A program made the position numbers and the translations under genes. Below, piece after piece: positions 1 through 64,000 of a stretch of 64,000 nucleotides of DNA. Each line of letters opens with the position of its first letter. The stretch's first letter is position 1. The stretch covers positions 2,604,001 through 2,668,000 of the forward strand of contig NZ_AP017569.1 in NCBI RefSeq assembly GCF_002355655.1, read 5' to 3'. Source of the stretch: Halorubrum trapanicum (lineage in GTDB: Archaea > Halobacteriota > Halobacteria > Halobacteriales > Haloferacaceae). A model generated the notes under the pieces. It was not told the origin of the DNA. It saw only the letters and a list, made by a program, of their open reading frames with translations, and did not search any database.

Positions 1-1324
1 CCTCGGCGAGCTCGTCGAGCACCTCGCCGCTGATCGTGTTCATCCGGTGCGGGCGGTCGATCTCGACGTGCCCGACCCGGTCTTCGACCGCGACGTTCAG
101 CACCTCGTAGTCGGCGCCGCCCTCGGCGTCACCCGCGTCGCCGCTCCCGCCACCCGCGCCGCCGCGGAATCCGCCGGCTTCGGCGGCCTCGCGCAGGTAG
201 TCGGTCGCCTCGTAGCGCGCCTCGCCGGTCTCCTCGGCGAGGGCGTCGAGCGTCTCGACGAGCGCGTCGAGCCCCTCCTCGTCCGCGAGCTTTGCCGGGC
301 CGTCGGGGAAGCCCGCGCCGAGCTTGACCGCCTCGTCGATGTCCTCGGCGTCGGCCACGTCGTTGCCGATGAGGCCGGCCGTCTCGTTGGCCATCACCGC
401 GAGCAGGCGGCGGCGGACGTCCTCGTCGACCGCGTCGGTCGGGATCTGGGCGCCCTCGCCGTCCTCGTAGTCGTAGAACCCCTTCCCGGTCTTCTTGCCG
501 AGCTCCTCCGCCTCGACCTTCTCGCCGAGCAGCGGGCAGGGGCGGTAGGCGTCGCCGAGGACCTCGTGCATGTACTCCAACACGTGGTACCCCACGTCGA
601 TGCCGACCTGGTCGGCGAGCTCGAACGAGCCCATCGGGAGGCCCATGTCGAACTTCGTCGTGGAGTCGACCGCCTCCATCGTCGCGTCGCCGGACTCGAC
701 GATCCACGCCGCCTCGTTCATCAGCGGGACGAGGATGCGGTTGACGATGAAGCCCGGGCTGTCCTTCCGGACGCGGACGGGGGTCTTCCCCATCGACTCC
801 GCGAGCCCCTCGATCAGTTCGAGGGTGTCCTCGCTCGTGTGTTTCCCGGAGATGACCTCGACGAGGTCCATCCGCACCGGCGGGTTGAAGAAGTGCATGC
901 CGCAGAAGCGCTCGGGGCGGTCGGTGACCTCGGAGAGCTCGGTGATGGAGAGGCTGGAGGTGTTGGTGACGAAGACGGCCTCCTCGGGCGCGTGCTCGAC
1001 GACCTCGTCGTACACGTCCTTCTTGATCGCCATCTTCTCGGGGACGACCTCGACGACGACGTCGGCGCCGTCGAGCGCCGCTTCGAGGTCGACGAACGCC
1101 TCGACGCGGTTGAGCGCGGCGTCGGCCTCGTCGTCGCCGATCCGGTCCTTCTCGGCGAGCTTGCCGAGCGACCACTCGATCTGGTCGTACCCCTCCTGGA
1201 CGAGCTCGTCGTTGATGTCGCGGAGCGACACGTCGTAGCCGGCGAGCGCCGCCACCTCCGCGATGCCGTGCCCCATGTTTCCGGCGCCGAGCACCGTCAC
1301 GCGCTGGACGTCTTCGAGCTGCAT
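1..1324 (-). CDS. hbd: 3-hydroxyacyl-CoA dehydrogenase / enoyl-CoA hydratase fusion, 3' end outside window
   Basis: Oxidises 3-hydroxyacyl-CoA with NAD in fatty-acid beta-oxidation or a related CoA pathway; the fused hydratase would supply its substrate. Translation from the ATG at 1322-1324 shows a Rossmann motif GAGNMGHG near residue 11 and the dehydrogenase signature HFFNPP near residue 142, followed by the helical C-terminal domain. After a Gly/Ser/Asp-rich linker (about residues 385-410) a crotonase-type start, VGHVEIDRPHRMNTISG, begins near residue 412 and runs off the window. The two-domain order (dehydrogenase then hydratase) is common in haloarchaea and opposite to bacterial FadB. 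No neighbour is visible downstream. Family assignment is firm; chain-length specificity cannot be read. Confidence 0.9.
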   Translation of the reverse strand, partial: MQLEDVQRVTVLGAGNMGHGIAEVAALAGYDVSLRDINDELVQEGYDQIEWSLGKLAEKDRIGDDEADAALNRVEAFVDLEAALDGADVVVEVVPEKMAIKKDVYDEVVEHAPEEAVFVTNTSSLSITELSEVTDRPERFCGMHFFNPPVRMDLVEVISGKHTSEDTLELIEGLAESMGKTPVRVRKDSPGFIVNRILVPLMNEAAWIVESGDATMEAVDSTTKFDMGLPMGSFELADQVGIDVGYHVLEYMHEVLGDAYRPCPLLGEKVEAEELGKKTGKGFYDYEDGEGAQIPTDAVDEDVRRRLLAVMANETAGLIGNDVADAEDIDEAVKLGAGFPDGPAKLADEEGLDALVETLDALAEETGEARYEATDYLREAAEAGGFRGGAGGGSGDAGDAEGGADYEVLNVAVEDRVGHVEIDRPHRMNTISGEVLDELAE

Positions 1325-1405
1325 ACCTGAGGGTCGGAACCGTCATGGTTGAACGTTTTCATCTTCCAAACGCGAAACGCACCGTAAGTTTATTCGGACG
1401 GCGGG

Positions 1406-1444
1406 GAGCCCGCGAACCGAACCGCGGAGCCCGCGAACCGAACC
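1406..1444. repeat. Two-copy 21-bp tandem repeat
   Basis: The 18-base word GAGCCCGCGAACCGAACC occurs at 1406 and again at 1427, a period of 21. It lies between the divergent starts of the dehydrogenase fusion (left) and alkA (right), 31 nt before the alkA ATG, so it may be part of the promoter region. It could also be a simple slippage duplication. Confidence 0.8.
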
Positions 1445-1474
1445 GTACTCCCGCGTGCGGCCCCACCCCTCGAT

Positions 1475-2071
1475 ATGGACGACCACGTCGCGGCAGCGCT
1501 CCGCGAGGACCCGACGATGGCGGCGCTGATCGACCGGCACGGCCCGCTCGACGTCGCGCCCGCGGCCGACGAGTTCGGCCGGCTCTGTACCTCGATCGTC
1601 AACCAGCAGCTCTCGACCGCCTCCGCGAACGCGATCCGCGAGCGGTTCGTGGACGTGCTCGGCGGCGACCCGACGCCCGACCGCGTCCTCGCGGCCGACG
1701 AGGACGCGTTGCGCGAGGCCGGCCTCAGCGGTACGAAGGTCGAGTACCTGCGCAACGTCGCGGCCGCGTTCCGCGACGACGAGCGCGACTTCACCCGGGA
1801 AGGGCTGGCGGGCGTGAGCGACGAGGCGGTCGTCGACCGGCTCACCGAGATTCGTGGGGTGGGCGAGTGGACCGCGCGGATGTACCTCATCTTCGCGCTC
1901 GGCCGCGAGGACGTGCTTCCCCTCGGCGACCTCGCGGTGCGGAAGGGGATCGAGCAGGCCTACAACGACGGCGCGGAGCTGTCGCGCGTCGAGATGCGCG
2001 AGATCGGCGAGACGTGGCGCCCCTACCGGAGCTACGGCACGCGGTACATCTGGGCAGAGTACGAGTCCTGA
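1475..2071 (+). CDS. alkA: DNA-3-methyladenine glycosylase II family (AlkA-like)
   Basis: Base-excision repair glycosylase removing alkylated purines from DNA. The 198-residue protein carries the helix-hairpin-helix segment LTEIRGVGEWTARMYL (residues 123-138), followed by the glycosylase Asp in PLGDLAVRKG (Asp152), the position of the catalytic Asp in the AlkA/EndoIII superfamily. It lacks the N-terminal TBP-like domain of E. coli AlkA, so it is the short archaeal/Gram-positive form. There are no Cys residues for an iron-sulfur cluster, which argues against EndoIII or MutY. It is divergent from the neighbouring dehydrogenase. Substrate range within the family is inferred. Confidence 0.88.
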   Translation: MDDHVAAALREDPTMAALIDRHGPLDVAPAADEFGRLCTSIVNQQLSTASANAIRERFVDVLGGDPTPDRVLAADEDALREAGLSGTKVEYLRNVAAAFRDDERDFTREGLAGVSDEAVVDRLTEIRGVGEWTARMYLIFALGREDVLPLGDLAVRKGIEQAYNDGAELSRVEMREIGETWRPYRSYGTRYIWAEYES

Positions 2072-2155
2072 TCGGTTGGGTGTGGATCGCCCGTGAACGT
2101 TGTCCAAGTGCCAGTCGTTCAGCCGGACGACGGTGATATTTATAAACAACTGATC

Positions 2156-2172
2156 GGCTCTGTTGAAATCCT
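2156..2172. mobile_element. Possible solo IS6-type terminal inverted repeat
   Basis: GGCTCTGTTGAAATCCT resembles the terminal repeats of IS6-family elements, which start GGCTCTGTTG or GGTTCTGTTG. It marks the point where composition falls from chromosomal GC-rich to the A+T-richer accessory patch. No transposase and no second end were found, so at most it is a fossil end. Weak evidence. Confidence 0.3.
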
Positions 2173-2271
2173 ATTCTTCAGACAGATACTCAGATGAAAC
2201 GGCTGGTCAATGAAGGGTGCGAATTGAATGGGTATGCCACCGACATCTATATCAGTATGAAAAAAGTATGA

Positions 2272-2547
2272 ATGAGTATGCCAGAACACAAACGGAAAGT
2301 TGGAGATCGGGGGCAAGTGACGATTCCGAAGGAACTGCGGGACCGTCGTGGCATCGAAGGCGGTGACGAAGTTGAATTCGTCGAAGTGAATGACGAGATC
2401 ATACTCAAACCGCCGCCAGATGAGGAACGGCTTGCTGAAGGATATCGAAAGAGAGCCGGACGGTCTCGTGAGTTGACCGAAGAAATGGAAGAAGCATCCG
2501 CAGAAGCAACCGGGCATCTCGGTGATGCACCCGGCTGGAGCGAGTGA
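2272..2547 (+). CDS. AbrB/MazE-type antitoxin
   Basis: Small (91 aa) DNA-binding antitoxin expected to neutralise the MazF-like toxin that follows and to autoregulate the pair. Residues 8-50 (RKVGDRGQVTIPKELRDR, then GDEVEFVEVNDEIILKPP) are a swapped-hairpin AbrB domain. The tail (residues 55-91) is charged and low in complexity, as expected for a toxin-binding segment. ATG at 2272 is chosen because the AbrB fold needs residues from about 8 and a TATA-like stretch (TCTATAT, about 2245) lies about 26 nt upstream; an ATG at 2278 is also possible. The gene ends 3 nt before the toxin frame opens. The coding sequence is clearly less GC-rich than flanking genes, suggesting transfer. Confidence 0.85.
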   Translation: MSMPEHKRKVGDRGQVTIPKELRDRRGIEGGDEVEFVEVNDEIILKPPPDEERLAEGYRKRAGRSRELTEEMEEASAEATGHLGDAPGWSE

Positions 2548-2550
2548 ATT

Positions 2551-2913
2551 TTGGAGCCAAGTGTGCAGGTACGCCGCGGCGACATTGTCATCGTCGAACT
2601 GAATCCCACGAAAGGGAGTGAGCAGCAAGGAAAGAGCCGGCCCTGTGTTGTCATCCAGAACGATGTTGGGAATCAGTACTCACCGACAACCATCATCGCT
2701 CCATTCACAACGCGGTACACATCTGGAGACACGTACCCGTTCGAGGTGGAAGTACTGGCTTCGGATACTGCCCTCGATCACGATTCAGTAGCAGATCTCA
2801 GTCAAATTCGGGTCATCGCCATCGACGAACGTGTGAAAAAGAACATTGGATCTGTCCCGTCATCAGACATGGTAACAATCGACTCGGCAATCAAAGATAG
2901 CCTCGGCATTTGA
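2551..2913 (+). CDS. mazF: MazF/PemK-family mRNA interferase toxin
   Basis: Endoribonuclease toxin of a type II toxin-antitoxin pair. The 120-residue protein has the family's N-terminal barrel: RRGDIVIVELNPTKGSEQQG (residues 8-27), then KSRPCVVIQND and the segment TTIIAPFTTR. These are the conserved GDI/V, G-S-E-Q-x-G and RP blocks of PemK. The start is either TTG at 2551 or GTG at 2563 (just before QVRRGDI); neither has a clear Shine-Dalgarno, and coupling to the antitoxin stop at 2545-2547 is likely. The last residues (SLGI) match the usual family length. Base composition matches the antitoxin and differs from the core genes. Confidence 0.87.
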   Translation: MEPSVQVRRGDIVIVELNPTKGSEQQGKSRPCVVIQNDVGNQYSPTTIIAPFTTRYTSGDTYPFEVEVLASDTALDHDSVADLSQIRVIAIDERVKKNIGSVPSSDMVTIDSAIKDSLGI

Positions 2914-3114
2914 ACAAAACGCTCCGTCAGTGTATCGTCTGTACTGCCCAGAACCCAATTCAATATCTCCGTTTCCGAGGATTTTAACTGAAGCGGTAGC
3001 GCGGAGTCCCCTTCCTCAAGGAGCGACCGAAGGGAGCGAGTAGGGAGGGGAGGAGCGCGTTCGTATCTGTAACAAACACCATCTTATAAATAGCCGCTCA
3101 CACACATTGAAACT

Positions 3115-4371
3115 GTGGCAGACGACTACGTGCGTCGGACGGCAATCACTCGTCTCTCGGTAGACGATGAGCAACGCGAGTTGCTTGAGGAAACCATCTC
3201 CGAGTGGAAGCGTGGGTGCCAACTCGCCACGGACATGGCGTGGGGGAAGTGTAACGCCAAGAGCGACGTACAACCCCTCGCTTACGACGACGTGCGCGAA
3301 GAAACCGACCTCGGGAGTCAGCACGCGATCCTCGCCACCCACCAAGCCGCACAAGCCATCACCGGCTGTCTCGAACGCCGCTCGAACGGCAAGCAGGCCA
3401 GTAAACCCACGTTCACCGCACCCACGGTGACATACGACACTCGAACGATGACGCTGTTCGATGACGATACAGTGTCACTCTCCACGACGGAGAGTCGCGT
3501 CCGATGTGAACTTGCGCTCCCTGAAGCCGAGGATGGCTACCAACGGCAGTACCTCGACTCCGACCACTGGAGCGTCACGGAAAGCACACTCACCGCTCGT
3601 GACGGCGATTACTTTTTACACATCGGCTTCCGCCGACCCAAAACCGACACCGAGCGAGACACCGCCGAGGACGGAACGGTTCTCGGGGTCGACCTCGGTA
3701 TTGAAAACCTCGCCGTCACCAGCACAGCACGATTCATCAGTGGGCGCGAACTCTCACACAACCTCCGCGAGTTCGAGAAAGTCCGTGCGGGACTCCAACA
3801 GACAGGCACGCGAAGCGCCCACAGAACGCTCGAACAATCAAGTGGACGCGAACGGCGAAACGTTCGTGACGTTGTTCACCAAGCATCGAACGCCATCGTA
3901 GACGAAGCACTCCGATACGAGTGCGACGTGATCGCGTTCGAGGACTTGACTGACATCCGCGACCGAACGGGTGCGTCGTGGGGGCACAAGTGGGCGTTCC
4001 GAACGCTGTACGAGCAAGTGGCGTACAAAGCCGAAGCAGTCGGCATCTCTGTGAAGCAAGTGGGTTCGGCGTACACGTCGCAACGGTGCGCCGAGTGTGG
4101 ATTCACGGCAGACGAGAATCGCCGAACTCGCACGGAGTTCCGGTGCGTGAAGTGCGAATCGGAAGCGAACGCGGACTACAATGCGGCGAAGAACATCGGG
4201 ATGCGGTATGTCCGTCGAGGCCAACAGTCGTCTCGGCGGACGGGCGACAGTCAACTCGCCCTCAAGTCTGGAACAGTGACGCCAAGTGGCGGATTCACCG
4301 CCCACCCGGACGGGTTTGAGGCTGAGTTCACGGACAAGCCCCTCCCTCAACGAGCGAACCCGTCAGGGTGA
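3115..4371 (+). CDS. tnpB: TnpB RNA-guided nuclease (IS1341-type), apparently intact
   Basis: TnpB proteins are RNA-guided DNA nucleases that help retain IS200/IS605 elements. All three RuvC acidic residues are present: Asp193 in GVDLGIENLA, Glu276 in AFEDLTDI and Asp354 in NADYNAAKNIG. A zinc ribbon is complete (Cys325, Cys328, Cys344, Cys347). The N-terminal helix-turn-helix/REC-like part (residues 1-110) is full length, and 418 aa is normal for the family. GTG at 3115 fits a TATA box CTTATAAAT at 3083-3091, 28 nt upstream, giving a leaderless mRNA. The C-terminal codons overlap the right end. No frameshift was seen, so activity is plausible. Confidence 0.93.
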   Translation: MADDYVRRTAITRLSVDDEQRELLEETISEWKRGCQLATDMAWGKCNAKSDVQPLAYDDVREETDLGSQHAILATHQAAQAITGCLERRSNGKQASKPTFTAPTVTYDTRTMTLFDDDTVSLSTTESRVRCELALPEAEDGYQRQYLDSDHWSVTESTLTARDGDYFLHIGFRRPKTDTERDTAEDGTVLGVDLGIENLAVTSTARFISGRELSHNLREFEKVRAGLQQTGTRSAHRTLEQSSGRERRNVRDVVHQASNAIVDEALRYECDVIAFEDLTDIRDRTGASWGHKWAFRTLYEQVAYKAEAVGISVKQVGSAYTSQRCAECGFTADENRRTRTEFRCVKCESEANADYNAAKNIGMRYVRRGQQSSRRTGDSQLALKSGTVTPSGGFTAHPDGFEAEFTDKPLPQRANPSG

Positions 4372-4392
4372 GCGAAGTAGGGTGGGGTTGTT
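4300..4392 (+). ncRNA. Candidate omega-RNA scaffold at the tnpB 3' end and right end
   Basis: In TnpB systems the guide RNA scaffold spans the end of tnpB and the right-end hairpin, with the guide read from DNA just beyond the element. Here the hairpin CCCCTCCCT with AGGGTGGGG (about 4339-4387) straddles the tnpB stop. The guide would start near 4390, in the leader of repeat copy A. This is placement by analogy; no transcript boundary is visible. Confidence 0.35.
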
Positions 4393-4394
4393 GA

Positions 4395-4736
4395 CCAAAG
4401 CCAACTGATCAACGGCGAACACCGCCGAAGCCCCAGCCGCTCGGCGATAGGACAGTGGTTCTTATAAATAACTGAGCGACACGAACACCACCGAAGCCCC
4501 AGCCGCGAGGACTCGCGCGGCTCGCTACGCTCCTCGTCACTCGCTTCGCTCGTTCCTGCGGTGCTTACGTCGCCGTGCTTCGTCCTCGCGGCTGCCCCTT
4601 CGATTCCCACCCTACCCCGCCCCGCACGGCACCGCACCTCACGCCTCCCCAGCCTCGTCGGCCTTCCTTCGGTCGGCCGACTCCCTCGCGCGTGCTCCTC
4701 GCGCCCTCCGGGCGCTCGGAGGCACGCGCCACCGCA
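4395..4736 (+). repeat. Structured repeat copy A (candidate ncRNA)
   Basis: Two leader modules (GAAGCCCCAGCC at about 4426 and 4493) precede a core at 4491-4736. A TATA box, CTTATAAATA, lies at 4461-4470, 26 nt before the core. The closing stem is CAGCCGCGAGGAC paired with GTCCTCGCGGCTG (13 bp). Downstream come the conserved blocks TGCTTACGTCGC, CTCACGCCTCCCCAGCC and GACTCCCTCGCGCGTGC. A local hairpin, GTCGGCC with GGCCGAC, sits between CCTC and TCCCTC. The core ends 31 nt from the convergent rimK stop, and the solo tnpB element abuts its left side. It fills almost all of the 395-bp gap between tnpB and rimK. Confidence 0.85.
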
Positions 4737-4767
4737 AGTGTTCTGGAACCGCTGGCTTCGTCTCCCC

Positions 4768-6123
4768 TTACTCCTCTTCTTCGAGAATCTCGCCCGCCTC
4801 GTCGCGCTCCGCCTCGTCTTCGTCGGCGCGCCGGCGCACGTCGACCCGGTAGTCGGTGAGGATGTCGCGGCCGAGGAGGAGGGGGTACTCCATGTGTCCG
4901 CGGTCCTCGACGCTCGCGGTGACGGTGTGCTGGTTGCCGCCGATGCCGATCACGAGGTCGACGACGGGGCGGGCCTTCCCGCCCTTCACGCTGCCCGACT
5001 TCACGCGCGTCATGCTCTTGATCGGGCCGGCGCCGATCTCGGCGGCGAGCTGGGTGTCGATGCTCGTCCGGGTCGCGCCCGTGTCCGACTTCGCGAGCGC
5101 CTGCGTCGAGCCGGAGGTGCCGGTGACGACGACCTCCTCGATGTAGCCGATGTCGGGCTGCTCGGTCGAGCTCGGCTTCGGCGCCGGCGCGCAGGAGGGC
5201 CGCGAGTCGTCGAGGGTCGCGGCGACGCGCTCGACCGCCTCGTCGTCCACCTCGCCGCCGACCGTCTCGATCGCGAGCCGCGCGATGTGCGGGGCGGGGC
5301 TCGTGCCGGTCGCCTCGAAGAGGCCCTTGAAGCCGGCGGTCGGGTTCACCTCCAGCACGTACCAGCCGTCGTACCCCTCGACGAGGTCGACGCCGGCGTA
5401 GTCGAGCCCCATCACCTCGGCCGCGTAGAGGGCGGTATCGGCGGCCTCCTGCGGCATGTCGTCGGTCGCGTCCTCGACCGCGCCGCCGAGCGCGACGTTG
5501 GTGCGCCAGTCGCCCTCCGGCGCGTAGCGGTACATCGAGCCGACGATCTCGTCGCCGACGACGTACACCCGCAGGTCGCGGTGCTTCTCGTCGTCGCGGT
5601 CGATCAGCCGCTGGAGGAACGCCTGCCGGTTCCCGACCTTCGGGTTCACGCGCTCGGTGAGGTCGACCTTCCACGTCCCGCCGCCGTGGGTGCCGATCGC
5701 GGTCTTGTACACGCCCACGTCGCCGAACCGCTCGCGGCCCTCGTTGAGACGGTCGTTCGACAGCGCCAGCAGCGCGTCGGGCACGCGGATGTTCCAGTCC
5801 GCGAGCGTCGCGGCCGTCGCGAACTTGTGGATCGACGCGAGCACCGCGTCCGGCTCGTTCAGCATCGGCCGGATCCGCTCGAACGTCGTCGCCAGTCCCA
5901 AAAGCTCCGCGGGCTGGTCGGTGTTCGACAACAGGAGGCGGTTCGCGATCACGTCGACCGGCGGCTCGACGGAGACGTCGCCGTCCTCGACGCTGACCGC
6001 GGCGTTCTCCTCCCGGAGCCACACGGGCTCGTGGCCGAGGTCCTCGACCGCGTTGCAGATCGCCTTCGTCTCCTTGCTGTTGTGCAGCGACAGCACTCCC
6101 ACCCGAACCGAGTCCGTACTCAT
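4768..6123 (-). CDS. rimK: RimK-family ATP-grasp ligase fused to an aspartyl-protease-like (RimK-associated) domain
   Basis: ATP-dependent ligase expected to add glutamate or a related amino acid to a peptide or protein carboxylate. The 451-aa protein has a pre-ATP-grasp fold (residues 5-100), the ATP-grasp domain (about 105-290, with VYKTAIGTHGGGTWKV at 138-153 and the metal-binding VLEVNPTAGFKG at 256-267), and a second domain (325-430). In that domain DTGATRTSID (347-356) and LLGRDIL (416-422) resemble retropepsin-type active-site segments of the 'ATP-dependent zinc protease' family. The tail is Glu-rich. ATG at 6121-6123 begins MSTDSVRVGVLSLHN; upstream in-frame codons are not conserved-looking. 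The AstE-like gene nearby fits a ligation/hydrolysis pair. Confidence 0.87.
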   Translation of the reverse strand: MSTDSVRVGVLSLHNSKETKAICNAVEDLGHEPVWLREENAAVSVEDGDVSVEPPVDVIANRLLLSNTDQPAELLGLATTFERIRPMLNEPDAVLASIHKFATAATLADWNIRVPDALLALSNDRLNEGRERFGDVGVYKTAIGTHGGGTWKVDLTERVNPKVGNRQAFLQRLIDRDDEKHRDLRVYVVGDEIVGSMYRYAPEGDWRTNVALGGAVEDATDDMPQEAADTALYAAEVMGLDYAGVDLVEGYDGWYVLEVNPTAGFKGLFEATGTSPAPHIARLAIETVGGEVDDEAVERVAATLDDSRPSCAPAPKPSSTEQPDIGYIEEVVVTGTSGSTQALAKSDTGATRTSIDTQLAAEIGAGPIKSMTRVKSGSVKGGKARPVVDLVIGIGGNQHTVTASVEDRGHMEYPLLLGRDILTDYRVDVRRRADEDEAERDEAGEILEEEE

Positions 6124-6285
6124 ACGCGTCCCTGCGTGGGCCGAGCTAAAAGGCGCGCCGATCGGTTCGACACGGCGAGCGAGCGAGGGCCGTCGAGGCC
6201 GCGAGCGACGGGTTCCGACCCGGGAGGCGGTCGAGCGGAACCACGGAGGATCACGGTTAACTCCGCGTCCGCCGAACCCCGTCCC

Positions 6286-7557
6286 GTGACCGACGCAGTC
6301 AGGGTCTTCCTCAGACGCCGCGGGAGGGTGTTCTGTCCCGCCTCCCGCGGCGCGACCGAGGATGGGAGCGAACCGCTCGAAGTCCTCGTGGGGGACGTAC
6401 TCGCAGGGGAGAGCGACCCCGCCGAGAGCGCGCGCCGTGTGGTCCGCGACGCGACACCCCGAGGGGAGTCCCAACTCGTCCGCCGCGGGGAATCACTGTC
6501 CGTCTCAGTCGGGGGAACCGACCGGACCCTCTCTCCCTTCCTGTTCGAGGTCGCGGCCGGCGGCATGGCCGACGACACCCCGGGCGATCCCCCGACCGCC
6601 GCGGGCGAGTGGCTGCCGCCGACGGCGTTCCTCCGGCACACGACGGCACCCGGGCTGTGGGAGAGCTACCGCCGTGTCGGGCCCGACACCGACCTGCTCC
6701 GGACCGACCGGACCCACGGCGCGGCGTGGCTCTCCGTCAGGGCGCTGGGAGCGCTGCGCGACCGCGCCGGCGCGGTCGCGTTCGGCGCGCTCGACGGCGG
6801 CGTCGACCGGGTCGCGGAGACCGCTCGGGAGCTCCGCGGCGCACGCCCGAGCATGATCGTCGTCCGACACCGGATCGACCGGGTAATGAGTGGGGCGGAC
6901 CGCACGCCGGAGGCGGTCCACGACCGCGCCCTCGCGGGGCTCGACGCCGCGCTCGACGCGGACCGGCTGGCGGCGGAGCGGGCGGCGGCCGCGGTCGCGG
7001 AGACGGCCGGTCCGGCGGCGACGCTGTCGCGGTCCGGAACCGTCGCGGCGACGCTGCGCCGCGTCGACCGGCCGGTTGTCGTCGGAGAGTCGCGCCCGGG
7101 CCGCGAGGGGGTGGACGCGGCGGAGCGGTTCGCCGCCGCCGGCGTCGACGCGACGCTCGCGACCGACGCCGCTCTCCCCGGGCTCGTCCGCGAGGGCGAC
7201 GTCGGCTGCGTCCTGCTCGGTGCCGACCGGATACTGCCGAGCGGCGGCGTCGCAAACAAGGTCGGCTCGTATCCGATCGCGCTGGCGGCGGCCGATGCGG
7301 GCGTCCCAGCGTACGCGGTCGCGGCCGCGGACAAGGTCGCGACGGCGGACGAAGTCGTCCGCGAGTCGGGCGACCCCTCGGCGGTGTACGACGGCGATCG
7401 CGCCATCGCGGTCGAGAACCCGATCTTCGAGCGGGTCCCCGGCGACCTGCTGGCCGGAGTGCTAACGGAGGACGGGCGGCTCGACCGGGCGGCGGTCGCG
7501 GCGCGGGCCGCCGAACACGAGTCCCGAGCGGAATGGACCGACCGGTGGGACCGCTGA
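6286..7557 (+). CDS. eIF2B-alpha / ribose-1,5-bisphosphate isomerase-like protein with N-terminal Nudix-like domain
   Basis: The C-terminal 280 residues match the eIF2B alpha/beta/delta and R15P/MTR1P isomerase superfamily: AATLRRVDRPVVVGESRPGR, then VGCVLLGADRILPSGGVANKVGS and the late VENPIFERVPGDLL. In this family the GADRI segment and N-K-G/VGS motif line the sugar-phosphate pocket. The first ~130 residues resemble a Nudix fold (VRVFLRRRGRVF..., then ESARRVVRDATPRGESQL), but the Nudix box Glu residues are degenerate, so hydrolase activity is doubtful. GTG at 6286 gives 423 aa and starts right at the first predicted strand. Divergent from rimK. Whether it acts in translation or in AMP/ribose phosphate metabolism cannot be decided from sequence. 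Confidence 0.75.
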   Translation: MTDAVRVFLRRRGRVFCPASRGATEDGSEPLEVLVGDVLAGESDPAESARRVVRDATPRGESQLVRRGESLSVSVGGTDRTLSPFLFEVAAGGMADDTPGDPPTAAGEWLPPTAFLRHTTAPGLWESYRRVGPDTDLLRTDRTHGAAWLSVRALGALRDRAGAVAFGALDGGVDRVAETARELRGARPSMIVVRHRIDRVMSGADRTPEAVHDRALAGLDAALDADRLAAERAAAAVAETAGPAATLSRSGTVAATLRRVDRPVVVGESRPGREGVDAAERFAAAGVDATLATDAALPGLVREGDVGCVLLGADRILPSGGVANKVGSYPIALAAADAGVPAYAVAAADKVATADEVVRESGDPSAVYDGDRAIAVENPIFERVPGDLLAGVLTEDGRLDRAAVAARAAEHESRAEWTDRWDR

Positions 7558-7588
7558 CGCGGGGCCGCGGCCCGACGGTCGGGTCGTC

Positions 7589-7597
7589 ATATATAAA
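7589..7597 (+). promoter_or_regulatory. TATA box of the AstE-like gene
   Basis: ATATATAAA is centred 29 nt before the ATG at 7622, the haloarchaeal spacing for a transcript that starts at or next to the start codon. Confidence 0.6.
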
Positions 7598-7621
7598 CCC
7601 CCCGCAGCGCTCCCCCCTGAC

Positions 7622-8665
7622 ATGAGCGACGACCGGGCGTTCACGTACAACGGCGGGGCGGTACCGCCCGGCGACACCCAGAACATCCGCTACGGGATCA
7701 GCGAGACGTACCTCGGCGACCCGGTGCGGATCCCGGTCACAATCGTCAACGGCGAGCGCGACGGCCCCACCGCCTTCCTCACCGCCGCGGCCCACGGCGA
7801 CGAGCTCAACGGGATCGAGGTCGTCCGCGAGGTCGCCCACGAGTGGGACCTCTCGGAGCTGGCGGGCACGCTGGTCTGTCTCCCCGTCCTCAACGTCCCC
7901 GGCTTCCTCGCCCAACAGCGGTACCTCCCCGTCTACGACCGCGACCTGAACCGGTCGTTCCCGGGGAAGCAAGGCTCGACCAGCTCGAAGCGGATGGCCC
8001 ACCGGATCTACGAGAACTTCATCGCGCCCTGTGACTTCGGGCTCGACTTCCACACCTCCACCCGCGGCCGGACGAACATGCTCCACGTCCGCGCGGACAT
8101 GACCGACGAGGCGGTCCACCGGCTCGCGATGGCGTTCGGCTCGAAGGTGATCATCGACAGCGACGGGCCGAGCGGCACCCTCCGCGGCGAGGCGACCGAC
8201 GACGGCATCCCCACGATCACGATCGAGATGGGCGAGGCCCACCGGTTCCAGCGCCCGCTGATCGACGACGCGCTCGCGGGCGTCCGCTCGGTCTTCGCGG
8301 AGTACGAGCTCTTGGGGACCGACACGGTGCGCTGGCCCGGCTGGCGCACCATCGTCGCCGGCGCGGGCGAGAAGACGTGGCTGCGCGCCGACTCCGGCGG
8401 CATCGTCGACACCCACTTCGAGAGCGGCTCGCTCGTCCGCGAGGGCGAGCGCATCGCGACGATCACCAACCCGTTCAAGGAGGACGCGGTCGGCATCGAG
8501 GCCCCCTTCACCGGCCTCCTGATCGGCCTCCTGGAGAACCCGGTGGTCTACCCCGGGAACCCCCTCTGTCACCTCGTCGAGATCGGCGAGTCGACCCGCC
8601 GGGCGATCGAGGCCGGCGACGCGCCGAAGCCCGTCGGCCAGCCGGCGTCGACGCCGCGGCAGTGA
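7622..8665 (+). CDS. Succinylglutamate desuccinylase/aspartoacylase (AstE/AspA, M14-type) family protein
   Basis: Zinc-dependent hydrolase that removes an acyl or amino-acid group from an amide. Zinc ligands fit the family: His58 and Glu61 in AAHGDELNG and His144 in GLDFHTSTRG. Other conserved parts are CLPVLNVPGFLAQQR and DRDLNRSFPGK (residues 106-116, substrate-binding Asn-Arg pair). The C-terminal third (about 235-335) is a lipoyl-like beta domain (SGGIVDTHFESGSLVREGERIATI) seen in this family. At 347 aa it is full length. It lies two genes from rimK in the same 4-kb block, a pairing widely seen for RimK-type ligases and AstE-like enzymes, so it may reverse or trim that ligation. The natural substrate is unknown. 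Confidence 0.85.
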   Translation: MSDDRAFTYNGGAVPPGDTQNIRYGISETYLGDPVRIPVTIVNGERDGPTAFLTAAAHGDELNGIEVVREVAHEWDLSELAGTLVCLPVLNVPGFLAQQRYLPVYDRDLNRSFPGKQGSTSSKRMAHRIYENFIAPCDFGLDFHTSTRGRTNMLHVRADMTDEAVHRLAMAFGSKVIIDSDGPSGTLRGEATDDGIPTITIEMGEAHRFQRPLIDDALAGVRSVFAEYELLGTDTVRWPGWRTIVAGAGEKTWLRADSGGIVDTHFESGSLVREGERIATITNPFKEDAVGIEAPFTGLLIGLLENPVVYPGNPLCHLVEIGESTRRAIEAGDAPKPVGQPASTPRQ

Positions 8666-8690
8666 GGCGGGATCCGGGCCGGCCTTCCCG

Positions 8691-9215
8691 TCACTCCTCA
8701 CCGAGCCGCCCTCGGAGCGCGACCGCGGCACCGGCGACGACCGCGAGGAACCCGACGAGGAACGCGACCGGCTGGAGGAAGACGCGCTGCGCGACGACGG
8801 CGCCCGGCTCGCGCTCGACGGTTCGGGTCCAGAACTCGTACCGCTCGCCCTCGCGCTCGACGATCAGCAGCCCGTCGCCGGGCGTCGGGTCCGTCGGGTA
8901 CGACAGCGAGTCGACGCGCTCGGCCGGGTCCTCGACGCCGAACCCGCCCTCGGGCGCGTCGCGAGCCCGATCGAACGCCGCGCGGGCGTCGGGCGCGAGG
9001 TCGGCGTACGCGACGACCGCGTCCGAGGCGTTCGAGTCGTTCGCGGTGTCGGGAACCGGCGACTCGATACCGGCCACCGACCCCTCGCCCACGGGCTGAA
9101 CCGTGTGCGTGTAGGCGGGGTCGGGCTCGCCGACCGAGACGGGGAGGAACAGGGGGTTCGCCATCAGGAGGACGCCGAGCGCCACGAGCGCGACGGCAGC
9201 GAGCGGGGTGCGCAT
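8691..9215 (-). CDS. Haloarchaeal membrane-anchored protein, function unknown
   Basis: 174 aa. The N-terminus (residues 1-28, TPLAAVALVALGVLLMANPLF) is a signal-like or anchoring helix, the middle (30-140) is an acidic extracytoplasmic domain, and residues 147-168 (VAFLVGFLAVVAGAAVALRG) form a second membrane helix ending in a short basic-acidic tail. This gives both ends in the membrane and a soluble loop outside. No catalytic motif was recognised. ATG at 9213-9215 puts the hydrophobic helix at the N-terminus; longer frames extend into repeat-like intergenic DNA. It is convergent with the AstE-like gene (25-bp gap). Confidence 0.65.
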   Translation of the reverse strand: MRTPLAAVALVALGVLLMANPLFLPVSVGEPDPAYTHTVQPVGEGSVAGIESPVPDTANDSNASDAVVAYADLAPDARAAFDRARDAPEGGFGVEDPAERVDSLSYPTDPTPGDGLLIVEREGERYEFWTRTVEREPGAVVAQRVFLQPVAFLVGFLAVVAGAAVALRGRLGEE

Positions 9216-9383
9216 GGCTCGGGGTTCGTCGGGCCGGGAGTTGAGCGTTCGGGCTCGACGCGGATTTATAAGTTGAATCGTCGGTTTCCGCTGGTCGTTT
9301 ATAAGTAACGGCGCTTCCGCGGTGAGTTCACCGTTCGATCGCGATCGCATTTATTCCCCTGCCGGGAGCTATTACACCCAAGA

Positions 9384-9557
9384 ATGGACGATGAAACCAG
9401 ACAGTGGCTCACCATCGTCGCGGCGTGTCTCGCGGGGTCGAGACCGGCCTATCTCGTGATTACCGGTGATGGAGGAACTCTCGCGGCACTTGTCATCATC
9501 TGCTCGGTGGTGGTGATCCTCCTTTCCGGCTGGCAGCTCCGCCGGGATTCTAGTTAA
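9384..9557 (+). CDS. Small membrane protein (57 aa)
   Basis: The frame opens with ATG at 9384 and reads MDDETRQWLTIVAACLAG, then a Gly-rich turn, then a strongly hydrophobic helix (LAALVIICSVVVILLSGW, about residues 33-50) and a short basic end. The helix, the hydrophilic termini and the compositional break from flanking intergenic DNA support coding. A TATA-like CATTTATT lies about 35 nt upstream. It sits alone between two intergenic TTATAAGT motifs (9265, 9298) and repeat copy B. Function unknown; it could be missed by automated callers. Confidence 0.55.
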   Translation: MDDETRQWLTIVAACLAGSRPAYLVITGDGGTLAALVIICSVVVILLSGWQLRRDSS

Positions 9558-9610
9558 CTTAGTAGTGACCGATGCGCGCGCCGTATTCAGTACGTCTTCG
9601 AGAGAATCAC

Positions 9611-9985
9611 TTCCGAAGCCTCAGCCGGTCGCTTATAAATGACTGACCGTGGGTCGGGGGTGAACGCCTCCAAAGCCCCAGCCACTCGGCTGTCCGTCGG
9701 TGTCTACCGATCGACGGACACCACCTCCAAAGCCCCAGCCGGGAGGACAGCACACGCTCGCTGTGCTCCTCGTCACTCGCTGCGCTCGTTCCTGCGGTGC
9801 TTACTTCGCCTGTGCTGTCCTCCCGGCTGCCCCTTTGAGTCCCGCCCGACCGCGACCGCACCGCACCTCACGCCTCCCCAGCCTCGTCGCTGGCGCCGTC
9901 TGGCGCCAGCGACTCCCTCGCGCGTGCTGCTCGGCCGCGTGGCGGCCTCGCAGGCACGCGCCACCGCACAGCGGTTTATAAGCAA
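9611..9985 (+). repeat. Structured repeat copy B (candidate ncRNA)
   Basis: Three leader modules (CGAAGCCTCAGCC at about 9613, CCAAAGCCCCAGCC at 9669 and at 9727) lead into a core at 9727-9968. The closing stem is 19 bp and perfect: CAGCCGGGAGGACAGCACA with TGTGCTGTCCTCCCGGCTG. It differs from other copies at several positions, but both arms changed together. The variable hairpin is GTCGCTGGCGCC with GGCGCCAGCGAC. The last hairpin uses arms GCGCGTGC and GCACGCGC. TATA boxes lie at 9632 (same strand) and, on the opposite strand, at about 9973. The 500-bp gap 9558-10057 holds nothing else recognisable. Confidence 0.87.
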
Positions 9986-10057
9986 CCGTCGTCGTCGCTC
10001 CTGGTTATTTAAATACTGTATCGCGTCCGGCGGTGGCGCACGTACCTCCGCTGTCCC

Positions 10058-10825
10058 CTACCGCCCGATCGTCCCCTGCCGCGTCACCGGCGCGTCGGGG
10101 TCAATGAGGAAGGCGACGACGGTCGCACCCTCCTCGCCCGCGGTCACGGTCGGCGGGGCGCCGTCGCCGGTCCACAGGGCGCTCTCCGTCTCGTCGAGGT
10201 TGGCGCCGCCGACCTCGGCGGCGCCCTCGAAGACGTACACGTAGGCGTCGCGGCCCTCGATCTCGGGGAGCGTCGCGGCCGCGTCCGCGTCGAGGCGAAC
10301 GTCGTAGCAGTCGACCGCGTTGCGCACGGTGAACGGGTGGTCGGCGCCCGCGGGCGCGAACACGCGGCGCCACTCGTTCGGCTCGGGGTCGGGAAGCGGG
10401 CCGTGCTGGATCCCGGGCTCCAACCCGATCTCTTGGGGGCGGACGAATATCTGGAGCATCCGCAGCGGCGGGTCGTCCGCCAGCGTCTCCTCGGCGTGCC
10501 AGAACCCCGACCCGGCGTTCATCACGAGGAGGTGTTCCGAGTCGGTGACGAGCTCGTTGCCCTCGCGGTCGTCGTGGCGCATCACGCCCGCGGGCACCCA
10601 CGAGACGATCTCCTCGTCGCGGTGCTGGTGCATCCGGATCAGCGTGCCCGGGTCCATGAACGACTCGACGACCGTCGAGAGCGGCCCGTACCCGTGGTCG
10701 TCGCGGTCCGGGAGGTTTCGCCCCGGGAAGTTGAACCGCGTGCGGAACTTCCCCTGGTCCTGAAAGACCTCGGAGCGGGGCGCGGGAAACAGGTCGCGGT
10801 CGGCGGCTGCGGTGGGTTGTTCCAT
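10058..10825 (-). CDS. Pirin-family bicupin protein
   Basis: 255-aa pirin/YhaK-type protein with two cupin barrels. The N-terminal barrel carries metal-site residues in IRMHQHRDEEIVSWVPAG (about residues 63-80), MRHDD and SGFWHAEE, matching the His-His-His-Glu site of pirins. A linker with MLQIFVRPQEIGLEPGIQ (about 122-139) is the usual pirin signature between barrels. The second barrel (about 160-250) lacks metal ligands. Some relatives oxidise quercetin, others are redox-sensing regulators; sequence alone does not distinguish them. The ATG at 10823-10825 is the only good start. It is convergent with repeat copy B. Confidence 0.85.
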   Translation of the reverse strand: MEQPTAAADRDLFPAPRSEVFQDQGKFRTRFNFPGRNLPDRDDHGYGPLSTVVESFMDPGTLIRMHQHRDEEIVSWVPAGVMRHDDREGNELVTDSEHLLVMNAGSGFWHAEETLADDPPLRMLQIFVRPQEIGLEPGIQHGPLPDPEPNEWRRVFAPAGADHPFTVRNAVDCYDVRLDADAAATLPEIEGRDAYVYVFEGAAEVGGANLDETESALWTGDGAPPTVTAGEEGATVVAFLIDPDAPVTRQGTIGR

Positions 10826-10944
10826 TACCCCGAGTAGGCGCGCGCGGGCAAAAAGGCGCCCGGTGGCGGCGAGCGAAGTCGGCTGCTGCGGTGAACTGGG
10901 AGGGCGGCGGTGCGGCGGTGCGGCGGTGAGGCAGTCCGTCCCGA

Positions 10945-12339
10945 TCAGTCCGCCGGCTGCGGTTCCGTCGATTTCAGCCCCGAACCGCTCGGCGGGCGGA
11001 GGACGAACACCGCTAGCCCCGCCGCGACCGCGAGCACCCCGCCGAGGATGAAGGTGGGGTTCCAGCCCATCGTCGCGACCAGGTAGCCGGCGACGACGCC
11101 GGAGAAGACTCCGCCGCCGACCTTCGCGGTGTACAGGACGGCGTAGTTGCCCGAGGAGTTGGCCGCGCCGTAGTAGTCGGCCAGCAGCGAGGGGAAGAAG
11201 ACGTACAGCGGCGAGGAGAAGAACATCGCCCCGAGGACGAACGCGACGAAGACGGCGCCGTTACCGGCCTCCCCGGCGCCGACGAGGCCGATACGGAACA
11301 GCCCGGCGAGGAGGAACGACCCGGCCATCACGCGCTTGCGGTCGAACCGGTCGGTCGCCTCGCCGAGGATCAACCGCGAGACGCCGGCAGCGACGGGGAG
11401 GAGCGTCGCCGAGAGCGTCGCGATCAGCTCCGCGAGACCGAAGTTCTCCGCGAACCGGACCACGTTCGCGATGACGATGAGGTCGGCGCTCGCCATCGCG
11501 ACGAACATCGCGTACAGCAGCCAGAACTGCCACGTCGAGAGCATCTCGCGCGTCGAGTAGTTGCGGCCGCGGATCGACGCCGCGAGGCCGTCACCGCCGT
11601 CCCCTTCGTCGCCGTCGCCGTCGTCGCCGTCGCCGTTTTTCCGGTCCAGCCAGTCCTTCGGGGGGTCACGGAGGAGGAACGAGCCGACGAGCGTGATCAC
11701 TAGGATGCCGATCCCGATGTTGCGGAGCACGTCGCTGTACGCCGAGACGGTCGCGTTCGCCCGGACGTACGGGACGACCAAGGCGCTGCCGGCGGCGAAC
11801 GCCATCGTCCCGACGCCGGTCGTCAGCCCGGTGCGGTCGGGGAACCACTTGACCGCGGTGTTGACCGCGACGGTGTAGACGATGCCGACGCCGACCGCGC
11901 CCAGCGAGTACAACAGGTACAGCTGCCAGAGGCTCGTCGCGTACGCGAGGCCGATGTACCCGCCGCCCGCGAGCAGCGCCGCGAGGAACGTGAGCGCGCC
12001 CGGGCCGCGGCTGTCGCGCCACTTGCCCGCGGGGAACTGCGAGAGCGACTGGAACACCACGTAAAACGAGAACACCGCGCCGAGCGCCGGCAGCGCGATG
12101 TCGAGGCCCTCTGAAAGCGCCGGCGAGATGGACGACCAGACGTACTGGTACGGGCTCACCGCGGCCATCATCCCGGCCGCGGCGGCGATCTGCCACCACC
12201 GCGAGAAGCCGAGCGTGTCGGCGGCGCGCGCGGCGTAGTCGACCCCGCCGGCCGACCCGCCGTCGGTCTCGCCCGTCGGTCCGTCGCCGCTCGTCCCGTC
12301 GGTCTCGGCGGCCGAGGCGTCCGATTCGTCGTTACCCAT
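10945..12339 (-). CDS. MFS transporter, OFA (oxalate/formate antiporter)-like
   Basis: 464-aa major facilitator with about 12 membrane helices. The acidic N-terminal 40 residues (ESDASAAETDG...) are cytoplasmic. Helix 2-3 contains SQFPAGKWRDSRGPG (near residue 100), the MFS motif A position, and the central loop (about 225-250) is an Asp/Gly-rich tract. Helices of the second half start at TWQFWLLYAMFVAMASADL, similar to the F-W-x-L-Y opening typical of OFA members. OFA carriers exchange or import small carboxylates. The same-strand neighbour upstream is an LctP-type permease, so organic-acid uptake is a reasonable joint role. Substrate not determined. Confidence 0.82.
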   Translation of the reverse strand: MGNDESDASAAETDGTSGDGPTGETDGGSAGGVDYAARAADTLGFSRWWQIAAAAGMMAAVSPYQYVWSSISPALSEGLDIALPALGAVFSFYVVFQSLSQFPAGKWRDSRGPGALTFLAALLAGGGYIGLAYATSLWQLYLLYSLGAVGVGIVYTVAVNTAVKWFPDRTGLTTGVGTMAFAAGSALVVPYVRANATVSAYSDVLRNIGIGILVITLVGSFLLRDPPKDWLDRKNGDGDDGDGDEGDGGDGLAASIRGRNYSTREMLSTWQFWLLYAMFVAMASADLIVIANVVRFAENFGLAELIATLSATLLPVAAGVSRLILGEATDRFDRKRVMAGSFLLAGLFRIGLVGAGEAGNGAVFVAFVLGAMFFSSPLYVFFPSLLADYYGAANSSGNYAVLYTAKVGGGVFSGVVAGYLVATMGWNPTFILGGVLAVAAGLAVFVLRPPSGSGLKSTEPQPAD

Positions 12340-12524
12340 CGTCGTTCGTCGACCGCGTGGTAGTGTTCGGTGTCATGTCGTGTGCCTCGATCGCAGTGCG
12401 GGGCCGGTCCGTCGCGCCGCTCGCGTTCGTACCGGTACTGTTCGGACTGATCGATTAAAACGCGTCGTTGGGGTCGTACTTGCCTCGTCGATCCGCGGGC
12501 GAGCCGACCCCGAGCGGCGGGTCC

Positions 12525-12707
12525 TCAGAGCGCGTCCGGGTCCGCCGCCGTGAACCGGACCGCCGGGGGGATCAGCCCTCCGACGGTCAGCATCGCGAGA
12601 CCGACCGCCCAGAGCGCCGCGACCTCGGCCGTCGAACCGTAGCTGATCAGGGGCAAGGAAAGCGCCATCAGGGCGAACGCCAGCGTGTACCGACCCAGGA
12701 CGCCCAT
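12525..12707 (-). CDS. Two-helix small membrane protein downstream of lctP
   Basis: 60 aa, with helices at residues 7-24 (YTLAFALMALSLPLISYG) and 29-50 (AALWAVGLAMLTVGGLIPPAV). The ATG at 12705-12707 begins one base after the lctP stop (12709-12711), so it is almost certainly co-transcribed and probably translationally coupled. Such paired small proteins often modulate or stabilise the permease; that role is inference. No named family recognised. Confidence 0.72.
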   Translation of the reverse strand: MGVLGRYTLAFALMALSLPLISYGSTAEVAALWAVGLAMLTVGGLIPPAVRFTAADPDAL

Positions 12708-12708
12708 C

Positions 12709-14448
12709 TCAGGCCACCCCCAGGAGCCCGGCGGCGTTCAACAGGACGATCGCGAGGCCGACGAGCGCGCCGACGGCGGCGACCCACGGGATCGTCACTC
12801 GGAGGACGTCGCCCTCGCGGCCGACGATCCCGGCCGCGGTCGTCCCGAGGATGACGTTGCCCGGCGAGATCGCGTTGCCGATCGCGCCGCCGGCGCTCTG
12901 CCCGCCGAGGATCAGCGCCTCGGAGATGCCGCCGAGCTGCGCGGCAGTCTGCTGTTGGAGCCCGCCGAACAGGATGTTCGACGCCGTGTTACTTGACGTC
13001 ATGAACGCTCCGAGCGAGCCGATGAGCGGGGAGAGGAACCCGTAGGAATTCGGCGTCGCGACGCTCGCGGTCCCCTCCGCGAGGACGAGCACCTGCCCGC
13101 TGTGGTCCATCAGCTTCGCCATGACGAGGAAGGAGATCACCGCGATCGACGCCGGGATCGCGGTCGCCAGCACCGCCCGAGTGAAGCCCGACCGATCGGC
13201 CTCGGCCCGCGCGGCGGCGTCCTCGTAGTGCCCGCCGCGCCGGTACGCGACGAACGCGACGAGCGCGCTGACGAGCAGGAACGTCCCGGGGTGCGACAGC
13301 GGCGCGAACGGCGAGTACGGCGCGGCCGCCTCGGTGACGACGCCGAGCCCGGTCGATATCTCGGGGAAGCGCAGGCCGACTTGGAGGCTTCCGAGCGCGT
13401 CGCCGAGCGGGGTCACGACCGCGGTGACGAACGCGATCGCGGCGAGGGCCGCGAACGGCAGCGCCGCGAGCGAGAGGCTCATCAGCCCCTCGTCGGGCTC
13501 GGCCGCCTCGGCGGGCGTCGCCACGCCGCCGTCGGCGACCGCGCCCGTCCCGTCACCTTCCGCGGCGGGGGTGGGGGACTCAGTCATCACGAGCCGCTTC
13601 CCGATCGCGTCGGTCGCGCTCGCGTACCGGTCCCACATCGCGAGCGGGCCGAGCGCGAGCAGGCCGACCGTCGCCGCGAAGAAGTTCGCGAACTCCGGCG
13701 GGATGACGGTCACCGCCGCCAGCTGGCCGCCGCCGTGGATCAGCGAGACGATCAGGATCATCGGGGCGGCGTACCGGACCGCCTCCATCCGACCGTATAT
13801 CCAGGCGATCGAGAACCCGGCGATCAGGTTCGGGATCCACAGCAGGACGGCGAGCGCGAGCGCCGTGACGGCGACGCTTTGCATCTCGGTGACCTGGACC
13901 AGCGCCAGCCACGCCACGCCGAGCGTGCCGAAGGTGTTCGCCCAGGCGTGGCCGATGAGCGGGATGGCGACCGAGTACACCGGCTTCACGCCGAGCGCGA
14001 GCAGCAGCGGCGCCACCACGACGATGGGCGTCCCGAACCCGGAGATAGACTGCATGAACGAGACGAACACCCAGCCGAACGCCAGCACGAGGAACAGCTC
14101 GTTGTCGGTGAACGCCGTGATCCGCGTGCGCAGCGCCTCGAACCCGTCCGCCCGTTCGATCACATGATAGAAGACGAGCGCCGGGAGGATGACGTAGAGG
14201 ACGAACACCGCGTCCCACACCCCCTTCGCGCTCGCCACGGAGAGCGCCTCGGCGGGCATCCCGTAGGCGGTCAGCGCGACCGCGGCCGCGGAGAACATCC
14301 CGACCGACGCGGCCTCGTGGGCCCGCCACCGCAACACCACGAGAGTGAAAAGCAGCAACAGCAGCGGAAGCGCCGCCAGACCGGCGTAAATCGGGTTAAC
14401 TGGCAGCACGGCGTACCCCCCGAGGCGTTCCCCCGTCCCGCAGTCCAC
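12709..14448 (-). CDS. lctP: L-lactate permease family (LctP) transporter
   Basis: Proton- or sodium-coupled uptake of lactate or glycolate. The 579-aa protein has about 14 membrane helices. LctP-type conserved blocks include the early WDAVFVLYVILPALVFYHVI, then SISGFGTPIVVVAPLLLALG (about residues 135-154) and late in the protein FMTSSNTASNILFGGLQ and SAGGAIGNAISPGNVIL, which are diagnostic. A cytoplasmic Glu/Asp-rich loop (about 290-320) is typical for haloarchaea. The first codon may be GTG at 14448 or GTG at 14409 (VLPVNPIYAG, placing the first helix near the terminus); the shorter form looks natural. A TATA-like TTTTATAATT (about 14560, minus strand) lies upstream. Confidence 0.86.
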   Translation of the reverse strand: MDCGTGERLGGYAVLPVNPIYAGLAALPLLLLLFTLVVLRWRAHEAASVGMFSAAAVALTAYGMPAEALSVASAKGVWDAVFVLYVILPALVFYHVIERADGFEALRTRITAFTDNELFLVLAFGWVFVSFMQSISGFGTPIVVVAPLLLALGVKPVYSVAIPLIGHAWANTFGTLGVAWLALVQVTEMQSVAVTALALAVLLWIPNLIAGFSIAWIYGRMEAVRYAAPMILIVSLIHGGGQLAAVTVIPPEFANFFAATVGLLALGPLAMWDRYASATDAIGKRLVMTESPTPAAEGDGTGAVADGGVATPAEAAEPDEGLMSLSLAALPFAALAAIAFVTAVVTPLGDALGSLQVGLRFPEISTGLGVVTEAAAPYSPFAPLSHPGTFLLVSALVAFVAYRRGGHYEDAAARAEADRSGFTRAVLATAIPASIAVISFLVMAKLMDHSGQVLVLAEGTASVATPNSYGFLSPLIGSLGAFMTSSNTASNILFGGLQQQTAAQLGGISEALILGGQSAGGAIGNAISPGNVILGTTAAGIVGREGDVLRVTIPWVAAVGALVGLAIVLLNAAGLLGVA

Positions 14449-14927
14449 CGAACACCGAACGAGCGCGATTGATCCTGTATGTCACGTTTCTTCCCACATC
14501 GGTGGCGACATTCGAATTTTCTTCCGTCATATGTTGACGACACGATCGGGTTCAGTCAAAATTATAAAAGCATGCCCATTATACAGGTACTTCGACATGG
14601 TCCGTGTAATGAATGTGCTAATACCTATTATTCGTCGTGTCGATCGATAGATTCCAAAACGAACGTCCGGAGAGTTCGCCGCGTCGATGAACGGTTCTTC
14701 GACCGGTTTCGGGCGAAGCGTACGGTGACTCTCGAAGTCTGCGCGCAGTCAGAATAGCCGTTTATAGAGAAATCTCGTGTTTATTTGTAGAGAAACGGTG
14801 CGTACTCCGATCATAGCGCAGATAGATAATGATAATCGTCTATACTGTCGAAAATCGTTAACTGTTGGCCGCACGTACGTCGAACCGAACACGACCGAAC
14901 CCCGCGACGGGGCGAGGCCTCCCACAC
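14449..14927. other. A+T-rich intergenic region, no convincing gene
   Basis: This 479-bp gap separates lctP (leftward) from a UspA gene (rightward) and is much less GC-rich than the genes. It holds a minus-strand TATA candidate for lctP near 14560 and several AT tracts. An open frame at 14479-14757 has no recognisable domain, and its codon use is unlike the neighbours, so it is not called. No structured repeat copy is present. Confidence 0.5.
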
Positions 14928-15536
14928 ATGTCCGCCGACACCGACACCACCGACGCTCCCGGCACCGCAGACCCGTCCACGACCGCAGAGTCCGCCGACT
15001 CGACCGCGACCGCGGAGACCGCCGACTCGACCGCGACTGCGGAGACCGCCGACTCGACCGCGACCGCGGAGACCGTCGAGACCGGCGGAGTCGCCGCCTC
15101 GGACGACGACAGCGTCGGGTCCGTCTTCGATCGCGTGCTCGTCGTCACCGGCGACGACGAGGCCGGGCGCGCCGCGGTCGACGCGGGACTGGACGTCGCC
15201 GCCGCCCACGGCGCGACGGTCGACGCGCTGTACGTCGTCGACACGGCCGAGGGCTGGGACGTGGTCGTCGAGCGCCGCGAGCGCGCCGGCGAGGCGCTCG
15301 TCGAGGACGCCGCGGCCCGCGGCGAGGCGGTCGGCGTCGACGTGGCGGAGCGGTTCCGGTACGGCACGCCCCACGAGGAGGTGCTCGACTTCGCCGACGT
15401 CCACGACGTGGACCTGATCGTGGTCGGCTCGGCCCGCCGCACGGGCCTCGACCGGCTCGTCCACCCCGAGACGGTTCCCACCCGGGTCCAGCGGCGCGCG
15501 TCCACGCCCGTGCTGGTCGTCGGCGCCGACGACTGA
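14928..15536 (+). CDS. UspA-family protein with an N-terminal repetitive acidic tail
   Basis: Universal stress protein domain from about residue 60 to 202: FDRVLVVTGDDEAGRAAVDAG at the first strand, and DLIVVGSARRTGLDRLVHPE...STPVLVVG at the nucleotide-binding end. The usual G-x2-G-x9-G-S/T loop is only partly kept (GSARRTGLDR), so ATP binding is uncertain. The first ~60 residues are Asp/Thr/Glu/Ala-rich and include three copies of DSTATAETA, probably disordered. ATG at 14928 (MSADTDTTDAPG) is the natural start. No operon partner; the next gene starts 79 nt downstream. Confidence 0.82.
   Translation: MSADTDTTDAPGTADPSTTAESADSTATAETADSTATAETADSTATAETVETGGVAASDDDSVGSVFDRVLVVTGDDEAGRAAVDAGLDVAAAHGATVDALYVVDTAEGWDVVVERRERAGEALVEDAAARGEAVGVDVAERFRYGTPHEEVLDFADVHDVDLIVVGSARRTGLDRLVHPETVPTRVQRRASTPVLVVGADD
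14994..15074 (+). repeat. Three-copy 27-bp coding tandem repeat
   Basis: The unit starts GCCGACTCGACCGCGAC and ends GCGGAGACC, repeated at 14994, 15021 and 15048 with one base difference in the second copy. It encodes three DSTATAETA nonapeptides in the UspA N-terminal tail. In-frame length keeps the reading frame, so copy number can vary between strains. Confidence 0.9.
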
Positions 15537-15615
15537 CCGCCTTTCGGTCGCCGCCGCGCGCGTCGCCAGCGGCCGCGAGACGACCGGTTAAGTGGGTCGG
15601 ACTCCAACGAACGGT

Positions 15616-16677
15616 GTGACTGACGTAGGCATCGTCGGCGCGGGCGCCGGGGCGGCCGCGGCGGCGTTCGTGGTCGACGGCACCGTACCCGACGCGGACG
15701 TGACCGTGCTGGAGAAGTCCGGGGGCCTCTGCGGGCGCGCGGCGACCCGACGCCACGGCGATCTCACGTACGACTACGGGGCGAACTACCTGAAAAGCGA
15801 CGACGACCGCGTCGTCGAACTGATCACCGAGACGCTCGACGACGAGGGGCTCGTCGACGTGACGGACCCGGTGTACACCTTCGAGGCGGACGGGGAGGTG
15901 TCGCCCGGGCGCGACGCCGACGAGCACAAGTGGAGCTACCGGCGGGGGCTCACCCAGATCGCGAAGCGGCTGTTCGGCCGCACCGACGCGACCGTCCACC
16001 GACGGACCCGGGTCGAGACGATTCGGCGGGTCGAGGCCGCGGGTGGAGCGGGCGACGACCCTCGCTGGGAGCTCGACGACGCCGACGGCGAGACCCACGG
16101 TCCGTTCGACGTGCTACTTTTAAACCCGCCGGCGCCGCAGACGGCCGAGCTGCTCCGGACCGCCGAGTGGGACGACCCGCTCCGCGAGACGCTCGTCGAG
16201 GCGGTCGACGGGGTCGAGTACCGGAGCGTCTGGACCGCGGTCCTCCGCTACCCGTTCGCGCTCGACGTCCCCTACTACGCGCTCGTCAACACCGACAAGG
16301 AGCACGCGGTCGGCTGGATCTCCCGCGAGGAGTGCAAGGCCGGCCACGTCCCCGACGGCGAGACCCTGCTCGTCGTTCAGGCGAACGACGCGTGGTCTGA
16401 CGCCCGCTACGACGACGACCCGGCCGAGAACGTCGCCGCGCTCGCCGACCACGCCGCCGAAATCGTCGGCGACGACCGGCTCGCGGACCCCGACTGGACC
16501 GACTACCAGGGGTGGCGCTACGCGCAGCCAGAGGGCGGTGTCGACCGCGGGCCCGTCGACTCGGCGCGGGACGCGGGGCTGTACCTGCTCGGCGACTGGG
16601 TCGCGGGCGAGGGGCGGCTCCACGCCGCCATCGCGAACGGGCTCGACGTCGGCGAGCGCGTCGCGTACGGGATTTAG
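15616..16677 (+). CDS. FAD-dependent oxidoreductase, renalase/amine-oxidase-like
   Basis: 353 aa, flavoprotein of the NAD(P)-binding/amine oxidase type. The dinucleotide motif is GIVGAGAGAAAAAFVVDG (residues 4-21), followed by VTVLEKSGGLCGRAATRR (the Glu binding the FAD ribose and the GRA/T motif) and YDYGANYL. The C-terminal FAD segment is LYLLGDWVAGEGRLHAAIANG (about 321-341). This layout fits small renalase-like proteins; the substrate is unknown. GTG at 15616 is chosen because it places the first beta strand at the N-terminus. T-rich sequence GGATTTTTCG at about 16742 could end transcription. Confidence 0.82.
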   Translation: MTDVGIVGAGAGAAAAAFVVDGTVPDADVTVLEKSGGLCGRAATRRHGDLTYDYGANYLKSDDDRVVELITETLDDEGLVDVTDPVYTFEADGEVSPGRDADEHKWSYRRGLTQIAKRLFGRTDATVHRRTRVETIRRVEAAGGAGDDPRWELDDADGETHGPFDVLLLNPPAPQTAELLRTAEWDDPLRETLVEAVDGVEYRSVWTAVLRYPFALDVPYYALVNTDKEHAVGWISREECKAGHVPDGETLLVVQANDAWSDARYDDDPAENVAALADHAAEIVGDDRLADPDWTDYQGWRYAQPEGGVDRGPVDSARDAGLYLLGDWVAGEGRLHAAIANGLDVGERVAYGI

Positions 16678-16788
16678 GGAGAATCGAAGGCGAGAGGATC
16701 AGGACGGCGCCCGATCGGTCGCGGCGTCGCTGCGAGGAGACGGATTTTTCGAAAAGGGGTTCGCCGGCGTTTCGGTCGTGCGGTCGCG

Positions 16789-17076
16789 TCAGTTCGTCGT
16801 GATCCGGTACTCGACGGTCCCCAGCCCGGGGAGCGTGAGCGTCTGGACGCGCCCGCTGCGCCGGCGCAGGGTCCGCAGGACGGACCGCGACAGGACGGCG
16901 AGCGCGACGGTGCCGGTCAGCAGCGCGACTGTCGCGACGGGGTACGCGAACGCGACGAACGGTGCGAGGACGAGCGCGAGAAACGCGAGCGTCCCCAGCG
17001 GCGAGCGACTTCCCGGCGGCGACTCGGAGCCGATCGGCCGGTTCGCCTCCGCCGAGGTGATAGAACCTTGGTACAT
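16789..17076 (-). CDS. Small two-helix membrane protein, unknown
   Basis: 95 aa with a hydrophilic start, then LGTLAFLALVLAPFVAFAY and VATVALLTGTVALAVLSRSVL (residues 27-45 and 47-67) as two membrane helices, a basic turn (RTLRRRSGR) and a short C-terminal strand-like tail. The positive cluster after helix 2 suggests the C-terminus is cytoplasmic. No family recognised. The gene is convergent with the FAD oxidoreductase. Confidence 0.6.
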   Translation of the reverse strand: MYQGSITSAEANRPIGSESPPGSRSPLGTLAFLALVLAPFVAFAYPVATVALLTGTVALAVLSRSVLRTLRRRSGRVQTLTLPGLGTVEYRITTN

Positions 17077-17416
17077 ATCTCTCCGTACACGCTCCGCCGA
17101 CTAAAACCTTTCACTTTACATATGGGTTTTGAGAAATGGTATCACGGGACAAGCACGTAAAACATCTGAAAAGGTTGTTCATGCGGTGTAAGCTGTACCA
17201 TGGTATCTATTAGTATACCTCTCAAAAATCTGTGAAGTGGTCTCGGGGACGGCGGCGAAACCCCGGTCGCGCGGAGTCGGCCGCCGCGAACCGCGCTCAC
17301 GGCCCGGGAGCCGAATCCGCCTATCGGGGGACCGACGGAGAGGCTCCCCGAAACGCGACTCGGCGGTGCTTTTATTTCGTTTCGACTGCTCTCGTAGATA
17401 CGGACAAAGACACACG
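17077..17416. other. Intergenic region with A+T-rich left half
   Basis: 340 bp between two divergent genes. The left half (to about 17235) is A+T-rich and includes an inverted repeat GGTAT-N8-ATACC at 17212-17229. The right half is GC-rich, with a T-rich stretch, CTTTTATTTCGTTTC (about 17369), that may be the promoter of the HTH gene at 17417. No gene or structured repeat copy was recognised. Confidence 0.4.
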
Positions 17417-17716
17417 ATGACACTCGATACTCCCACCACCGATCCAGCGGTCGCCGTCGCGGCGTCGGAGCGCAGGCGCGTGGTCGCCGGCCTCGCCGAC
17501 GACGCCGTCGAGACGGTCGCGGATCTGCGCGTTCGCGGGCGGGCCGACGAGATCGCCGCCGAACTCCGCGAGACGCACCTTCCGGCCTTGGAAGAGGCCG
17601 GCTACATCGAGTGGGACCGCGAGGCCGGGACGATCGAGCCCGGTCCCAACTTCGAGGAGGCCGCGGCGCACGTCGACGACCTCCCGATGCCGGAGCCGGA
17701 GCCCTCCGACGACTGA
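17417..17716 (+). CDS. Small winged-helix protein, DUF7344-like
   Basis: 99 aa. Residues 10-75 resemble a haloarchaeal winged-helix regulator: AASERRRVVAGLADDA, then the recognition-helix area DEIAAELRETHLPALEEAGYIEWDRE and a wing ending in GTIEPGPNFEE. This HLPALEEAGYIEWD pattern is common in one-domain haloarchaeal regulators related to ArsR. The C-terminus (MPEPEPSDD) is acidic. ATG at 17417 follows a T-rich promoter-like stretch. Its targets cannot be inferred from the neighbours. Confidence 0.7.
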   Translation: MTLDTPTTDPAVAVAASERRRVVAGLADDAVETVADLRVRGRADEIAAELRETHLPALEEAGYIEWDREAGTIEPGPNFEEAAAHVDDLPMPEPEPSDD

Positions 17717-17828
17717 CCGGCCCGAGCGCTCGGCCGAGACCGACGGTCGGCACGCGACGGCCGCAGAGCCGCCCGCCGCGGACGCGGCCCGAGACGTTTA
17801 TCCCCGGCCGCGGGCGACACCCGACAGC

Positions 17829-18749
17829 ATGGCCGAGCCGATCCTGAAGTGGGCCGGCGGGAAGCGGCAGCTGCTCGACGAGCTGTACGCCCGGTTCCCT
17901 GCCGACTTCGGCCGCTACCACGAGCCGTTCGTCGGCGGCGGCGCCGTCTTCTTCGACCTCGAACCCGCCCGCGCGACGGTCAACGACGCGAACCCGCGGC
18001 TCGTGAACTTCTACGAGCAGGTCCGCGACCGCCCCGATGAGCTGCTCTCGCGGCTCGCCGAGTTCGACGACCCCGAGAGCGACCCCGACCCGGCCCGCCC
18101 GTACGCCGAGGAGACGGCGCGCGGCCGCGACGTGGACGCCTACTACTACCAGCAGCGCGCGCGGTTCAACCGCCGGCCGTACGAGGGGGAGTTCGACCCG
18201 CTGGAGGAGGCCGCCCTCCTCCTGTACCTCAACCGCACCTGCTACAACGGGCTCTACCGCGAGAACGCGGACGGCGGATTCAACGTCCCGATCGGCCGGT
18301 ACACCGACCCCGACTGGGTCCAGCGCGACCGGGTCCGTCGCGCGAGCGACCTGCTCGCCGACACCGAGATCCGCAACGGCGACTTCGCGTACGTCCTTGA
18401 CGCCGCCGAGCCCGGCGACCTCGTCTACTTCGACCCGCCCTACGAGCCGATGAGCGCGACCGCGAACTTCAACGAGTACAGCGCGTCGGGGTTCGACCGC
18501 GAGGACCAGCGCCGCCTGCTCGATGTCGCCGGCGAGCTCGACGACTCTGGGGTGTGGGTCGTCCTCTCGAACAGCGGCGTGATGTACGACGCGTACGCCG
18601 ACGCGGGGTTCCGCGTCGACCGCGAGGACGCGACCCGCGCGATCAACAGCGACGCCGACAACCGCGACGCGGTCGACGAGATCGTCGCGACGAACGTCCC
18701 GCCGGCCGAGCGCCGAACGGCGGGCCAGCGGGAACTCCCCGACTTCTGA
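17829..18749 (+). CDS. dam: Dam-type DNA adenine N6-methyltransferase (orphan)
   Basis: Transfers methyl from S-adenosylmethionine to adenine in DNA. The alpha-class order is clear: LKWAGGKRQLL (residues 6-16, motif X), HEPFVGGGAVFFDLEP (motif I, 31-46), VNDANPRLVNFY, and the catalytic DPPY at residues 202-205 in VYFDPPYEPM. At 306 aa it is full length for Dam/M.DpnII-like enzymes, and the target-recognition region (about 90-180) is present. No restriction endonuclease gene is adjacent, so it is probably an orphan methylase. GATC is the usual target in this family, but specificity is inferred. Confidence 0.88.
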   Translation: MAEPILKWAGGKRQLLDELYARFPADFGRYHEPFVGGGAVFFDLEPARATVNDANPRLVNFYEQVRDRPDELLSRLAEFDDPESDPDPARPYAEETARGRDVDAYYYQQRARFNRRPYEGEFDPLEEAALLLYLNRTCYNGLYRENADGGFNVPIGRYTDPDWVQRDRVRRASDLLADTEIRNGDFAYVLDAAEPGDLVYFDPPYEPMSATANFNEYSASGFDREDQRRLLDVAGELDDSGVWVVLSNSGVMYDAYADAGFRVDREDATRAINSDADNRDAVDEIVATNVPPAERRTAGQRELPDF

Positions 18750-18897
18750 GCCCGCGGATTCGTTGAAATGCTCAGGATTCGATATCTCTCGCGCTCGATC
18801 GCTCAGTATAGGGGTAGCGACGAGCGATAGCGGGAGTGGGTATCGCAGATCGGCGGCCGCGAGGTAGTATTTAAATGACCGAGAGCGACGGCGACAA

Positions 18898-19258
18898 CCG
18901 CTTATAAATCAGGCTGCGGTCGGCGCGCCTGCGAGCGGCCGCCATTGGCGGCCGCGAGCCAGCCCGCGAGGGACGCCGCGAACGCCCGCAGGGCGTGAGC
19001 GGCGAGGCTGGGGAGGTGTGAGGTGCCGTGCGGGGCTGTCTGGGGCGGGACTCAAAGGGGCAGTCGCGAGGCGGACGCAGGCGTTCACGAGAGCAGAGCT
19101 CTCGTGAGCCAATCAGAACGCGGAGCGTTCTGATGACGACGTAAGCACCGCAGCGAAGGAGCGCCAGCGACTGAGCGAGGAGCACAGCGAGCGTGCGTCC
19201 GCCCCGCGACTGGGGCTTTGGAGGTACTCACCGCAGCAGCGTCAGTCACTTATAAATA
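18898..19258 (-). repeat. Structured repeat copy C (candidate ncRNA)
   Basis: Core 18915-19221 read on the minus strand, with TATA box TTATAAG/CTTATAAAT at 19249-19257, 32 nt before the core. The closing stem is CAGTCGCGGGGCGGACGCA with TGCGTCCGCCTCGCGACTG: 18 Watson-Crick pairs and one G-U that exists only on this strand. It carries two extra hairpins, one at 19081-19108 (arms TTCACGAGAGC and GCTCTCGTGA) and one around 19111-19135 (arms CAGAACGC and GCGTTCTG). A further TTATAAAC lies at 19284. The gap 18750-19512 otherwise holds nothing recognisable. Confidence 0.86.
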
Positions 19259-19512
19259 GCCGACAACAACACTCCAACTCCCCTTATAAACGGCCTCACT
19301 CACGACGTACAACACTCACTCCCGCAACCGATCAAAAAACACCCTCCAGCGACCGGCCGTTTCAGGCGAGAATTCGTCTGAAAAACGGATTCAACCGGAT
19401 CGACAGGACGGAATCGCGCGGATCGAGGTACCGCGTCGACCCCGGAGCCGCGCGGTCACCCGACCACGCCGTTGGGGCGGGCTTTTTGACCTCCCCCGCC
19501 GACGGGTCGGGT

Positions 19513-19962
19513 ATGACCGATCTCGACATCGACCTCGTCCTCGTGCCCGTCGACGGCAGCGAGGAGTCGCACGAGGCGGTCGATTACGCCATCGCGCTCG
19601 CGAGCGAGTACGGCGCGAGCGTCCACGCGCTGTACGTCCTCGACGAGGAGGTCGTCCGCGCCATCGACCACGGCGTGGTCGACGAGAGCGAGGTGGCCGA
19701 CGACTCCGAGGCGTTCACCGACTCCGTCGCGCGCCGCGCGGAGGCCGCCGGAGTCCCCCACAGCAACTCCATCGCGTACGGCTTCTCCACGTCGGTGAAG
19801 ACGGTCCACCCGGGGAGCGTCGTCCTCGACACGGCCGAGGAGCTGGAATCCGACTTCATCGTCGTCCCGCGCGAGCCGGTCTCCGGCGACCCCGGCGAGG
19901 TGCTGGGGAAGGCCGCGGAGTACGTCCTCCTGTACGCGAGCCAGCCCGTCCTGTCCGTCTGA
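19513..19962 (+). CDS. UspA-family protein with degenerate nucleotide loop
   Basis: 149 aa, single Usp domain: DLVLVPVDGSEESHEAVDYAI at the first strand and helix (VPVDGS is the family signature), then HALYVLDE. The C-terminal ATP loop is altered: SDFIVVPREPVSGDPGEVLGKAAEYVL has no G-x2-G-x9-G-S/T, so it probably belongs to the non-ATP-binding type. ATG at 19513; the stop overlaps the next ATG by one base (TGATG), so it is translationally coupled to the DUF63 membrane protein. Confidence 0.84.
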   Translation: MTDLDIDLVLVPVDGSEESHEAVDYAIALASEYGASVHALYVLDEEVVRAIDHGVVDESEVADDSEAFTDSVARRAEAAGVPHSNSIAYGFSTSVKTVHPGSVVLDTAEELESDFIVVPREPVSGDPGEVLGKAAEYVLLYASQPVLSV

Positions 19963-20771
19963 TGGTCGGCGGCCTCCTCCCGGCTGGCACGACGCTTCCC
20001 CCCCTCCCCCACCTCCTCGTCGTCCTGCTCGCGACCGGCGGGGTCGCCGCCGCGCTCCGGCGCCGGCGACCGCGGGTCACCGCGCGGCGCGTGCTCGCGC
20101 TCGCCCCGTGGATGGCGCTCGGCTCCGCGGCTCACGTCCTCTACGTCGTCGACGCGCTTCCGTCCTCGCTCGCGCCGTTCGCCGGCTCGCCGACCGTCTA
20201 CCTCACGGTCGGGGTGCTCGCGGGCGCGGCGTGGCTCGCCGCCGACGCCGCGCGCCCGGACCGCGTCGCGGCGACGCTCGCCGCCGCTGGCGCCCTCTGT
20301 CTCCTCCCCGTCGTCGCCGTCGCCCTCGGGGCCGGGCTCTCGCCGGCCGGTGCGCGCTGGTCGGCGGTCGCGTTCGCGCTCACCCTCCCGATCGCGGGCG
20401 CCGCCTGGGTCGGACTGACACGTTTCCGACCCGAGGCCGCGGCAACCGGGTCCGTCGGCGCCCTCGCGGTGTTCGGCCACGCGCTCGACGGCGTCTCGAC
20501 CGCGGTCGGGACGACGCAGCTCGGCTTCGGCGAGCGCACCCCCGTCTCGCGGATCCTGCTCGAAATCGGCGGACTCCCGTCGCTCCCGGTGATCGGCGAG
20601 GGGTGGCTGTTCCTCCTCGTGAAGCTCGCCGTCGCGAGCGCAGTCGTGTGGCTGTTCGCGGCCTACGTCCGCGAGGAACCGACGGAGGGGTACCTCCTCC
20701 TCGGGTTCGTCGCCGCGATGGGGCTCGGCCCGGCGGCGCACAACCTGCTGCTGTTCTCCGTGGCGGCGTGA
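19962..20771 (+). CDS. DUF63 family integral membrane protein
   Basis: 269 aa with seven or so membrane helices. Blocks characteristic of archaeal DUF63 are present: FGHALDGVSTAVGT (about residues 167-180), GFGERTPVSRILLE (186-199) and GEGWLFLLVKLAVASAVVW (about 211-229). The conserved His, Asp, Glu and Lys residues inside helices suggest a transport or membrane enzyme role, but none is established. It starts one base inside the upstream UspA stop, suggesting one operon. Confidence 0.86.
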   Translation: MVGGLLPAGTTLPPLPHLLVVLLATGGVAAALRRRRPRVTARRVLALAPWMALGSAAHVLYVVDALPSSLAPFAGSPTVYLTVGVLAGAAWLAADAARPDRVAATLAAAGALCLLPVVAVALGAGLSPAGARWSAVAFALTLPIAGAAWVGLTRFRPEAAATGSVGALAVFGHALDGVSTAVGTTQLGFGERTPVSRILLEIGGLPSLPVIGEGWLFLLVKLAVASAVVWLFAAYVREEPTEGYLLLGFVAAMGLGPAAHNLLLFSVAA

Positions 20772-20803
20772 GGGGAGGCTGGAGCGGCGCGCTCCCGGTC
20801 GCC

Positions 20804-21286
20804 TCACAGGACCGCCAGCGCGAACGCGACCGTGACGCCGGCAAGCAGGACGGCCTGGACGAACGCGCTGGCGAGGGCGCCGACCATCGCGTAGGCCGCC
20901 TGCCGAGCGGCCTCGCGCGTGTCGCCGTCGTGCTCGTCGAGGGCGGCGAGGAAGACGGTGCCGCCCAGTCCGACGACGATCCCGATCGGCCCGAGCGGGA
21001 TCAGGAGGGCGATCCCCACCAGCGTCCCGAGGACGACGGTTCGGGTCGACGCGCCGCCGAGCCTCCCGGAGACCATCCCCGACGCGACGTCCGCGGCGGA
21101 GGCCAGCAGCGAGACGACGACGAGCGCGACCACCACGGCGAGGCTCGGTTCCGCGAACCCGGTGGTGGACGCGTAGCCGACGACGGTCAGCGCCGCGAGG
21201 ACGCCGCCCGGCACCAGCGGGACGAACGAGCTGGCCGTCCAGACGACGAGCAGCGCGATCGCCAGTCCGGCCGCGAGAGAGACCAT
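20804..21286 (-). CDS. DUF456 family membrane protein
   Basis: 160 aa, hydrophobic, four to five helices. The opening LAIALLVVWTASSFVPLVPGGVLAAL with the PLVPGG turn near residue 25, and the later GTLVGIALLIPLGPIGIVVG with a paired PLGPIG turn, match the two-repeat DUF456 pattern. A short charged loop (DEHDGDTREAARQ) precedes the last helix. Function unknown. Convergent with the DUF63 gene. Confidence 0.78.
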   Translation of the reverse strand: MVSLAAGLAIALLVVWTASSFVPLVPGGVLAALTVVGYASTTGFAEPSLAVVVALVVVSLLASAADVASGMVSGRLGGASTRTVVLGTLVGIALLIPLGPIGIVVGLGGTVFLAALDEHDGDTREAARQAAYAMVGALASAFVQAVLLAGVTVAFALAVL

Positions 21287-21360
21287 ACGGACCGGACGCT
21301 ACGTGCGCTGAAAACATTTCACCTCGAGCGGCCCGACAGGGGCGGGTCCGTCGACCCCGC

Positions 21361-21942
21361 TTAGTCCTCTTCTTCGACGACTTCCGGGTCCTCGATGGCC
21401 GATTGGAGGGAGTCGAGCCCGTTGACCCACTCGGAGACGAGCCCGTATTCGAGGTCCTCGACGAGCTCGATGTCGAGCGCCTCGCCGTCGATGACGCGCG
21501 TGCCGGCCTGAACGACGTAGCCGAGCGCGGCGTCGAGGTCGTCGTCCTCCTCGGCCTCGGCGGCCGCGCGCACGAACTCGCTCACGTCGCCCTCGACGAC
21601 GCCGCCGACGACGTACTCCTCGGCCGCGTAGAAGACGGGGACGAGCGAGGTCTGGACGCCGTCGATCAGCATCACCTTGTCCTCGTCGTCGAACTCGACG
21701 TCGTCGAGGACGATCTCGCGGATGTCGCGGACCTCCTCGACGGCGCGGTCCTCGTCGATGCGGCCGTCGTCGAACGCGGCCAGCACCTTCACCACGGCGA
21801 TCGCGGCGTCGTCCTGGAGGTTTAAGAGGAGCCGCGCGGAGTCCTCGTTCTCGGGGTCGATATCCTCTTCGGCCAGCCTGTCGAGCCAGTTCTGCCAGCG
21901 TTCGTCGGTATAGAACGTTTCAACGGCGTCGTCGTCGGTCAT
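21361..21942 (-). CDS. DUF2150 family protein
   Basis: 193 aa, very acidic, cytoplasmic. The sequence FYTDERWQNWLDRLAEEDIDPENEDSARLLL (split here by a linker) and the later DDVEFDDEDKVMLIDGVQTSL followed by AAEEYV match the haloarchaeal DUF2150 family. It is predicted all-helical with no catalytic motif. The second in-frame ATG (21940-21942, MTDDDAVETFY) is preferred, since the nine residues before it are not family-like. Divergent from the TatD-like gene region. Function unknown. Confidence 0.8.
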   Translation of the reverse strand: MTDDDAVETFYTDERWQNWLDRLAEEDIDPENEDSARLLLNLQDDAAIAVVKVLAAFDDGRIDEDRAVEEVRDIREIVLDDVEFDDEDKVMLIDGVQTSLVPVFYAAEEYVVGGVVEGDVSEFVRAAAEAEEDDDLDAALGYVVQAGTRVIDGEALDIELVEDLEYGLVSEWVNGLDSLQSAIEDPEVVEEED

Positions 21943-22026
21943 GTCCCGTACGTCGCCCGGACTACTCAAATGCCTTTCCTATCGATCGCCGCCCGAGACC
22001 GTGTCTCACCCGCGTGAATCCCGGAA

Positions 22027-22884
22027 TCAGGGCTCTCTCTCCAGCGTCGCCTCGGTGTCGATTCCGTACACGGCGCGGGGGGTCTCGACGTGCGCCCGCC
22101 GGACCGCCTCGTCGTGCCCCTCATCCAGCAGCCAGCGCACCCGCCGGGGGACGGTCTTCGGGCCCAGCACCATCCCCGGGCGGTCCGGGTCGTCGACGAA
22201 GTCCGTCTCCATCAGGAACGGCTCGCCCGACTCGGCGGCCCGCTCCAGCCGCTCCTTGTCGCTCATCACGCTCGGGGTGACGCCCGCGAGTTCGCCGGCC
22301 GCGTAGTGTTTGACGACCTTCGCGGGGTCGAGGCCGACCGCCTCGGCGACGGCGGCGAGGTCGGTCAGGTCCTCCGTGGCCTCGGTGTGGAGCTGGACGG
22401 CGCAGTCGACCTCGGCGCCCAGCTCGAACGCGCGCCGCGTGACCGCGTTCGACGCCTCCCAGACCGCGTCGCTCACGTCGTAGTGCGGGCGCCCCGACTT
22501 CAGCGCGAGCGCCTCGCCGTCGGCGACGTACTCGCTCGCGACCGCCAGCCCGCCGCGCATGAGGTCGCGGGCGCCCTCCGGCGAGAAGCCGCGCTCGTCG
22601 ACGAGCCGGCTGATCAGCCCGGGGTGGACGCCGAGGACGGGCCAGGCGCGCCCCGGTAGCGCCTCGGTCGCCGACGCGACCGTCTCCAGCGTCTCCTCGA
22701 AGACGGCCCGGAAGTCGGCCGGCTCGTCCGGCTCGACGCCGAGCAGCCACGAGGGCTTGTTCACCACGAGCAGGTGGGTGCCGCCGAGCCGCGCGAACTC
22801 CTCGACGGCCTCGATCCCGCGGCCGTGCCGAGGGTCGAGGTGGAGGTGATTGTCCAGCACCGGCGTGCCGAGGTCCTCGGTCAT
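22027..22884 (-). CDS. TatD-like metal-dependent hydrolase (archaeal)
   Basis: 285 aa amidohydrolase-type TIM barrel. Metal ligands expected for TatD-like enzymes: LDNHLHLD (His13 and His15), WPVLGVHPG, VQLHTEA, VVKHYAAG and LMETDFVDDP with the late Asp. Archaeal members of this branch share GGTHLLVVNKPSW and the MVLGPKTVPRR stretch. It is probably a cytoplasmic phosphodiesterase or amidohydrolase; the substrate is unknown. ATG at 22882-22884 begins MTEDLGTPVLDNH. Confidence 0.84.
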   Translation of the reverse strand: MTEDLGTPVLDNHLHLDPRHGRGIEAVEEFARLGGTHLLVVNKPSWLLGVEPDEPADFRAVFEETLETVASATEALPGRAWPVLGVHPGLISRLVDERGFSPEGARDLMRGGLAVASEYVADGEALALKSGRPHYDVSDAVWEASNAVTRRAFELGAEVDCAVQLHTEATEDLTDLAAVAEAVGLDPAKVVKHYAAGELAGVTPSVMSDKERLERAAESGEPFLMETDFVDDPDRPGMVLGPKTVPRRVRWLLDEGHDEAVRRAHVETPRAVYGIDTEATLEREP

Positions 22885-22953
22885 GGAAGGGCGTTCGGCG
22901 CCGCGCGATTAGAAGGATCGGTCTCGGGCGGGCAGTGCTTCGGCGGGGACCCT

Positions 22954-23008
22954 CTCAGTCCGCGCGGTTCGCCGCGAACCCCCTCAGTCCGCGCGGTTCG
23001 CCGCGAAC
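22954..23008. repeat. 26-bp direct duplication across a gene's stop codon
   Basis: CTCAGTCCGCGCGGTTC followed by GCCGCGAAC occurs at 22954-22979 and again at 22983-23008 (period 29). The second copy contains the stop and last seven codons of the VOC dioxygenase gene; the first is a non-coding duplicate just downstream of the stop. Confidence 0.9.
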
Positions 23009-24012
23009 GCCGCGTCAGACCGCGGCACCGTCACGTCGGCGAGGCCGGACTCGATCTCGTCGCGGCGGTCCTCGAACCGTCCGGGCAACACCAGCCGCTC
23101 CCCGAGTTCGTCGAGCGGTTCGTCGCTCGCGTACCCCGGGTCCGACGTGGCGAGCTCGAAGAGGACGCCCGCGAACTCCCGGAAGTAGACCGAGCGGAAC
23201 CAGTGACGGTCGATCTGTTCGGTCGGGCGGAGGCCCATCGACGCGACCGCGTCGCGCATCGCCGACTGGTCGGCGTCGGTCGGCGTCTGGAACGCGACGT
23301 GGTGGACCGTGCCGCGGCCCGAACTTCCCTTCCGGTCCGTCTCGACCACGTCGACGTACTTCCCGACGGGGCCGGTCGCGGCGAAGCGCGTTCGGTCGGT
23401 CCCGGTCGCGGCGTCCCGCTCGGTCGCCTCGGCCTCCAGCCCCATCGTGCGGAGGAGTCGCTCGGTGCGCTCGGCGTCGTCGAGCCACAGCGTCACGGAG
23501 TGGAACCCGCGGATCGCGGCCGACTCGGGGACGAACGCGGTCCACGCCGTCGTCGGGTCGTCGTCGGGGACCTCGACTTCGATCAGCTCGACGGGGAGCC
23601 CGTCGGGGTCGCGGAAGGGAAGGACCGTCTCGCCGAAGCGCTCCTCGCGGTCGTCGTGGTCGACGCCGCGCTCGTCGAACCGCGCCTCCCAGTAGTCGAG
23701 GCTCCCCTCGGGCACGCGGAACGCGGTCCGGGAGACCTGGCCGGCGCCGACATCGCCGTCCGGCAGGTCCGTCCACGGGAAGAATGTCATGCTGGTGCCG
23801 GGCGTGCCCTCCGCGTCGCCGTAGAAGAAGTGGTACGTTCCGGGGTCGTCCTGGTTGATCGAGCGCTTCACGAGGCGGAGGCCGAGCGTCTCGACCCAGA
23901 AGTCGAGGTTGCGCTGCGGGTCGCCCGCGACGCAGGTCACGTGGTGGATCCCGGGGGTGGGGGTCGGTCCGTCCTCGGTTCCGGCGCCTGCGGAGTCGGA
24001 TTCGTCTGTCAT
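22984..24012 (-). CDS. Ring-cleaving dioxygenase of the VOC (glyoxalase) superfamily
   Basis: 342 aa with two pairs of VOC modules. Metal ligands are readable as GIHHVTCVAG (residues 21-30), the second-module GFHSVTLWL, TVHHVAFQ and the late GVLFELATSDPG with its Glu. The order (two tandem domains, LELATSDPG-like end) matches MhqO/LinE-type extradiol dioxygenases and predicted hydroquinone-cleaving enzymes. It probably cleaves or detoxifies a quinol or catechol using Fe(II). ATG at 24010-24012 begins with a disordered acidic leader (SDSAGAGTEDG). Upstream lies structured repeat copy D; the 3' end carries a short duplication. Confidence 0.85.
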   Translation of the reverse strand: MTDESDSAGAGTEDGPTPTPGIHHVTCVAGDPQRNLDFWVETLGLRLVKRSINQDDPGTYHFFYGDAEGTPGTSMTFFPWTDLPDGDVGAGQVSRTAFRVPEGSLDYWEARFDERGVDHDDREERFGETVLPFRDPDGLPVELIEVEVPDDDPTTAWTAFVPESAAIRGFHSVTLWLDDAERTERLLRTMGLEAEATERDAATGTDRTRFAATGPVGKYVDVVETDRKGSSGRGTVHHVAFQTPTDADQSAMRDAVASMGLRPTEQIDRHWFRSVYFREFAGVLFELATSDPGYASDEPLDELGERLVLPGRFEDRRDEIESGLADVTVPRSDAAFAANRAD

Positions 24013-24106
24013 ACTTTCGGATACGCCCCGGAGGGACTTGAATCGGCGCGGACACGGGTGTTACCGGGTCGGAATCGTCGGCGGAGACCGTCGATGGAAG
24101 GCCTCG

Positions 24107-24590
24107 ATTTATAAGTGACTGCGAGCGGCGGCGCCATTATTTATAGGCTCAGGCGGTGGCGCGTGCCTGCGAGCGGCCGCCCTCGGCGGCCGCGAGACGG
24201 CACGCGCGAGGGAGTCGGTCGCCGAGCGAAGCGACGGCGACCGACGAGGCTGGGGAGGCGAGAGGTGTTGTGCGGTGCGTTCCCGCGAGCGAAGCGAGCG
24301 GGAGCACGGAAGTCGCAGCCCGCGCAGCGACCGAAGGGAGCGAGCAGGAACGTCTTCCGGTGGTGCGGGGTGGGGCTCAAAGGGGCAGTCGCGAGGACGA
24401 AGCACGGCGTTCACGAGAGCAGAGCTCTCGTGAGCCAACCAGAACGCTTCGCGTTCTGGTGACGACGCAAGGACCGCAGGGAGGGGAGCGTTAGCGACCG
24501 ACCGAGGACCGCAGCGAGCCGCGCGAGTCCTCGCGACTGGGGCTTTGGAGATGTTCGCCGTCGATCTCCCGGCAACCATTTATAAATGAG
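24107..24590 (-). repeat. Structured repeat copy D (candidate ncRNA), largest copy
   Basis: Core 24153-24548 on the minus strand (396 bp), with TATA box TTTATAAAT at 24579-24588, 36 nt before it. The closing stem is CAGTCGCGAGGAC with GTCCTCGCGACTG: the same stem as copy A with one C-G pair changed to T-A on both arms. The variable hairpin is GTCGGTCGCCG with CGGCGACCGAC. Extra hairpins occur at 24411-24434 (as in copy C) and around 24440-24462 (CCAGAACGC with GCGTTCTGG). A 110-bp purine-rich expansion lies between 24270 and 24380. Its distal end points to the start of the VOC gene. The gap 24013-24713 holds nothing else except a TTTATAACT at 24631. Confidence 0.86.
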
Positions 24591-24713
24591 CGGCTGTGAA
24601 TTCGGAGGATTCACCGCTGGACCGCCTTCGTTTATAACTATCGTCGCGCATCCGTATCGACCGCAACTGAAGCGGAATACGCACGCTCGCTGGTGTTCAC
24701 CCGAACCGACCAA

Positions 24714-25577
24714 TCAGCGAGCTCGCGCCATGGCCCGCTCGATGCGCCCCCTGAGCGCCTCCAGCTGATCGCCGACCGAGCCGACCGCCGCCAACACCGG
24801 GTACGTGACGTCGAGGTCCTGGTAGCAGTACCCCGGGAGATCGATCGCGTCGCCGAGCGCGAGCCGGCGCTCGTGGTCCGCGAGCACGCGCTGGCGGCGG
24901 GCCGCGATCCGGTCGCAGTCCTCGCGGAGCGCCGCGGTCCGAGTCCGGCAGGCGTCGAGCGCGCCGAACCCGGCGCCCGCTGCGTCGCCTCCCTCTCCAC
25001 CGAGTTCGTCGTCGATCGCCTCGATCTCCCGCCGGATCGGTTCGAGGCGGGATCCGGCGCGCTCGACCGACTCGGTCTCCGACTCCACGGCGTCGAGGAA
25101 CGCCTCGCGCTCCTGAACCGCGGTCTCGACGGCGCTCAGCAGGGAGCGCTTGTACTCCTCGTGGAAGTAGTCCGTCCTGGTGAGCGCGTACGCGAGCTCC
25201 GGGCCGAACTCCTCGGCGACGCTCCGCTCGTAGGTGTCGTCGTACTCCTCGGCGTAGTGCGGGACCGACATCACGGTGGCGCGGTACGCGTCCCGCACCG
25301 CGACGAGCCGCGAGCCGGGAGCGGCCGTCACGTCGCCGCGACCTCCCGTTCCGCTGCCGACCGCGTCGCTCACCGCGCCGCCCACGCCGGCGAACCCGTC
25401 AGTTGCGGCGGGGTCGGACGGGCCGGGAGTCCCGCTCTCGTCCGGAATCGACGACACGCGGCCGCGGAACGCCCGGAACGCCTCGCGCTCGTCGACGACT
25501 CGGCGCCGCTCGACGCGGAGCTCGGCCCGTGCCGCCCGGATCGGATCGCCCTCCTCGTCCGCGTGAGTCGCTGCCAT
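24714..25577 (-). CDS. Coiled-coil protein, DUF7260-like, haloarchaeal
   Basis: 287 aa, soluble, rich in Arg/Glu/Ala and probably mainly helical. The N-terminal helix (ARAELRVERRRVVDEREAFRAF) is a coiled coil; a Gly/Asp-rich linker follows (about residues 50-90); then VRDAYRATVMSVPHYAEEYDDT, typical for a haloarchaeal family I recall as DUF7260, and a C-terminal coiled coil with RRQRVLADHERRLALGDAIDLPGYCYQDL. No enzymatic motif. The ATG at 25575-25577 is preferred over an upstream one, with a minus-strand TATA box CATATAAGC at about 25608-25616. Function unknown. Confidence 0.65.
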   Translation of the reverse strand: MAATHADEEGDPIRAARAELRVERRRVVDEREAFRAFRGRVSSIPDESGTPGPSDPAATDGFAGVGGAVSDAVGSGTGGRGDVTAAPGSRLVAVRDAYRATVMSVPHYAEEYDDTYERSVAEEFGPELAYALTRTDYFHEEYKRSLLSAVETAVQEREAFLDAVESETESVERAGSRLEPIRREIEAIDDELGGEGGDAAGAGFGALDACRTRTAALREDCDRIAARRQRVLADHERRLALGDAIDLPGYCYQDLDVTYPVLAAVGSVGDQLEALRGRIERAMARAR

Positions 25578-25717
25578 ACCTCTCGGCACGGCGACTTCGC
25601 CCCTAAACGCTTATATGAGCCCTATCGGCCGACACGGAGGGGTCGGTGCGGCTCCGGAGACGTACATAGACCTCCGCCGAGGGCAGCGACTTTGGTGCTC
25701 CGCCCCGGACCGACGGT

Positions 25718-26083
25718 ATGGAGAAGGTGTCCCTCGCCGACGCGTTCGACTCGTTCGACGAGACGTGGTCGCCGCGGCTCGCCGGCGAGCTCAACGGGCA
25801 GGCGGTGAAGCTCGCGAAGGCGGACGGCGAGTTCGTCTGGCATCAGCACGAAGACGCCGACGAGCTGTTCCTCGTCAACGCGGGACGGCTCCGGATCGAG
25901 TTCCGCGAGGAGGCGGACGCGGTGCTGGAGGAAGGCGAGTTCGCGATCGTCCCGCGCGGGACCGAACACCGGCCCGTCGCCGAGCCCGAGGCAGAGATAC
26001 TCCTCTTCGAGCCGAGCGAGACGCGCAACACGGGCGACGTCGAGACCGACGAGACCGTGACCGACTTGGAACGCCTCGACTGA
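25718..26083 (+). CDS. Cupin-domain protein
   Basis: 121 aa single cupin barrel. The first motif FVWHQHEDADELFLVNAGRL (residues 39-58) gives the G(X)5HXH(X)3,4E(X)6G pattern with His42, His44 and Glu49, and the second motif GEFAIVPRGTEHRPVAE (73-89) supplies the last His. A metal site is therefore complete. The C-terminus is acidic (GDVETDETVTD). Such small cupins can be isomerases, dioxygenases or sugar epimerases; none can be chosen. It is convergent with the next gene at 4 bp. Confidence 0.85.
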   Translation: MEKVSLADAFDSFDETWSPRLAGELNGQAVKLAKADGEFVWHQHEDADELFLVNAGRLRIEFREEADAVLEEGEFAIVPRGTEHRPVAEPEAEILLFEPSETRNTGDVETDETVTDLERLD

Positions 26084-26086
26084 CAC

Positions 26087-26425
26087 TCACGCCGCCGCGG
26101 CGCGCGCCAGCGACCCGAACAGCGGCAGCCCGAGTCCGGCGCCGACCGTGACGTAGACGACCGGGAACATGTCCGACGCCGCGCCGGCCGCCGGGCCGAG
26201 CGAGACCGCGAACGCGGCGAGACAGACTACCCCCGCGCCGAGCGCGTACCCCGCCCCCCGACGCACCGTCGGCGCCGCGAGCGACGCGAGCGCGCCCGCG
26301 GCGATCAGCCCGAGCCAGTGGACCGACGCGAGCCCGACGCCGGCGACGAGCGCGGCGACCACCGCGACCGCGTGCGGACGCGGCTCGGTCCTGACGCGGT
26401 CGCCGAGCGAGGTCAGATCGATCAT
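26087..26425 (-). CDS. Four-helix membrane protein coupled to the acylase gene
   Basis: 112 aa, short cytoplasmic lead (MIDLTSLGDRVRTEPRP), then hydrophobic segments AVAVVAALVAGVGLASVHWLGL, IAAGALASLAAPTVRRG, YALGAGVVCLAAFAVSLG and MFPVVYVTVGAGLGLPLFG. ATG at 26423-26425 overlaps the stop of the penicillin-acylase-like gene (ATGA), so the two are translationally coupled. No family recognised. It may anchor or assist the exported enzyme, but that is conjecture. Confidence 0.68.
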   Translation of the reverse strand: MIDLTSLGDRVRTEPRPHAVAVVAALVAGVGLASVHWLGLIAAGALASLAAPTVRRGAGYALGAGVVCLAAFAVSLGPAAGAASDMFPVVYVTVGAGLGLPLFGSLARAAAA

Positions 26426-28881
26426 TGAGACCCCTCCGTCGACGGCTCGAACCGCACCGCCGGCTCGCCGCCGGCCCCGAGTGGCATCGGGCGCTGGTCG
26501 TTGTCGAGCCAGCGCCGGAGCTGGTCGTCGTAGTGCTCCGAGAAGTAGTCGCCGGAGTTCCCGCCCGGCAGGACCGCGGTCGCGTCGGTCCCCGGTCGCA
26601 CGGCCATCCGCCAGCTCGACCCGACCGACGACTCGACGCGGTAGTTCTTCACCGTCGCGGGCGAGCCGTCGGCCGGCAGCTCCGCGTAGTTCAGGAACGG
26701 CGCCTCGCCGCCGAGCGGGTGCGTCATCGCGCGGGTGGTGTTGTAGTCGCCGTATCGGTCCCACCCCGCCTCGTCGATCTCGTCGAGCGCGTCGAGGAGG
26801 GCGGCGACCGCGAGGGCACCCCGGGGGCGTCCGTCGAACAGCGGGTCGTCGGCGGGGAGCCGCGCGAGCGTCCAGTCGCTCGGGTAGTAGGACTCGCCGA
26901 GGTCGGCGTCGGAGAACGCGGGGCCGAAGACGCGCTCGCGGAACTTCGGGAGATACCGGGCGAAGATCAGCGCGGCGCCGGAGTCGCGTCGCATCCGGTA
27001 GTCCCACTCGTCGAGGTCGTTGGCGGCGCGGATCACGTCCGAGTCGAAGCCGTGCCGGTCGCGGACCGCCTCGACCAGCTCGGGGACGAGCTCGGCCGCG
27101 CGGCCGTCGCGCACGTCGCTCTGGAGCGCGCGGTGGAAGTCGGGATCGGTCGGCTCACCCTCATCGACTCGCTCGGCCAGCCGCTCCGCGATCCGCGCGC
27201 CGCGGTACGGCGCCGCGTAGTCGACGCCGACGTAGTGGGCCGGGTCGTCGATCGGGCGCTGGTTGGCCGTCGAGAGGACGTCGGGGTCGATCGCGTGCGG
27301 CTTCTCCGCGAACGGGACGAACCCCTCCCACGAGGACTCGCCGAACGGCTCGAACCCCGTCCACTCCCCCTCGCCCGCGGAGCCGTCGAAGATCCGGTCG
27401 CCGTCGACGACCTCGCCGTCGATCCGCCGGATCGGCAGCCGGCCGGTCGCGTAGTAGAGCGTCCGGCCGTCGGCGTCCGCGTACACGAGGTTCTGCGTCG
27501 GAAGATCGAAGTCGCGGGTCGCCTCCAGCAGGTCGTCGACCCCCTCGCTTCGCCCGTACGCCTCGATGGCGGCCGTGGTACGCGTCGCGGTGTGACCGGT
27601 CCACGCGACGCCGACCGTCCGCCCCTCCCGTTCGATCAGCGGGCCGTGGACGGTCCGTCGGACCCGGAGCTCGCGGTCCTCGCCGCCGGCGACCGGGATC
27701 GTCTCGCGCTCGTCGGTCTCGAAGTCGCGCCACTCGCCGTCGTACCGGTAGCGGTCGCCCGCGTCGTCGATCTCGTACCGGTAGCAGTCGAGTACGTCGG
27801 CGCCGAGGTTGGTGAACGACCACGCGCCGCGGTCGTTCGCGCCCGCGATGACGAACGGGACGCCGGAGAACGTCGCGCCCCGCACCGACCGCTCGGGCGT
27901 CTCCACCGACTGCTCGTACCACAGCGGCGGCGCCTGTAAGGAGAGGTGCGGGTCGTACGCGAGGATCGGGGTCCCGCTCTCGGTGTGCTCGCCGGAGACG
28001 ACCCAGCTGTTCGAGCCGACGCCGGTCGGCGACTCGAAGCCGGAGAGCCAGTCGGTCAGGGCGGGGTCGACGGGCTCCGCCGACCCCGTCGCTGACCGGT
28101 CCCATCGGCGGCCGCCCGCGTCGGCCGCGTCTCCCGTCGCCCCGTCCAGCCGCGTCTCCGTCCCGTCGAGGATCGTCTCCTCGTGGTCGTACCGCTTCGG
28201 GAACAGCGTTTCTGCGCGCTCCGCGCCGAGGCGCTCGGCGACGAGCGCGCGCCGCAGTTCGCCGAAGCCCCCGGTGAGCGTCCACGAGATCTGCTTCTCC
28301 ATCAGCATCGAGTCGACGGGGCTCCACGGCTCGGGCTCGTAGCCGATCAGCTCGAACTCCAGCGGGAGCGGGAGGTCCTCCATCGCCCTGTTGACCCCGT
28401 CGCTGAACGCCTCCACGAGCGGACCGGCGCGCGTCTCGGCGACGACGTCCCAGGTGGCCTCGGCGGCGTCCGAAAACCCCATCGCGACGTTGAACTCGTC
28501 GCTGTCGAGGGTCGCCTCCCCGACGACCTCGGAGAGCCGGCCGCGCATGGCGCGGCGCTGGAGGTCCATCGCGAACAGCCGGTCGAACGCCTGGCAGTAG
28601 CCGACCGCGAAGTACGCTGCCGGCTCCGCGTCCGCCTCGACCTGCGGGACGCCGAACTCGTCTCGGGCGACGGCTGCGGGACCGTGCGGGCTCTCGACGG
28701 TCTCGGGGAGCGACCGGTCCGCGGCGTCCCACGCCTCGCCCGACAGCGGGGCGAACGAGTCGAGGAGGTCGGCCGCGTCGCTCGCCGCCAGCCCGGCGCT
28801 GCCGGCCGCGAGGACGCTCGCGAGGACCGCGCGGCGCGTGGTGTCGCGCGTCACCTCCGGACCGAGGCCGCGGTCCCTCAT
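26422..28881 (-). CDS. Penicillin acylase (S45) family Ntn-hydrolase, Tat-exported
   Basis: 819 aa, the usual length for the uncleaved precursor. Residues 11-35 hold a twin-arginine signal (TRDTTRRAVLASVLAAGSAG), so it is exported folded. The alpha-chain region has DEFGVPQVEADAEPAAYFAVGYCQAFDRLFAMDLQRR (two adjacent pieces), a family landmark, and autoprocessing would occur before Ser290 in VGSNSWVVSG, which becomes the N-terminal nucleophile of the beta chain. Other landmarks are AYDPHLSLQAPPLWYE and GVPFVIAGANDRGAW. In archaea these may hydrolyse acyl-homoserine lactones or other N-acyl amides. The downstream membrane gene overlaps its stop. Confidence 0.88.
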   Translation of the reverse strand: MRDRGLGPEVTRDTTRRAVLASVLAAGSAGLAASDAADLLDSFAPLSGEAWDAADRSLPETVESPHGPAAVARDEFGVPQVEADAEPAAYFAVGYCQAFDRLFAMDLQRRAMRGRLSEVVGEATLDSDEFNVAMGFSDAAEATWDVVAETRAGPLVEAFSDGVNRAMEDLPLPLEFELIGYEPEPWSPVDSMLMEKQISWTLTGGFGELRRALVAERLGAERAETLFPKRYDHEETILDGTETRLDGATGDAADAGGRRWDRSATGSAEPVDPALTDWLSGFESPTGVGSNSWVVSGEHTESGTPILAYDPHLSLQAPPLWYEQSVETPERSVRGATFSGVPFVIAGANDRGAWSFTNLGADVLDCYRYEIDDAGDRYRYDGEWRDFETDERETIPVAGGEDRELRVRRTVHGPLIEREGRTVGVAWTGHTATRTTAAIEAYGRSEGVDDLLEATRDFDLPTQNLVYADADGRTLYYATGRLPIRRIDGEVVDGDRIFDGSAGEGEWTGFEPFGESSWEGFVPFAEKPHAIDPDVLSTANQRPIDDPAHYVGVDYAAPYRGARIAERLAERVDEGEPTDPDFHRALQSDVRDGRAAELVPELVEAVRDRHGFDSDVIRAANDLDEWDYRMRRDSGAALIFARYLPKFRERVFGPAFSDADLGESYYPSDWTLARLPADDPLFDGRPRGALAVAALLDALDEIDEAGWDRYGDYNTTRAMTHPLGGEAPFLNYAELPADGSPATVKNYRVESSVGSSWRMAVRPGTDATAVLPGGNSGDYFSEHYDDQLRRWLDNDQRPMPLGAGGEPAVRFEPSTEGSQ

Positions 28882-28942
28882 TATTATTCGGGTCGAACCC
28901 GGCGGGAAACGTACATCCCTCCGCCGGCCCTACGACGGATCG

Positions 28943-29683
28943 ATGGAGGTCGCGCTGATCACGGTCGGGGACGAACTGCTCTCGGGCGACACGGTGAACA
29001 CGAACGCGAACTGGCTCGCCGCGGAGCTGAGCGAGCGCGGCGTCGCCGTGTCGCGGATCCTCTCGATCCCGGATGACCGCGCCGAGATCGCCGACCGGGT
29101 CCGGGAGTACGCGGTCGACTCCGACGCCGTGATCGTCACGGGCGGGATCGGCAGCACTCCGGACGACGTGACGATGGAGGCAGTCGCGGACGCGTTCGAC
29201 CGCGAGCTGGCCCCGACCGACCTCACGCGCGAGTCGGTTGAGCGGCGGCTGGCCGCGATCCGCGAGCGCGTCCCCGACCGCGAGTTCGACGTCGACGTCG
29301 CGGCCGAGGCGGCGGTCCCCGAGAGGAGCCGCCCGCTGGTGACCGAGGCGGGACTCGCGCCGGGCTGCGTCGTCGAGAACGTGTACGTCATGCCCGGGAT
29401 CCCCGACGAGCTGAAGGCGACGTTCGGGGCGGTCGCCGGCGAGTTCGGGGGCGACCGGCGCTCGCGGTTCCTCTACACCGTCGAGCCGGAGTCGAACATC
29501 ATCGACGCCTTAGCGGAGGCGACGGACAGGTTCGACGTGGCTGTCGGCTGCTACCCCGACCGCGAGGCGGACCACAACCGGCTGAAGGTGACCGCGACCG
29601 ACGACGACGCGCTCGACCGGGCCGCGGCGTGGCTGCTAGATCGCGCGAACGCCAGCGAGACGCCGGTCTCGCGGGACTGGTGA
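28943..29683 (+). CDS. MoCF/CinA-type molybdopterin-binding domain protein
   Basis: 246 aa. The MoCF fold is clear: ALITVGDELLSGDTVNTNANWLAAELSERG (split by a turn), then AVIVTGGIGSTPDDVTMEAVADAF (the GGxGxTPDD signature, about residues 63-82), and VYVMPGIPDELKATF. This is the CinA N-terminal (COG1058) module without the C-terminal amidase-like domain. Bacterial relatives include NMN/FAD-ADP-ribose pyrophosphatases; archaeal stand-alone members are uncharacterised. ATG at 28943 begins directly at the first strand. Divergent from the acylase gene. Confidence 0.82.
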   Translation: MEVALITVGDELLSGDTVNTNANWLAAELSERGVAVSRILSIPDDRAEIADRVREYAVDSDAVIVTGGIGSTPDDVTMEAVADAFDRELAPTDLTRESVERRLAAIRERVPDREFDVDVAAEAAVPERSRPLVTEAGLAPGCVVENVYVMPGIPDELKATFGAVAGEFGGDRRSRFLYTVEPESNIIDALAEATDRFDVAVGCYPDREADHNRLKVTATDDDALDRAAAWLLDRANASETPVSRDW

Positions 29684-29799
29684 AGGCGGTCCGCCCGGCC
29701 CCGCGCGATGCCCGTCCGCTCGCGGTCGTGGCCGGTTCGACGATCCCAACACACAGCCGCGGACGGGTTTTCTCCGTCCCCGAACTACGCCGGAGCACG

Positions 29800-30156
29800 A
29801 TGGCAAAAGCAGCAATCGTGATCCTCGCCGGTAACGAGTCGCACGCCGACTACGGTCGCCTCGCGAACGCGCTCGAAGCGGCGAAGGAGTTCGCGGAGAA
29901 CGACGACGACGAGCTGGAACTGATTTTCGACGGCGCCGGGACGCAGTGGATCCCGGAGCTCGAAGACGAGGAGAGCGACTACCACGAGCTCTACCAGGCG
30001 GTCCGCGACGACGCCGCGGTCTGTGACTTCTGTTCCGGCGCGTTCGGCGTCGAGGACGCCGTCGCCGACTCCGGGCTCGTCACGCTCGACGAGTACGACG
30101 GCCACCCGAGCATCCGCTCGCTCGTCGACGACGACTACGAGATCATCACGTTCTGA
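29800..30156 (+). CDS. DsrE-family protein
   Basis: 118 aa alpha/beta protein beginning AKAAIVILAGNESHADYGRLANAL, with EFAENDDDELELIFDGAGTQW and VCDFCSGAFGVEDAV, where a Cys pair (CDFC) sits near residues 78-81 at the DsrE active-site end. Family members transfer sulfur or sense redox through Cys. ATG at 29800 is natural, since the open frame before it lacks family sequence. The C-terminus (LVDDDYEIITF) matches the last strand and helix. No sulfur-relay partner lies alongside. Confidence 0.82.
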   Translation: MAKAAIVILAGNESHADYGRLANALEAAKEFAENDDDELELIFDGAGTQWIPELEDEESDYHELYQAVRDDAAVCDFCSGAFGVEDAVADSGLVTLDEYDGHPSIRSLVDDDYEIITF

Positions 30157-30290
30157 GCGGCCCGGTCCGCCGAACCGCACTCACGTTTTGATCGACGTTC
30201 TCACCTCGCCAGCGACTGCCGGTATCCCCGACCAGTCGTAGTCATTGCTGGTCCGAACGGACTTATCCGGGTGTCGGGCCATCTCCGGGT

Positions 30291-30719
30291 ATGATCGAGC
30301 TCACGCGGGCGGCGTACGACGAGGTCGTGTACCGGGCGTACGAGGGCGGCGAGGCGGAGATCTGCGGCGTGCTCGCCGGCGAACACGGCGACGACGGCGA
30401 GCCGAGCGTCGTCACGGAGACGTACGCGGCGGAGAACGTCGCGGAGACGCCGGAGATCCGGTACCTGATCGACCCCGAGGAGCAGTTGGAGCTGATCGAG
30501 ACCGTCGAGGACGCCGGTCTCGACGTGGTCGGCTTCTACCACTCGCACCCGACCGGGCCGCCGCACCCGAGCGAGACGGACGCCGCGCGGGCGACGTGGC
30601 CGGGCCACTCGTACGTCATCTGCGCGCTCGACGGCTACCCGTTCGTCGGGTCGTGGCGCTGGCGCGACGAGGAGGAGGCGTTCGAACAGGAGACGGTCAG
30701 CGTGCGGAGCGAGCGATAG
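30291..30719 (+). CDS. jamm1: JAMM/MPN+ metalloprotease, desampylase (HvJAMM1-like)
   Basis: 142 aa, one JAMM domain. The zinc site reads as a Glu near residue 21-23 (EAEICGVLAG), His84-x-His86 in FYHSHPTGPP, then Ser94 and Asp97 in HPSETDAAR, the full E...HxHx7Sx2D pattern. In Haloferax the equivalent enzyme removes ubiquitin-like SAMP proteins from substrates and frees them for sulfur transfer. The sequence is full length and intact. ATG at 30291 begins MIELTRAAYDEVVYRAYE. The DsrE gene precedes it by 134 bp; no SAMP or E1 gene is in the window. Confidence 0.88.
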   Translation: MIELTRAAYDEVVYRAYEGGEAEICGVLAGEHGDDGEPSVVTETYAAENVAETPEIRYLIDPEEQLELIETVEDAGLDVVGFYHSHPTGPPHPSETDAARATWPGHSYVICALDGYPFVGSWRWRDEEEAFEQETVSVRSER

Positions 30720-30740
30720 GACGGAGTCGGGCGATGGGCC

Positions 30741-30854
30741 CATTTATAAATCGTCGACTCCGAACCGGCGTCGATCATCGTCAAAGCTCCGGCCGCTCGG
30801 CGACACGCGATCGACAACTGCGCGGTGAACGCCGCCAAAGCCCCAGCCGCGAGG
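30741..30854 (+). repeat. Structured repeat copy E, leader-only remnant
   Basis: TATA box CATTTATAAAT at 30741-30751, a first leader module ending in AAAGCTCCGGCCGCTCGG (30784-30801), and a second ending AAAGCCCCAGCCGCGAGG (30837-30854). After the last GAGG the sequence switches to a decayed cupin coding segment, so the core and the 3' half are missing. The join point gives the 5' boundary of the core. Confidence 0.72.
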
Positions 30855-31000
30855 TGCGAGAGGAGGCCCTCTACGTCGTTGCGGGGGTCGCGACGTTCGA
30901 GACGGAAGGCGGTCCCGTCGAGGTGGGGCCGACGAGGTCGTCCGGTCCGACTGCGGGGAGTTCCAGCGGGGATGGAACCGGCGGGCACCGCGCCCGAATC
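30851..31000 (+). pseudogene. Remnant of a cupin gene, 5'-truncated and frameshifted
   Basis: GAG at 30851 opens EVREEALYVVAGVATFETEGG, then PVEVGP, a typical cupin first half ending in the turn between motifs. The frame then shifts: a +1 change after about 30931 restores DEVVRSDCGEFQRGWN, the expected second motif. No start codon remains, since the sequence begins in the remains of repeat copy E. Two frames are needed to read about 50 residues, so the gene is dead. A TTATG stretch (31020) and the S9 peptidase start follow. Confidence 0.6.
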
Positions 31001-31068
31001 GATCCCCTCCCGCCGCGGATTTATGCGGCGGAAACGTTGAATAGGATGCCGTCACCGTGTTGACACGG

Positions 31069-32988
31069 ATGTCAGACTCAGACGAGACCGACGTACTGCG
31101 CGAGCTCGCCTCCCTCCCGACGATCGCGAGCCCGCGCGTGTCCCCGGACGGAGAGACCGTCGCCCTCTACTACGACGTGACCGGCCGCAACGAGCTTCAC
31201 CTCTGTAACCCGGAGGACGGCTCCCTAGAGCAGCTCAGCGACGGCGACGTCCCCCGGTCGGTCCGCGCCGGCTTCGAGTGGGACCCGAGCGGCGACCGAC
31301 TGTTCTACCACCGCGACGAGGACGGCGACGAGCAGCACGACGTGTGGGCGATGTCGCTCGACGGCGAGAGCGAGCCCGTCGTCGAGATGGACGGCCAGAT
31401 CCGTCTCCACGACGTGGGCGAGGACGGCGAGACCCTCCTGCTCGGCTCCAGCCGCGACGGCCAGATGAACCTCTACCGCCACGACGTGCCGAGCGGCGAG
31501 ACGACGAAGGTCACCGGCTACGAGCGCGCGGTCAACGCCGGGGAGCTGTCGCCCGACGGCGACCGGATCGCGTACGCGACCAACGAGACGGACACCTACG
31601 AGAACCTCGACGTCTACGTCGCGGACGCGGACGGGTCGAACGCGCGGAAGATCGGGGTCGGCGACCTCGGCGCGGAGGTCGTTCCGACGGACTGGGGCCC
31701 CGAGGGCGAGCGCCTCCTGATCACCGACAACAGCGCCGACCTCGGTCGCGCCGGAATCGTCGACCTCAGCGACGACGCGAACGGCGACGCCGGGGACGGC
31801 GACGCCGGGGACGTGACCTGGTTCGGCGCCGGCGAGTTCGAGGAGTCGGCGAGCCACTTCCTCGAGGGCGGCGACCGCTTCGTCGCGAGCCGGACGCGCG
31901 GCGCCGTGACGGTTCCGGTCGTCTACGACGCCGAGGGCGGCGCGGGCCGCGAGCTCGACTTCCCGGCCGGCGTCGCGAACGTGACGGAGGGCCGCTTGGC
32001 GGACGACCGCCTGCTCGCGTACCGGACGACGTCGAGCAAACGGCCCGAACTCGTCGCGTACGACCTCGACGCGGACGCCACGGAGACCCTGTTCGACGCC
32101 GAGTACGGCCCGTTCGACCCGGACGACTTCGTCGAGCCCGAGACGGTCTCGTTCGCCTCCGACGGCGTCCCCGAGACGCCGGCGCGGGCGGTGGACCACG
32201 ACCCCTACGAGGAGTTCGAGATCGAAGGGCTGCTGTTCGACTCCGGCCGACGCCCCTCGCCGCTGATCGTCAACCCCCACGGCGGACCGCGACACCACGA
32301 CATGCGGCGGTTCAGCTACCGAGTCCAGTTCCTGCTGTCGCGCGGCTACTCCGTGCTTCAGGTGAACTACCGCGGCTCCACGGGGCGCGGCCGCGAGTTC
32401 GTACAAGAGCTGTACGACGACTGGGGCGGCGCCGAGCAGGGCGACGTGGCGACCGGCGCCGAGCACGTCCTCGACGAGTACGACTGGCTCGACGAGGACC
32501 GCGTCGCCGTGTACGGCGGCTCCTACGGCGGCTACTCCGCCAACTGGCAGCTGGTCCAGTACCCGGAGCTGTACGCCGCGGGGGTCACGTGGGTCGGCGT
32601 CAGCGACCTGTTCGACATGTACGAGAACACCATGCCGCACTTCCGGACGGAGCTCATGGTGAAGAACCTCGGCGAGCCGGACGAGAACGAGGAGATCTAC
32701 CGCGAGCGCAGCCCCGTCAATTACGTCGAGAACGTCGACGCGCCCCTCCTCATCGTCCACGGCGTCAACGACCCGCGGGTTCCCGTCTCGCAGGCCCGCA
32801 TCCTCCGCGACGCGCTTGAAGACGCCGGCTTCGCGGAGGGCGACGACTACGAGTACGAGGAGCTCGGCGAGGAGGGCCACGGCTCCGGCGACATCGACCA
32901 GAAGATCCGGTCGCTGGAGCTGCTCGACGACTTCCTCGACCGCCGGATCGGCGCGGAGCGGACCGCGGTCGCGTCGCTGGACGACTAG
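31069..32988 (+). CDS. S9 family prolyl oligopeptidase / acylaminoacyl-peptidase-like
   Basis: Serine peptidase acting on short peptides, cytosolic (no signal peptide). 639 aa. Residues 10-370 form a beta-propeller of WD/TolB-like blades (VSPDGETVALYYD, LSPDGDRIAYATNET). The alpha/beta hydrolase domain follows from about 385: PLIVNPHGGPRHHD, then the nucleophile Ser485 in VYGGSYGGYSAN, Asp568 in VNDPRVPVSQ and His604 in EEGHGSG, a complete triad. ATG at 31069 (MSDSDETDVLRELA) is preferred over GTG at 31057. The haloarchaeal acidic insert (DDANGDAGDGDAGD) sits in the propeller. Confidence 0.88.
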   Translation: MSDSDETDVLRELASLPTIASPRVSPDGETVALYYDVTGRNELHLCNPEDGSLEQLSDGDVPRSVRAGFEWDPSGDRLFYHRDEDGDEQHDVWAMSLDGESEPVVEMDGQIRLHDVGEDGETLLLGSSRDGQMNLYRHDVPSGETTKVTGYERAVNAGELSPDGDRIAYATNETDTYENLDVYVADADGSNARKIGVGDLGAEVVPTDWGPEGERLLITDNSADLGRAGIVDLSDDANGDAGDGDAGDVTWFGAGEFEESASHFLEGGDRFVASRTRGAVTVPVVYDAEGGAGRELDFPAGVANVTEGRLADDRLLAYRTTSSKRPELVAYDLDADATETLFDAEYGPFDPDDFVEPETVSFASDGVPETPARAVDHDPYEEFEIEGLLFDSGRRPSPLIVNPHGGPRHHDMRRFSYRVQFLLSRGYSVLQVNYRGSTGRGREFVQELYDDWGGAEQGDVATGAEHVLDEYDWLDEDRVAVYGGSYGGYSANWQLVQYPELYAAGVTWVGVSDLFDMYENTMPHFRTELMVKNLGEPDENEEIYRERSPVNYVENVDAPLLIVHGVNDPRVPVSQARILRDALEDAGFAEGDDYEYEELGEEGHGSGDIDQKIRSLELLDDFLDRRIGAERTAVASLDD

Positions 32989-33068
32989 CGGGCGCAAACC
33001 TCTCCCACCGGACCGGTGAGCCTCGTTCGCAGCAGTCGAACGTGACCAACATATTCTGCTGTAAAAAG

Positions 33069-33077
33069 AAATATATA
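33069..33077 (+). promoter_or_regulatory. TATA box of the HTH/TumE-like pair
   Basis: AAATATATA centred 26 nt before the ATG at 33100, in an A-rich stretch (GTAAAAAGAAATATATAG). The spacing implies a leaderless transcript. Confidence 0.6.
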
Positions 33078-33099
33078 GCGTAAGCACCGCACACGGTGT

Positions 33100-33618
33100 A
33101 TGGGAGACGGGACGCACCGAGACGGTCCGCCCCCGTTCGAGCGGCCGTTCGCGGGTGAGGACACGAAGCAACGCGTGTACGGCGCGGTACTCCACGCCCG
33201 GGAGCCGATGACGGCCGCCGAAATCGCCGAGCGGGCGAACTGCTCGGCCGAGTCGGCGCGGACGCACCTGTCCTTCTACGCCGACCTCGGGATCGTCGTT
33301 CGCCACGAGGGGCGGCCGGTCCGGTACGAGCGCAACGACGACTACTTCGAGTGGCGGCGAGTGAGCGAACTCGCTCGCGAGCACACCGTCGACGAGTTAC
33401 AGGTCCGCGTGTCGGAACTGACCGACCGGATAGAGGGGTACCGCGACGAGTACGACGCCGATTCGCCCGCCGACGTCGACGCCCTCGCGTTCGACGCGGC
33501 GCGGATCGACGACGTGTACGCGGATCTCGGCGACTGGGCCACCGCCGTCGAGGAGCGCCGCCTTCACGAACGCGCTCGGCGGAAGGCCGCCGGCTCCGCG
33601 GCCCCGTCGCACGGCTGA
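33100..33618 (+). CDS. Winged-helix regulator, DUF7342-like, probable antitoxin
   Basis: 172 aa. Residues 20-75 form an HTH: TKQRVYGAVLHAREPMTAAEIAERANCSAE then SARTHLSFYADLGIVVRHEG. The middle (80-120) is DYFEWRRVSELAREHTVDELQVRVSELTDRIEGYRDEY (two parts), a long helix probably used for dimerisation or partner binding. The C-terminal half is helical. This arrangement is the haloarchaeal DUF7342 type, often next to a TumE-like protein as here (ATG of the partner 2 bp after the stop). It is therefore likely the DNA-binding antitoxin and autorepressor. Leaderless promoter at 33069. Confidence 0.75.
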   Translation: MGDGTHRDGPPPFERPFAGEDTKQRVYGAVLHAREPMTAAEIAERANCSAESARTHLSFYADLGIVVRHEGRPVRYERNDDYFEWRRVSELAREHTVDELQVRVSELTDRIEGYRDEYDADSPADVDALAFDAARIDDVYADLGDWATAVEERRLHERARRKAAGSAAPSHG

Positions 33619-33620
33619 CG

Positions 33621-34052
33621 ATGGCGCCGACGGACGACGGGGCGAGCCCCGCGCCGATAGACCGGTCGGTGTTGCGACGGTTACGGTCCCGACTTTCGGG
33701 GAGTCGAACGGTTGAGTCCGCGACGGTCGTCGAGACGGGAAACCGCCACCTGCGTGTCGAGTTGGCCGAGGAGTACTACCCGGGATCGGCGGCCGCGCGC
33801 CTCGAGATCCGCTGGTACCGCAACGACGATTTCACCGTCCACTATCAGGAAGACCGACGGGATACCGCGTGGAAGTGCCGGTGGGATCGGCACCCGAACG
33901 CGCACAACTCGCGGGACCACTTCCACCCGCCACCGGCCGCCAGCCGCACCGACGCGGAGGACGCTCGGTGGCCGCCGGACCACCGAGGCGTACTCGATCT
34001 CGTCTTCGATAGGATCGAGAACCGCATCGAGACGCTGTGGGAGCGGCGATAG
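33621..34052 (+). CDS. TumE-family toxin-like protein
   Basis: 143 aa, starts 2 bp after the HTH stop. A beta-rich middle, ARLEIRWYRNDDFTVHYQEDRR, is followed by WKCRWDRHPNAHNSRDHFHPPP, then a C-terminal helix (HRGVLDLVFDRIENRIETLW). The alternating strands with conserved His and the HFHPPP turn match the TumE toxin family as I recall it in haloarchaea. In bacteria TumE is paired with an HTH TumA antitoxin. Toxic activity has not been shown for this branch, so the call rests on context and pattern. Confidence 0.65.
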   Translation: MAPTDDGASPAPIDRSVLRRLRSRLSGSRTVESATVVETGNRHLRVELAEEYYPGSAAARLEIRWYRNDDFTVHYQEDRRDTAWKCRWDRHPNAHNSRDHFHPPPAASRTDAEDARWPPDHRGVLDLVFDRIENRIETLWERR

Positions 34053-34200
34053 CGGGAACAGGTGACGGTTCAGTGACCCGTCGTCAGTGATCGAACGGCG
34101 TCGTCGGGGATTGACCGTGCCGTCGGCGACCGTTTACGAACGACGGGACAGTGAGTACCGACGAACAACAGGAGCGGCCGACTCGACTACTCGCGGCTGT

Positions 34201-34210
34201 AAAAAAAAAA
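34201..34210 (-). terminator. Oligo-T terminator of the rhodanese gene
   Basis: A run of ten A on the plus strand (ten T in the transcript) lies 20 bp after the stop of the leftward rhodanese gene. Archaeal RNA polymerase terminates on such U runs. Confidence 0.65.
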
Positions 34211-34229
34211 CCGGCTCCGCGACCGTCGC

Positions 34230-35102
34230 TTACTTCCCGGTCTCGATCGGCGCGCCGACGAGGTTCCCCCACTCGGTCCACGAGCCGTCGTAGTTGCGGA
34301 CGTCGTCGTAGCCGAGCAGCTCGTGCAGGAGGAACCACTCGATCGACGAGCGCTCGCCGACGCGGCAGTAGGTGATCGTCGACTCGTTCCCGTCGACGCC
34401 GGCCTCGCTGTACAGCTCTCGGAGTTCGTCCGCGCTCTTGAACGTCCCGTCCTCGTTCAGCGTGGTGCCGATCGGAACGTTGCTCGCGCCGGGGATGTGG
34501 CCGCCGCGCTGGGCCGTCTCGTTGAGCCCCTCGGGCGCGATGACCTCGCCGGAGAACTCCTCTGGCGAGCGGACGTCGACCATCGGGATCCCCTCCTCGA
34601 TCGCCTTGTCGATGTCGTCCTTGTACGCGCGGACGCTCTCGAAGGGGCCGCGGGCCTCGTACTCGCGCGGCGTGAAGTCGGGCTCCTCGGTCGAGAGCGG
34701 GTAGTCGTTCTCGACCCAGTACCCCTTCCCGCCGTCGATCACGCGGATGTCGTCGTGGCCGTAGTACTTGTAGATCCAGTAGCCGAACAGCGCGAACCAG
34801 TTCGGAACTCGGCCGCCGCCGTAGACGACGACCGTCGTGTCGGCGTCGATGCCGCCCTCGCCGTTCCGGGCCGCGAAGTCCTCCTTCGAGACGATGTCGC
34901 GCTCGGTCTCGTCGGTGAACACCGCGTCCCACTCGAAGTTGAGCGCGCCGGGGATGTGGCCCTCCTCGTAGGGCGTGTACTCCGACTCGTCGGTGACGGT
35001 CGGGTTGTTGATCTCGACGAGCCGGAGGTCCGAGTCGTCGTCCTGGAACGCGTCGAGGTTCGATTCGACCCAGTCCGCCGTGACGAGTACGTCTTCTGGC
35101 AT
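34230..35102 (-). CDS. Two-domain sulfurtransferase (rhodanese; thiosulfate/3-mercaptopyruvate type)
   Basis: 290 aa, two rhodanese domains. Domain 1 (residues 1-130) is catalytically silent (no Cys at the active loop) and contains GHIPGALNFEWD. Domain 2 has GGHIPGASNVPIG and the active loop TYCRVGERSSIEWF with the persulfide Cys246. The loop C-R-x-G-x-R fits thiosulfate or 3-mercaptopyruvate:cyanide transferases. It would provide sulfane sulfur in the cytosol. ATG at 35100-35102 follows a GTG one codon earlier. The gene ends in an oligo-T terminator at 34201-34210. Confidence 0.89.
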   Translation of the reverse strand: MPEDVLVTADWVESNLDAFQDDDSDLRLVEINNPTVTDESEYTPYEEGHIPGALNFEWDAVFTDETERDIVSKEDFAARNGEGGIDADTTVVVYGGGRVPNWFALFGYWIYKYYGHDDIRVIDGGKGYWVENDYPLSTEEPDFTPREYEARGPFESVRAYKDDIDKAIEEGIPMVDVRSPEEFSGEVIAPEGLNETAQRGGHIPGASNVPIGTTLNEDGTFKSADELRELYSEAGVDGNESTITYCRVGERSSIEWFLLHELLGYDDVRNYDGSWTEWGNLVGAPIETGK

Positions 35103-35241
35103 CACCCGCAGTAGGGCCTGTGATCGTTTTGAACGTCCGATAATGGCGGTTCTTTCCGGCGCCTGTGACGACCGGCAGCCGGGCGAAACGGACCGGATTC
35201 GCCCGCCTCGCGGGCGTTCACTCGTTTGTTTCGGCTGACAT

Positions 35242-35667
35242 CTACCGAATTACCGTCACGGGCACGTCGGCCTTGTCGACGACGCTCTTCGCGACGCTGC
35301 CGACGACCTGCTCGCGCTCCTCCGAGAGTCCCCGGTGGCCGACGTAGATGGCGTCGACCGGCTCCTCCTTCGCGTACTCGGTGATCGCGTCGGCCGGACG
35401 TCCCGTGAGGAGTTGGGTCTCGACGTCGACCGACTCGTCGCCGACCGCCTCCTCTGCGATGTTCCGGGCGCTCTCTAAGACCCCCTGTCCGGCCTCGACG
35501 GCGGCCTCCTCTCCCGGGAGGACGATCGTCCCGTCGACGAGCTCCGAGTCCGGGGTCAACACGTGGGCGATCTCGAGCGTCTCGTAGAACGCGACCGCCT
35601 GACGCGCCGCGTACCGGACGGCTTCGTCGCTCTCCGTCGACCCGTCGGTCGCAACGAGGTAGCTCAT
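35242..35667 (-). CDS. UspA-family protein, ATP-binding type
   Basis: 141 aa. The family start SYLVATDGSTESDEAVRYAARQA is present, and the C-terminal loop GHRGLSEEREQVVGSVAKSVV keeps the G-x2-G-x9-G-S ATP-binding motif, unlike the UspA at 19513. ATG at 35665-35667 (MSYLVATDGS) starts at the first strand; nine upstream codons are discarded. Function as a stress-induced nucleotide-binding protein is family knowledge only. Confidence 0.88.
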   Translation of the reverse strand: MSYLVATDGSTESDEAVRYAARQAVAFYETLEIAHVLTPDSELVDGTIVLPGEEAAVEAGQGVLESARNIAEEAVGDESVDVETQLLTGRPADAITEYAKEEPVDAIYVGHRGLSEEREQVVGSVAKSVVDKADVPVTVIR

Positions 35668-35736
35668 ACGCGGAGATCGGTCCGTGAGACACATAACTCC
35701 TGCCGGGCGTTCCCGGGCCGCGACTCCGCGGTCGGG

Positions 35737-36723
35737 TTATCTCTCGCCGTCCGCACCGAGGTGAATCCGGTCCCCTTCCGAGGCGTGGATCGCGTCGAGC
35801 ACTTCCTGAACGCGCATCGCCTCTGCGAAGGAGACGAGGTCGCCGCCGTCGTCGTCGACGGCGGCCGCGAACTCGGTCAGGAGCGCGCTCACGGTGTCGC
35901 CGCGCTCGTCGACGAGCGGTTCCTCGTCGTCGCGCCCGCGGTTCCGCACGAGCCGGTGCCACGCCGTCAGCGACAGCGCCGCCTCGTCGCCGACGACGGT
36001 GATCGCGTTCTCCTCCTCGCCCTCGTGGTCGCACAGCAGGTCGAGCGTCCCGCGGACGCCGTCGGCCCGGAAGGTCCCGACCACGTCGTCCTCGTAAGTG
36101 TCCGGCCCCGAGTAGCCGACATCGGCCGAGACGCTCTCGATCGGGCCGAACAGCTCCTGGACGCCGAACAGGAAGTGCGTCCCGACCTCGCGCAGGGGGC
36201 CACCCTGCTCGCGCGACTCCAGCCACGCCACGTCCTGCCACTCGCGGGGCCACCGCGGGAACCGGAACCGGAGTTCGACCCTTCGGGGGTCGCCGATCGC
36301 GCCGTCGGCGACGAGTTCCCGCAGGCGGACGAACCCCGGCGTGTAGCGGAACGGGAGGTTCACGGCCGTGACGCGGTCGCTCTCTTCGGCGAGCGCGACG
36401 AGTTCGCCCCCCGTCGCCGCGTCGGCCGCGATAGGCTTCTCGCAGATCACGTGCTTGTCGGCCGCGAGCGCGTCGGCGACGACCTCGCGGTGGGCCAGCG
36501 GCGGCACGCCGACGTAGACGGCGTCGAGGTCGTCGCGCTCGACGAGCGAGGCGTGGTCGGTCGTCGTCGCGGTGCGGTCGGTGCCGTGGTCGGCCGCGAG
36601 CGACGCCGCACGGTCCGCGTCGAGGTCGCAGGCGGCCGCCAGCTCGTACCGGTCGTGGTCGTCTATCGCGGCCGCGAGGCGGTTCCCGATGACGCCGCAG
36701 CCGACGATCCCGATCTGTATCAC
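35737..36723 (-). CDS. Gfo/Idh/MocA-family oxidoreductase
   Basis: 328 aa NAD(P)-dependent dehydrogenase. N-terminal Rossmann motif QIGIVGCGVIGNRLAAAI, then the signature AVYVGVPPLAHREVVADAL and HVICEKPIAADA with the catalytic-site EKP Lys (about residue 96). The C-terminal alpha/beta domain holds GGPLREVGTHFLFGVQELFG (the His ligand of sugar-binding relatives). Members oxidise sugars, inositol or related polyols. GTG at 36721-36723 gives the strand directly. The substrate cannot be read; no sugar transporter lies alongside. Confidence 0.85.
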   Translation of the reverse strand: MIQIGIVGCGVIGNRLAAAIDDHDRYELAAACDLDADRAASLAADHGTDRTATTTDHASLVERDDLDAVYVGVPPLAHREVVADALAADKHVICEKPIAADAATGGELVALAEESDRVTAVNLPFRYTPGFVRLRELVADGAIGDPRRVELRFRFPRWPREWQDVAWLESREQGGPLREVGTHFLFGVQELFGPIESVSADVGYSGPDTYEDDVVGTFRADGVRGTLDLLCDHEGEEENAITVVGDEAALSLTAWHRLVRNRGRDDEEPLVDERGDTVSALLTEFAAAVDDDGGDLVSFAEAMRVQEVLDAIHASEGDRIHLGADGER

Positions 36724-36803
36724 GGCCGTCGAGAGCGGTCGCGCGCGCTTGTAGCTTCGGGAGTCGGAACCGTTGCGGGACCGGGCGCGGACTGGGTCGC
36801 CCC

Positions 36804-37322
36804 TCAGGACTCGTCGACCGGGCGCGCGACCATCTCCCCCCACGGCTCGAAGCCGTGGCGGTCGTAGAACCCCTTCGCGCGCTCGTTCGCCGGGTCGACG
36901 TCGAGGACCATACGGTCGAGCGGGAGGTCCTGGTCGGCCGCGAGCGCGAGCGCGGCGTCCATCAGGTCGTCGGCGACGCCGGCGCCGCGGTGCTCGGGGG
37001 CGACGAATATCTCGTTCACCACCGCCGCGTCCCAGATCATCGCGGTGCGCTCGGGGAGGACGAAGACGTAGCCGACGACCTCGCTCCCGGATCCCTCGGT
37101 CTCCTCGACCGCGACGGTCACGCACCGCTCGTCGTCGGCGACGCAGCGGTCGACCCAGTCGAGCCAGCGGTCGCGGTACGCGTCGGTGAGCTTCCCCTCG
37201 TAGGCGGCCGCCTTCCCGTCGCCGCCGGTGTTCGCGCCGAGGCCGCGCTCGAAGGCGCGCTTCAGCTCGTAGAGGTCGTCCGCGTCGCGCTCGCGGTCGT
37301 AGGGGCGGATTTCGGGGGTCAC
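36804..37322 (-). CDS. GNAT-family N-acetyltransferase
   Basis: 172 aa, single GNAT fold. The beta4-alpha3 stretch AVVNEIFVAPEHRGAGVADDLMDAALALA (two pieces) carries the R/Q-x-x-G-x-G/A acetyl-CoA loop (HRGAGV), followed by VDPANERAKGFYDRHGFEPWG, the canonical motif B end. GTG at 37320-37322 overlaps the stop of the LOR/SDH gene (GTGA), so the pair is one transcription and translation unit. The acceptor amine is unknown. Confidence 0.85.
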   Translation of the reverse strand: MTPEIRPYDRERDADDLYELKRAFERGLGANTGGDGKAAAYEGKLTDAYRDRWLDWVDRCVADDERCVTVAVEETEGSGSEVVGYVFVLPERTAMIWDAAVVNEIFVAPEHRGAGVADDLMDAALALAADQDLPLDRMVLDVDPANERAKGFYDRHGFEPWGEMVARPVDES

Positions 37323-38566
37323 GCGTCGTCCCCCTCCAGCACGAACTCCGCCAGCGTCGGGACGAAGGTGCCGATGTCGGTGACCATCCCGATCGCCTGC
37401 GCCGAGCCGCGGTCGAGCAGCTGGGTGACGGTGGCGGGGTTGATGTCGACGCAGACGGTCTTCGTCGTCGACGGGAGGCAGTTCCCGACCGCGACGGAGT
37501 GGAGCAGCGTCGCGAGCATGATCACGAGGTCGGCCTCGTGGGCCTGCTCGCGGATGGCGTCCTGCGCCTCCACCGCGTCGGTGATCGTGTCCGGGAGCGG
37601 GCCGTCGTCGCGGACCGACCCCGCGAGGACGGTGTCGACGCCGTTCTCGACGCACTCGTACATCACCCCCTCCGTGACGATCCCGTCCTCGACGGCGGCC
37701 TCGATCCCGCCCGCCCGGATGATCTCCGAGATGGTCCAGATGTGGTGTTTGTGGCCCTTCCGCGGGTGTTCGAGCGTCTCGACGTTCATGCCGAGCGAGG
37801 TGCCGTAGATCGAGCGCTCCAGGTCGTGGGTCGCGAACCCGTTGCCCGCCGAGAGCGCGTCGACGTAGCCCGCGGCGACCAAGTCCGCGAGCGCGTCGCC
37901 GGCCCCCGAGTGGATCACGGCCGGCCCGGCGACGACCATCACGTTGCCGCCCTCGTCTTTCACCGCGCGCAGCTCCTCGGCGACCTCGCGGATCGTCGAC
38001 TCCGAGGGGCGCTCCGCGGAGACGCCGCCCTGCATGAACCCGAACGCGCCGCCCCCGCTCCGCGGGCGCTCCGGCGGGTTCACCCGGATCCCGGACTGAT
38101 CGGTCGCGACGAGGTCGCCCGCCTCGACCGCGTTGAGCGTCTTAGTGTGGGCGCGCGGGGAGCCGTCGGGGCCGCCGTCCGGCTCTATCACCAGCGCGCA
38201 GTCCATCTCGATCCGCTCGACGTCGATCCACTCGCCGTCGTACAACACTTCGGTCGGGTGGTTCGTCGTCGAGTAGAAGTTCGGCGGGACCACCTTGTCG
38301 GCGGGCGCCGCGACGAGGTCCACTTCGGACGGGTCCTCCAGTACCGCCCCGTTCTGGTGGAGCTCGTGGAGGATGTCCCGCAGCGTCTCGGGGTCGTCCG
38401 CCGAGACGGTCAGCCGGCAGTACGACTCCTCGGTCTCGTGTTTCCCGACGTCGAACTGCTCGACGTCGAACGAGCCGCCGAGGTCCATCACCGCGCCGAA
38501 GCAGCGCTGCATCGTGCCGCTGTCGATGATGTGACCTTCGAGTTCGACGGTCCGCGAGTGGGTCAT
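37319..38566 (-). CDS. LOR/SDH-domain protein (TIGR00300; ornithine cyclodeaminase-like)
   Basis: 415 aa. The N-terminal ~100 residues (TVELEGHIIDSGTMQRCFGAVMDLG then YCRLTVSADDPETLRDIL) form the LOR/SDH bifunctional domain, and the rest has NFYSTTNHPTEVLYDGEW, AGPAVIHSGAGDALADLV and the dinucleotide-like NVMVVAGPAV segment. In methanogens the homologue was reported to convert ornithine to proline and ammonia; in cyanobacteria the same domain follows the arginine dihydrolase AgrE. An NAD cofactor is likely. It overlaps the GNAT gene by 4 bp. Function in haloarchaea is inferred. Confidence 0.8.
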   Translation of the reverse strand: MTHSRTVELEGHIIDSGTMQRCFGAVMDLGGSFDVEQFDVGKHETEESYCRLTVSADDPETLRDILHELHQNGAVLEDPSEVDLVAAPADKVVPPNFYSTTNHPTEVLYDGEWIDVERIEMDCALVIEPDGGPDGSPRAHTKTLNAVEAGDLVATDQSGIRVNPPERPRSGGGAFGFMQGGVSAERPSESTIREVAEELRAVKDEGGNVMVVAGPAVIHSGAGDALADLVAAGYVDALSAGNGFATHDLERSIYGTSLGMNVETLEHPRKGHKHHIWTISEIIRAGGIEAAVEDGIVTEGVMYECVENGVDTVLAGSVRDDGPLPDTITDAVEAQDAIREQAHEADLVIMLATLLHSVAVGNCLPSTTKTVCVDINPATVTQLLDRGSAQAIGMVTDIGTFVPTLAEFVLEGDDA

Positions 38567-38710
38567 ACGGGTTCGTCGCGTCGGCGGGGGAAACCGGTTT
38601 CCCTCGGTCTGTTACGACTCTTCAACAGAGAGGATTCCGACGTATCTCGCGCGGTACGGAAACGGCGGCGAACGGTAGCGAGGGTGTATGAACCGGTGTG
38701 ATTGATCGAT

Positions 38711-39198
38711 CACTTATAAATCGGGTTGTGTGTCGCTGTCGGCTATCAATACGTGATCGACGACGCGGTGACGATCTCGAAAGGGTCAGCCGCTCGTTTA
38801 TAAATACCTAACCGCGGATCGACGGAGACAACCTCCAAAGCTCCAGTCGATCGTTTATAAATGCCTGATCGCGGATCGACGGAGACAACCCCCAAAGCCC
38901 CAGCCGCGAGGACGGCGCACGCTCGTTGTCGTTCGAGACGCCAAAGGCGTCTCGTGATGACGAGAGAGCGAAGCCCTCTCGAGCCACGCGCTTCAGTCGC
39001 TCGCGTTGCTCGCTCCTTCCAGTGCTTACGTCGCCTGCGCCGTCCTCGCGGCTGCCCCTTTGAGTCCCACCCCGCGCCGCACAGCACCTCACGCCTCCCC
39101 AGCCTCGTCGCTGGCACCCTCCGCTTCGCTCCGGGAGCCAGCGACTCCCTCGCGCGTGCTCCTCGCGCCCGAGGGGCGCTCGGAGGCACACGCCACCG
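38711..39198 (+). repeat. Structured repeat copy F (candidate ncRNA) with two leader modules
   Basis: Leader modules repeat with a period of about 59 bp: TTTATAAATACC (38797) and TTTATAAATGCC (38854), each followed by GCGGATCGACGGAGACAAC and AAAGC(T/C)CCAG. The core is 38892-39198. The closing stem is 19 bp and perfect: CAGCCGCGAGGACGGCGCA with TGCGCCGTCCTCGCGGCTG. An extra hairpin, CGAGACGCC with GGCGTCTCG, lies at 38935-38960. The variable hairpin is GTCGCTGGC with GCCAGCGAC. The core ends 3 bp before the convergent stop of the site-2 protease gene. An additional TATA-like CTTATAAAT lies at 38713. It fills the gap 38567-39200. Confidence 0.88.
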
Positions 39199-39200
39199 CC

Positions 39201-41101
39201 TCAGATAACCCCGAGCGCGGTGAGGATCTGGTTGCCGAAGATCATCGCGACCAGCCCGGCCAGCATGACGAGCCCGGACGAGACCGTGATTGTCCGCACC
39301 GCGGCGTGTCGGTCGCTGATCGGGACCCGGCTGATCACCGCCTCGGCGACCATCCGGAGGATGCGACCGCCGTCGAGCGGGAACGCGGGGAGACAGTTGA
39401 ACAGCGCCAGCTGGATGTTGATCCACCCCGACCAGAAGAGGAGGTTCGCGAGCAGGAAGGTCCCGCCGCCGAGCGCCGCCAGCGGCCCCTCGACGACGAA
39501 GAAGTTGGTCAGCTCGCCGGTGAACCCCGCGAAGTTGAACGGGAGCCCGAAGAGGCTACCGAGCGGGAGGATGAGCGCGACGAACACTAAGCCGAGCGGC
39601 GACTCGGTGACCCCGCCGAGCGGGAGCCCGTCCGCGGCCTCCTGACCGCCGTCGCCGCCGAGCAGTTCGAGGTACGCGCCGGCGGGGTACTCGGTGACGC
39701 CTACGTCGTCGAGCGCGAGCCCGCTCGTCCCGGGGAAGACGCTCACGCCGATGAACCCGCCGCCGCGGTTCGGGTGCGCGGCGAGTTCCACGTCGTACGT
39801 GGTGCGCTCGCCGTCGGCGTCGTACACCGTGACGGGGACGGTCTCGCCCGGATCGCGGTCGACGAGAACGGCCGAGAGCGCCTCGTTGTTGACGACGCGC
39901 TCGCCGTCGACCGAGACGATCGTCAGCGGCTCGCCGAGGGGGGCGCCCTCGTCGTGGATCGGGCCCCCCTCCTGAACGCCGAGGACGTACGCGCCGATCG
40001 GGGCGTCGGGAACGGTGACGGCGCCCTCGCCGTCGGCCGTCTCGACGCCCGAGGCGTTCTCGGCGCCGGGCGCGTCCCGGACCTGGTCGAGGACGGTCGC
40101 GTTCCCCGTCACCGTCAGCGTCGCGCGCTCGTCGCCGCCGACCGCGTCGAAGAAGTCGGACTCGGTGGCGACCGGCTCGCCGTTCACGGCCGCGATCGTC
40201 ACCGGCTGCTCCTCGATCGTCACGCCGAGGGGGTTACCGCCGGCTGATCCGACCACCTGTAGCTCGCGGTCGACGGTCACCGTCTCCCGCGTCTCGCCGT
40301 CGTCGACGGTGAGCGCGACCGACTCGCCCGCGTCGGCGATCGCGGATTCGAACTCGCCGCTCGTCTCGATCGGCGTCCCCGCCACCTCGACGATCCGGTC
40401 GCCCTGCGAGAGGTCGGCCGCGGCCGCCGGGGAGCCGGGGTTCACCTCGCCGACCGCGTAGCCGGCGGCGGGCGAGATCGCGCCGACGACGGGGCCGAAG
40501 AGGAGCGCGAAGACGACGATCGTCAGCACCGTGTTCGCGGTGACGCCGGCCGCGAACATCCGGGCGCGGGCGCCGCGGGACGCCTCCTGGGTCGCCTCCT
40601 CGTCCGGCTCGACGAACGCGCCGACCGGGAGGAGCGCGAAGAAGACGAGCCCCATCGAGTCGATGTCGATGTCCTCGACCCGGCAGAGCAGGCCGTGCGC
40701 GCCCTCGTGGACCACCATCGCGCCGGCGAGGCCGGCGACGATCTCGGGCGCGACCGATAGCGGGAGGAAGTCGTTGACGCCGGGGATGATGAGGAAGTTC
40801 TGCGGCTGCTGGATCGCGGAGGGCTGCGCGTTCGAGAACGCTGACATCGCCGACGAGAGGATGAGCGCGAACGACGCCACCATCGCCACCAGGGCCCCCC
40901 GAGCCCGAGGTTGGCGACCGCGCGCCAGAACCGCTTCGGCGCCGCCAGTCGGCCGAGGAAGGCCCGCCCGCGGAGCGTCCGGAGGGTCAACACCGGTCCC
41001 GAGACCCTGAACGCGTCCGGGAGGATCCCATTGTTCCGCAGCCACATCGCGACCGCGGAGTACGCGAGGACCCCCGTAAGCACCCAGAACAACGTGTTCA
41101 T
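39201..41101 (-). pseudogene. Site-2 protease (M50) with two PDZ domains, apparent 1-nt frameshift
   Basis: Intramembrane metalloprotease. Residues 1-68 read from ATG at 41099-41101 (MNTLFWVLTGVLAYSAVAMW, then RAVANLGLG). At a six-G tract (40895-40900) the frame is lost; one extra G would restore ALVAMVASFALILSSAMSAF and the rest. Downstream are the zinc motif MVVHEGAHGLL (HExxH), two PDZ-like repeats (GYAVGEVNPGSPAAAADLSQ and GVQEGGPIHDEG...), and the late LPAFPLDGGRIL with the third ligand Asp. All else is full length, so this is either a recent frameshift, a phase-variable tract or a homopolymer error. It would act on membrane-bound regulators. Confidence 0.8.
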
Positions 41102-41238
41102 TACGGACGGCTAAGGCTCGGCCGTCCCTAAGACGTTCGGTTCTCGGAACCTCCGGTGCGCCCACGCGCCGCGCGAGTCGGCTCGCTCTCGGCGCCCGCC
41201 GGCGAGGACTGATACGCCTCCCGCTCGTGTGGCGACGT

Positions 41239-41691
41239 ATGACCGACGCAGACGGAACGGAGTCCGAACGCTCGCTCGCGCCGCTGATGGGCGCGACGTA
41301 CGTCGCCGCCGGGATCGCGCACTTCCTGATCCCCGAGCGCTTCGCCGAGGCGATACCGCCGTCGTTCCCGCGACCGGTCAGCCTGGTGTACCTCTCCGGA
41401 ATCGCCGAGATACTCCTCGGGATCGGGGTCGCGATCCCGCGGACGCGACGCCCGTCCGCGTGGGGGATCGTCGCCCTCCTCGTCGCGGTGTTCCCGGCGA
41501 ACGTCCACCTCTCCCGGAGCGACACGCTGAACGACCTCGTCCCGGACCGGCTCGTCGGGCCGGCGCGGCTCGCGGCGCTGATTCGGCTGCCGTTTCAGGC
41601 GGTTCTGATCGCTTGGGCGCTGTGGTACGCGCGCGCCGACGAGGCGGCGACGGCTTCGGAAACGACGGAGACGACGGCTTCGGAGGCGTAG
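41239..41691 (+). CDS. DoxX-like membrane protein
   Basis: 150 aa, four helices. MGATYVAAGIAHFLIPERFAEAIPPSFP (two parts) has the DoxX family opening with the H-F-x-x-P turn, followed by LVYLSGIAEILLGIGVAIPR and WGIVALLVAVFPANVHLS with the conserved Pro-Ala-Asn. The C-terminal tail is Thr/Glu-rich. ATG at 41239 is chosen because the codons before it lack a helix. Divergent from the site-2 protease gene. DoxX proteins are linked to redox or quinone chemistry; the role here is unknown. Confidence 0.82.
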   Translation: MTDADGTESERSLAPLMGATYVAAGIAHFLIPERFAEAIPPSFPRPVSLVYLSGIAEILLGIGVAIPRTRRPSAWGIVALLVAVFPANVHLSRSDTLNDLVPDRLVGPARLAALIRLPFQAVLIAWALWYARADEAATASETTETTASEA

Positions 41692-41772
41692 CCGTCGCCC
41701 CGTTCGCGACTCGATCGGCGGATCGCCGCCGCGAACTCAACACCCAAGTACCCCCCGGTCCAAACGCCGCAC

Positions 41773-42012
41773 ATGATCGCGCTCATCGACTTCGTCTCGC
41801 GGCTGGTCGGCGACGTCGGCCGGTTCGTCGACATCTTCCTGAACGACCTGATCCTCGGCGCGGGCGACCCGCTGTCGGCGCTGCTCGTCGTCGTCGGCCA
41901 GGTGCTGATCGTCGCTTCCGTCGGAGCGCTCGGGTACGCAGCGGTCGGCGCGCTGCTCGGCGAAATCGGCGTGAACCTCCCCTCGCTCGGCGGTCGCGGC
42001 CGCTCCGAGTAG
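41773..42012 (+). CDS. Small membrane protein (79 aa), unknown
   Basis: An amphipathic N-terminal helix (IALIDFVSRLVGDVGRFVDIFLND) is followed by a membrane helix (LSALLVVVGQVLIVASVGALGYAAVGALL, about residues 35-63) and a short basic end. Codon use resembles neighbouring genes. No family recognised. Its ATG at 41773 follows the DoxX gene by 81 bp and it converges on the transducer gene. Confidence 0.6.
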   Translation: MIALIDFVSRLVGDVGRFVDIFLNDLILGAGDPLSALLVVVGQVLIVASVGALGYAAVGALLGEIGVNLPSLGGRGRSE

Positions 42013-42016
42013 AAAC

Positions 42017-42022
42017 AAAAAA
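42017..42022 (-). terminator. Oligo-T terminator of the transducer gene
   Basis: Six A on the plus strand (six T in the transcript) lie 25 bp after the transducer stop, in the pattern GTTTTTTGTTTC on the minus strand. A plausible short archaeal terminator, also between convergent genes. Confidence 0.5.
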
Positions 42023-42047
42023 CGGGCGGTTCGATCGGTCCCTCCCC

Positions 42048-43817
42048 TCAGTCGTCGTCGGCGCCCGTCGCCGACCGCGTGCCGGAACCGTTCGCCGGCC
42101 CCCCGACCGCGGTCGCGGCCCCGCCCGAGCCGTCCGGCACCTCGAACTCGTTCAGCCGCGCGAGCAGCTCGTCGGACTGGTCCGAGAGGGTGTGGACCTG
42201 CCCCGTCACCTCGGAGACGGTCGCGGTCTGCTCCTCGGCCGCGGCCGCGACGGTCTCCGCCTCGGTCGCGGTCTGTCTGCTCACGGACGCGACGCCGTCG
42301 ACCATGTCGACCACCTCTTGGGTCGTGCGCGCCTGGTCGTCGGTCGCGTCGCTGATCTCCTGAACCGTCTCGTCGACCGTCGTCACGTCCTCGACGACTC
42401 CCTCGAACTCCCGCAGCGTCGACTCGATCGTCTCGACGCCCTCCGCGACCTGCGTCTCCATCTCCTCCGCGTCGGCCGCGGTCTCCGCGGAGGCGGTCTG
42501 TACCTCCTCGATCCGGCCGGAGATCTCCGCCGCGGACTCGCGGGTCTCCTCGGCGAGCGACTTCACCTCGTCCGCGACGACCGCGAACCCGTCGCCGGAG
42601 CCGTCGGCGCGCGCCGCCTCGATGGAGGCGTTCAGGGCGAGCAGGTTGGTCTCCTCCGCGATCTCGTCGATCACGGCCGCGATCTCGTCGATCTCGCCGA
42701 CCCGCTCCGCGAGGTCGGTGACCGCGGCCGCCGTCTCGCCGATCCGGGATTCGAGCGCCTCCAGCTCCGCGATCGCCTCGGCCGCTTCCTCGCGCCCGGA
42801 GCGACCGCGCTCGGCCGCGTCGCGGGCGGTCTCGGCCGCGTCGTCCGCGCTCGCCGCGATCTCCTCGACCGTCGCCGACAGCGTGTTCATCTCGCCGGCG
42901 ATCGCCTCCAGCTCGTCGGTCTGCTCGGCGGCGCCGTCCGAGATCTCCTGGACCGAGCGGGCGACCTCGCCGCTCGCGTCGTCGACCTCGTCCATGCTCG
43001 CGCGCACGTCGTCCGCGGTGCCGGCCACGTCGGCGGTGAACGCGCCGACGTCGCCGAGCGTCTCGCCGAGGGTCGCCACGAGCCGGTTGTAGTTGTCGAC
43101 GAGCTCGGCGTACCGGTCCTCGTCGGTCGCCAGCGCGTCCGCGTCGATGGTCGCCGTCAGGTCGCCGTCCTGCGCGCGCTCCGCGGCGTCGCCGAAGGCG
43201 TCGACGAGCGCCTCCAGCTCGGCCGTGTAGGCGGCGAGGTTCTCGGCCATCTCGTCGAGCGACTCGCCGAAGGAGCCGGGAACATCCTCGTCGAGCGCCG
43301 GGTCGTCGAACTCCTGGGCCGCGAGCGCCTCCGCCTGCGCCGAGACGGTGGTGAGGTAGCCGTGGACCTCGCCGAACGCGCCGACGAGGCTGCCCACCTC
43401 GTCGGGTTGGGACGGATCGAGGGCGGCCGCGGCGTCGTCGCTCGACGGATCGGCCCCGTCGCCGCCGTTCGCTCCGTCGACCCCGCTCGTCCCTCCGATC
43501 TCCCCCGCGGCGATCGCCTCCGCCTCGCGCTCCAGCGCCCGGATCGGGGCGACGAAGTCGCGGCGGACGATGAGCAGCGTGTTGTAGATGGCGACGACCG
43601 CGCCGACGAACAGGGCCCCGGAGACGACGTACGCGGCGGTGCCGACGAGGACGAACTGGGTGAGGAAGATACCGACGGTGACGAGGAACTGGATGCCGAC
43701 CGCCGTGACGACCTTGCGCTCTATCGACTCCGTGACGCCGAGCGCGTCCATCGTCCGCCACAGGAGGGCCTCGTACCGCCCGCGTATCCCCGGGCGGCGC
43801 TGTCGTGTCGTGGACAT
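42048..43817 (-). CDS. Methyl-accepting chemotaxis protein / halobacterial transducer
   Basis: 589 aa. Two membrane helices at the N-terminus ([20 protein letters not shown] about 36-55 and [20 protein letters not shown] about 57-76) enclose almost no extracellular loop, so no periplasmic ligand domain exists. A HAMP-like segment follows ([19 protein letters not shown]), then acidic linkers, and a long coiled coil with the signalling tip [20 protein letters not shown] and [15 protein letters not shown] (about 387-425). Glu/Gln pairs ([10 protein letters not shown]) mark methylation sites. The lack of a sensor loop suggests it senses a cytoplasmic or membrane signal, or relies on a partner. 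No CheA or CheY gene is nearby. Confidence 0.88.
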
Positions 43818-43964
43818 GTTCGGACCTCGATGAGAACGCCATATGAACCTCCCGCCGGGGTTATCAGGAGCGATTCTCGATTGTCACGGGGTGAGAATCC
43901 GCCGGCGGCGCGGGAGGGGTCGACGAAGTCGTCACGGCCGATCGGAAGGGCCCGTCGCGGCCGT

Positions 43965-44954
43965 TCAAAAGAGCCCGTCGACCGCCTCGGCCGCGAGGTC
44001 GACGGCGCTCTCCAAGTCCGGGCCGAGCGGCGACCCGACCACGAGCCCGTCGGCGTGGTCGGCGACGGCCGCGGCGCGCTCGCGGACGGTCTCGGGGGTG
44101 CCGGCCATACAGAACGCGTCGACCATCGCCGGCGTCACGCGCTCGAAGGCGGCGGAGAACTCGCCGGCCGAGACGCGGTCGCCGATCTCCGTCGCCGCGT
44201 CCGAGTCGATCCCGTGGCGCTTCAGGACGGGCGGCGCGGCGCCCGCGGTAATAAAGGCGACCGGCGGGCGGGCGGCCTCGCGGGCGGCGTCTTCGTCCTC
44301 GGCGACCGAGACGGCGGCGTACGCCATCAGGTCGAACTCGCCCCGACGGTCGGGTCTGTCGGCGAGGCCGTCGTCGACCTGCTCGCGGGCCCACGCAAGA
44401 TCCTTGGGATGCGAGCCGTTGAACAGCAGCCCGTCGGCGTGTTTCGCGGCCATTCGGCACATGTGCGGCCCCTCGCCGCCGACGTGGACCGGAATGTCGG
44501 CGCCCTGCGGCGGCTCGTAGTTGAGCCCCGCGTCCGTCGCGTCGAAGGTCCCCTCGTGGTCGACGCGCTCGCCGGCCCAGAGCTTCTGGGCGGTCTTGAA
44601 CGCTTCCAACACGGGGCGGAGCCCGCGCTCGTCTTCGAGCCCGAGGTTCGCCAGCGTCGAGGGGTCGCCCGGACCGAGGCCGAAGACGGCGCGCCCCTCG
44701 GACGCCTCGTCGAGGGTGGCGACCTTCGAGGCGAGCGTCGCGGGGTGGGTCTCGTAGGGGTTCGCGACGCCCGGACCGAGCCGGACGGAGTCCGTGGCGG
44801 CCGCGAGCCGCGAGAGGAACGCCCACGGGTCGCGGTTGTTGTAGTGACACGTCGAGTAGACGGCGTCGTAGCCGGCGTCCTCGGCGCGGACGCCGAGGTC
44901 GACGAGGCGGGACATCTCGTGTTCGGGGGTGAGTTCGATACCGAGCATGGTCAT
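43965..44954 (-). CDS. mer: F420-dependent methylenetetrahydromethanopterin reductase-like (Mer)
   Basis: 329 aa luciferase-like TIM barrel. F420 site signature: GIELTPEHEMSRLVDLG at the first strand, SVRLGPGVANPYETHP, GRAVFGLGPGDPSTLANLG, VHVGGEGPHMCRMAAKHADG. These are Mer-type segments. In haloarchaea lacking methanogenesis, Mer reduces methylene-THF or methylene-tetrahydromethanopterin in one-carbon metabolism. ATG at 44952-44954 overlaps the stop of cofE (ATGA), so translation is coupled. An internal ATG two codons later is a less likely start. Function of the non-methanogenic form is partly inferred. Confidence 0.87.
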   Translation of the reverse strand: MTMLGIELTPEHEMSRLVDLGVRAEDAGYDAVYSTCHYNNRDPWAFLSRLAAATDSVRLGPGVANPYETHPATLASKVATLDEASEGRAVFGLGPGDPSTLANLGLEDERGLRPVLEAFKTAQKLWAGERVDHEGTFDATDAGLNYEPPQGADIPVHVGGEGPHMCRMAAKHADGLLFNGSHPKDLAWAREQVDDGLADRPDRRGEFDLMAYAAVSVAEDEDAAREAARPPVAFITAGAAPPVLKRHGIDSDAATEIGDRVSAGEFSAAFERVTPAMVDAFCMAGTPETVRERAAAVADHADGLVVGSPLGPDLESAVDLAAEAVDGLF

Positions 44955-45706
44955 TCGTCGAAGGTCCACTCCCGCAGGGCCTGCCGGACGAAGTCGCCCT
45001 CGACCTCGCGGAAGTGGTTGTCCGAGCCGTCGTGGTCGCCGAACTCCCAGTCGCGGACGACGACGACCGGGGTGCCCCCGTCGCCCTCGCCCGCGACGAG
45101 GTTGGCGGCCGCGGCGAGCTCGTCGATCACGTTCTGGACGGTGACGCCCATCTCGCGGCCGTCGCGGTCCGTCTCTCCGCGCCAGTCGCGGCTGGCGGGC
45201 AGGCCGGCCCAGCCGATCGCGACGCCGCGCTGGCCGTGGCGGAACGGGCGCCCGCAGGTGTCGCTGACGACGACGCGGTCGGCCGCGAGCCCCTCGCGGA
45301 TGCGCTCCGCGCTCTCCGAGGGGCGTTCCGGGAGCAGCAGCAGGTCGCCGTCGGGGACGTTCGAGCGGTCGATCCCGGCGTTGACGCCGATGTGGCCGAA
45401 GCGCGTCGCGGTGAGGAGGAAGGGGGCCTCCATGAGGAGCTCCGTCGACTCCTCGATGACGGCCTGCGCGAAGCGCGGGTCCTTCTCCTCTCCCGAAATC
45501 TCCGCGAGCCGGTCGGCGACCGCCTCCGCTCGCGGGCTCGCCGGGAAGTCGTCGAGGTCGAAGACGCGGCCCTCCGCCTTCGAGACGACCGTGCTGGCGA
45601 CGACGACCACGTCCTCGGCGCGGAGGTCGACGCGCTCGTCGATCATGGCCGCGAGGTCGTCTCCCTCCCGGATCTCCGGGAGGTCCGGAACCGCGAACAG
45701 CTCCAT
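44951..45706 (-). CDS. cofE: Coenzyme F420-0:L-glutamate ligase
   Basis: 251 aa. Adds gamma-linked glutamates to F420-0 with GTP. Family landmarks: FAVPDLPEIREGDDLAAMI, VVVASTVVSKAEGRVFDL (the K-x-E-G motif), DPRFAQAVIEEST, GIDRSNVPDGDLLLLP and the long conserved VVVSDTCGRPFRHGQRGVAIG (divided here: SDTCGRP and RHGQRGVAIG) which binds GTP/Mn. The first Met residue at 45704-45706 starts MELFAVPDLPE. It overlaps mer by 4 bp, and repeat copy G lies upstream, with its distal end about 125 bp from the start codon. Confidence 0.9.
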   Translation of the reverse strand: MELFAVPDLPEIREGDDLAAMIDERVDLRAEDVVVVASTVVSKAEGRVFDLDDFPASPRAEAVADRLAEISGEEKDPRFAQAVIEESTELLMEAPFLLTATRFGHIGVNAGIDRSNVPDGDLLLLPERPSESAERIREGLAADRVVVSDTCGRPFRHGQRGVAIGWAGLPASRDWRGETDRDGREMGVTVQNVIDELAAAANLVAGEGDGGTPVVVVRDWEFGDHDGSDNHFREVEGDFVRQALREWTFDE

Positions 45707-45818
45707 ACGAACACCTGCGCGGCGACGAGGAAAAACCCCGCCGGTACCGGGCCGGTTTGACGGTATCGGGATACAGTGGTGAAACGGAGAGTTCGAGTCC
45801 GAGCGGGCGACGAACACT

Positions 45819-46082
45819 TATAAACCGAACTGCGGTGGCGCGCGCCTCCGAGCGCCCGACAGGGCGCGAGGAGCCCGTGCGAGGGAGTCAGTCGCCGGAG
45901 CGAAGCGGAGGCGACTGACGAGGCTGGGGAGGTGTGAGGTGCGGGGCCGTGCGGGGCGGGGTGGGGCTCAAAGGGGCAGCCGCGAGACGGGCGCAGGCGA
46001 CGTAAGCACCGCAACGAGGGAGCGGTAGCGACCGAGTGAGGAGCGCAGCGAGCGTGCGCCCGTCTCGCGGCTGGGGCTTTGG
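45819..46082 (-). repeat. Structured repeat copy G (candidate ncRNA), core
   Basis: Core 45831-46082, minus strand, preceded on that strand by CATAAATCTC (46111-46120), about 33 nt before it. The closing stem is 19 bp and perfect: CAGCCGCGAGACGGGCGCA with TGCGCCCGTCTCGCGGCTG. Compared with copy F, bases change on both arms. The variable hairpin is GTCAGTCGCC with GGCGACTGAC. The opposite-strand TATA box at 45817 (CTTATAAAC) mirrors copy B. Together with the tandem array it fills the gap 45707-46368. Confidence 0.87.
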
Positions 46083-46296
46083 AGGAGTTCTTCGTCGATC
46101 CACTGTCAGAGATTTATGACCGAGCGGCTGGGGCTTTGGAGGAGTTCTTCGTCGATCCACAGTCAGAGATTTATGACTGAGCGGCTGGGGCTTTGGAGGA
46201 GTTCTTCGTCGATCCACAGTCAGAGATTTATGACTGAGCGGCTGGGGCTTTGGAAGTGTTCGCCGCCGATCTGCCGCCGGCTGGTTATAAAGAGGA
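46068..46296 (-). repeat. Tandem array of 57-bp promoter/leader modules upstream of copy G
   Basis: Starts of the word CGGCTGGGGCTTT lie at 46068, 46125, 46182 and 46239: three full units and a partial fourth. On the minus strand each unit reads TCATAAATCTCTGAC, then GTGGATCGACGAAGAAC, then CCAAAGCCCCAGCCG. Each has a TATA-like box about 33 nt before the AAAGCCCCAG start. Units 2 and 3 are almost identical and unit 1 differs by about two bases; the partial unit is diverged and ends at GGTTATAAAG (about 46285). Confidence 0.9.
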
Positions 46297-46368
46297 GACT
46301 AAGGCGCTGACGTCGTAGCTCCCGTCCGCTCCGCACGCCTTTTAAACAAACCTACCAATCCAGTACTT

Positions 46369-46872
46369 GTGGACCTTCACGTCCGGTACGAGGGCGACGA
46401 CGACCCCGACAAGTGTACGGCCCGGAAGCTCGCGCGCTTCGACCTCGCAGAGCTCCACCGTTCCGATCGGGCCACCCCGTACGGGGTCGTCCTCAACCCC
46501 CACGCCGAGCGGGCGCTCTCGCCCGCGGACGCCGAGATGGCTCGCGAGAACGCGCTCGTCGCGCTCGACTGCTCGTGGGAGTCGGCCGGCGAGAAGCAGT
46601 TCACCCTCCCGGGCGAGCACCGCGCGCTCCCGTACCTCGTCGCGGCCAACCCAGTGAACTTCGGGCGGCCGATGCGACTGACGACCGTCGAGGCATTCGC
46701 CGCGGCGCTGATAATCCTCGGCGAGCGCGACCACGCGGAGCGGATCCTCTCGAAGTTCACGTGGGGCGAGACGTTCCTCGAACTCAACGACGAGCCGCTC
46801 CGGCGGTACGCCGACTGCGAGGACTCGGCCGAGGTCGTCGCGATCCAGCAGGAGTACCTCGACCGGGGGTAG
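46369..46872 (+). CDS. tsr3: Tsr3-type 16S rRNA aminocarboxypropyltransferase (DUF367)
   Basis: 167 aa. Transfers the aminocarboxypropyl group of S-adenosylmethionine to a hypermodified uridine of small-subunit rRNA. Matching segments: [48 protein letters not shown] (catalytic-site CSWE), [19 protein letters not shown] (the LVAANPVN(Y/F)G signature) and [17 protein letters not shown] at 46369 fits a TATA-like TTTTAAAC at 46339-46347 about 27 nt upstream. Nearly full length for archaeal members. Confidence 0.9.
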
Positions 46873-46968
46873 CCGTAACGCGGTCCGGATCCGAGACGGG
46901 CTGAGCGATACCGGCACCGAACAGGGTCGCGACAAGTCTTTTGCCTCGTTCGGCCGTATCGAACGACG

Positions 46969-47442
46969 ATGGTATCCACAGGCGACGCCGCACCCACGTT
47001 CACCGCGACGGTCGGCACGAGCGACCATGAGCCGTTCGACCTCGACGACGAGATCGGCGACGGGCCGGTCGTGCTCGCCTTCTTCCCCGGCGCGTTCACC
47101 CCGCCGTGCACGAACGAAATGATCGCGTTCCAGGAGCGCGCCGACGCGTTCGACGAGGCCGGCGCCACCCTGTTCGGGGTCAGCGCCGACTCGCCGTTCT
47201 CGCAGGGCGCGTTCCGCGAGGAGCACGGCATCGAGTTCGACCTCGTGAGCGACATGGCCGGCGACGCGATCCGGGCGTACGGGCTGGAGATCGACATCGC
47301 CGACCTCGGCCTCCACGGCATCGCCAACCGGGCGGTGTTCGTGATCGACGACGACGGCGAAGTCGTCTACGACTGGGTCGCCGACGACCCGACGAACGAG
47401 CCCGACTACGAGGCCGTCCTCGACGCCGTCGAGAGCGCGTAA
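46969..47442 (+). CDS. Peroxiredoxin (AhpC/TSA, BCP-like)
   Basis: 157 aa thiol peroxidase. The peroxidatic Cys47 lies in FFPGAFTPPCTNEM, the P-x-x-x-(T/S)-x-x-C motif with Thr44. Partner conserved parts are LFGVSADSPFSQGAFREEHG and AVFVIDDDGEVVYDW. A second Cys is absent (1-Cys type, or relying on an external thiol). ATG at 46969 follows TTTTGCCTCG (about 46938), a weak TATA. It clears peroxide in the cytosol. No reductase gene is adjacent. Confidence 0.9.
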   Translation: MVSTGDAAPTFTATVGTSDHEPFDLDDEIGDGPVVLAFFPGAFTPPCTNEMIAFQERADAFDEAGATLFGVSADSPFSQGAFREEHGIEFDLVSDMAGDAIRAYGLEIDIADLGLHGIANRAVFVIDDDGEVVYDWVADDPTNEPDYEAVLDAVESA

Positions 47443-47490
47443 AATTCAGTTGACCGCGGAGTAGTCGGTTCCAGTGCTGTCCCGGTCATT

Positions 47491-47804
47491 TATTTATAAG
47501 CTACTGTGGCGCCAGTAGTGACGGACCCGTCTAAATCCTCAGCCGTTTGCTTATAAATAGCTGCTGCTGGATCGGCGGTAACTGCCTCCAAAGCCCCAGC
47601 CGCGAGGGCTCGGTGCGCTCGCTGCGCGCTTCAGTCGCTCGCGATGCTCGCTCCTTCCAGTGCTTACGTCGCGCGCCGTCGCTCTCGCGGCTGCCCCTTT
47701 GAGTCCCGCGCCGCACCGCTCCGCACCGCAGCCTCACACCTCCCCAGCCTCGTCGCGGCCGCTTAAAAGCGGCCGCGACTCCCTCGCACGTGCTCCTCGC
47801 GCCA
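47491..47804 (+). repeat. Structured repeat copy H (candidate ncRNA), 3'-truncated
   Basis: Leader modules at about 47533 (AAATCCTCAGCCG) and a TATA box TTATAAATAG at 47551-47560, 33 nt before the core at 47588. The closing stem is CAGCCGCGAGGGC with GCTCTCGCGGCTG: 12 Watson-Crick pairs and one G-U on this strand. The variable hairpin is perfect: GTCGCGGCCGC, loop TTAAAA, GCGGCCGCGAC (about 47753-47779). The last hairpin stops after GCTCCTCGCGCC, so the terminal part is lost, as if deleted before the convergent DUF5518 gene. Gap 47443-47862. Confidence 0.83.
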
Positions 47805-47862
47805 GTGTGGAAGGCTGCCTCTTCTGACTCGCTTAAAAATGGTACTCTCGCGAAAACAGCGG

Positions 47863-48225
47863 CTATTCTCCGACGACGCCGCCGATGGCGCCCGCGAGCG
47901 CCGAGTCGACCGCGAACAGGAACGTGAGGAACAAGCCGACCACGAACACGCCGGCGCCGCCGAGCAGGCTCCCGATCGGGCCGCCCACGAGGCCGACGAG
48001 GCCCCCGAACGCGGCGAGCGCGAGGGTGACGACGATCCCGCTCACCGACCCCGCGAGCAGCCCGTGCCAGAAGCCGGAGAGCAGGCCGCCGCCGGCGAGG
48101 TAGCCCGCGACGAACCCGCCGACGAGCCCGGCGGCCGCGTGCCCGACGACCGGGACAGCGGTCGCCAACACGCCGGCGATCAGCATCACGACGAAGCCGT
48201 AGCCGACGGCGCGCCAGTCTGTCAT
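47863..48225 (-). CDS. DUF5518 family membrane protein
   Basis: 120 aa, Gly-rich with four helices: VGYGFVVMLIAGVLATAVPV, HAAAGLVGGFVAGYLAGG, GFWHGLLAGSVSGIVVTLALA and GAGVFVVGLFLTFLFAVDSAL. The order and the GxxAGYLAGG and GFWHGL motifs match DUF5518 small haloarchaeal membrane proteins. Function unknown. ATG at 48223-48225 begins MTDWRAVGYG. Divergent from the P-type ATPase. Confidence 0.78.
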   Translation of the reverse strand: MTDWRAVGYGFVVMLIAGVLATAVPVVGHAAAGLVGGFVAGYLAGGGLLSGFWHGLLAGSVSGIVVTLALAAFGGLVGLVGGPIGSLLGGAGVFVVGLFLTFLFAVDSALAGAIGGVVGE

Positions 48226-48331
48226 GCCCGCGAGTAGCCCACGGACGGATAAATACTCGCGGATGGTTTACTATCTCAAAATCCTATTTTAATAATCTCT
48301 TATAAAATAGCCCGTGAGAATGGCAGTTGGA

Positions 48332-48338
48332 TTAATAA
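48332..48338 (+). promoter_or_regulatory. TATA box of the P-type ATPase
   Basis: TTAATAA is centred 28 nt before the ATG at 48363, giving a leaderless mRNA. A second candidate, TTATAAAAT (48300-48308), would give a roughly 35-nt leader. Confidence 0.5.
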
Positions 48339-48362
48339 TGATGCGGCGGATACGGTCGGACA

Positions 48363-50900
48363 ATGAGCGACTCACGCGAATCGAACGGTCCCGACAACGG
48401 GGCGACGGATCCGCCCGGCGGCGAGACGACCGACGACCTCGGCGGCGCGCAGCTCCGGCTCGCGGTGCCGGACATGGACTGCTCGTCGTGCGCGGGGAAG
48501 GTCGAGGGCGCGCTCGACCGCGAGGGCGTCCGCTCGGTCGACACCCGCCCGACGACGGGCGTCGTCGTCCTCACGTACGACCCCGACGTGACGGACGTCG
48601 AGGCGCTGACGGCCGCGGTCGAGAGCGCCGGCTACGCGGTCGCGGACGCCGAGTCCGACGGCGTCGCCGACGACCTGTTCACGAGCCCTCGGGCGGTCGC
48701 GACCGCGGTCGGCGGCGTCTTCCTCGCGGCCGGGCTCGTCTTGGAGTGGCTGCTCCCGGGACTCGACCCGACGTTCGCCACAATCGGCGGCGTCGGCTTC
48801 CTCGGCCCGTGGGCCGTCACCGGGGCGTCGATCGCGTTCCTGCTCGCGGTCGCCGCCGCCGGCCCGCCGATCCTGCGGAACGGACTCTACTCGCTGCGCG
48901 GCCTGAGCCTCGACATCGACCTGCTGATGAGCGTCGGCGTCGTCGCCGCGCTGCTCGTCGACCTCCCGTTCGAGGCGGCGACGCTGGCGGTGCTGTTCTC
49001 GGTCGCCGAGCTGCTCGAACGCTACTCCATCGACCGGGCGCGCACCTCCCTCCGCGAGCTGATGGAACTCTCCCCCGACGAGGCGGTCGTGATCCGCGAC
49101 GGCGACGAGGAGACGGTGCCCGCCGAGAGCGTCGCGACGGGCGAGCGACTCGCGGTGCGCCCCGGCGAGCGCGTCCCCCTCGACGGGGTCGTGAGGAAGG
49201 GCTCCGGCGCGGTCGACGAGTCGCCGATCACCGGCGAGTCCGTCCCCGCGGAGAAGGAGCCCGGCGACGAGGTGTACGCCGGCTCGATCAACGAGGCGGG
49301 CTACCTCGAAGTGGAGGCCACCGCGCCCGCCGAGGAGTCGACCATCGCGAGGGTCGTCGAGCTGGTCGAGGCCGCGAACGGCGAGGAGACGCGCGCCGAG
49401 CGGTTCGTCGACCGCTTCGCGGGCGTCTACACCCCGATCGTCGTGGTCGGGGCGGTCGCCACCGCGGCGCTCGGCCCGCTCCTCGTCGGCGGCGGCGCGG
49501 AGACGTGGTTCGTCCGCGGGCTCACCCTGCTCGTCGTCGCGTGTCCCTGCGCGTTCGTCATCTCGACGCCCGTCAGCGTCGTCTCCGGCGTCACGGCGGC
49601 CGCGCGCAACGGCGTCCTCATCAAGGGCGGCGAGCACCTGGAGGCCGCCGGCGACGTCGACGCCGTCGCGCTCGACAAGACCGGGACGCTCACGCGCGGC
49701 GAGCTGTCGGTGACGGACGTCGTCCCCCTCGGCGACCGCGACGTCGACGACGTACTCGCGTGCGCGACCGCCATCGAGCGGCGGAGCGAACATCCCGTCG
49801 CGGCGGCGATCGTCGCGCGCGGCGAGGAGACCGGTGCCGATCCCGGCGACGGGGGCGTGACCGACGGCGAGGGCGCGACGGACGACGACGTGACCGACGA
49901 CGTCGAGGTCACCGGCTTCGAGGCGCTGACCGGCGAGGGCGTGCGCGCCGAACTCGACGGCGAGACGCACTACGCCGGCAAGCCCTCGCTGTTCGAGGAC
50001 CTCGGCTTCGACCTGAGCCACGCCCACGTCCGCTCGGACGGCGGGGTCGTCCGAGAGCGCGACGCGGACGGCGACGGCACCGACGATACGGGCGCGAGCG
50101 TCACCGAGCCCGAGCCCTGCGACCACGGTCGGTACCTCGACCTGGCGAGCGAGACGATCCCGCGGCTCCAGGCCGAGGGGAAGACGGTCGTCCTCGTGGG
50201 GACCGAGACGGAGCTGGAGGGCGTCGTCGCGGTCGCGGACACCGTCCGTCCGGAGGCGGCGTGGGTCGTGGACCGGCTCCACGAGCTCGGGATCGACCGC
50301 GTCGCGATGCTCACCGGCGACAACGAGCGGACCGCTCGGGCGATCGGCGAGCGCGTCGGCGTCGACGAGGTGCGCGCGGCGCTGCTCCCCGAGGAGAAGG
50401 TCGACGCGGTGCGCGAGCTGGGCGCCGAGACCGAGGGCGGCGTCGCGATGGTCGGCGACGGGATCAACGACGCGCCGGCGCTCGCCGCCGCCGACGTCGG
50501 GATCGCGATGGGCGCCGCCGGCACCGACACCGCCATCGAGACCGCGGACGTAGCGCTGATGGCCGACGACCTGACGCGGCTCCCGTACGTGGTCGACCTC
50601 TCCTCGCGCGCGAGCTCGACCATCCGGACGAACATCGGCGCCTCGCTCGGCGTGAAGGCGCTGCTCGCCGCGGGCGCCCCGCTCGGCTACGTGAGCGTCG
50701 CGATGGCCGTGGTCGTCGGCGACATGGGGATGAGCCTCGGCGTCACCGGCAACGCGCTTCGGCTCGGCAACGTCGAGCCCGCCGAGCCGCCGACCGCGGA
50801 CGCAGCGGCCGCAGAGTCGAACGCGGAGGCCGCAGAGTCGAACGCGGAGGCCGCCGAATCGAACGCGGAGGCCGCCGAATCGAACGCGGAGACGGCGTAG
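48363..50900 (+). CDS. Heavy-metal-transporting P-type ATPase (Zn/Cd/Pb-like, P1B)
   Basis: 845 aa. One N-terminal heavy-metal-binding domain with Cys40-x-x-Cys43 in DMDCSSCAGKVEGAL, then about eight helices, actuator domain TGESVPAEKEPGDEV, the CPC motif in helix 6 (VACPCAFVISTP, residues 394-396), phosphorylation loop DKTGTLTRGE (Asp438), SEHPVA hinge and GDGINDAPALAAADVGIAM. Ser/Thr after the CPC and the ZntA-like order favour Zn/Cd/Pb over Cu. A His-poor insert and a 28-residue C-terminal repeat of AAESNAE (four copies) are unusual. Exports divalent metal from the cytosol. Confidence 0.92.
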   Translation: MSDSRESNGPDNGATDPPGGETTDDLGGAQLRLAVPDMDCSSCAGKVEGALDREGVRSVDTRPTTGVVVLTYDPDVTDVEALTAAVESAGYAVADAESDGVADDLFTSPRAVATAVGGVFLAAGLVLEWLLPGLDPTFATIGGVGFLGPWAVTGASIAFLLAVAAAGPPILRNGLYSLRGLSLDIDLLMSVGVVAALLVDLPFEAATLAVLFSVAELLERYSIDRARTSLRELMELSPDEAVVIRDGDEETVPAESVATGERLAVRPGERVPLDGVVRKGSGAVDESPITGESVPAEKEPGDEVYAGSINEAGYLEVEATAPAEESTIARVVELVEAANGEETRAERFVDRFAGVYTPIVVVGAVATAALGPLLVGGGAETWFVRGLTLLVVACPCAFVISTPVSVVSGVTAAARNGVLIKGGEHLEAAGDVDAVALDKTGTLTRGELSVTDVVPLGDRDVDDVLACATAIERRSEHPVAAAIVARGEETGADPGDGGVTDGEGATDDDVTDDVEVTGFEALTGEGVRAELDGETHYAGKPSLFEDLGFDLSHAHVRSDGGVVRERDADGDGTDDTGASVTEPEPCDHGRYLDLASETIPRLQAEGKTVVLVGTETELEGVVAVADTVRPEAAWVVDRLHELGIDRVAMLTGDNERTARAIGERVGVDEVRAALLPEEKVDAVRELGAETEGGVAMVGDGINDAPALAAADVGIAMGAAGTDTAIETADVALMADDLTRLPYVVDLSSRASSTIRTNIGASLGVKALLAAGAPLGYVSVAMAVVVGDMGMSLGVTGNALRLGNVEPAEPPTADAAAAESNAEAAESNAEAAESNAEAAESNAETA
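50808..50891 (+). repeat. Four-copy 21-bp coding repeat in the P-type ATPase C-terminus
   Basis: Units GCCGCAGAGTCGAACGCGG and variants with GCCGAATCGAACGCGG start at 50808, 50829, 50850 and 50871 and encode AAESNAE four times, 9 bp before the stop. The exact in-frame period means copy number can change without loss of frame. Confidence 0.92.
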
Positions 50901-51000
50901 GGCCGGGCGACGACCCGGCTCGCAACGGGCGATCGGCGCCGACGGGTCCGCGTTGACCGGAGACGATACGACTTTTACTCGGGAGCCAGTTCTCTTTGCT

Positions 51001-53154
51001 ATGATTGGCCGCGAGACACGAGTCGGGTTCGTCTGTGACGGCGCGCCGTCGGACGAACAGCGGGCGGCGCTATCGTGGCTGGAGACACGGTCGGTTGAGG
51101 CCGTGCGGGTCTCTCCCGCCGAGGTCGGCGACGTCACGGACGAGTGCGACGTGCTGTGGTGGCACCGCGACGCGCCGATCGAAGGCGGCGTCCTCTCGGA
51201 GGGTACCGGGGACGCCTTCGACGCCTTTCTCGCAGACGGCGGCGGGCTGTTGCTCACGCTCCGAGCGATGGCCGTCGTCGACGACATCGGGGTCGATCCG
51301 GTGGCGCCGGACGTGGTCGGGACCGAGAGCGTCGCCGAACCGACCGGCGTGCTCTGGCGGACGCTCTACGACGACCACCCGGCGGTAACGGCGTTCGATT
51401 CGATTCGTATCCCGACCTGCGATCGAGGGGCGGTTCCGACGGCCCACTACGAGAGCGTAGTGCCTTCGCACGGCGAAGTGCTCGCGTCGACCGTCCGCGG
51501 CGACCGGGACGTCCCGAACGAGATGACCGTGGTCTCGTGGGACCGCGGCGGCGGCGTCATCGGCGTCGGTGCGCCGGTGGCGTTCGACGAACCCGCGGCC
51601 GAGCCGATCGCCGACGCGCGCTCGGAGCTAATCTCCGGCTGTCTGTCGGCGGTCGACGGCGGCGGCGACCAGCCCGGTCGTCCGAAGACGGCCGACGAGT
51701 TGACGGCGATGCGAGCGGCGTTCGCCGACGACCCGACGCGGCCGCGCTATCACTTCACCCCGCCGGCGAACTGGCTGAACGACCCGAACGGCCTGATCCG
51801 GTGGGACGGGCGGTACCACCTGTTTTACCAGTACAACCCCGCGGGGCCGTTTCACAACGCGATCCACTGGGGCCACGCCGTCAGCGACGACCTCCTCCAC
51901 TGGACCGACGAGCCGATCGCGCTCTCGCCGTCCCCGGACGGTCCCGACCGCGACGGCTGCTGGTCGGGATGTGCGGTCGACGACGAGGGAACGCCGACGA
52001 TCCTCTACACGGGCGGCGACGGCCGCTGGCAGCTCCCGTGTCTCGCCACGAGCGGGGATCCGGCCCTCCGCGAGTGGGACAAGGACGCGGGAAATCCCGT
52101 CATCGAGGAGCCGCCGTCCGATCTCGACCTCCTGTCCACGGAGGACTGGGAGATCGAGTTCCGCGACCACGCGGTCTGGCGGGACGGCGAGACGTGGTAC
52201 CAGCTCATCGGTAGCGGCATCTCCGGCCGAGGCGGGACGGCCCTCCTGTACGCGTCTTCGGACCTCCGCGAGTGGGAGTACGAGGGGCCGCTGCTGACGG
52301 GAGACGACGGACACGGCGCCGTCTGGGAGTGCCCGGAGCTGTTGGAGCTCGGCGAGCGGTCGCTCCTCCACGTCTCCAACTACGAGGACGTGGTGTACTT
52401 CATCGGGGACCTCGACGACGGCGAGTTCGACGCCGCTCACCGAGGCGTGCTGGACGCCGGCGACTTCTACGCGCCGCAGTCGCTCCGGGACGGTGACCGC
52501 TACCTGACGTGGGGGTGGCTTCCGGAGACGCGGGAGACGAGCGCCCAGTGGGACGCAGGGTGGTCCGGGGCGCTGTCGCTCCCCCGGGTGCTGTCGCTCG
52601 GCGACGACGGACGCCTCCGGCAGCGACCCGCCGCCGAGGTGGATCAGCTCCGACGGGACCGACTGTCAACCGCGGTCCCGGACGTCCTCGACGAGCGCCG
52701 CCACGCGCTCGCCGCGAGCGGCCGGACGCTGGAGATCGACCTGGAGGTGTCGCTGGCGGACGCCTCGGCGTTCGAGCTGTCGGTGTTCGAATCGGCCGAC
52801 CGAGACGAGCGGACGGCGATCCGCTACACGCGCGAGGGCGAACTGACCGTCGACCGGTCGGAGTCGAGCCGCGAAGGAGTCGGGGGGTCCGACGTCCAAC
52901 GGATGCCCGTACCGCCGTACGACGGACCCCTGTCGCTCCGGGCGTTCCTCGACGGATCGGTGATCGAACTGTTCGCCAACGACCGACACTGCCTGACCAG
53001 CCGGGTGTATCCCGCCGAGGAGAGCACCGGACTGTCGGTGACGGCCGAAGACGGGCGAGCGACGGTCGCCGAGTTCGACGTCTGGGAACTCGAATCCGCG
53101 ATCACGCCCGTGACGGGATCGCCCTCCGCGGCGCCCGACGCGGAGCCTCAGTAG
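51001..53154 (+). CDS. GH32 fructosidase (sucrose/levan/inulin hydrolase) with N-terminal amidotransferase-like domain
   Basis: 717 aa. Residues 1-235 form a ThuA/GATase1-like alpha/beta domain (VGFVCDGAPSDEQ... DVLWWHRDAP, with a Gly-rich GGGLLLTLRAMAV) not normally fused to GH32. The catalytic five-blade propeller follows: nucleophile Asp261 in WLNDPNG, transition-state stabiliser Asp389 in FRDHAV (usual RDP), acid/base Glu443 in WECPELLEL, and a C-terminal beta-sandwich (SVIELFANDRHCLTSRVYP). It hydrolyses beta-fructosidic bonds. No signal peptide is visible, so it is presumably cytosolic. ATG at 51001 has a TATA-like CTTTTACTC about 30 nt before it. Its stop overlaps the convergent GH68 by 7 bp. 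Confidence 0.9.
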   Translation: MIGRETRVGFVCDGAPSDEQRAALSWLETRSVEAVRVSPAEVGDVTDECDVLWWHRDAPIEGGVLSEGTGDAFDAFLADGGGLLLTLRAMAVVDDIGVDPVAPDVVGTESVAEPTGVLWRTLYDDHPAVTAFDSIRIPTCDRGAVPTAHYESVVPSHGEVLASTVRGDRDVPNEMTVVSWDRGGGVIGVGAPVAFDEPAAEPIADARSELISGCLSAVDGGGDQPGRPKTADELTAMRAAFADDPTRPRYHFTPPANWLNDPNGLIRWDGRYHLFYQYNPAGPFHNAIHWGHAVSDDLLHWTDEPIALSPSPDGPDRDGCWSGCAVDDEGTPTILYTGGDGRWQLPCLATSGDPALREWDKDAGNPVIEEPPSDLDLLSTEDWEIEFRDHAVWRDGETWYQLIGSGISGRGGTALLYASSDLREWEYEGPLLTGDDGHGAVWECPELLELGERSLLHVSNYEDVVYFIGDLDDGEFDAAHRGVLDAGDFYAPQSLRDGDRYLTWGWLPETRETSAQWDAGWSGALSLPRVLSLGDDGRLRQRPAAEVDQLRRDRLSTAVPDVLDERRHALAASGRTLEIDLEVSLADASAFELSVFESADRDERTAIRYTREGELTVDRSESSREGVGGSDVQRMPVPPYDGPLSLRAFLDGSVIELFANDRHCLTSRVYPAEESTGLSVTAEDGRATVAEFDVWELESAITPVTGSPSAAPDAEPQ

Positions 53155-54518
53155 TTGCTCCCCGGGTACCCGACGGTCCGGTGGCGGTCCATTCGGGCGT
53201 CCAACAGGTCGACGTAGCCGTCGTCTGAGCCGACCTCCTCGGGCGGCTGATACTCGTCGGTGTCCGGGAGGCCCTCTTCCGACGTGGGGATGTGCCAGTG
53301 CGCGAGCGTGCCGTGGATTCGCGTCCGATCGTCGGTGACGTCGAGCCGAAGCGTCGGACTCAGCGTCCCGCCGAACCGGCGCCGCTGCTCGGCCTCCGAG
53401 AGGTCCGCGATGCCGTCGAGCGAGTCGCCGTCGAACTCGCGGTAGTTGTAGAAGCTCTGAACGAGTATCTCGTCCCGGTACGGAAACGCCATCCAGGAGT
53501 ACGCTTGGAAGGGGACGCTCGCCGGGTTGGTCACGACCAACCCGGATCCGTTCAGCGGCTCGTACTCCCCTCGGAGCGAGTCCGCGGCGAACCCGTAGAG
53601 GCCGTCGAAACCGTGGAGGCCGGGCGAAAAGGTGTGCATGTGGCTCGAAAAGAAGAGGTAGTATCGGCCGTCTCGGGGGACGACGTGGGGGCGTTCGAGC
53701 TCCTGGTTGACGCAGACGCCGTCCAGGAGCGGCGGTTCGAGCTCCCAGTCGAGCGGGTCGCCGCTCGGGGACGTGGCGACGCCGACGCAGCCGTTGAACT
53801 CCGTTTGGGCCTCGTCGCCGTCGCACCGGTCGCTGTCGACGGGGACCGGCGTGTTCGCCTCGAACAGGAGGTTCGTCTCGCCCGTCTCGGGATCCTCGAA
53901 GAACCAGGGGTCGCGGAACGTGTAGATCATCCCCCGAGACTGGCCCTCGTTCTCGTACCACTCCCCGTCCGGTTCGAGGATGGTCTCGTGGCTCCAGGCC
54001 CCCTCGCTCCACACCCCCTCCTCGTCGGCCTCGAACCGGCCGCCGTGGCCGACCGCGATGCGCTGCGTGTAGTTCAGGTCGTCTGCCGACTCGTCGCCTG
54101 CGGCGGTGTAGTACAGGTACAGCTCGCCGTCGTCGTACAGCGCGGAGCCGGCCCACTGGCGCTGGCCGAGCGCGTCGGCCTCGAACACGGGCTCGCCGCC
54201 GTGCCACTCGGTGCCGTTCCGAGAGTAGAAAAACCGGATCTCCGCGACGTCGTGGCGCTTTCCGGGGAGTAGTTCCTCGGAGGCGGTCAGTGAGAAGAGC
54301 ACCCGCCAGCCGTCGATTTCGGCGATCTCTCCGTGTCGATCGCGGAGCAACCACGTGTCCCAGATGTGGAGGTCGTCGGCGGGGTCCTCAGGCGGCGGCT
54401 CGATGACCGGTGCGACGGTGTCGGGCGTGCGTTCGATCCGGCCGGCCTGCGATCTCGTCCACCGCGGCGGGAGCCAGCCCTCAGTGCTCCGTCGGCTGTC
54501 GGGGGTTCTCTCGCTCAT
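53148..54518 (-). CDS. GH68 levansucrase/inulosucrase
   Basis: 456 aa. Fructosyltransferase that polymerises fructose from sucrose or hydrolyses it. Catalytic residues fit GH68: Asp54 (nucleophile) in LHIWDTWLL, Asp203 (stabiliser) in TFRDPWFFED, Glu275 (acid/base) in NQELERPHVV. Other landmarks are RQWAGSALYDDGELYLYY and WMAFPYRDEILVQSFYNY. No signal peptide is seen, although most GH68 enzymes are secreted; the protein might use another route or act in the cytosol. Convergent with GH32 (7-bp overlap of stop regions). Possible TTAC-N13-GTAA inverted repeat just upstream (54528-54548). Confidence 0.92.
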   Translation of the reverse strand: MSERTPDSRRSTEGWLPPRWTRSQAGRIERTPDTVAPVIEPPPEDPADDLHIWDTWLLRDRHGEIAEIDGWRVLFSLTASEELLPGKRHDVAEIRFFYSRNGTEWHGGEPVFEADALGQRQWAGSALYDDGELYLYYTAAGDESADDLNYTQRIAVGHGGRFEADEEGVWSEGAWSHETILEPDGEWYENEGQSRGMIYTFRDPWFFEDPETGETNLLFEANTPVPVDSDRCDGDEAQTEFNGCVGVATSPSGDPLDWELEPPLLDGVCVNQELERPHVVPRDGRYYLFFSSHMHTFSPGLHGFDGLYGFAADSLRGEYEPLNGSGLVVTNPASVPFQAYSWMAFPYRDEILVQSFYNYREFDGDSLDGIADLSEAEQRRRFGGTLSPTLRLDVTDDRTRIHGTLAHWHIPTSEEGLPDTDEYQPPEEVGSDDGYVDLLDARMDRHRTVGYPGSNY

Positions 54519-54629
54519 GTTCAGTTACACTCCCGTCGGTAGTAAATTCACTTATTGTTCCCGGTCCGAACCGTGCGGGCCGCGCGTCGCTCCCATCTCG
54601 CCGCGTGCGGCCGCGACGCAGCCCCGGAG

Positions 54630-55457
54630 TCACTCGAACGTGTAGAGCCGGGCCTCGCAGTCCGGACAGACGAGCGTCTCGGACGGCTCGTCGCCGGCGC
54701 CGGTGTGGCCGCCGCAACACGACATGTCCGTGCCCCGTTCCAAGGCGGCCCCGCAGTCCGGACACTCGTCGAGGAACAGCCGGTTCGTCTGCGCCGCCGC
54801 CAGCCGAGCCTCGTCGTCGTCGAGGTGCGGTTCGGTCGCCCGGTAGCCGGCGATCTCGGCGATCGCCACCGGGCGGCTGAGCCAGGTCTCGTCCGTCACG
54901 CCCCCGCCCTCGGGACCGAGCGCGACCCACTCGTCGTCTATCGCCCGCGCCTCGGTCGCCGGAGAGATCGCGAGCGCGGCGCGAGCCAGCTCTTCCGTGG
55001 TATCCTCGCGGAGTCGGTCCATCTCCGCGTGCCACCGCTCGTCGAACGCCGCGGTGGGAGCGACGGTGTCGTCGCCGGCTTCGAGGACGCCGCTCTCGAC
55101 GAGCCGGTCGAGCAACTCCGCCGGATCGGCGGGGCCGCTTTCGGCCCCCAGCGATCCGCCGCCGTTCGGGGGGTCGTCGGCACCCTCCGGCGGCTCGTCG
55201 AAGAGGGCCGCCCCGCCCGGGACGGCGGCGACCAACGGCGGGGCGAACCGGGGGGTCCCCGGAATCAAGTACCCTCGAAGCCAGACCAGCGCCAAGCCGC
55301 CAACCGCGGCGGCGGCGCCGACCGTCGGGGTGACGGCGGCTCCCAGCGCCGCGCCGGCGGCACCGACGAGGCCGACGTTGACGACCGTACACGGCCAACA
55401 GCGGTTTTCGCCGGTGTGGTCCGACCGCCGGAACTCGGAGACGAACGACGAACCCAT
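54630..55457 (-). CDS. Membrane protein with CWPC motif and C-terminal zinc ribbon, unknown
   Basis: 275 aa. The N-terminus has RCWPCTVVN (near residue 19), a possible redox Cys pair, at the start of a two-helix membrane region (VGLVGAAGAALGAAVTPTVG and VGGLALVWLRGYLIPGTP). A soluble middle (about 110-230) is acidic and helical. The C-terminal 50 residues form a zinc ribbon with CPDCGAALERG, an inner SCCGGHTG, and CPDCEARLYTF. No family recognised. ATG at 55455-55457 is preferred. It lies between GH68 and the ABC importer but on the opposite strand to the latter. Confidence 0.6.
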   Translation of the reverse strand: MGSSFVSEFRRSDHTGENRCWPCTVVNVGLVGAAGAALGAAVTPTVGAAAAVGGLALVWLRGYLIPGTPRFAPPLVAAVPGGAALFDEPPEGADDPPNGGGSLGAESGPADPAELLDRLVESGVLEAGDDTVAPTAAFDERWHAEMDRLREDTTEELARAALAISPATEARAIDDEWVALGPEGGGVTDETWLSRPVAIAEIAGYRATEPHLDDDEARLAAAQTNRLFLDECPDCGAALERGTDMSCCGGHTGAGDEPSETLVCPDCEARLYTFE

Positions 55458-55715
55458 CCCGACGGGGTACTCGCTACCGGGGCATCAACGTTCCGCCGCC
55501 GGTCCTCCACCGACGGTCGGAGCCACCGGTCGGCCGCGTGAGGGCTCCAGACGGGGATGTCGCTCGCCGGCGTAACGTTTGTCGCTCGGCCGACTCAGAC
55601 CGACTACGCCGACATCCGCCGGGTCCGCCGCGGGAACGGCGACACGCCCGTCGAGGGGGCGTGCCGCGGGCCGAGACGCCCGAGCGTCGGCACCGCCCTC
55701 TGCGATCTGATTTTC

Positions 55716-55729
55716 ACAACACCCGTTGT
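55716..55729. promoter_or_regulatory. Perfect inverted repeat upstream of the ABC importer operon
   Basis: ACAAC-ACCC-GTTGT, arms of 5 and a 4-base centre, immediately before the TATA box (55742) of the substrate-binding protein. A position suited to a transcription regulator overlapping the BRE region. The binding protein is unknown. Confidence 0.5.
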
Positions 55730-55741
55730 AATCCACAGTAA

Positions 55742-55751
55742 CTATATTAAT
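55742..55751 (+). promoter_or_regulatory. TATA box of the ABC importer operon
   Basis: CTATATTAAT centred 27 nt before the ATG at 55774; leaderless start expected. Confidence 0.6.
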
Positions 55752-55773
55752 GATTATTCCTTATGGCCATGTG

Positions 55774-57204
55774 ATGTCAGACGATACCACACCGAAGGGC
55801 GTCTCGCGGCGACAGTACCTCGCGGCGACGGGCGCGGTGGGAGCGGCCGGCCTCGCGGGCTGTTCGGGCGGCGGAGACGGTGGGGACGGAACCACGACTG
55901 GCTCGTCGGGTGACGGCGAGATCGGCGGCACGGTCACGGTCTTCTCGGGGCCCCAGTTCGTGGACGCCGGCTTCCCGGAAGTCCTCCACGAGGCGGGAGT
56001 GCCGGACTCGATCACGATCGAGATGACCCGGCCGCCACAGGACACGGGCAGCAAGCAACAGCAGCTCCGGACCGCGATCAACGCGGAGGAGTCCGACCCC
56101 GACCTGGTGTTGACGGACAACGGGTGGACGCTCCCGTTCATCGTCCGCGGCGACCTGGTCAACCTCGAAGAGGAGATGGACGACGAGTTCATCTCCCGGG
56201 TCAGAGAGGAGGGCGTCCAGTCGATGATCAACACGGGGACCCATCCCGAGACGGGCGACCTGTACTCGGTTCCGGTGTTCCCCGACTTCCCGACCATCAC
56301 GTACCGGAAGGACCTGCTTCGGGACGCGGGCTACGGCGACTCGGACTTCGACACGTGGCGCGGAGACCCGCCGACGTGGGGGGAGTTCTCCCAGATCGTC
56401 TCGGAGGCCATGGACGGTGCCGACGTCGAGTACGGCCACCTCTGGCAGGGGAACAACTACGCCGGGCTGGCGTGCTGTACGTTCAACGAGTACCTCACGA
56501 GCATGGGCGGTGCCTTCTTCGGCGGGCAGGACAACCTCTTCGGGCCGATCGGCGACCGTCCGGTCACCCTCGACACGGAGGAGTCCGTCGACGGGATCGA
56601 GGCCGCGGTCGACACCATCCACGGCACGGGCAGCGCCCCGATGGACATCCAGAGCATCTCGCCGCAGGAGGTGGCCGGCTGGTCCGAGCCGGACACGAAG
56701 AGCCTCTTCGAGGACGGCAGCGCGGTCACCCAGCGCAACTGGACCTACTCCATCGGCGGCGCCCTGACCGACTTCGAGGGGACGGACATGGAGCTCGGCG
56801 TGATGCCGCTCCCGCAGGGACCGAACGGGTCCTGGCACGCGCAGGGCGGCTGGATCATGTCGATGAACCCCTACACCGACAACATGGCGTCGGCGAAGGA
56901 AGTGATCAAGGCGTGGTGGGAGGACTCCGTCCTCGAGTACCAGTTCGACACGGCGAACTTCATGCCGCCGAAGCCGGAGCTGTACAGCTACGTCGAGCAG
57001 AGCGACACGTACGGCCCGTACTTCGAGGCGCTCCAGTACTCGGCGGAGAACCTGATCCCGCGCCCGACGACGTCGGTGTGGCCGAGTCAGCGTAGCATCA
57101 TCGCAACCGAGGTCAACGCGGCGCTCCGTCAGGAGAAGAGCCCGCAAGAGGCGGCGACGGCGATGCAAGAGCAGATCTCAGCCATTGAGGAGCAGGCCGG
57201 ATAA
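55774..57204 (+). CDS. Carbohydrate ABC transporter substrate-binding lipoprotein
   Basis: 476 aa. The N-terminus has a twin-arginine plus lipobox signal: SRRQYLAATGAVG then AGLAGC with Cys30 as the lipidated residue, as is usual for haloarchaeal Tat lipoproteins. A Gly/Ser/Asp linker (residues 31-48) follows. The mature part is a type-2 sugar-binding fold (VTVFSGPQFVDAGFPEV, PVFPDFPTITYRKDLLRDAG, PTWGEFSQIVSEAM, NMASAKEVIKAWWE). It presumably captures sucrose or fructo-oligosaccharides, given its neighbours; this is inference. It opens the operon with two permeases and an ATPase. Confidence 0.9.
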   Translation: MSDDTTPKGVSRRQYLAATGAVGAAGLAGCSGGGDGGDGTTTGSSGDGEIGGTVTVFSGPQFVDAGFPEVLHEAGVPDSITIEMTRPPQDTGSKQQQLRTAINAEESDPDLVLTDNGWTLPFIVRGDLVNLEEEMDDEFISRVREEGVQSMINTGTHPETGDLYSVPVFPDFPTITYRKDLLRDAGYGDSDFDTWRGDPPTWGEFSQIVSEAMDGADVEYGHLWQGNNYAGLACCTFNEYLTSMGGAFFGGQDNLFGPIGDRPVTLDTEESVDGIEAAVDTIHGTGSAPMDIQSISPQEVAGWSEPDTKSLFEDGSAVTQRNWTYSIGGALTDFEGTDMELGVMPLPQGPNGSWHAQGGWIMSMNPYTDNMASAKEVIKAWWEDSVLEYQFDTANFMPPKPELYSYVEQSDTYGPYFEALQYSAENLIPRPTTSVWPSQRSIIATEVNAALRQEKSPQEAATAMQEQISAIEEQAG

Positions 57205-57352
57205 CTGGACAGGGATCGCCCCCGGTTCGAGGGGACTCAGAGACCGAGCACACATAGAACGTAGACAATAATGATAACTATTCGCACGAGAAACACGCGG
57301 GCGATGCTCGTACCACAACAGCGGGCAACGGCACAGGGAGGTGTTAGTCGGG

Positions 57353-58357
57353 ATGGCAGTTGAACAGGGGAGACCGGAGGTGTCGGGCGGATCCGGCGGG
57401 GTCCTGACGCGACTCGGGACGTGGACGGAGAACCTGAGCGAGCAGGCGTACGCGTACCTGCTCTTGACCCCGGCCTTCGTGGTCCTGCTGTTGTTCGCGT
57501 TCTGGCCGCTGGCGTCGGCGGTCAGGATGTCGTTCTTCGCCGACGTGATCACCGGCGGGAGGTTGGGGGAGTTCGTCGGGGTTCAGAACTACGTCGCGCT
57601 GCTCACGAACACCAACGCGCTGGCGCCGGCGGCGTTCGTCGACCCCTCGTTCGAGACGCCGATCCTGGAACAGGCGCTGTTCATGACGATCCTGTTCGCC
57701 GTGTTGAGCGTCACGGGCGAGACGCTGCTCGGGTTCCTCTACGCCATGCTGATGAAGGCCGAGTACAAGGGGCGGCGGCTCGTTCGGCTGCTCATCATCC
57801 TGCCGTGGGCGATCCCGATCGTCATTCAGGGGATGATCTTCTTCCTGCTGTTCCGCCCCGGCTACGGGCTGTTGACAGAGCCGCTCCAGCAGCTCGGGAT
57901 CTTCTCCAGTCTCCCCCTCAACACGACCTTCGACAGCTTCGTCATCGTGACGGTGGCGGACATCTGGAAGACGTCGGCGTTCATGGCCCTGCTAATCTTG
58001 GCGGGGTTAGAGAGCGTCAACCAGGACCTCTACGAGGTGGCCGACGTGATGGGCGCCTCCCGGTGGCAGCGGTTCCGTTACATCACGTTCCCGCTGGTGT
58101 TCCCGGTGTTGATGGTCGCCATGCTGTTCCGGACGATGGGCGCGCTCCGGGTGTACGGCATCATCGAGTCGACCACCGTCGGCTGTTCGACCGTCCCGTC
58201 GATGACCTGCCTCGTCACGCAGATGATGTTCGGGTCGTCGACGCTGTACGGTTCCGCGGCCGCCGTGAGCGTCCTGATCGCCATCGTGGTGGGCCTGTTC
58301 ATCATGGTGTACCTCCTGTTCATCAAACAGAGCAACCAGAGCCTGGGGTTAGCCTGA
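57353..58357 (+). CDS. Sugar ABC transporter permease (MalF/UgpA-like)
   Basis: 334 aa, six helices. An N-terminal soluble tail is followed by AYAYLLLTPAFVVLLLFAFWP, and the cytoplasmic EAA loop is LYEVADVMGASRWQRFRYITFPLV (EAA-like motif, about residues 225-245) which docks on the ATPase. ATG at 57353 (MAVEQGRPEV) follows a GGGAGGTG Shine-Dalgarno-like sequence, unusual for this genome. The gap from the binding protein (148 bp) holds no gene. It ends one base before the next permease's start region. Confidence 0.9.
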   Translation: MAVEQGRPEVSGGSGGVLTRLGTWTENLSEQAYAYLLLTPAFVVLLLFAFWPLASAVRMSFFADVITGGRLGEFVGVQNYVALLTNTNALAPAAFVDPSFETPILEQALFMTILFAVLSVTGETLLGFLYAMLMKAEYKGRRLVRLLIILPWAIPIVIQGMIFFLLFRPGYGLLTEPLQQLGIFSSLPLNTTFDSFVIVTVADIWKTSAFMALLILAGLESVNQDLYEVADVMGASRWQRFRYITFPLVFPVLMVAMLFRTMGALRVYGIIESTTVGCSTVPSMTCLVTQMMFGSSTLYGSAAAVSVLIAIVVGLFIMVYLLFIKQSNQSLGLA

Positions 58358-58358
58358 C

Positions 58359-59333
58359 ATGAGCATCGACGCACGCGACCACGAGGACGCGGAAGTGTTC
58401 GACGAATCGGGCGACGACGCCGACGACGAGGAGAACAAGTCCCGCGTCGCGCGGTGGGCAGACGACTGGATCAAGCACCCGGAGAAGGCGTACGCCGTAA
58501 TGTTAGTGTTCCTCGGCGGGGTGCTGTTGACCACGTCGCTGTTCCCGCTGTACTGGCTGTTCAACGTCGCGATGGCGCCGCCCGGACAGACCGACATCCC
58601 GCTGTTCCCGACGACGATCGACCTCACGGCGTTCGTGCAGGTGTTCCAGCAGATCCCGTTCGCGCGGTTCATGTTCAACAGCCTCTTTTACGCGTTCACG
58701 GTGACGCTGTTCGTGCTCCTCGTCGGGAGCCTCGCCGGGTACGCGTTCGGCCGCCTGGAGTTCCGGGGGAAGACGCCGCTTTTGTTCTCGCTGCTTGTGC
58801 TCAGCTTCTTCCCGCCGGCGACGCTTTTCATCCCGCTGTTTCGGGCGTTCAACCAGCAGGTCCCGATGCTGGGGCTGTTCACCCTCCCGGTGGAGCTGTA
58901 CGGGACGCCGGGCGCGGTCGTCACGCCGCTCAGCGCGTTCACGATGCCGCTGGCGATCTTCATCCTGACCACGTTCTACGGGCAGATTCCGGACGGGCTC
59001 GAAGAGGCCGCCAGAGTCGAGGGGACGACGCGGATCGGTGCGCTGTTCCGGGTGATCATGCCGCTGTCGGCGCCGGGCGTCGCGACCGCCGGGATTCTCA
59101 CCTTCATCACCGTGTACACCGAGTTCTTCTTCTCGTACCTGATGACCGGCAACAGCGCCGCGGAGTGGGCGCCGGTGGTCGACGGCGTCCTCGCGTTCCA
59201 GACGCAGTACACCGTCCGGTACGACCTCCAGGCGGCGGCGAGCCTGATCGCGATCGTCCCGGTCGCGATCCTCGTCGTCGTCGCACAGGACAAGATCATC
59301 AGCGGCCTCACGCAGGGAGCCCTCAAGGAGTGA
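58359..59333 (+). CDS. Sugar ABC transporter permease (MalG/UgpE-like)
   Basis: 324 aa, six helices, with an acidic N-terminal 40 residues. The EAA loop is LEEAARVEGTTRIGALFRVIMPL (about residues 212-232), and the LFPLYWLFNVAMAPPGQTD stretch is typical for MalG. It pairs with the upstream permease, starting one base after its stop (translational coupling). The late helix AAASLIAIVPVAILVVVAQ and SGLTQGALKE complete the family. Confidence 0.91.
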   Translation: MSIDARDHEDAEVFDESGDDADDEENKSRVARWADDWIKHPEKAYAVMLVFLGGVLLTTSLFPLYWLFNVAMAPPGQTDIPLFPTTIDLTAFVQVFQQIPFARFMFNSLFYAFTVTLFVLLVGSLAGYAFGRLEFRGKTPLLFSLLVLSFFPPATLFIPLFRAFNQQVPMLGLFTLPVELYGTPGAVVTPLSAFTMPLAIFILTTFYGQIPDGLEEAARVEGTTRIGALFRVIMPLSAPGVATAGILTFITVYTEFFFSYLMTGNSAAEWAPVVDGVLAFQTQYTVRYDLQAAASLIAIVPVAILVVVAQDKIISGLTQGALKE

Positions 59334-59339
59334 TACCAT

Positions 59340-60521
59340 ATGGCACGAGTTAAACTCACAGACGTCACGAAACAGTACGACGACGTAACGGCGGTCGACA
59401 ACATGAACCTCGACCTGAAGGACGGCGAGTTCATCTGTCTCGTCGGTCCGTCGGGCTGCGGGAAGTCCACGACGCTCGAAACGGTCGCGGGCCTCACCAA
59501 GCCGACGTCGGGCGAGATCCTGATCGGCGACCGCGAGGTGACGAACCTCCCGCCGAAGGATCGCGGCATCGCGATGGTGTTCCAGAACATCGCGCTGTTC
59601 CCGCACATGGACGTGTACGACAACATCTCCTTCGGGCTCCGGCTGCGGGACTTCCCCAAAGAGGAGATGGACGAGCGGGTCGACGAGGCCGCTCGGGTCG
59701 TTCGGCTCCAGGGGATGTTAGACCGGATGCCGAGCGAGATGTCCGGCGGGCAGCGCCAGCGCGTCGCGATCGCGCGGGCCATCGTCCGCGACCCGGACGT
59801 GTTCCTGATGGACGAGCCGCTGGCGAACTTGGACGCCAAGCTGCGCGTCAACATGCGGACCGAGCTCCAGCGGCTCCACAAGCAGCTGGACACGACGATC
59901 ATCTACGTCACGCACAACCAGGCGGAGGCGATGACGATGTCCGACCGGATCGCGGTGCTCAACAAGGGGGAGCTCCAGCAGATCGCCGCGCCGCTGACCT
60001 GCTACAACCAGCCCGCGAACCGGTTCGTCGCCGGCTTCATCGGCTCGCCCTCGATGAACTTCTTCGACGCGACCGCCGGCGACGGCTCGCTCGAAGCGAA
60101 CGGCTACTCCGTCTCCTTCGACACCGCGGCGGTCGACGGCTTGGGGGCCGACGACCCGGTGGAGGTCGGGATCCGCCCGGAGGACATCTACCTCGAGGGC
60201 AACAGCGCCGAGGCCGAGGACCCGACCCGGACGTTCTCGGTCGAGACCGACGTGCTCGAACCGATGGGCGACGAGATATTCGTCTACCTGAAGCCGATCC
60301 TCGAATCGTTCGACGAGGAGGACGCCGACTTCGAGGAGCGCCAGGGGCTGCTGATGAGCGTGGACCCCGCGACCGACATCGGCGAGGAGGAGAGCGTCGA
60401 CATCGTCTTCGACCGGGCCCGGATCCACCTGTTCGACGACCAGACCGGCGACGCGATCTCGCACGGCGTCGTCTCCGGTGCGGACGTCGAAGCCGGCGAC
60501 GACGGGGTCCAGGCCGACTGA
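59340..60521 (+). CDS. Sugar ABC transporter ATPase (MalK/UgpC-like)
   Basis: 393 aa. Powers the importer by ATP hydrolysis at the cytoplasmic face. Walker A GPSGCGKST (residues 38-46), Q-loop FQNIALFPHMDV, signature SGGQRQRVAIARA, Walker B VFLMDEPLANLD and the switch His in YVTHNQAEAM are all present. The C-terminal ~130 residues form the TOBE/OB regulatory domain of MalK types (GDGSLEANGYSVSFDTA onward, with VGIRPEDIYL). ATG at 59340 is 6 bp after the MalG stop. The stop is followed by the convergent GH13 gene. Confidence 0.93.
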   Translation: MARVKLTDVTKQYDDVTAVDNMNLDLKDGEFICLVGPSGCGKSTTLETVAGLTKPTSGEILIGDREVTNLPPKDRGIAMVFQNIALFPHMDVYDNISFGLRLRDFPKEEMDERVDEAARVVRLQGMLDRMPSEMSGGQRQRVAIARAIVRDPDVFLMDEPLANLDAKLRVNMRTELQRLHKQLDTTIIYVTHNQAEAMTMSDRIAVLNKGELQQIAAPLTCYNQPANRFVAGFIGSPSMNFFDATAGDGSLEANGYSVSFDTAAVDGLGADDPVEVGIRPEDIYLEGNSAEAEDPTRTFSVETDVLEPMGDEIFVYLKPILESFDEEDADFEERQGLLMSVDPATDIGEEESVDIVFDRARIHLFDDQTGDAISHGVVSGADVEAGDDGVQAD

Positions 60522-60546
60522 GCCGATCGCCCGTCACCACCAATTT

Positions 60547-62259
60547 TCAGAGCCGGTACACGGCGGCCTCGTACGGCCGGAACGTACTTCCGATCGGGTC
60601 GGTCGGCGACTCGTCGTAGTTCCCCCCGAGGGTCTCGACGTCGGCCGGTTCGATCGCCTCCCGTTCGATCGCTTCCGGTTCGAAGGTCGCGGCGGCGTCA
60701 GACCAGTTGAGCACGACCAACAGGCGCTCGTCGCCGAGCGTCCGCGTGTACGCGTAGATGCTGGGGTGGTCCGGCAGGAGGAGGTCGTACTCGCCGTACA
60801 CGAGGGCGTCCGCCTCGTGTCTGAGCTCGATCAGTCGGCGGTAGTAGTGCCAGACGGAGTCCTCGCGGCTCCGCTCTTTCTCGACGTTGATCTCGCCGTA
60901 GTTGTCGTTCACCGGGAACCACGGGTCGCCGTCCGTGAAGCCGGCGTGCGCCTCGTCGGACCACTGCATCGGCGTCCGGGCGTGGTCCCGGCTCCAGTAG
61001 TTCACGAGGTGCGCGACGTCCGCGAAGGAGTCGACGCCGTCGCGGCGGGTGAGCGCCTCGACCGCCCCGATCGTCTCGACGTCGTCGATCTCGTCGAGGC
61101 CCTCGAACTCGGCGTTCGTCATCCCGATCTCGTCGCCCTGATACACGTACGGCGTGCCGCTCAGCGTCAGCAGGAACGTCGCCAGGAGCGTCGCGCTCTC
61201 CCGCCGGTACTCGCCGTCGTCGCCGAACCGGGAGACGATCCGCGGCTGGTCGTGGTTCCCGAGGAAGACGGCGTTCCATCCGCGACCCCGCAGCCCCTCC
61301 TGCCAGCGGTCCATCACGCGCTTGAACGTCGGCAGGTCGAACTCCCGCGGGCCGCTCGGGTCCCAGATTCCGTCCGGGCCCGCGTCGACCTCCATGTGCG
61401 CCGACTGGAAGAGCATCCCCAGTCCGACCCCGTCGTCGCCGAGGTAGCTCGCCGCGGTGTCGACGTCTGTGTGCGACATCTCGGCGACGGTCATCGCGTC
61501 GCGGCCGGACGTCGTCTCGACGATCTCGCTGAGATACTCCTCCAGACGCGGCCCGTTGAAGAACTGTTCCTCCCCGACGACGTCGGCCTCGGGGTCGCCG
61601 TCGGGATACCCCGCCGGCTTCGAGAGGAGGTTCAGGGCGTCCATCCGGAAGCCGTCGACGTCCTTGTCCAGCCACCACCGGATCAGCTCCGTGACGGACT
61701 CGCGGACCCGAGGGTTCCGCCAGTTCAGGTCCGGCTGGTTCTCGTGGAAGAGGTGAAGGTACCACGCGCCGCGCTCGTCGTCGTAGCTCCACGCCGAGCC
61801 GCCGAAGAACGACTCCCAGTTGTTCGGCGGCTCGTCGGGCGGCCCCTCGCGCCAGTGGTAGTAGTCCTCGTACCCCGCTTCCTCGCGTCGCGACCGCCGG
61901 AACCACTCGTGTTCCGCGGAAGTGTGGTTGACGACGAGGTCCATCACGAGGCGGATGTCGCGGTCGTGAAGCGCGTCTCGAAGCGCTTCCCAGTCGGCCA
62001 TCGTGCCGAACTCGGGGTCGATCGCGCGGTAGTCCCGAATGTCGTAGCCGTTGTCCTCCTGCGGCGAGTCGTACACCGGACAGAGCCAGACGACGTCGAT
62101 TCCCAGCTCGTCGAGGTAGTCGGCCTTCTGCGTGATCCCACGGAGGTCGCCGATCCCGTCGCCGTCGGAATCGTTGAAGCTCCGCGGGTAGATCTGGTAG
62201 ACGACGCTCTCCTTCCACCAGGACCGATCCGGGTCCGCGGCGTCCCCTCCGGAGGTCAT
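60547..62259 (-). CDS. GH13 alpha-glucosidase / oligo-1,6-glucosidase or sucrase-type
   Basis: 570 aa, three domains. The start SWWKESVVYQIYPRSFNDSDGDGIGD (two parts) is the GH13 subfamily of alpha-glucosidases. Catalytic residues: Asp207 in DGFRMDALNLL, Glu260 in TVAEMSHTD, Asp337 in LGNHDQPRIVSRF; calcium or substrate site DLVVNHTS. QPDLNWRNPRV and TPYVYQGDEIGMTN are also present. Such enzymes cleave sucrose, isomaltose or maltose; no signal peptide is seen. ATG at 62257-62259 (MTSGGDAADPDRSWW) fits the family. It faces the PfkB kinase with about 220 bp of shared promoter DNA. Confidence 0.91.
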   Translation of the reverse strand: MTSGGDAADPDRSWWKESVVYQIYPRSFNDSDGDGIGDLRGITQKADYLDELGIDVVWLCPVYDSPQEDNGYDIRDYRAIDPEFGTMADWEALRDALHDRDIRLVMDLVVNHTSAEHEWFRRSRREEAGYEDYYHWREGPPDEPPNNWESFFGGSAWSYDDERGAWYLHLFHENQPDLNWRNPRVRESVTELIRWWLDKDVDGFRMDALNLLSKPAGYPDGDPEADVVGEEQFFNGPRLEEYLSEIVETTSGRDAMTVAEMSHTDVDTAASYLGDDGVGLGMLFQSAHMEVDAGPDGIWDPSGPREFDLPTFKRVMDRWQEGLRGRGWNAVFLGNHDQPRIVSRFGDDGEYRRESATLLATFLLTLSGTPYVYQGDEIGMTNAEFEGLDEIDDVETIGAVEALTRRDGVDSFADVAHLVNYWSRDHARTPMQWSDEAHAGFTDGDPWFPVNDNYGEINVEKERSREDSVWHYYRRLIELRHEADALVYGEYDLLLPDHPSIYAYTRTLGDERLLVVLNWSDAAATFEPEAIEREAIEPADVETLGGNYDESPTDPIGSTFRPYEAAVYRL

Positions 62260-62354
62260 TGGCGGGGAGACGCGTCGCGATGACTCGGTGTGGATCGCTC
62301 CTCGCGCGAAACCGGCGTGTGGTCGACGGTGCGACGTCGGGGGGAAATCATACA

Positions 62355-62368
62355 ACTCATATCTGAGT
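62355..62368. promoter_or_regulatory. Palindromic site 1 (ACTCA-N4-TGAGT) in the GH13/PfkB control region
   Basis: A perfect 5-4-5 inverted repeat, reading ACTCATATCTGAGT, 96 bp before the GH13 start and next to the TATA-like GAGTATATTTG. Its half-site GAGTA is shared with site 2 at 62452. Published haloarchaeal TrmB sites have the form TACT-N7/8-GAGTA; this is a relative, not an exact match. Confidence 0.5.
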
Positions 62369-62451
62369 ATATTTGTAAAAACGTACTGGTCCCGGGGGAG
62401 CACCCCCGGACCGTCCCGATCGCGACCGTGCCCGAATTTTTATTGTTTTCA

Positions 62452-62469
62452 TACTCCTGATTCCGAGTA
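62452..62469. promoter_or_regulatory. Palindromic site 2 (TACTC-N8-GAGTA) at the PfkB promoter
   Basis: TACTCCTGATTCCGAGTA ends 9 bp before the PfkB ATG (62479), just after a TATA-like TTTTTATT (62436-62443). Placed over the start of transcription, it suits a repressor. It resembles the TrmB consensus but with an N9 spacing if TACT is counted. The regulator gene is not in the window. Confidence 0.55.
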
Positions 62470-62478
62470 TGGTGGCGC

Positions 62479-63417
62479 ATGACGCGTGAAGTCCTTGTCG
62501 CCGGCGAGACCCTGATCGATTTCATTCCTGACCGCCCCGGACCGCTCGCGGACGTGGAGTCGTTCTCCAAGCGAGCGGGCGGCGCGCCGGCCAACGTGGC
62601 GGTCGGGCTGGCGCGGCTCGACCGGACGCCGTGGTTCTGTACCGCGCTCGCCGACGACCCGTTCGGTTCGCATCTCGCGCAGGTGCTCGACCGCGAGGGC
62701 GTTCCGGACGACTTCGTTACGGAGGTTCCGGACAGCGGGACGGCGCTGGCGTTCGTCTCGCACGGCGAGGACGCCGACCGCGAGTTCACCTTCTACCGCT
62801 CGGAGACGGCGGACAGGCGCCTCGACACGAGCGTCGTCGGCGACGATGTCCTCGAATCGGTCGAGGTCGTCGTCGTGGGGGGCGTCACGCTGACCGTCGA
62901 GCCGGCGCGATCGGCGACGTTCGACCTCGTCGAGCGGGCCCGCGACCGAGACTGCCGCGTCTTCTTCGACCCGAACGTCCGCCCCGAGCTGTGGGAGACG
63001 GATCCGGGGCCCACGGTCGAGCGGATGCTCTCCGAGACGGACGTCCTCAAAGTCACCCGCGAGGACCTCGAGGGAGCCGGGCTCCCGACGACGACCGCGG
63101 AGGTTCTCGCCGCCGGACCGGACGCGGTTTTCCTGACCGAGGGCAGCGCCGGCGCGCGGCTGGTCACCGACGAGGGCTCGCGGTGGGGCGCCGGCGAGTG
63201 GCACCACCCCGGATACGAGATCGAGGACGTCGTCGACACGACCGGCGCCGGTGACGCATTCTCCGCCGGGGCGATCGCGGGGCTCGTCGACGGCGACGAC
63301 CCGGACGGTATCCTCGGGTTCGCCAACGCCGTCGCCGCCGCGTCGACGAAGCGCCGCGGTGCGATGGCCGCGCTTCCCGACCGGGAGGCCGTCGCGGAGC
63401 TGCGCGACGGGGAGTGA
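62479..63417 (+). CDS. PfkB-family sugar kinase (fructokinase-like)
   Basis: 312 aa. Phosphorylates a hexose or related sugar with ATP; next to fructan enzymes, fructose is the obvious substrate. Motifs: GGAPANVAVGLARL (residues 35-48, sugar-binding side) and DTTGAGDAFSAGAIAG with catalytic Asp259 (256-271). Other landmarks are FFDPNVRPELW and VLKVTREDLEGAG. Full-length, intact. ATG at 62479 lies within 10 bp of palindromic site 2. Divergent from GH13. Ribokinase-family substrate assignment is by context. Confidence 0.9.
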   Translation: MTREVLVAGETLIDFIPDRPGPLADVESFSKRAGGAPANVAVGLARLDRTPWFCTALADDPFGSHLAQVLDREGVPDDFVTEVPDSGTALAFVSHGEDADREFTFYRSETADRRLDTSVVGDDVLESVEVVVVGGVTLTVEPARSATFDLVERARDRDCRVFFDPNVRPELWETDPGPTVERMLSETDVLKVTREDLEGAGLPTTTAEVLAAGPDAVFLTEGSAGARLVTDEGSRWGAGEWHHPGYEIEDVVDTTGAGDAFSAGAIAGLVDGDDPDGILGFANAVAAASTKRRGAMAALPDREAVAELRDGE

Positions 63418-63456
63418 TCCGACCCGGGCGGTGTCCCGGCTCGCTTCCGTCCGCGG

Positions 63457-64000
63457 TCACTTGGCCGGTTCCGTCCCCGCCCGCAGCGACGGGTACTCGT
63501 CGACGTCCGCGACGTCGGTGATGACGATCCGCGTCGCCTCGACGTCCTCGACCACGGCGTTCCAGCCGCCGACGCTGACCCGGTCGGTGCCGGTGTCGAC
63601 GACCATCAGTACCTGTCCGGCGACCTGCGTGTCCGACTCCCTGTCGCCCACGTGCGACTGGACCTCTTCGACTGTCCCCGCGATCGTCCGCGGTTCGCCG
63701 GTGGAGACGTCGGTCCCCTCGACGCGGACGGTCACGGTCGCCTCCGACTCGAAGAGGGGCCGCGCTTCGCGCACCAACTGACGGATGTCGACGTACTCGA
63801 TGGGGAGCGTTTCCTGCCCCTCCGAGTATATCGGCGTCCCGTGTTCCCAGAGACACGTCATGAAGAACCAGTGGAAGACGAAGGTGTACTCCTCGTCGTT
63901 GACGAGGACCCCGGTCTGGTTGACCGCGTCCGGATGGTGTGAGAAGCAGGCGCTCTGGCGGTCGACGGACGCGACGAACGGCGCCGGGAGGCCGCGGTAT
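63457..64000 (-). CDS. Haloarchaeal protein of unknown function, 5' end outside window
   Basis: The frame continues past the window edge; the visible part is about 181 residues. Readable segments are GLPAPFVASVDRQSACFSHHPD, AVNQTGVLVNDEEYTFVFHWFF, then a beta-rich, acidic C-terminus (VTVRVEGTDVSTGEPRTIAG, TVEEVQSHVGDRESDTQVAG). An internal ATG (63859-63861) is unlikely to be the start, since conserved-looking codons lie upstream. No family recognised. It converges on the PfkB gene. Confidence 0.55.
   Translation of the reverse strand, partial: YRGLPAPFVASVDRQSACFSHHPDAVNQTGVLVNDEEYTFVFHWFFMTCLWEHGTPIYSEGQETLPIEYVDIRQLVREARPLFESEATVTVRVEGTDVSTGEPRTIAGTVEEVQSHVGDRESDTQVAGQVLMVVDTGTDRVSVGGWNAVVEDVEATRIVITDVADVDEYPSLRAGTEPAK

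Follow-up and report, generated by a model that had tools for sequence, protein, structure and literature searches.

A stretch of Halorubrum trapanicum DNA of 64,000 nucleotides (hereafter the window) contains at 46068-46295 a head-to-tail array of 57-bp units, which raises the question of what such an array belongs to and what it does. A sequence-only reading had described promoter or leader modules, recently expanded, that could amplify transcription in the manner of the stacked promoters before rRNA operons. Our analysis suggests that the array probably forms the 5′ part of a palindromic, MITE/REP-type element that is dispersed between genes and has a promoter-like, length-variable front module.

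Three full units and a diverged fourth

TRF reported a period of 57 with 3.4 copies and 97% matches at 46067-46261. The array runs leftwards on the minus strand, from 46295 to 46068, and the motif AAAGCCCCAGCC recurs in it at 46069, 46126, 46183 and 46240. When one mismatch is allowed, the window holds 13 copies of this motif compared with 0.07 expected, and no shuffle equals 13. The units are as follows:

46239..46295, minus strand: outermost, diverged 57-bp unit (TTTATAACC ... GATCGGCGGCGAACAC ... CAAAGCCCCAGCCG), in exact 57-bp register and fitting the genome-wide unit consensus
46182..46238, minus strand: inner 57-bp unit, identical to the unit at 46125..46181 (TRF and unit comparison)
46125..46181, minus strand: inner 57-bp unit, identical to the unit at 46182..46238 (TRF and unit comparison)
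46068..46124, minus strand: hairpin-proximal 57-bp unit, with two differences from the inner units (TRF and unit comparison)

The array proposed earlier is therefore present, and its second and third units, described as nearly identical, are identical. Two features ascribed to every unit take a different form in the outermost one: the three full units have the TATA-like box TCATAAATC and the middle GATCGACG, and the outermost unit has TTTATAACC and GATCGGCG in their place. A coding function for the array was rejected, as the unit frames, read by eye, appear to be closed by stops.

A dispersed element with three hairpins

The final 14 bases of the unit at 46068-46124 form the 5′ outer strand of a hairpin, P1. 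This hairpin is followed by two others and by a TATA-like box:

45969..46081, minus strand: hairpin P1, with a CAAAG/CTTTG outer helix, a 3x3 CCC/CCC internal loop, a long variable stem and an inner stem-loop (covariation, fold z-scores)
45887..45932, minus strand: hairpin P2, with the conserved leader CCTCCCCAGCCTC (85% paired, compared with 67.5 ± 1.2% when shuffled)
45838..45882, minus strand: hairpin P3, running from a CGAGCACGCG-type arm to the arm GGAGGCGCGCGCC (conserved anchors in most copies)
45817..45825, minus strand: TATA-like box GTTTATAAG past the 3′ end of the element (found in 48 of the 73 elements whose 3′ end could be recognised)

The order (57-bp unit)n-P1-P2-P3 recurs in the genome, usually with the TATA-like box following after some 8 nt. 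Its 3.08 Mb contain at least 157 exact copies of the motif, at least 226 matches of GRCTGGGGCTTT with one degenerate position and at least 141 occurrences of the second arm CTGCCCCTTTGA. Clustering gave at least 139 elements on the main chromosome, a lower bound that leaves out mainly reverse-strand sites beyond 2.43 Mb, and detailed reading covered 80 genome stretches plus the window. Like MITEs, the approximately 139 copies are dispersed, short (span mostly 280-590 bp), non-coding and transposase-free; of 102 elements, 99 overlap no gene by more than 20 bp, and only three do. P1 is itself an inverted repeat, but in Halorubrum it does not stand at both ends of the element.

Arrays similar to that of copy G had been reported before five other copies in the window. 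The set is less uniform than claimed:

Copy A: two motif matches at 66 bp
Copy B: three motif matches
Copy E: two motif matches at ~54 bp, hairpin lost
Copy F: two motif matches at 57 bp
Copy H: one intact unit and one decayed unit

One array elsewhere (G000:C1:1970628-1970749) has a period of 55 bp, not 57. A recurring unit subtype, for example CTCGGCGATACACAGG or CTCGGCTGTACGTAGG (L074 and the H-site of G045), carries CGGC(G/T)(A/G)TAC in place of TATA. A replication-strand bias was considered and discarded, as the switches of orientation along the chromosome look random (61 vs 63.5).

Among 56 paralogues, 16 of the 29 base pairs of P1 have changed on both sides, in a total of 197 cells. None of 500 shuffles scored as high, and slid structures collapse. 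The proportion of paired cells, 97.9%, is flattered by the derivation of the structure from the same alignment, and more weight attaches to the two-sided changes. Fold z-scores for P1 range from -6.6 to -7.4. P2 shows covariation too. At site H, 13 species carry 12 different arms, yet self-complementarity is mostly kept (0.89 for an arm's own pair vs 0.64 for cross pairs). An Rfam scan of the window gave no matches above the gathering score and a tRNA scan of it gave nothing. The open-access literature searched, outside which most subscription papers lie, contains no description of the element.

The TATA-like box at the 3′ end may be a second promoter or a part of the element. Its occurrence is independent of the direction of the downstream gene, and we rejected it as a neighbouring gene's promoter. 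It is sometimes trailed about 32 nt on by ATTTAAATA.

An old hairpin and a Halorubrum module

A covariance model of P1 hit 71 of the 97 relatives, spread over 18 of 33 genera, in a screen of at most 36 candidates per genome, for which reason per-genome counts are not copy numbers. The array has a far narrower distribution. Pairs spaced by exactly 57 bp were seen in 37 of the 97 genomes, all from one genus, and among 84,980 species searched, arrays of at least three 57-bp units were confined to Halorubrum and one uncultured archaeon, A07HR67. Moreover, in eight genomes of other genera, none of 29 loci had a TATA sequence within 45 nt upstream of P1. Given the lack of TATA elsewhere and the limited range of the arrays, the promoter-like 57-bp module seems to have been added in Halorubrum to an element of greater age. 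A viral origin was rejected: no phage record matches the element, none of the three-unit arrays lies in a viral contig, and the sole Halorubrum PATE compared (HRTV-DL1) is without the motif.

Inverted pairs of the hairpins are frequent in other haloarchaeal genera, for example P1-P2-P3 followed by the reversed set (L120, L171, L187, L182, L190).

Promoter-like geometry of the unit

In each 57-bp unit a TATA box and a -10 ‘WW’ are spaced as in haloarchaeal promoters, and the unit closes with CAAAGCCCCAGCCG, which is the P1 5′ strand. TATAA is located 37 nt ahead of CAAAG in 74 of 103 last units and is found by a loose pattern in 87 of them; about 14-17% of units have no TATA. If transcription starts at the conserved G of GAAC, as presumed here, the TATA box is at about -29 to -23. 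An AT pair is conserved at -9/-8 (AT 0.84 and 0.76), as counted in 153 units selected for TATAA and with the start position assumed, not measured. The haloarchaeal consensus, as given in PMC4983044, comprises TATA, ‘WW’ at -10 and a BRE of CGAAA, and the unit matches the first two of these three; CGAAA is absent from the units, which have a CTCGC-type sequence directly upstream of TATA. The geometry is thus promoter-like, as the earlier reading held, and it is plausible that the 57-bp unit is a promoter module. Its most likely use would be as the start of transcripts that run into the element rather than into genes.

One use of this kind would be the production of a multicopy structured non-coding RNA from stacked promoters, with transcription beginning at each unit some 9 nt ahead of the hairpin and the amount of RNA growing with unit number. 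We regard this as possible but unlikely. The fixed TATA-to-hairpin distance, the -10 and start-like conservation and the strong covariation of the hairpin all agree with it. There are also precedents in HF2 repeats of similar length that are proven promoters (PMC8707807) and in the rRNA operon of Halobacterium cutirubrum, where several promoters lie in series (quoted in PMC4983044). However, the hairpin occurs without TATA in other genera, one-sided wobble changes are almost absent from it, unlike in a typical RNA, and the window gave no Rfam match.

A fixed register and a variable number of units

Of 91 spacings between neighbouring motifs, 85 are exactly 57 bp, and an intact or relic motif is found 57 bp upstream in 75% of elements, compared with 0-3% at other offsets. 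This register is held by units that differ considerably in sequence, with those of different arrays sharing approximately 56% identity over 43 variable bases. Within arrays of at least three units, neighbours are 93% identical when the outermost unit is left out, vs 59% for the pair that includes it. The nearest relative of a unit is in the same array in 39 of 146 cases, vs 1.5 by chance.

We compared a 400-kb stretch of a related species (G038), excluding two non-syntenic matches; the aligned flanks are mostly 87-96% identical. Nine of 11 syntenic sites carry the element, with the same orientation in all nine, and unit number differs at six of the nine and is thus not constant among relatives. 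In 29 other species, sites G and H display from one to four units, absence or deletion remnants. Species lacking an intact element there have deletion remnants or different sequence instead of a clean empty site. In L125, L126, L131 and L132, site G is occupied by another conserved sequence, possibly a small gene, suggestive of replacement rather than of an empty site.

The near-identical inner units and the differences in unit number between species at the same site support the conclusion that the arrays change length, as the proposal of recent expansion had implied. Growth with a polarity toward the hairpin was considered and rejected. A first count favoured it by 79 to 3, but without the outermost unit this became 16 to 8, with 16 ties. 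The first count was misleading because the exchanged interval does not include the outermost unit. If copies of the 14-bp motif exchange with each other, what is copied is the sequence from one motif to the next and not that beyond the first motif, and the high identity of inner neighbours is in keeping with this.

Repeat dynamics alone might account for the array, as a neutral minisatellite formed by slippage beside a long palindrome with the TATA box hitchhiking, and we treat this as a possible but less likely alternative. It is consistent with the varying unit number and the homogenised inner units, and also with two loci of other genera where tandem arrays of 38 bp and 50 bp, without TATA, occupy the same place beside P1. 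Against it, strongly diverged units hold an exact 57-bp register, and the TATA positions are more conserved than their neighbours.

Fixed mismatches in P1

The P1 consensus retains the 3x3 CCC/CCC loop, a T-T mismatch and TC/TC mismatches, and the persistence of these features indicates that the palindrome is not simply being perfected. The scarcity of one-sided wobble changes points to DNA-level events or whole-arm exchange, not to ordinary RNA evolution. The purine strand of P1 folds with C(GNA)G triloops and contains 288 tandem GA/GA mismatches, and an asymmetry between G-U and A-C gave no decision on which strand is structured.

P1 might accordingly be imagined as folded single-stranded DNA or a cruciform for a recombinase or replication protein, with the 57-bp units as extra binding sites for the same protein, although we consider this rather improbable. 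The purine-strand folds, the fixed mismatches and the two-sided changes without wobble intermediates would fit such a role. So would the inverted pairs of other genera and the conservation of the motif, which is nearly as high in inner units as in the last unit (among matches chosen by motif). Whole-arm replacement between copies, however, can also make wobble changes scarce.

In some copies, the P1 loop appears inverted between its arms (L056, a plus-strand element; L114:6201-6326; the H-site of G030, L150). Double-hairpin cassettes recur in the loops of P1 and P2, for example GGCGCTTCGCGCC with GAGAGCTTCGCTCTC and GAACGCGAAGCGTTC with CACGAGAGCTCTGCTCTCGTG; examples are copy F (window 38740-39250), copy D (24100-24640), L043, L045, L147 and L148.

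Genomic context

With neighbouring genes called by a simple codon-usage script, 39 of 102 elements lie between convergent genes vs 12 between divergent genes (p = 0.0002), and 51 lie between codirectional genes. The convergent preference could reflect transcription terminators or insulators, but we judge this improbable: half of the elements are found between codirectional genes, a scan of the bacterial type detected no T-run terminator in the element, and insertions are in any event least damaging between convergent genes.

The proposal that the array amplifies neighbouring genes as before rRNA operons is very unlikely to hold, for although the array at this locus aims at an F420 ligase-like gene starting at 45706, only 40 of 102 elements have a downstream gene in their own direction, three hairpins intervene, CGAAA is absent and other genera have the same hairpin without TATA. 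The convergent preference and the lack of aim at gene starts argue against the elements being promoters of neighbouring genes.

A model for the element and its relation to known repeats

For the preferred reading of a palindromic element with a variable front module, we propose the following course of events. The ancient core common to haloarchaea would be P1, a long imperfect hairpin with fixed mismatches; in Halorubrum two further hairpins come after it. There, the sequence just outside P1 would have become the 57-bp module, with its TATA/-10/start geometry and the 14-bp outer strand CAAAGCCCCAGCCG. An ancestral two-module state may have fixed the register. Unequal exchange or slippage between 14-bp motif copies, the exchange presumably proceeding via the motif, would then add or remove modules, so that the inner ones become identical and the outermost stays old. 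The modules would start transcription into the element and not into genes, and the dispersion of the copies suggests that the element was once mobile. Some observations sit less easily with this reading. Sites are conserved between species, with no sign of recent movement, and neither a transposase partner nor a target-site duplication was seen. The units have no BRE, and some have no TATA. The homogenisation of inner units could also reflect conversion by other loci, although a unit's nearest relative is often in its own array.

A further-reaching version, which we hold to be doubtful, would make this an uncatalogued haloarchaea-wide palindromic family whose folded strand with fixed mismatches is under selection, and the length of the promoter stacks in Halorubrum would tune either a multicopy non-coding RNA or some DNA-processing event.

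REP/BIME-type repeats of bacteria are intergenic palindromes, and the inverted pairs in some genera are a likeness to them, whereas the Halorubrum element has a much longer hairpin with fixed internal loops. We describe it as a MITE/REP-like element with a minisatellite. In its workings it comes closest to BrickBuilt, a MITE of Porphyromonas gingivalis with an internal minisatellite (PMC4596501) that is likewise dispersed, intergenic and limited to a genus or species, and has fixed-length head-to-tail repeats, leader and tail parts and promoter elements. BrickBuilt has a 23-bp unit, 19 copies and small inverted-repeat ends, whereas the Halorubrum element is archaeal, with 57-bp units outside the palindrome and ~139 copies. 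The PATEs, MITEs and SMRs of Haloquadratum walsbyi (PMC3119063) are also numerous, short, transposase-free, palindrome-bearing haloarchaeal repeats, but no tandem promoter-like arrays are described there and PATEs are tied to IS605-type ends.

The class I intergenic repeats of halovirus HF2 (PMC8707807), which are 56-58 bp long, carry TATA and a start motif, belong to a Halorubrum setting and are proven promoters, establish that TATA-bearing repeats of this length can be real haloarchaeal promoters. They differ from the element as single dispersed viral copies with other motifs. The tandem promoters of haloarchaeal rRNA operons, as quoted in PMC4983044, similarly place archaeal promoters in series ahead of a structured RNA, but as a single-operon arrangement that drives rRNA, with no dispersed palindrome family in that account.

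The P1 core, present in many haloarchaeal genera and without an Rfam match in the window, is a widespread, strongly covarying archaeal repeat whose role could be learned from transcriptome or mobility data. In addition, approximately 140 promoter-like arrays of varied length, many at sites common to several species, would constitute a natural series for the output of promoter stacking in archaea, and the same series would provide a measure of repeat-array turnover in these organisms.
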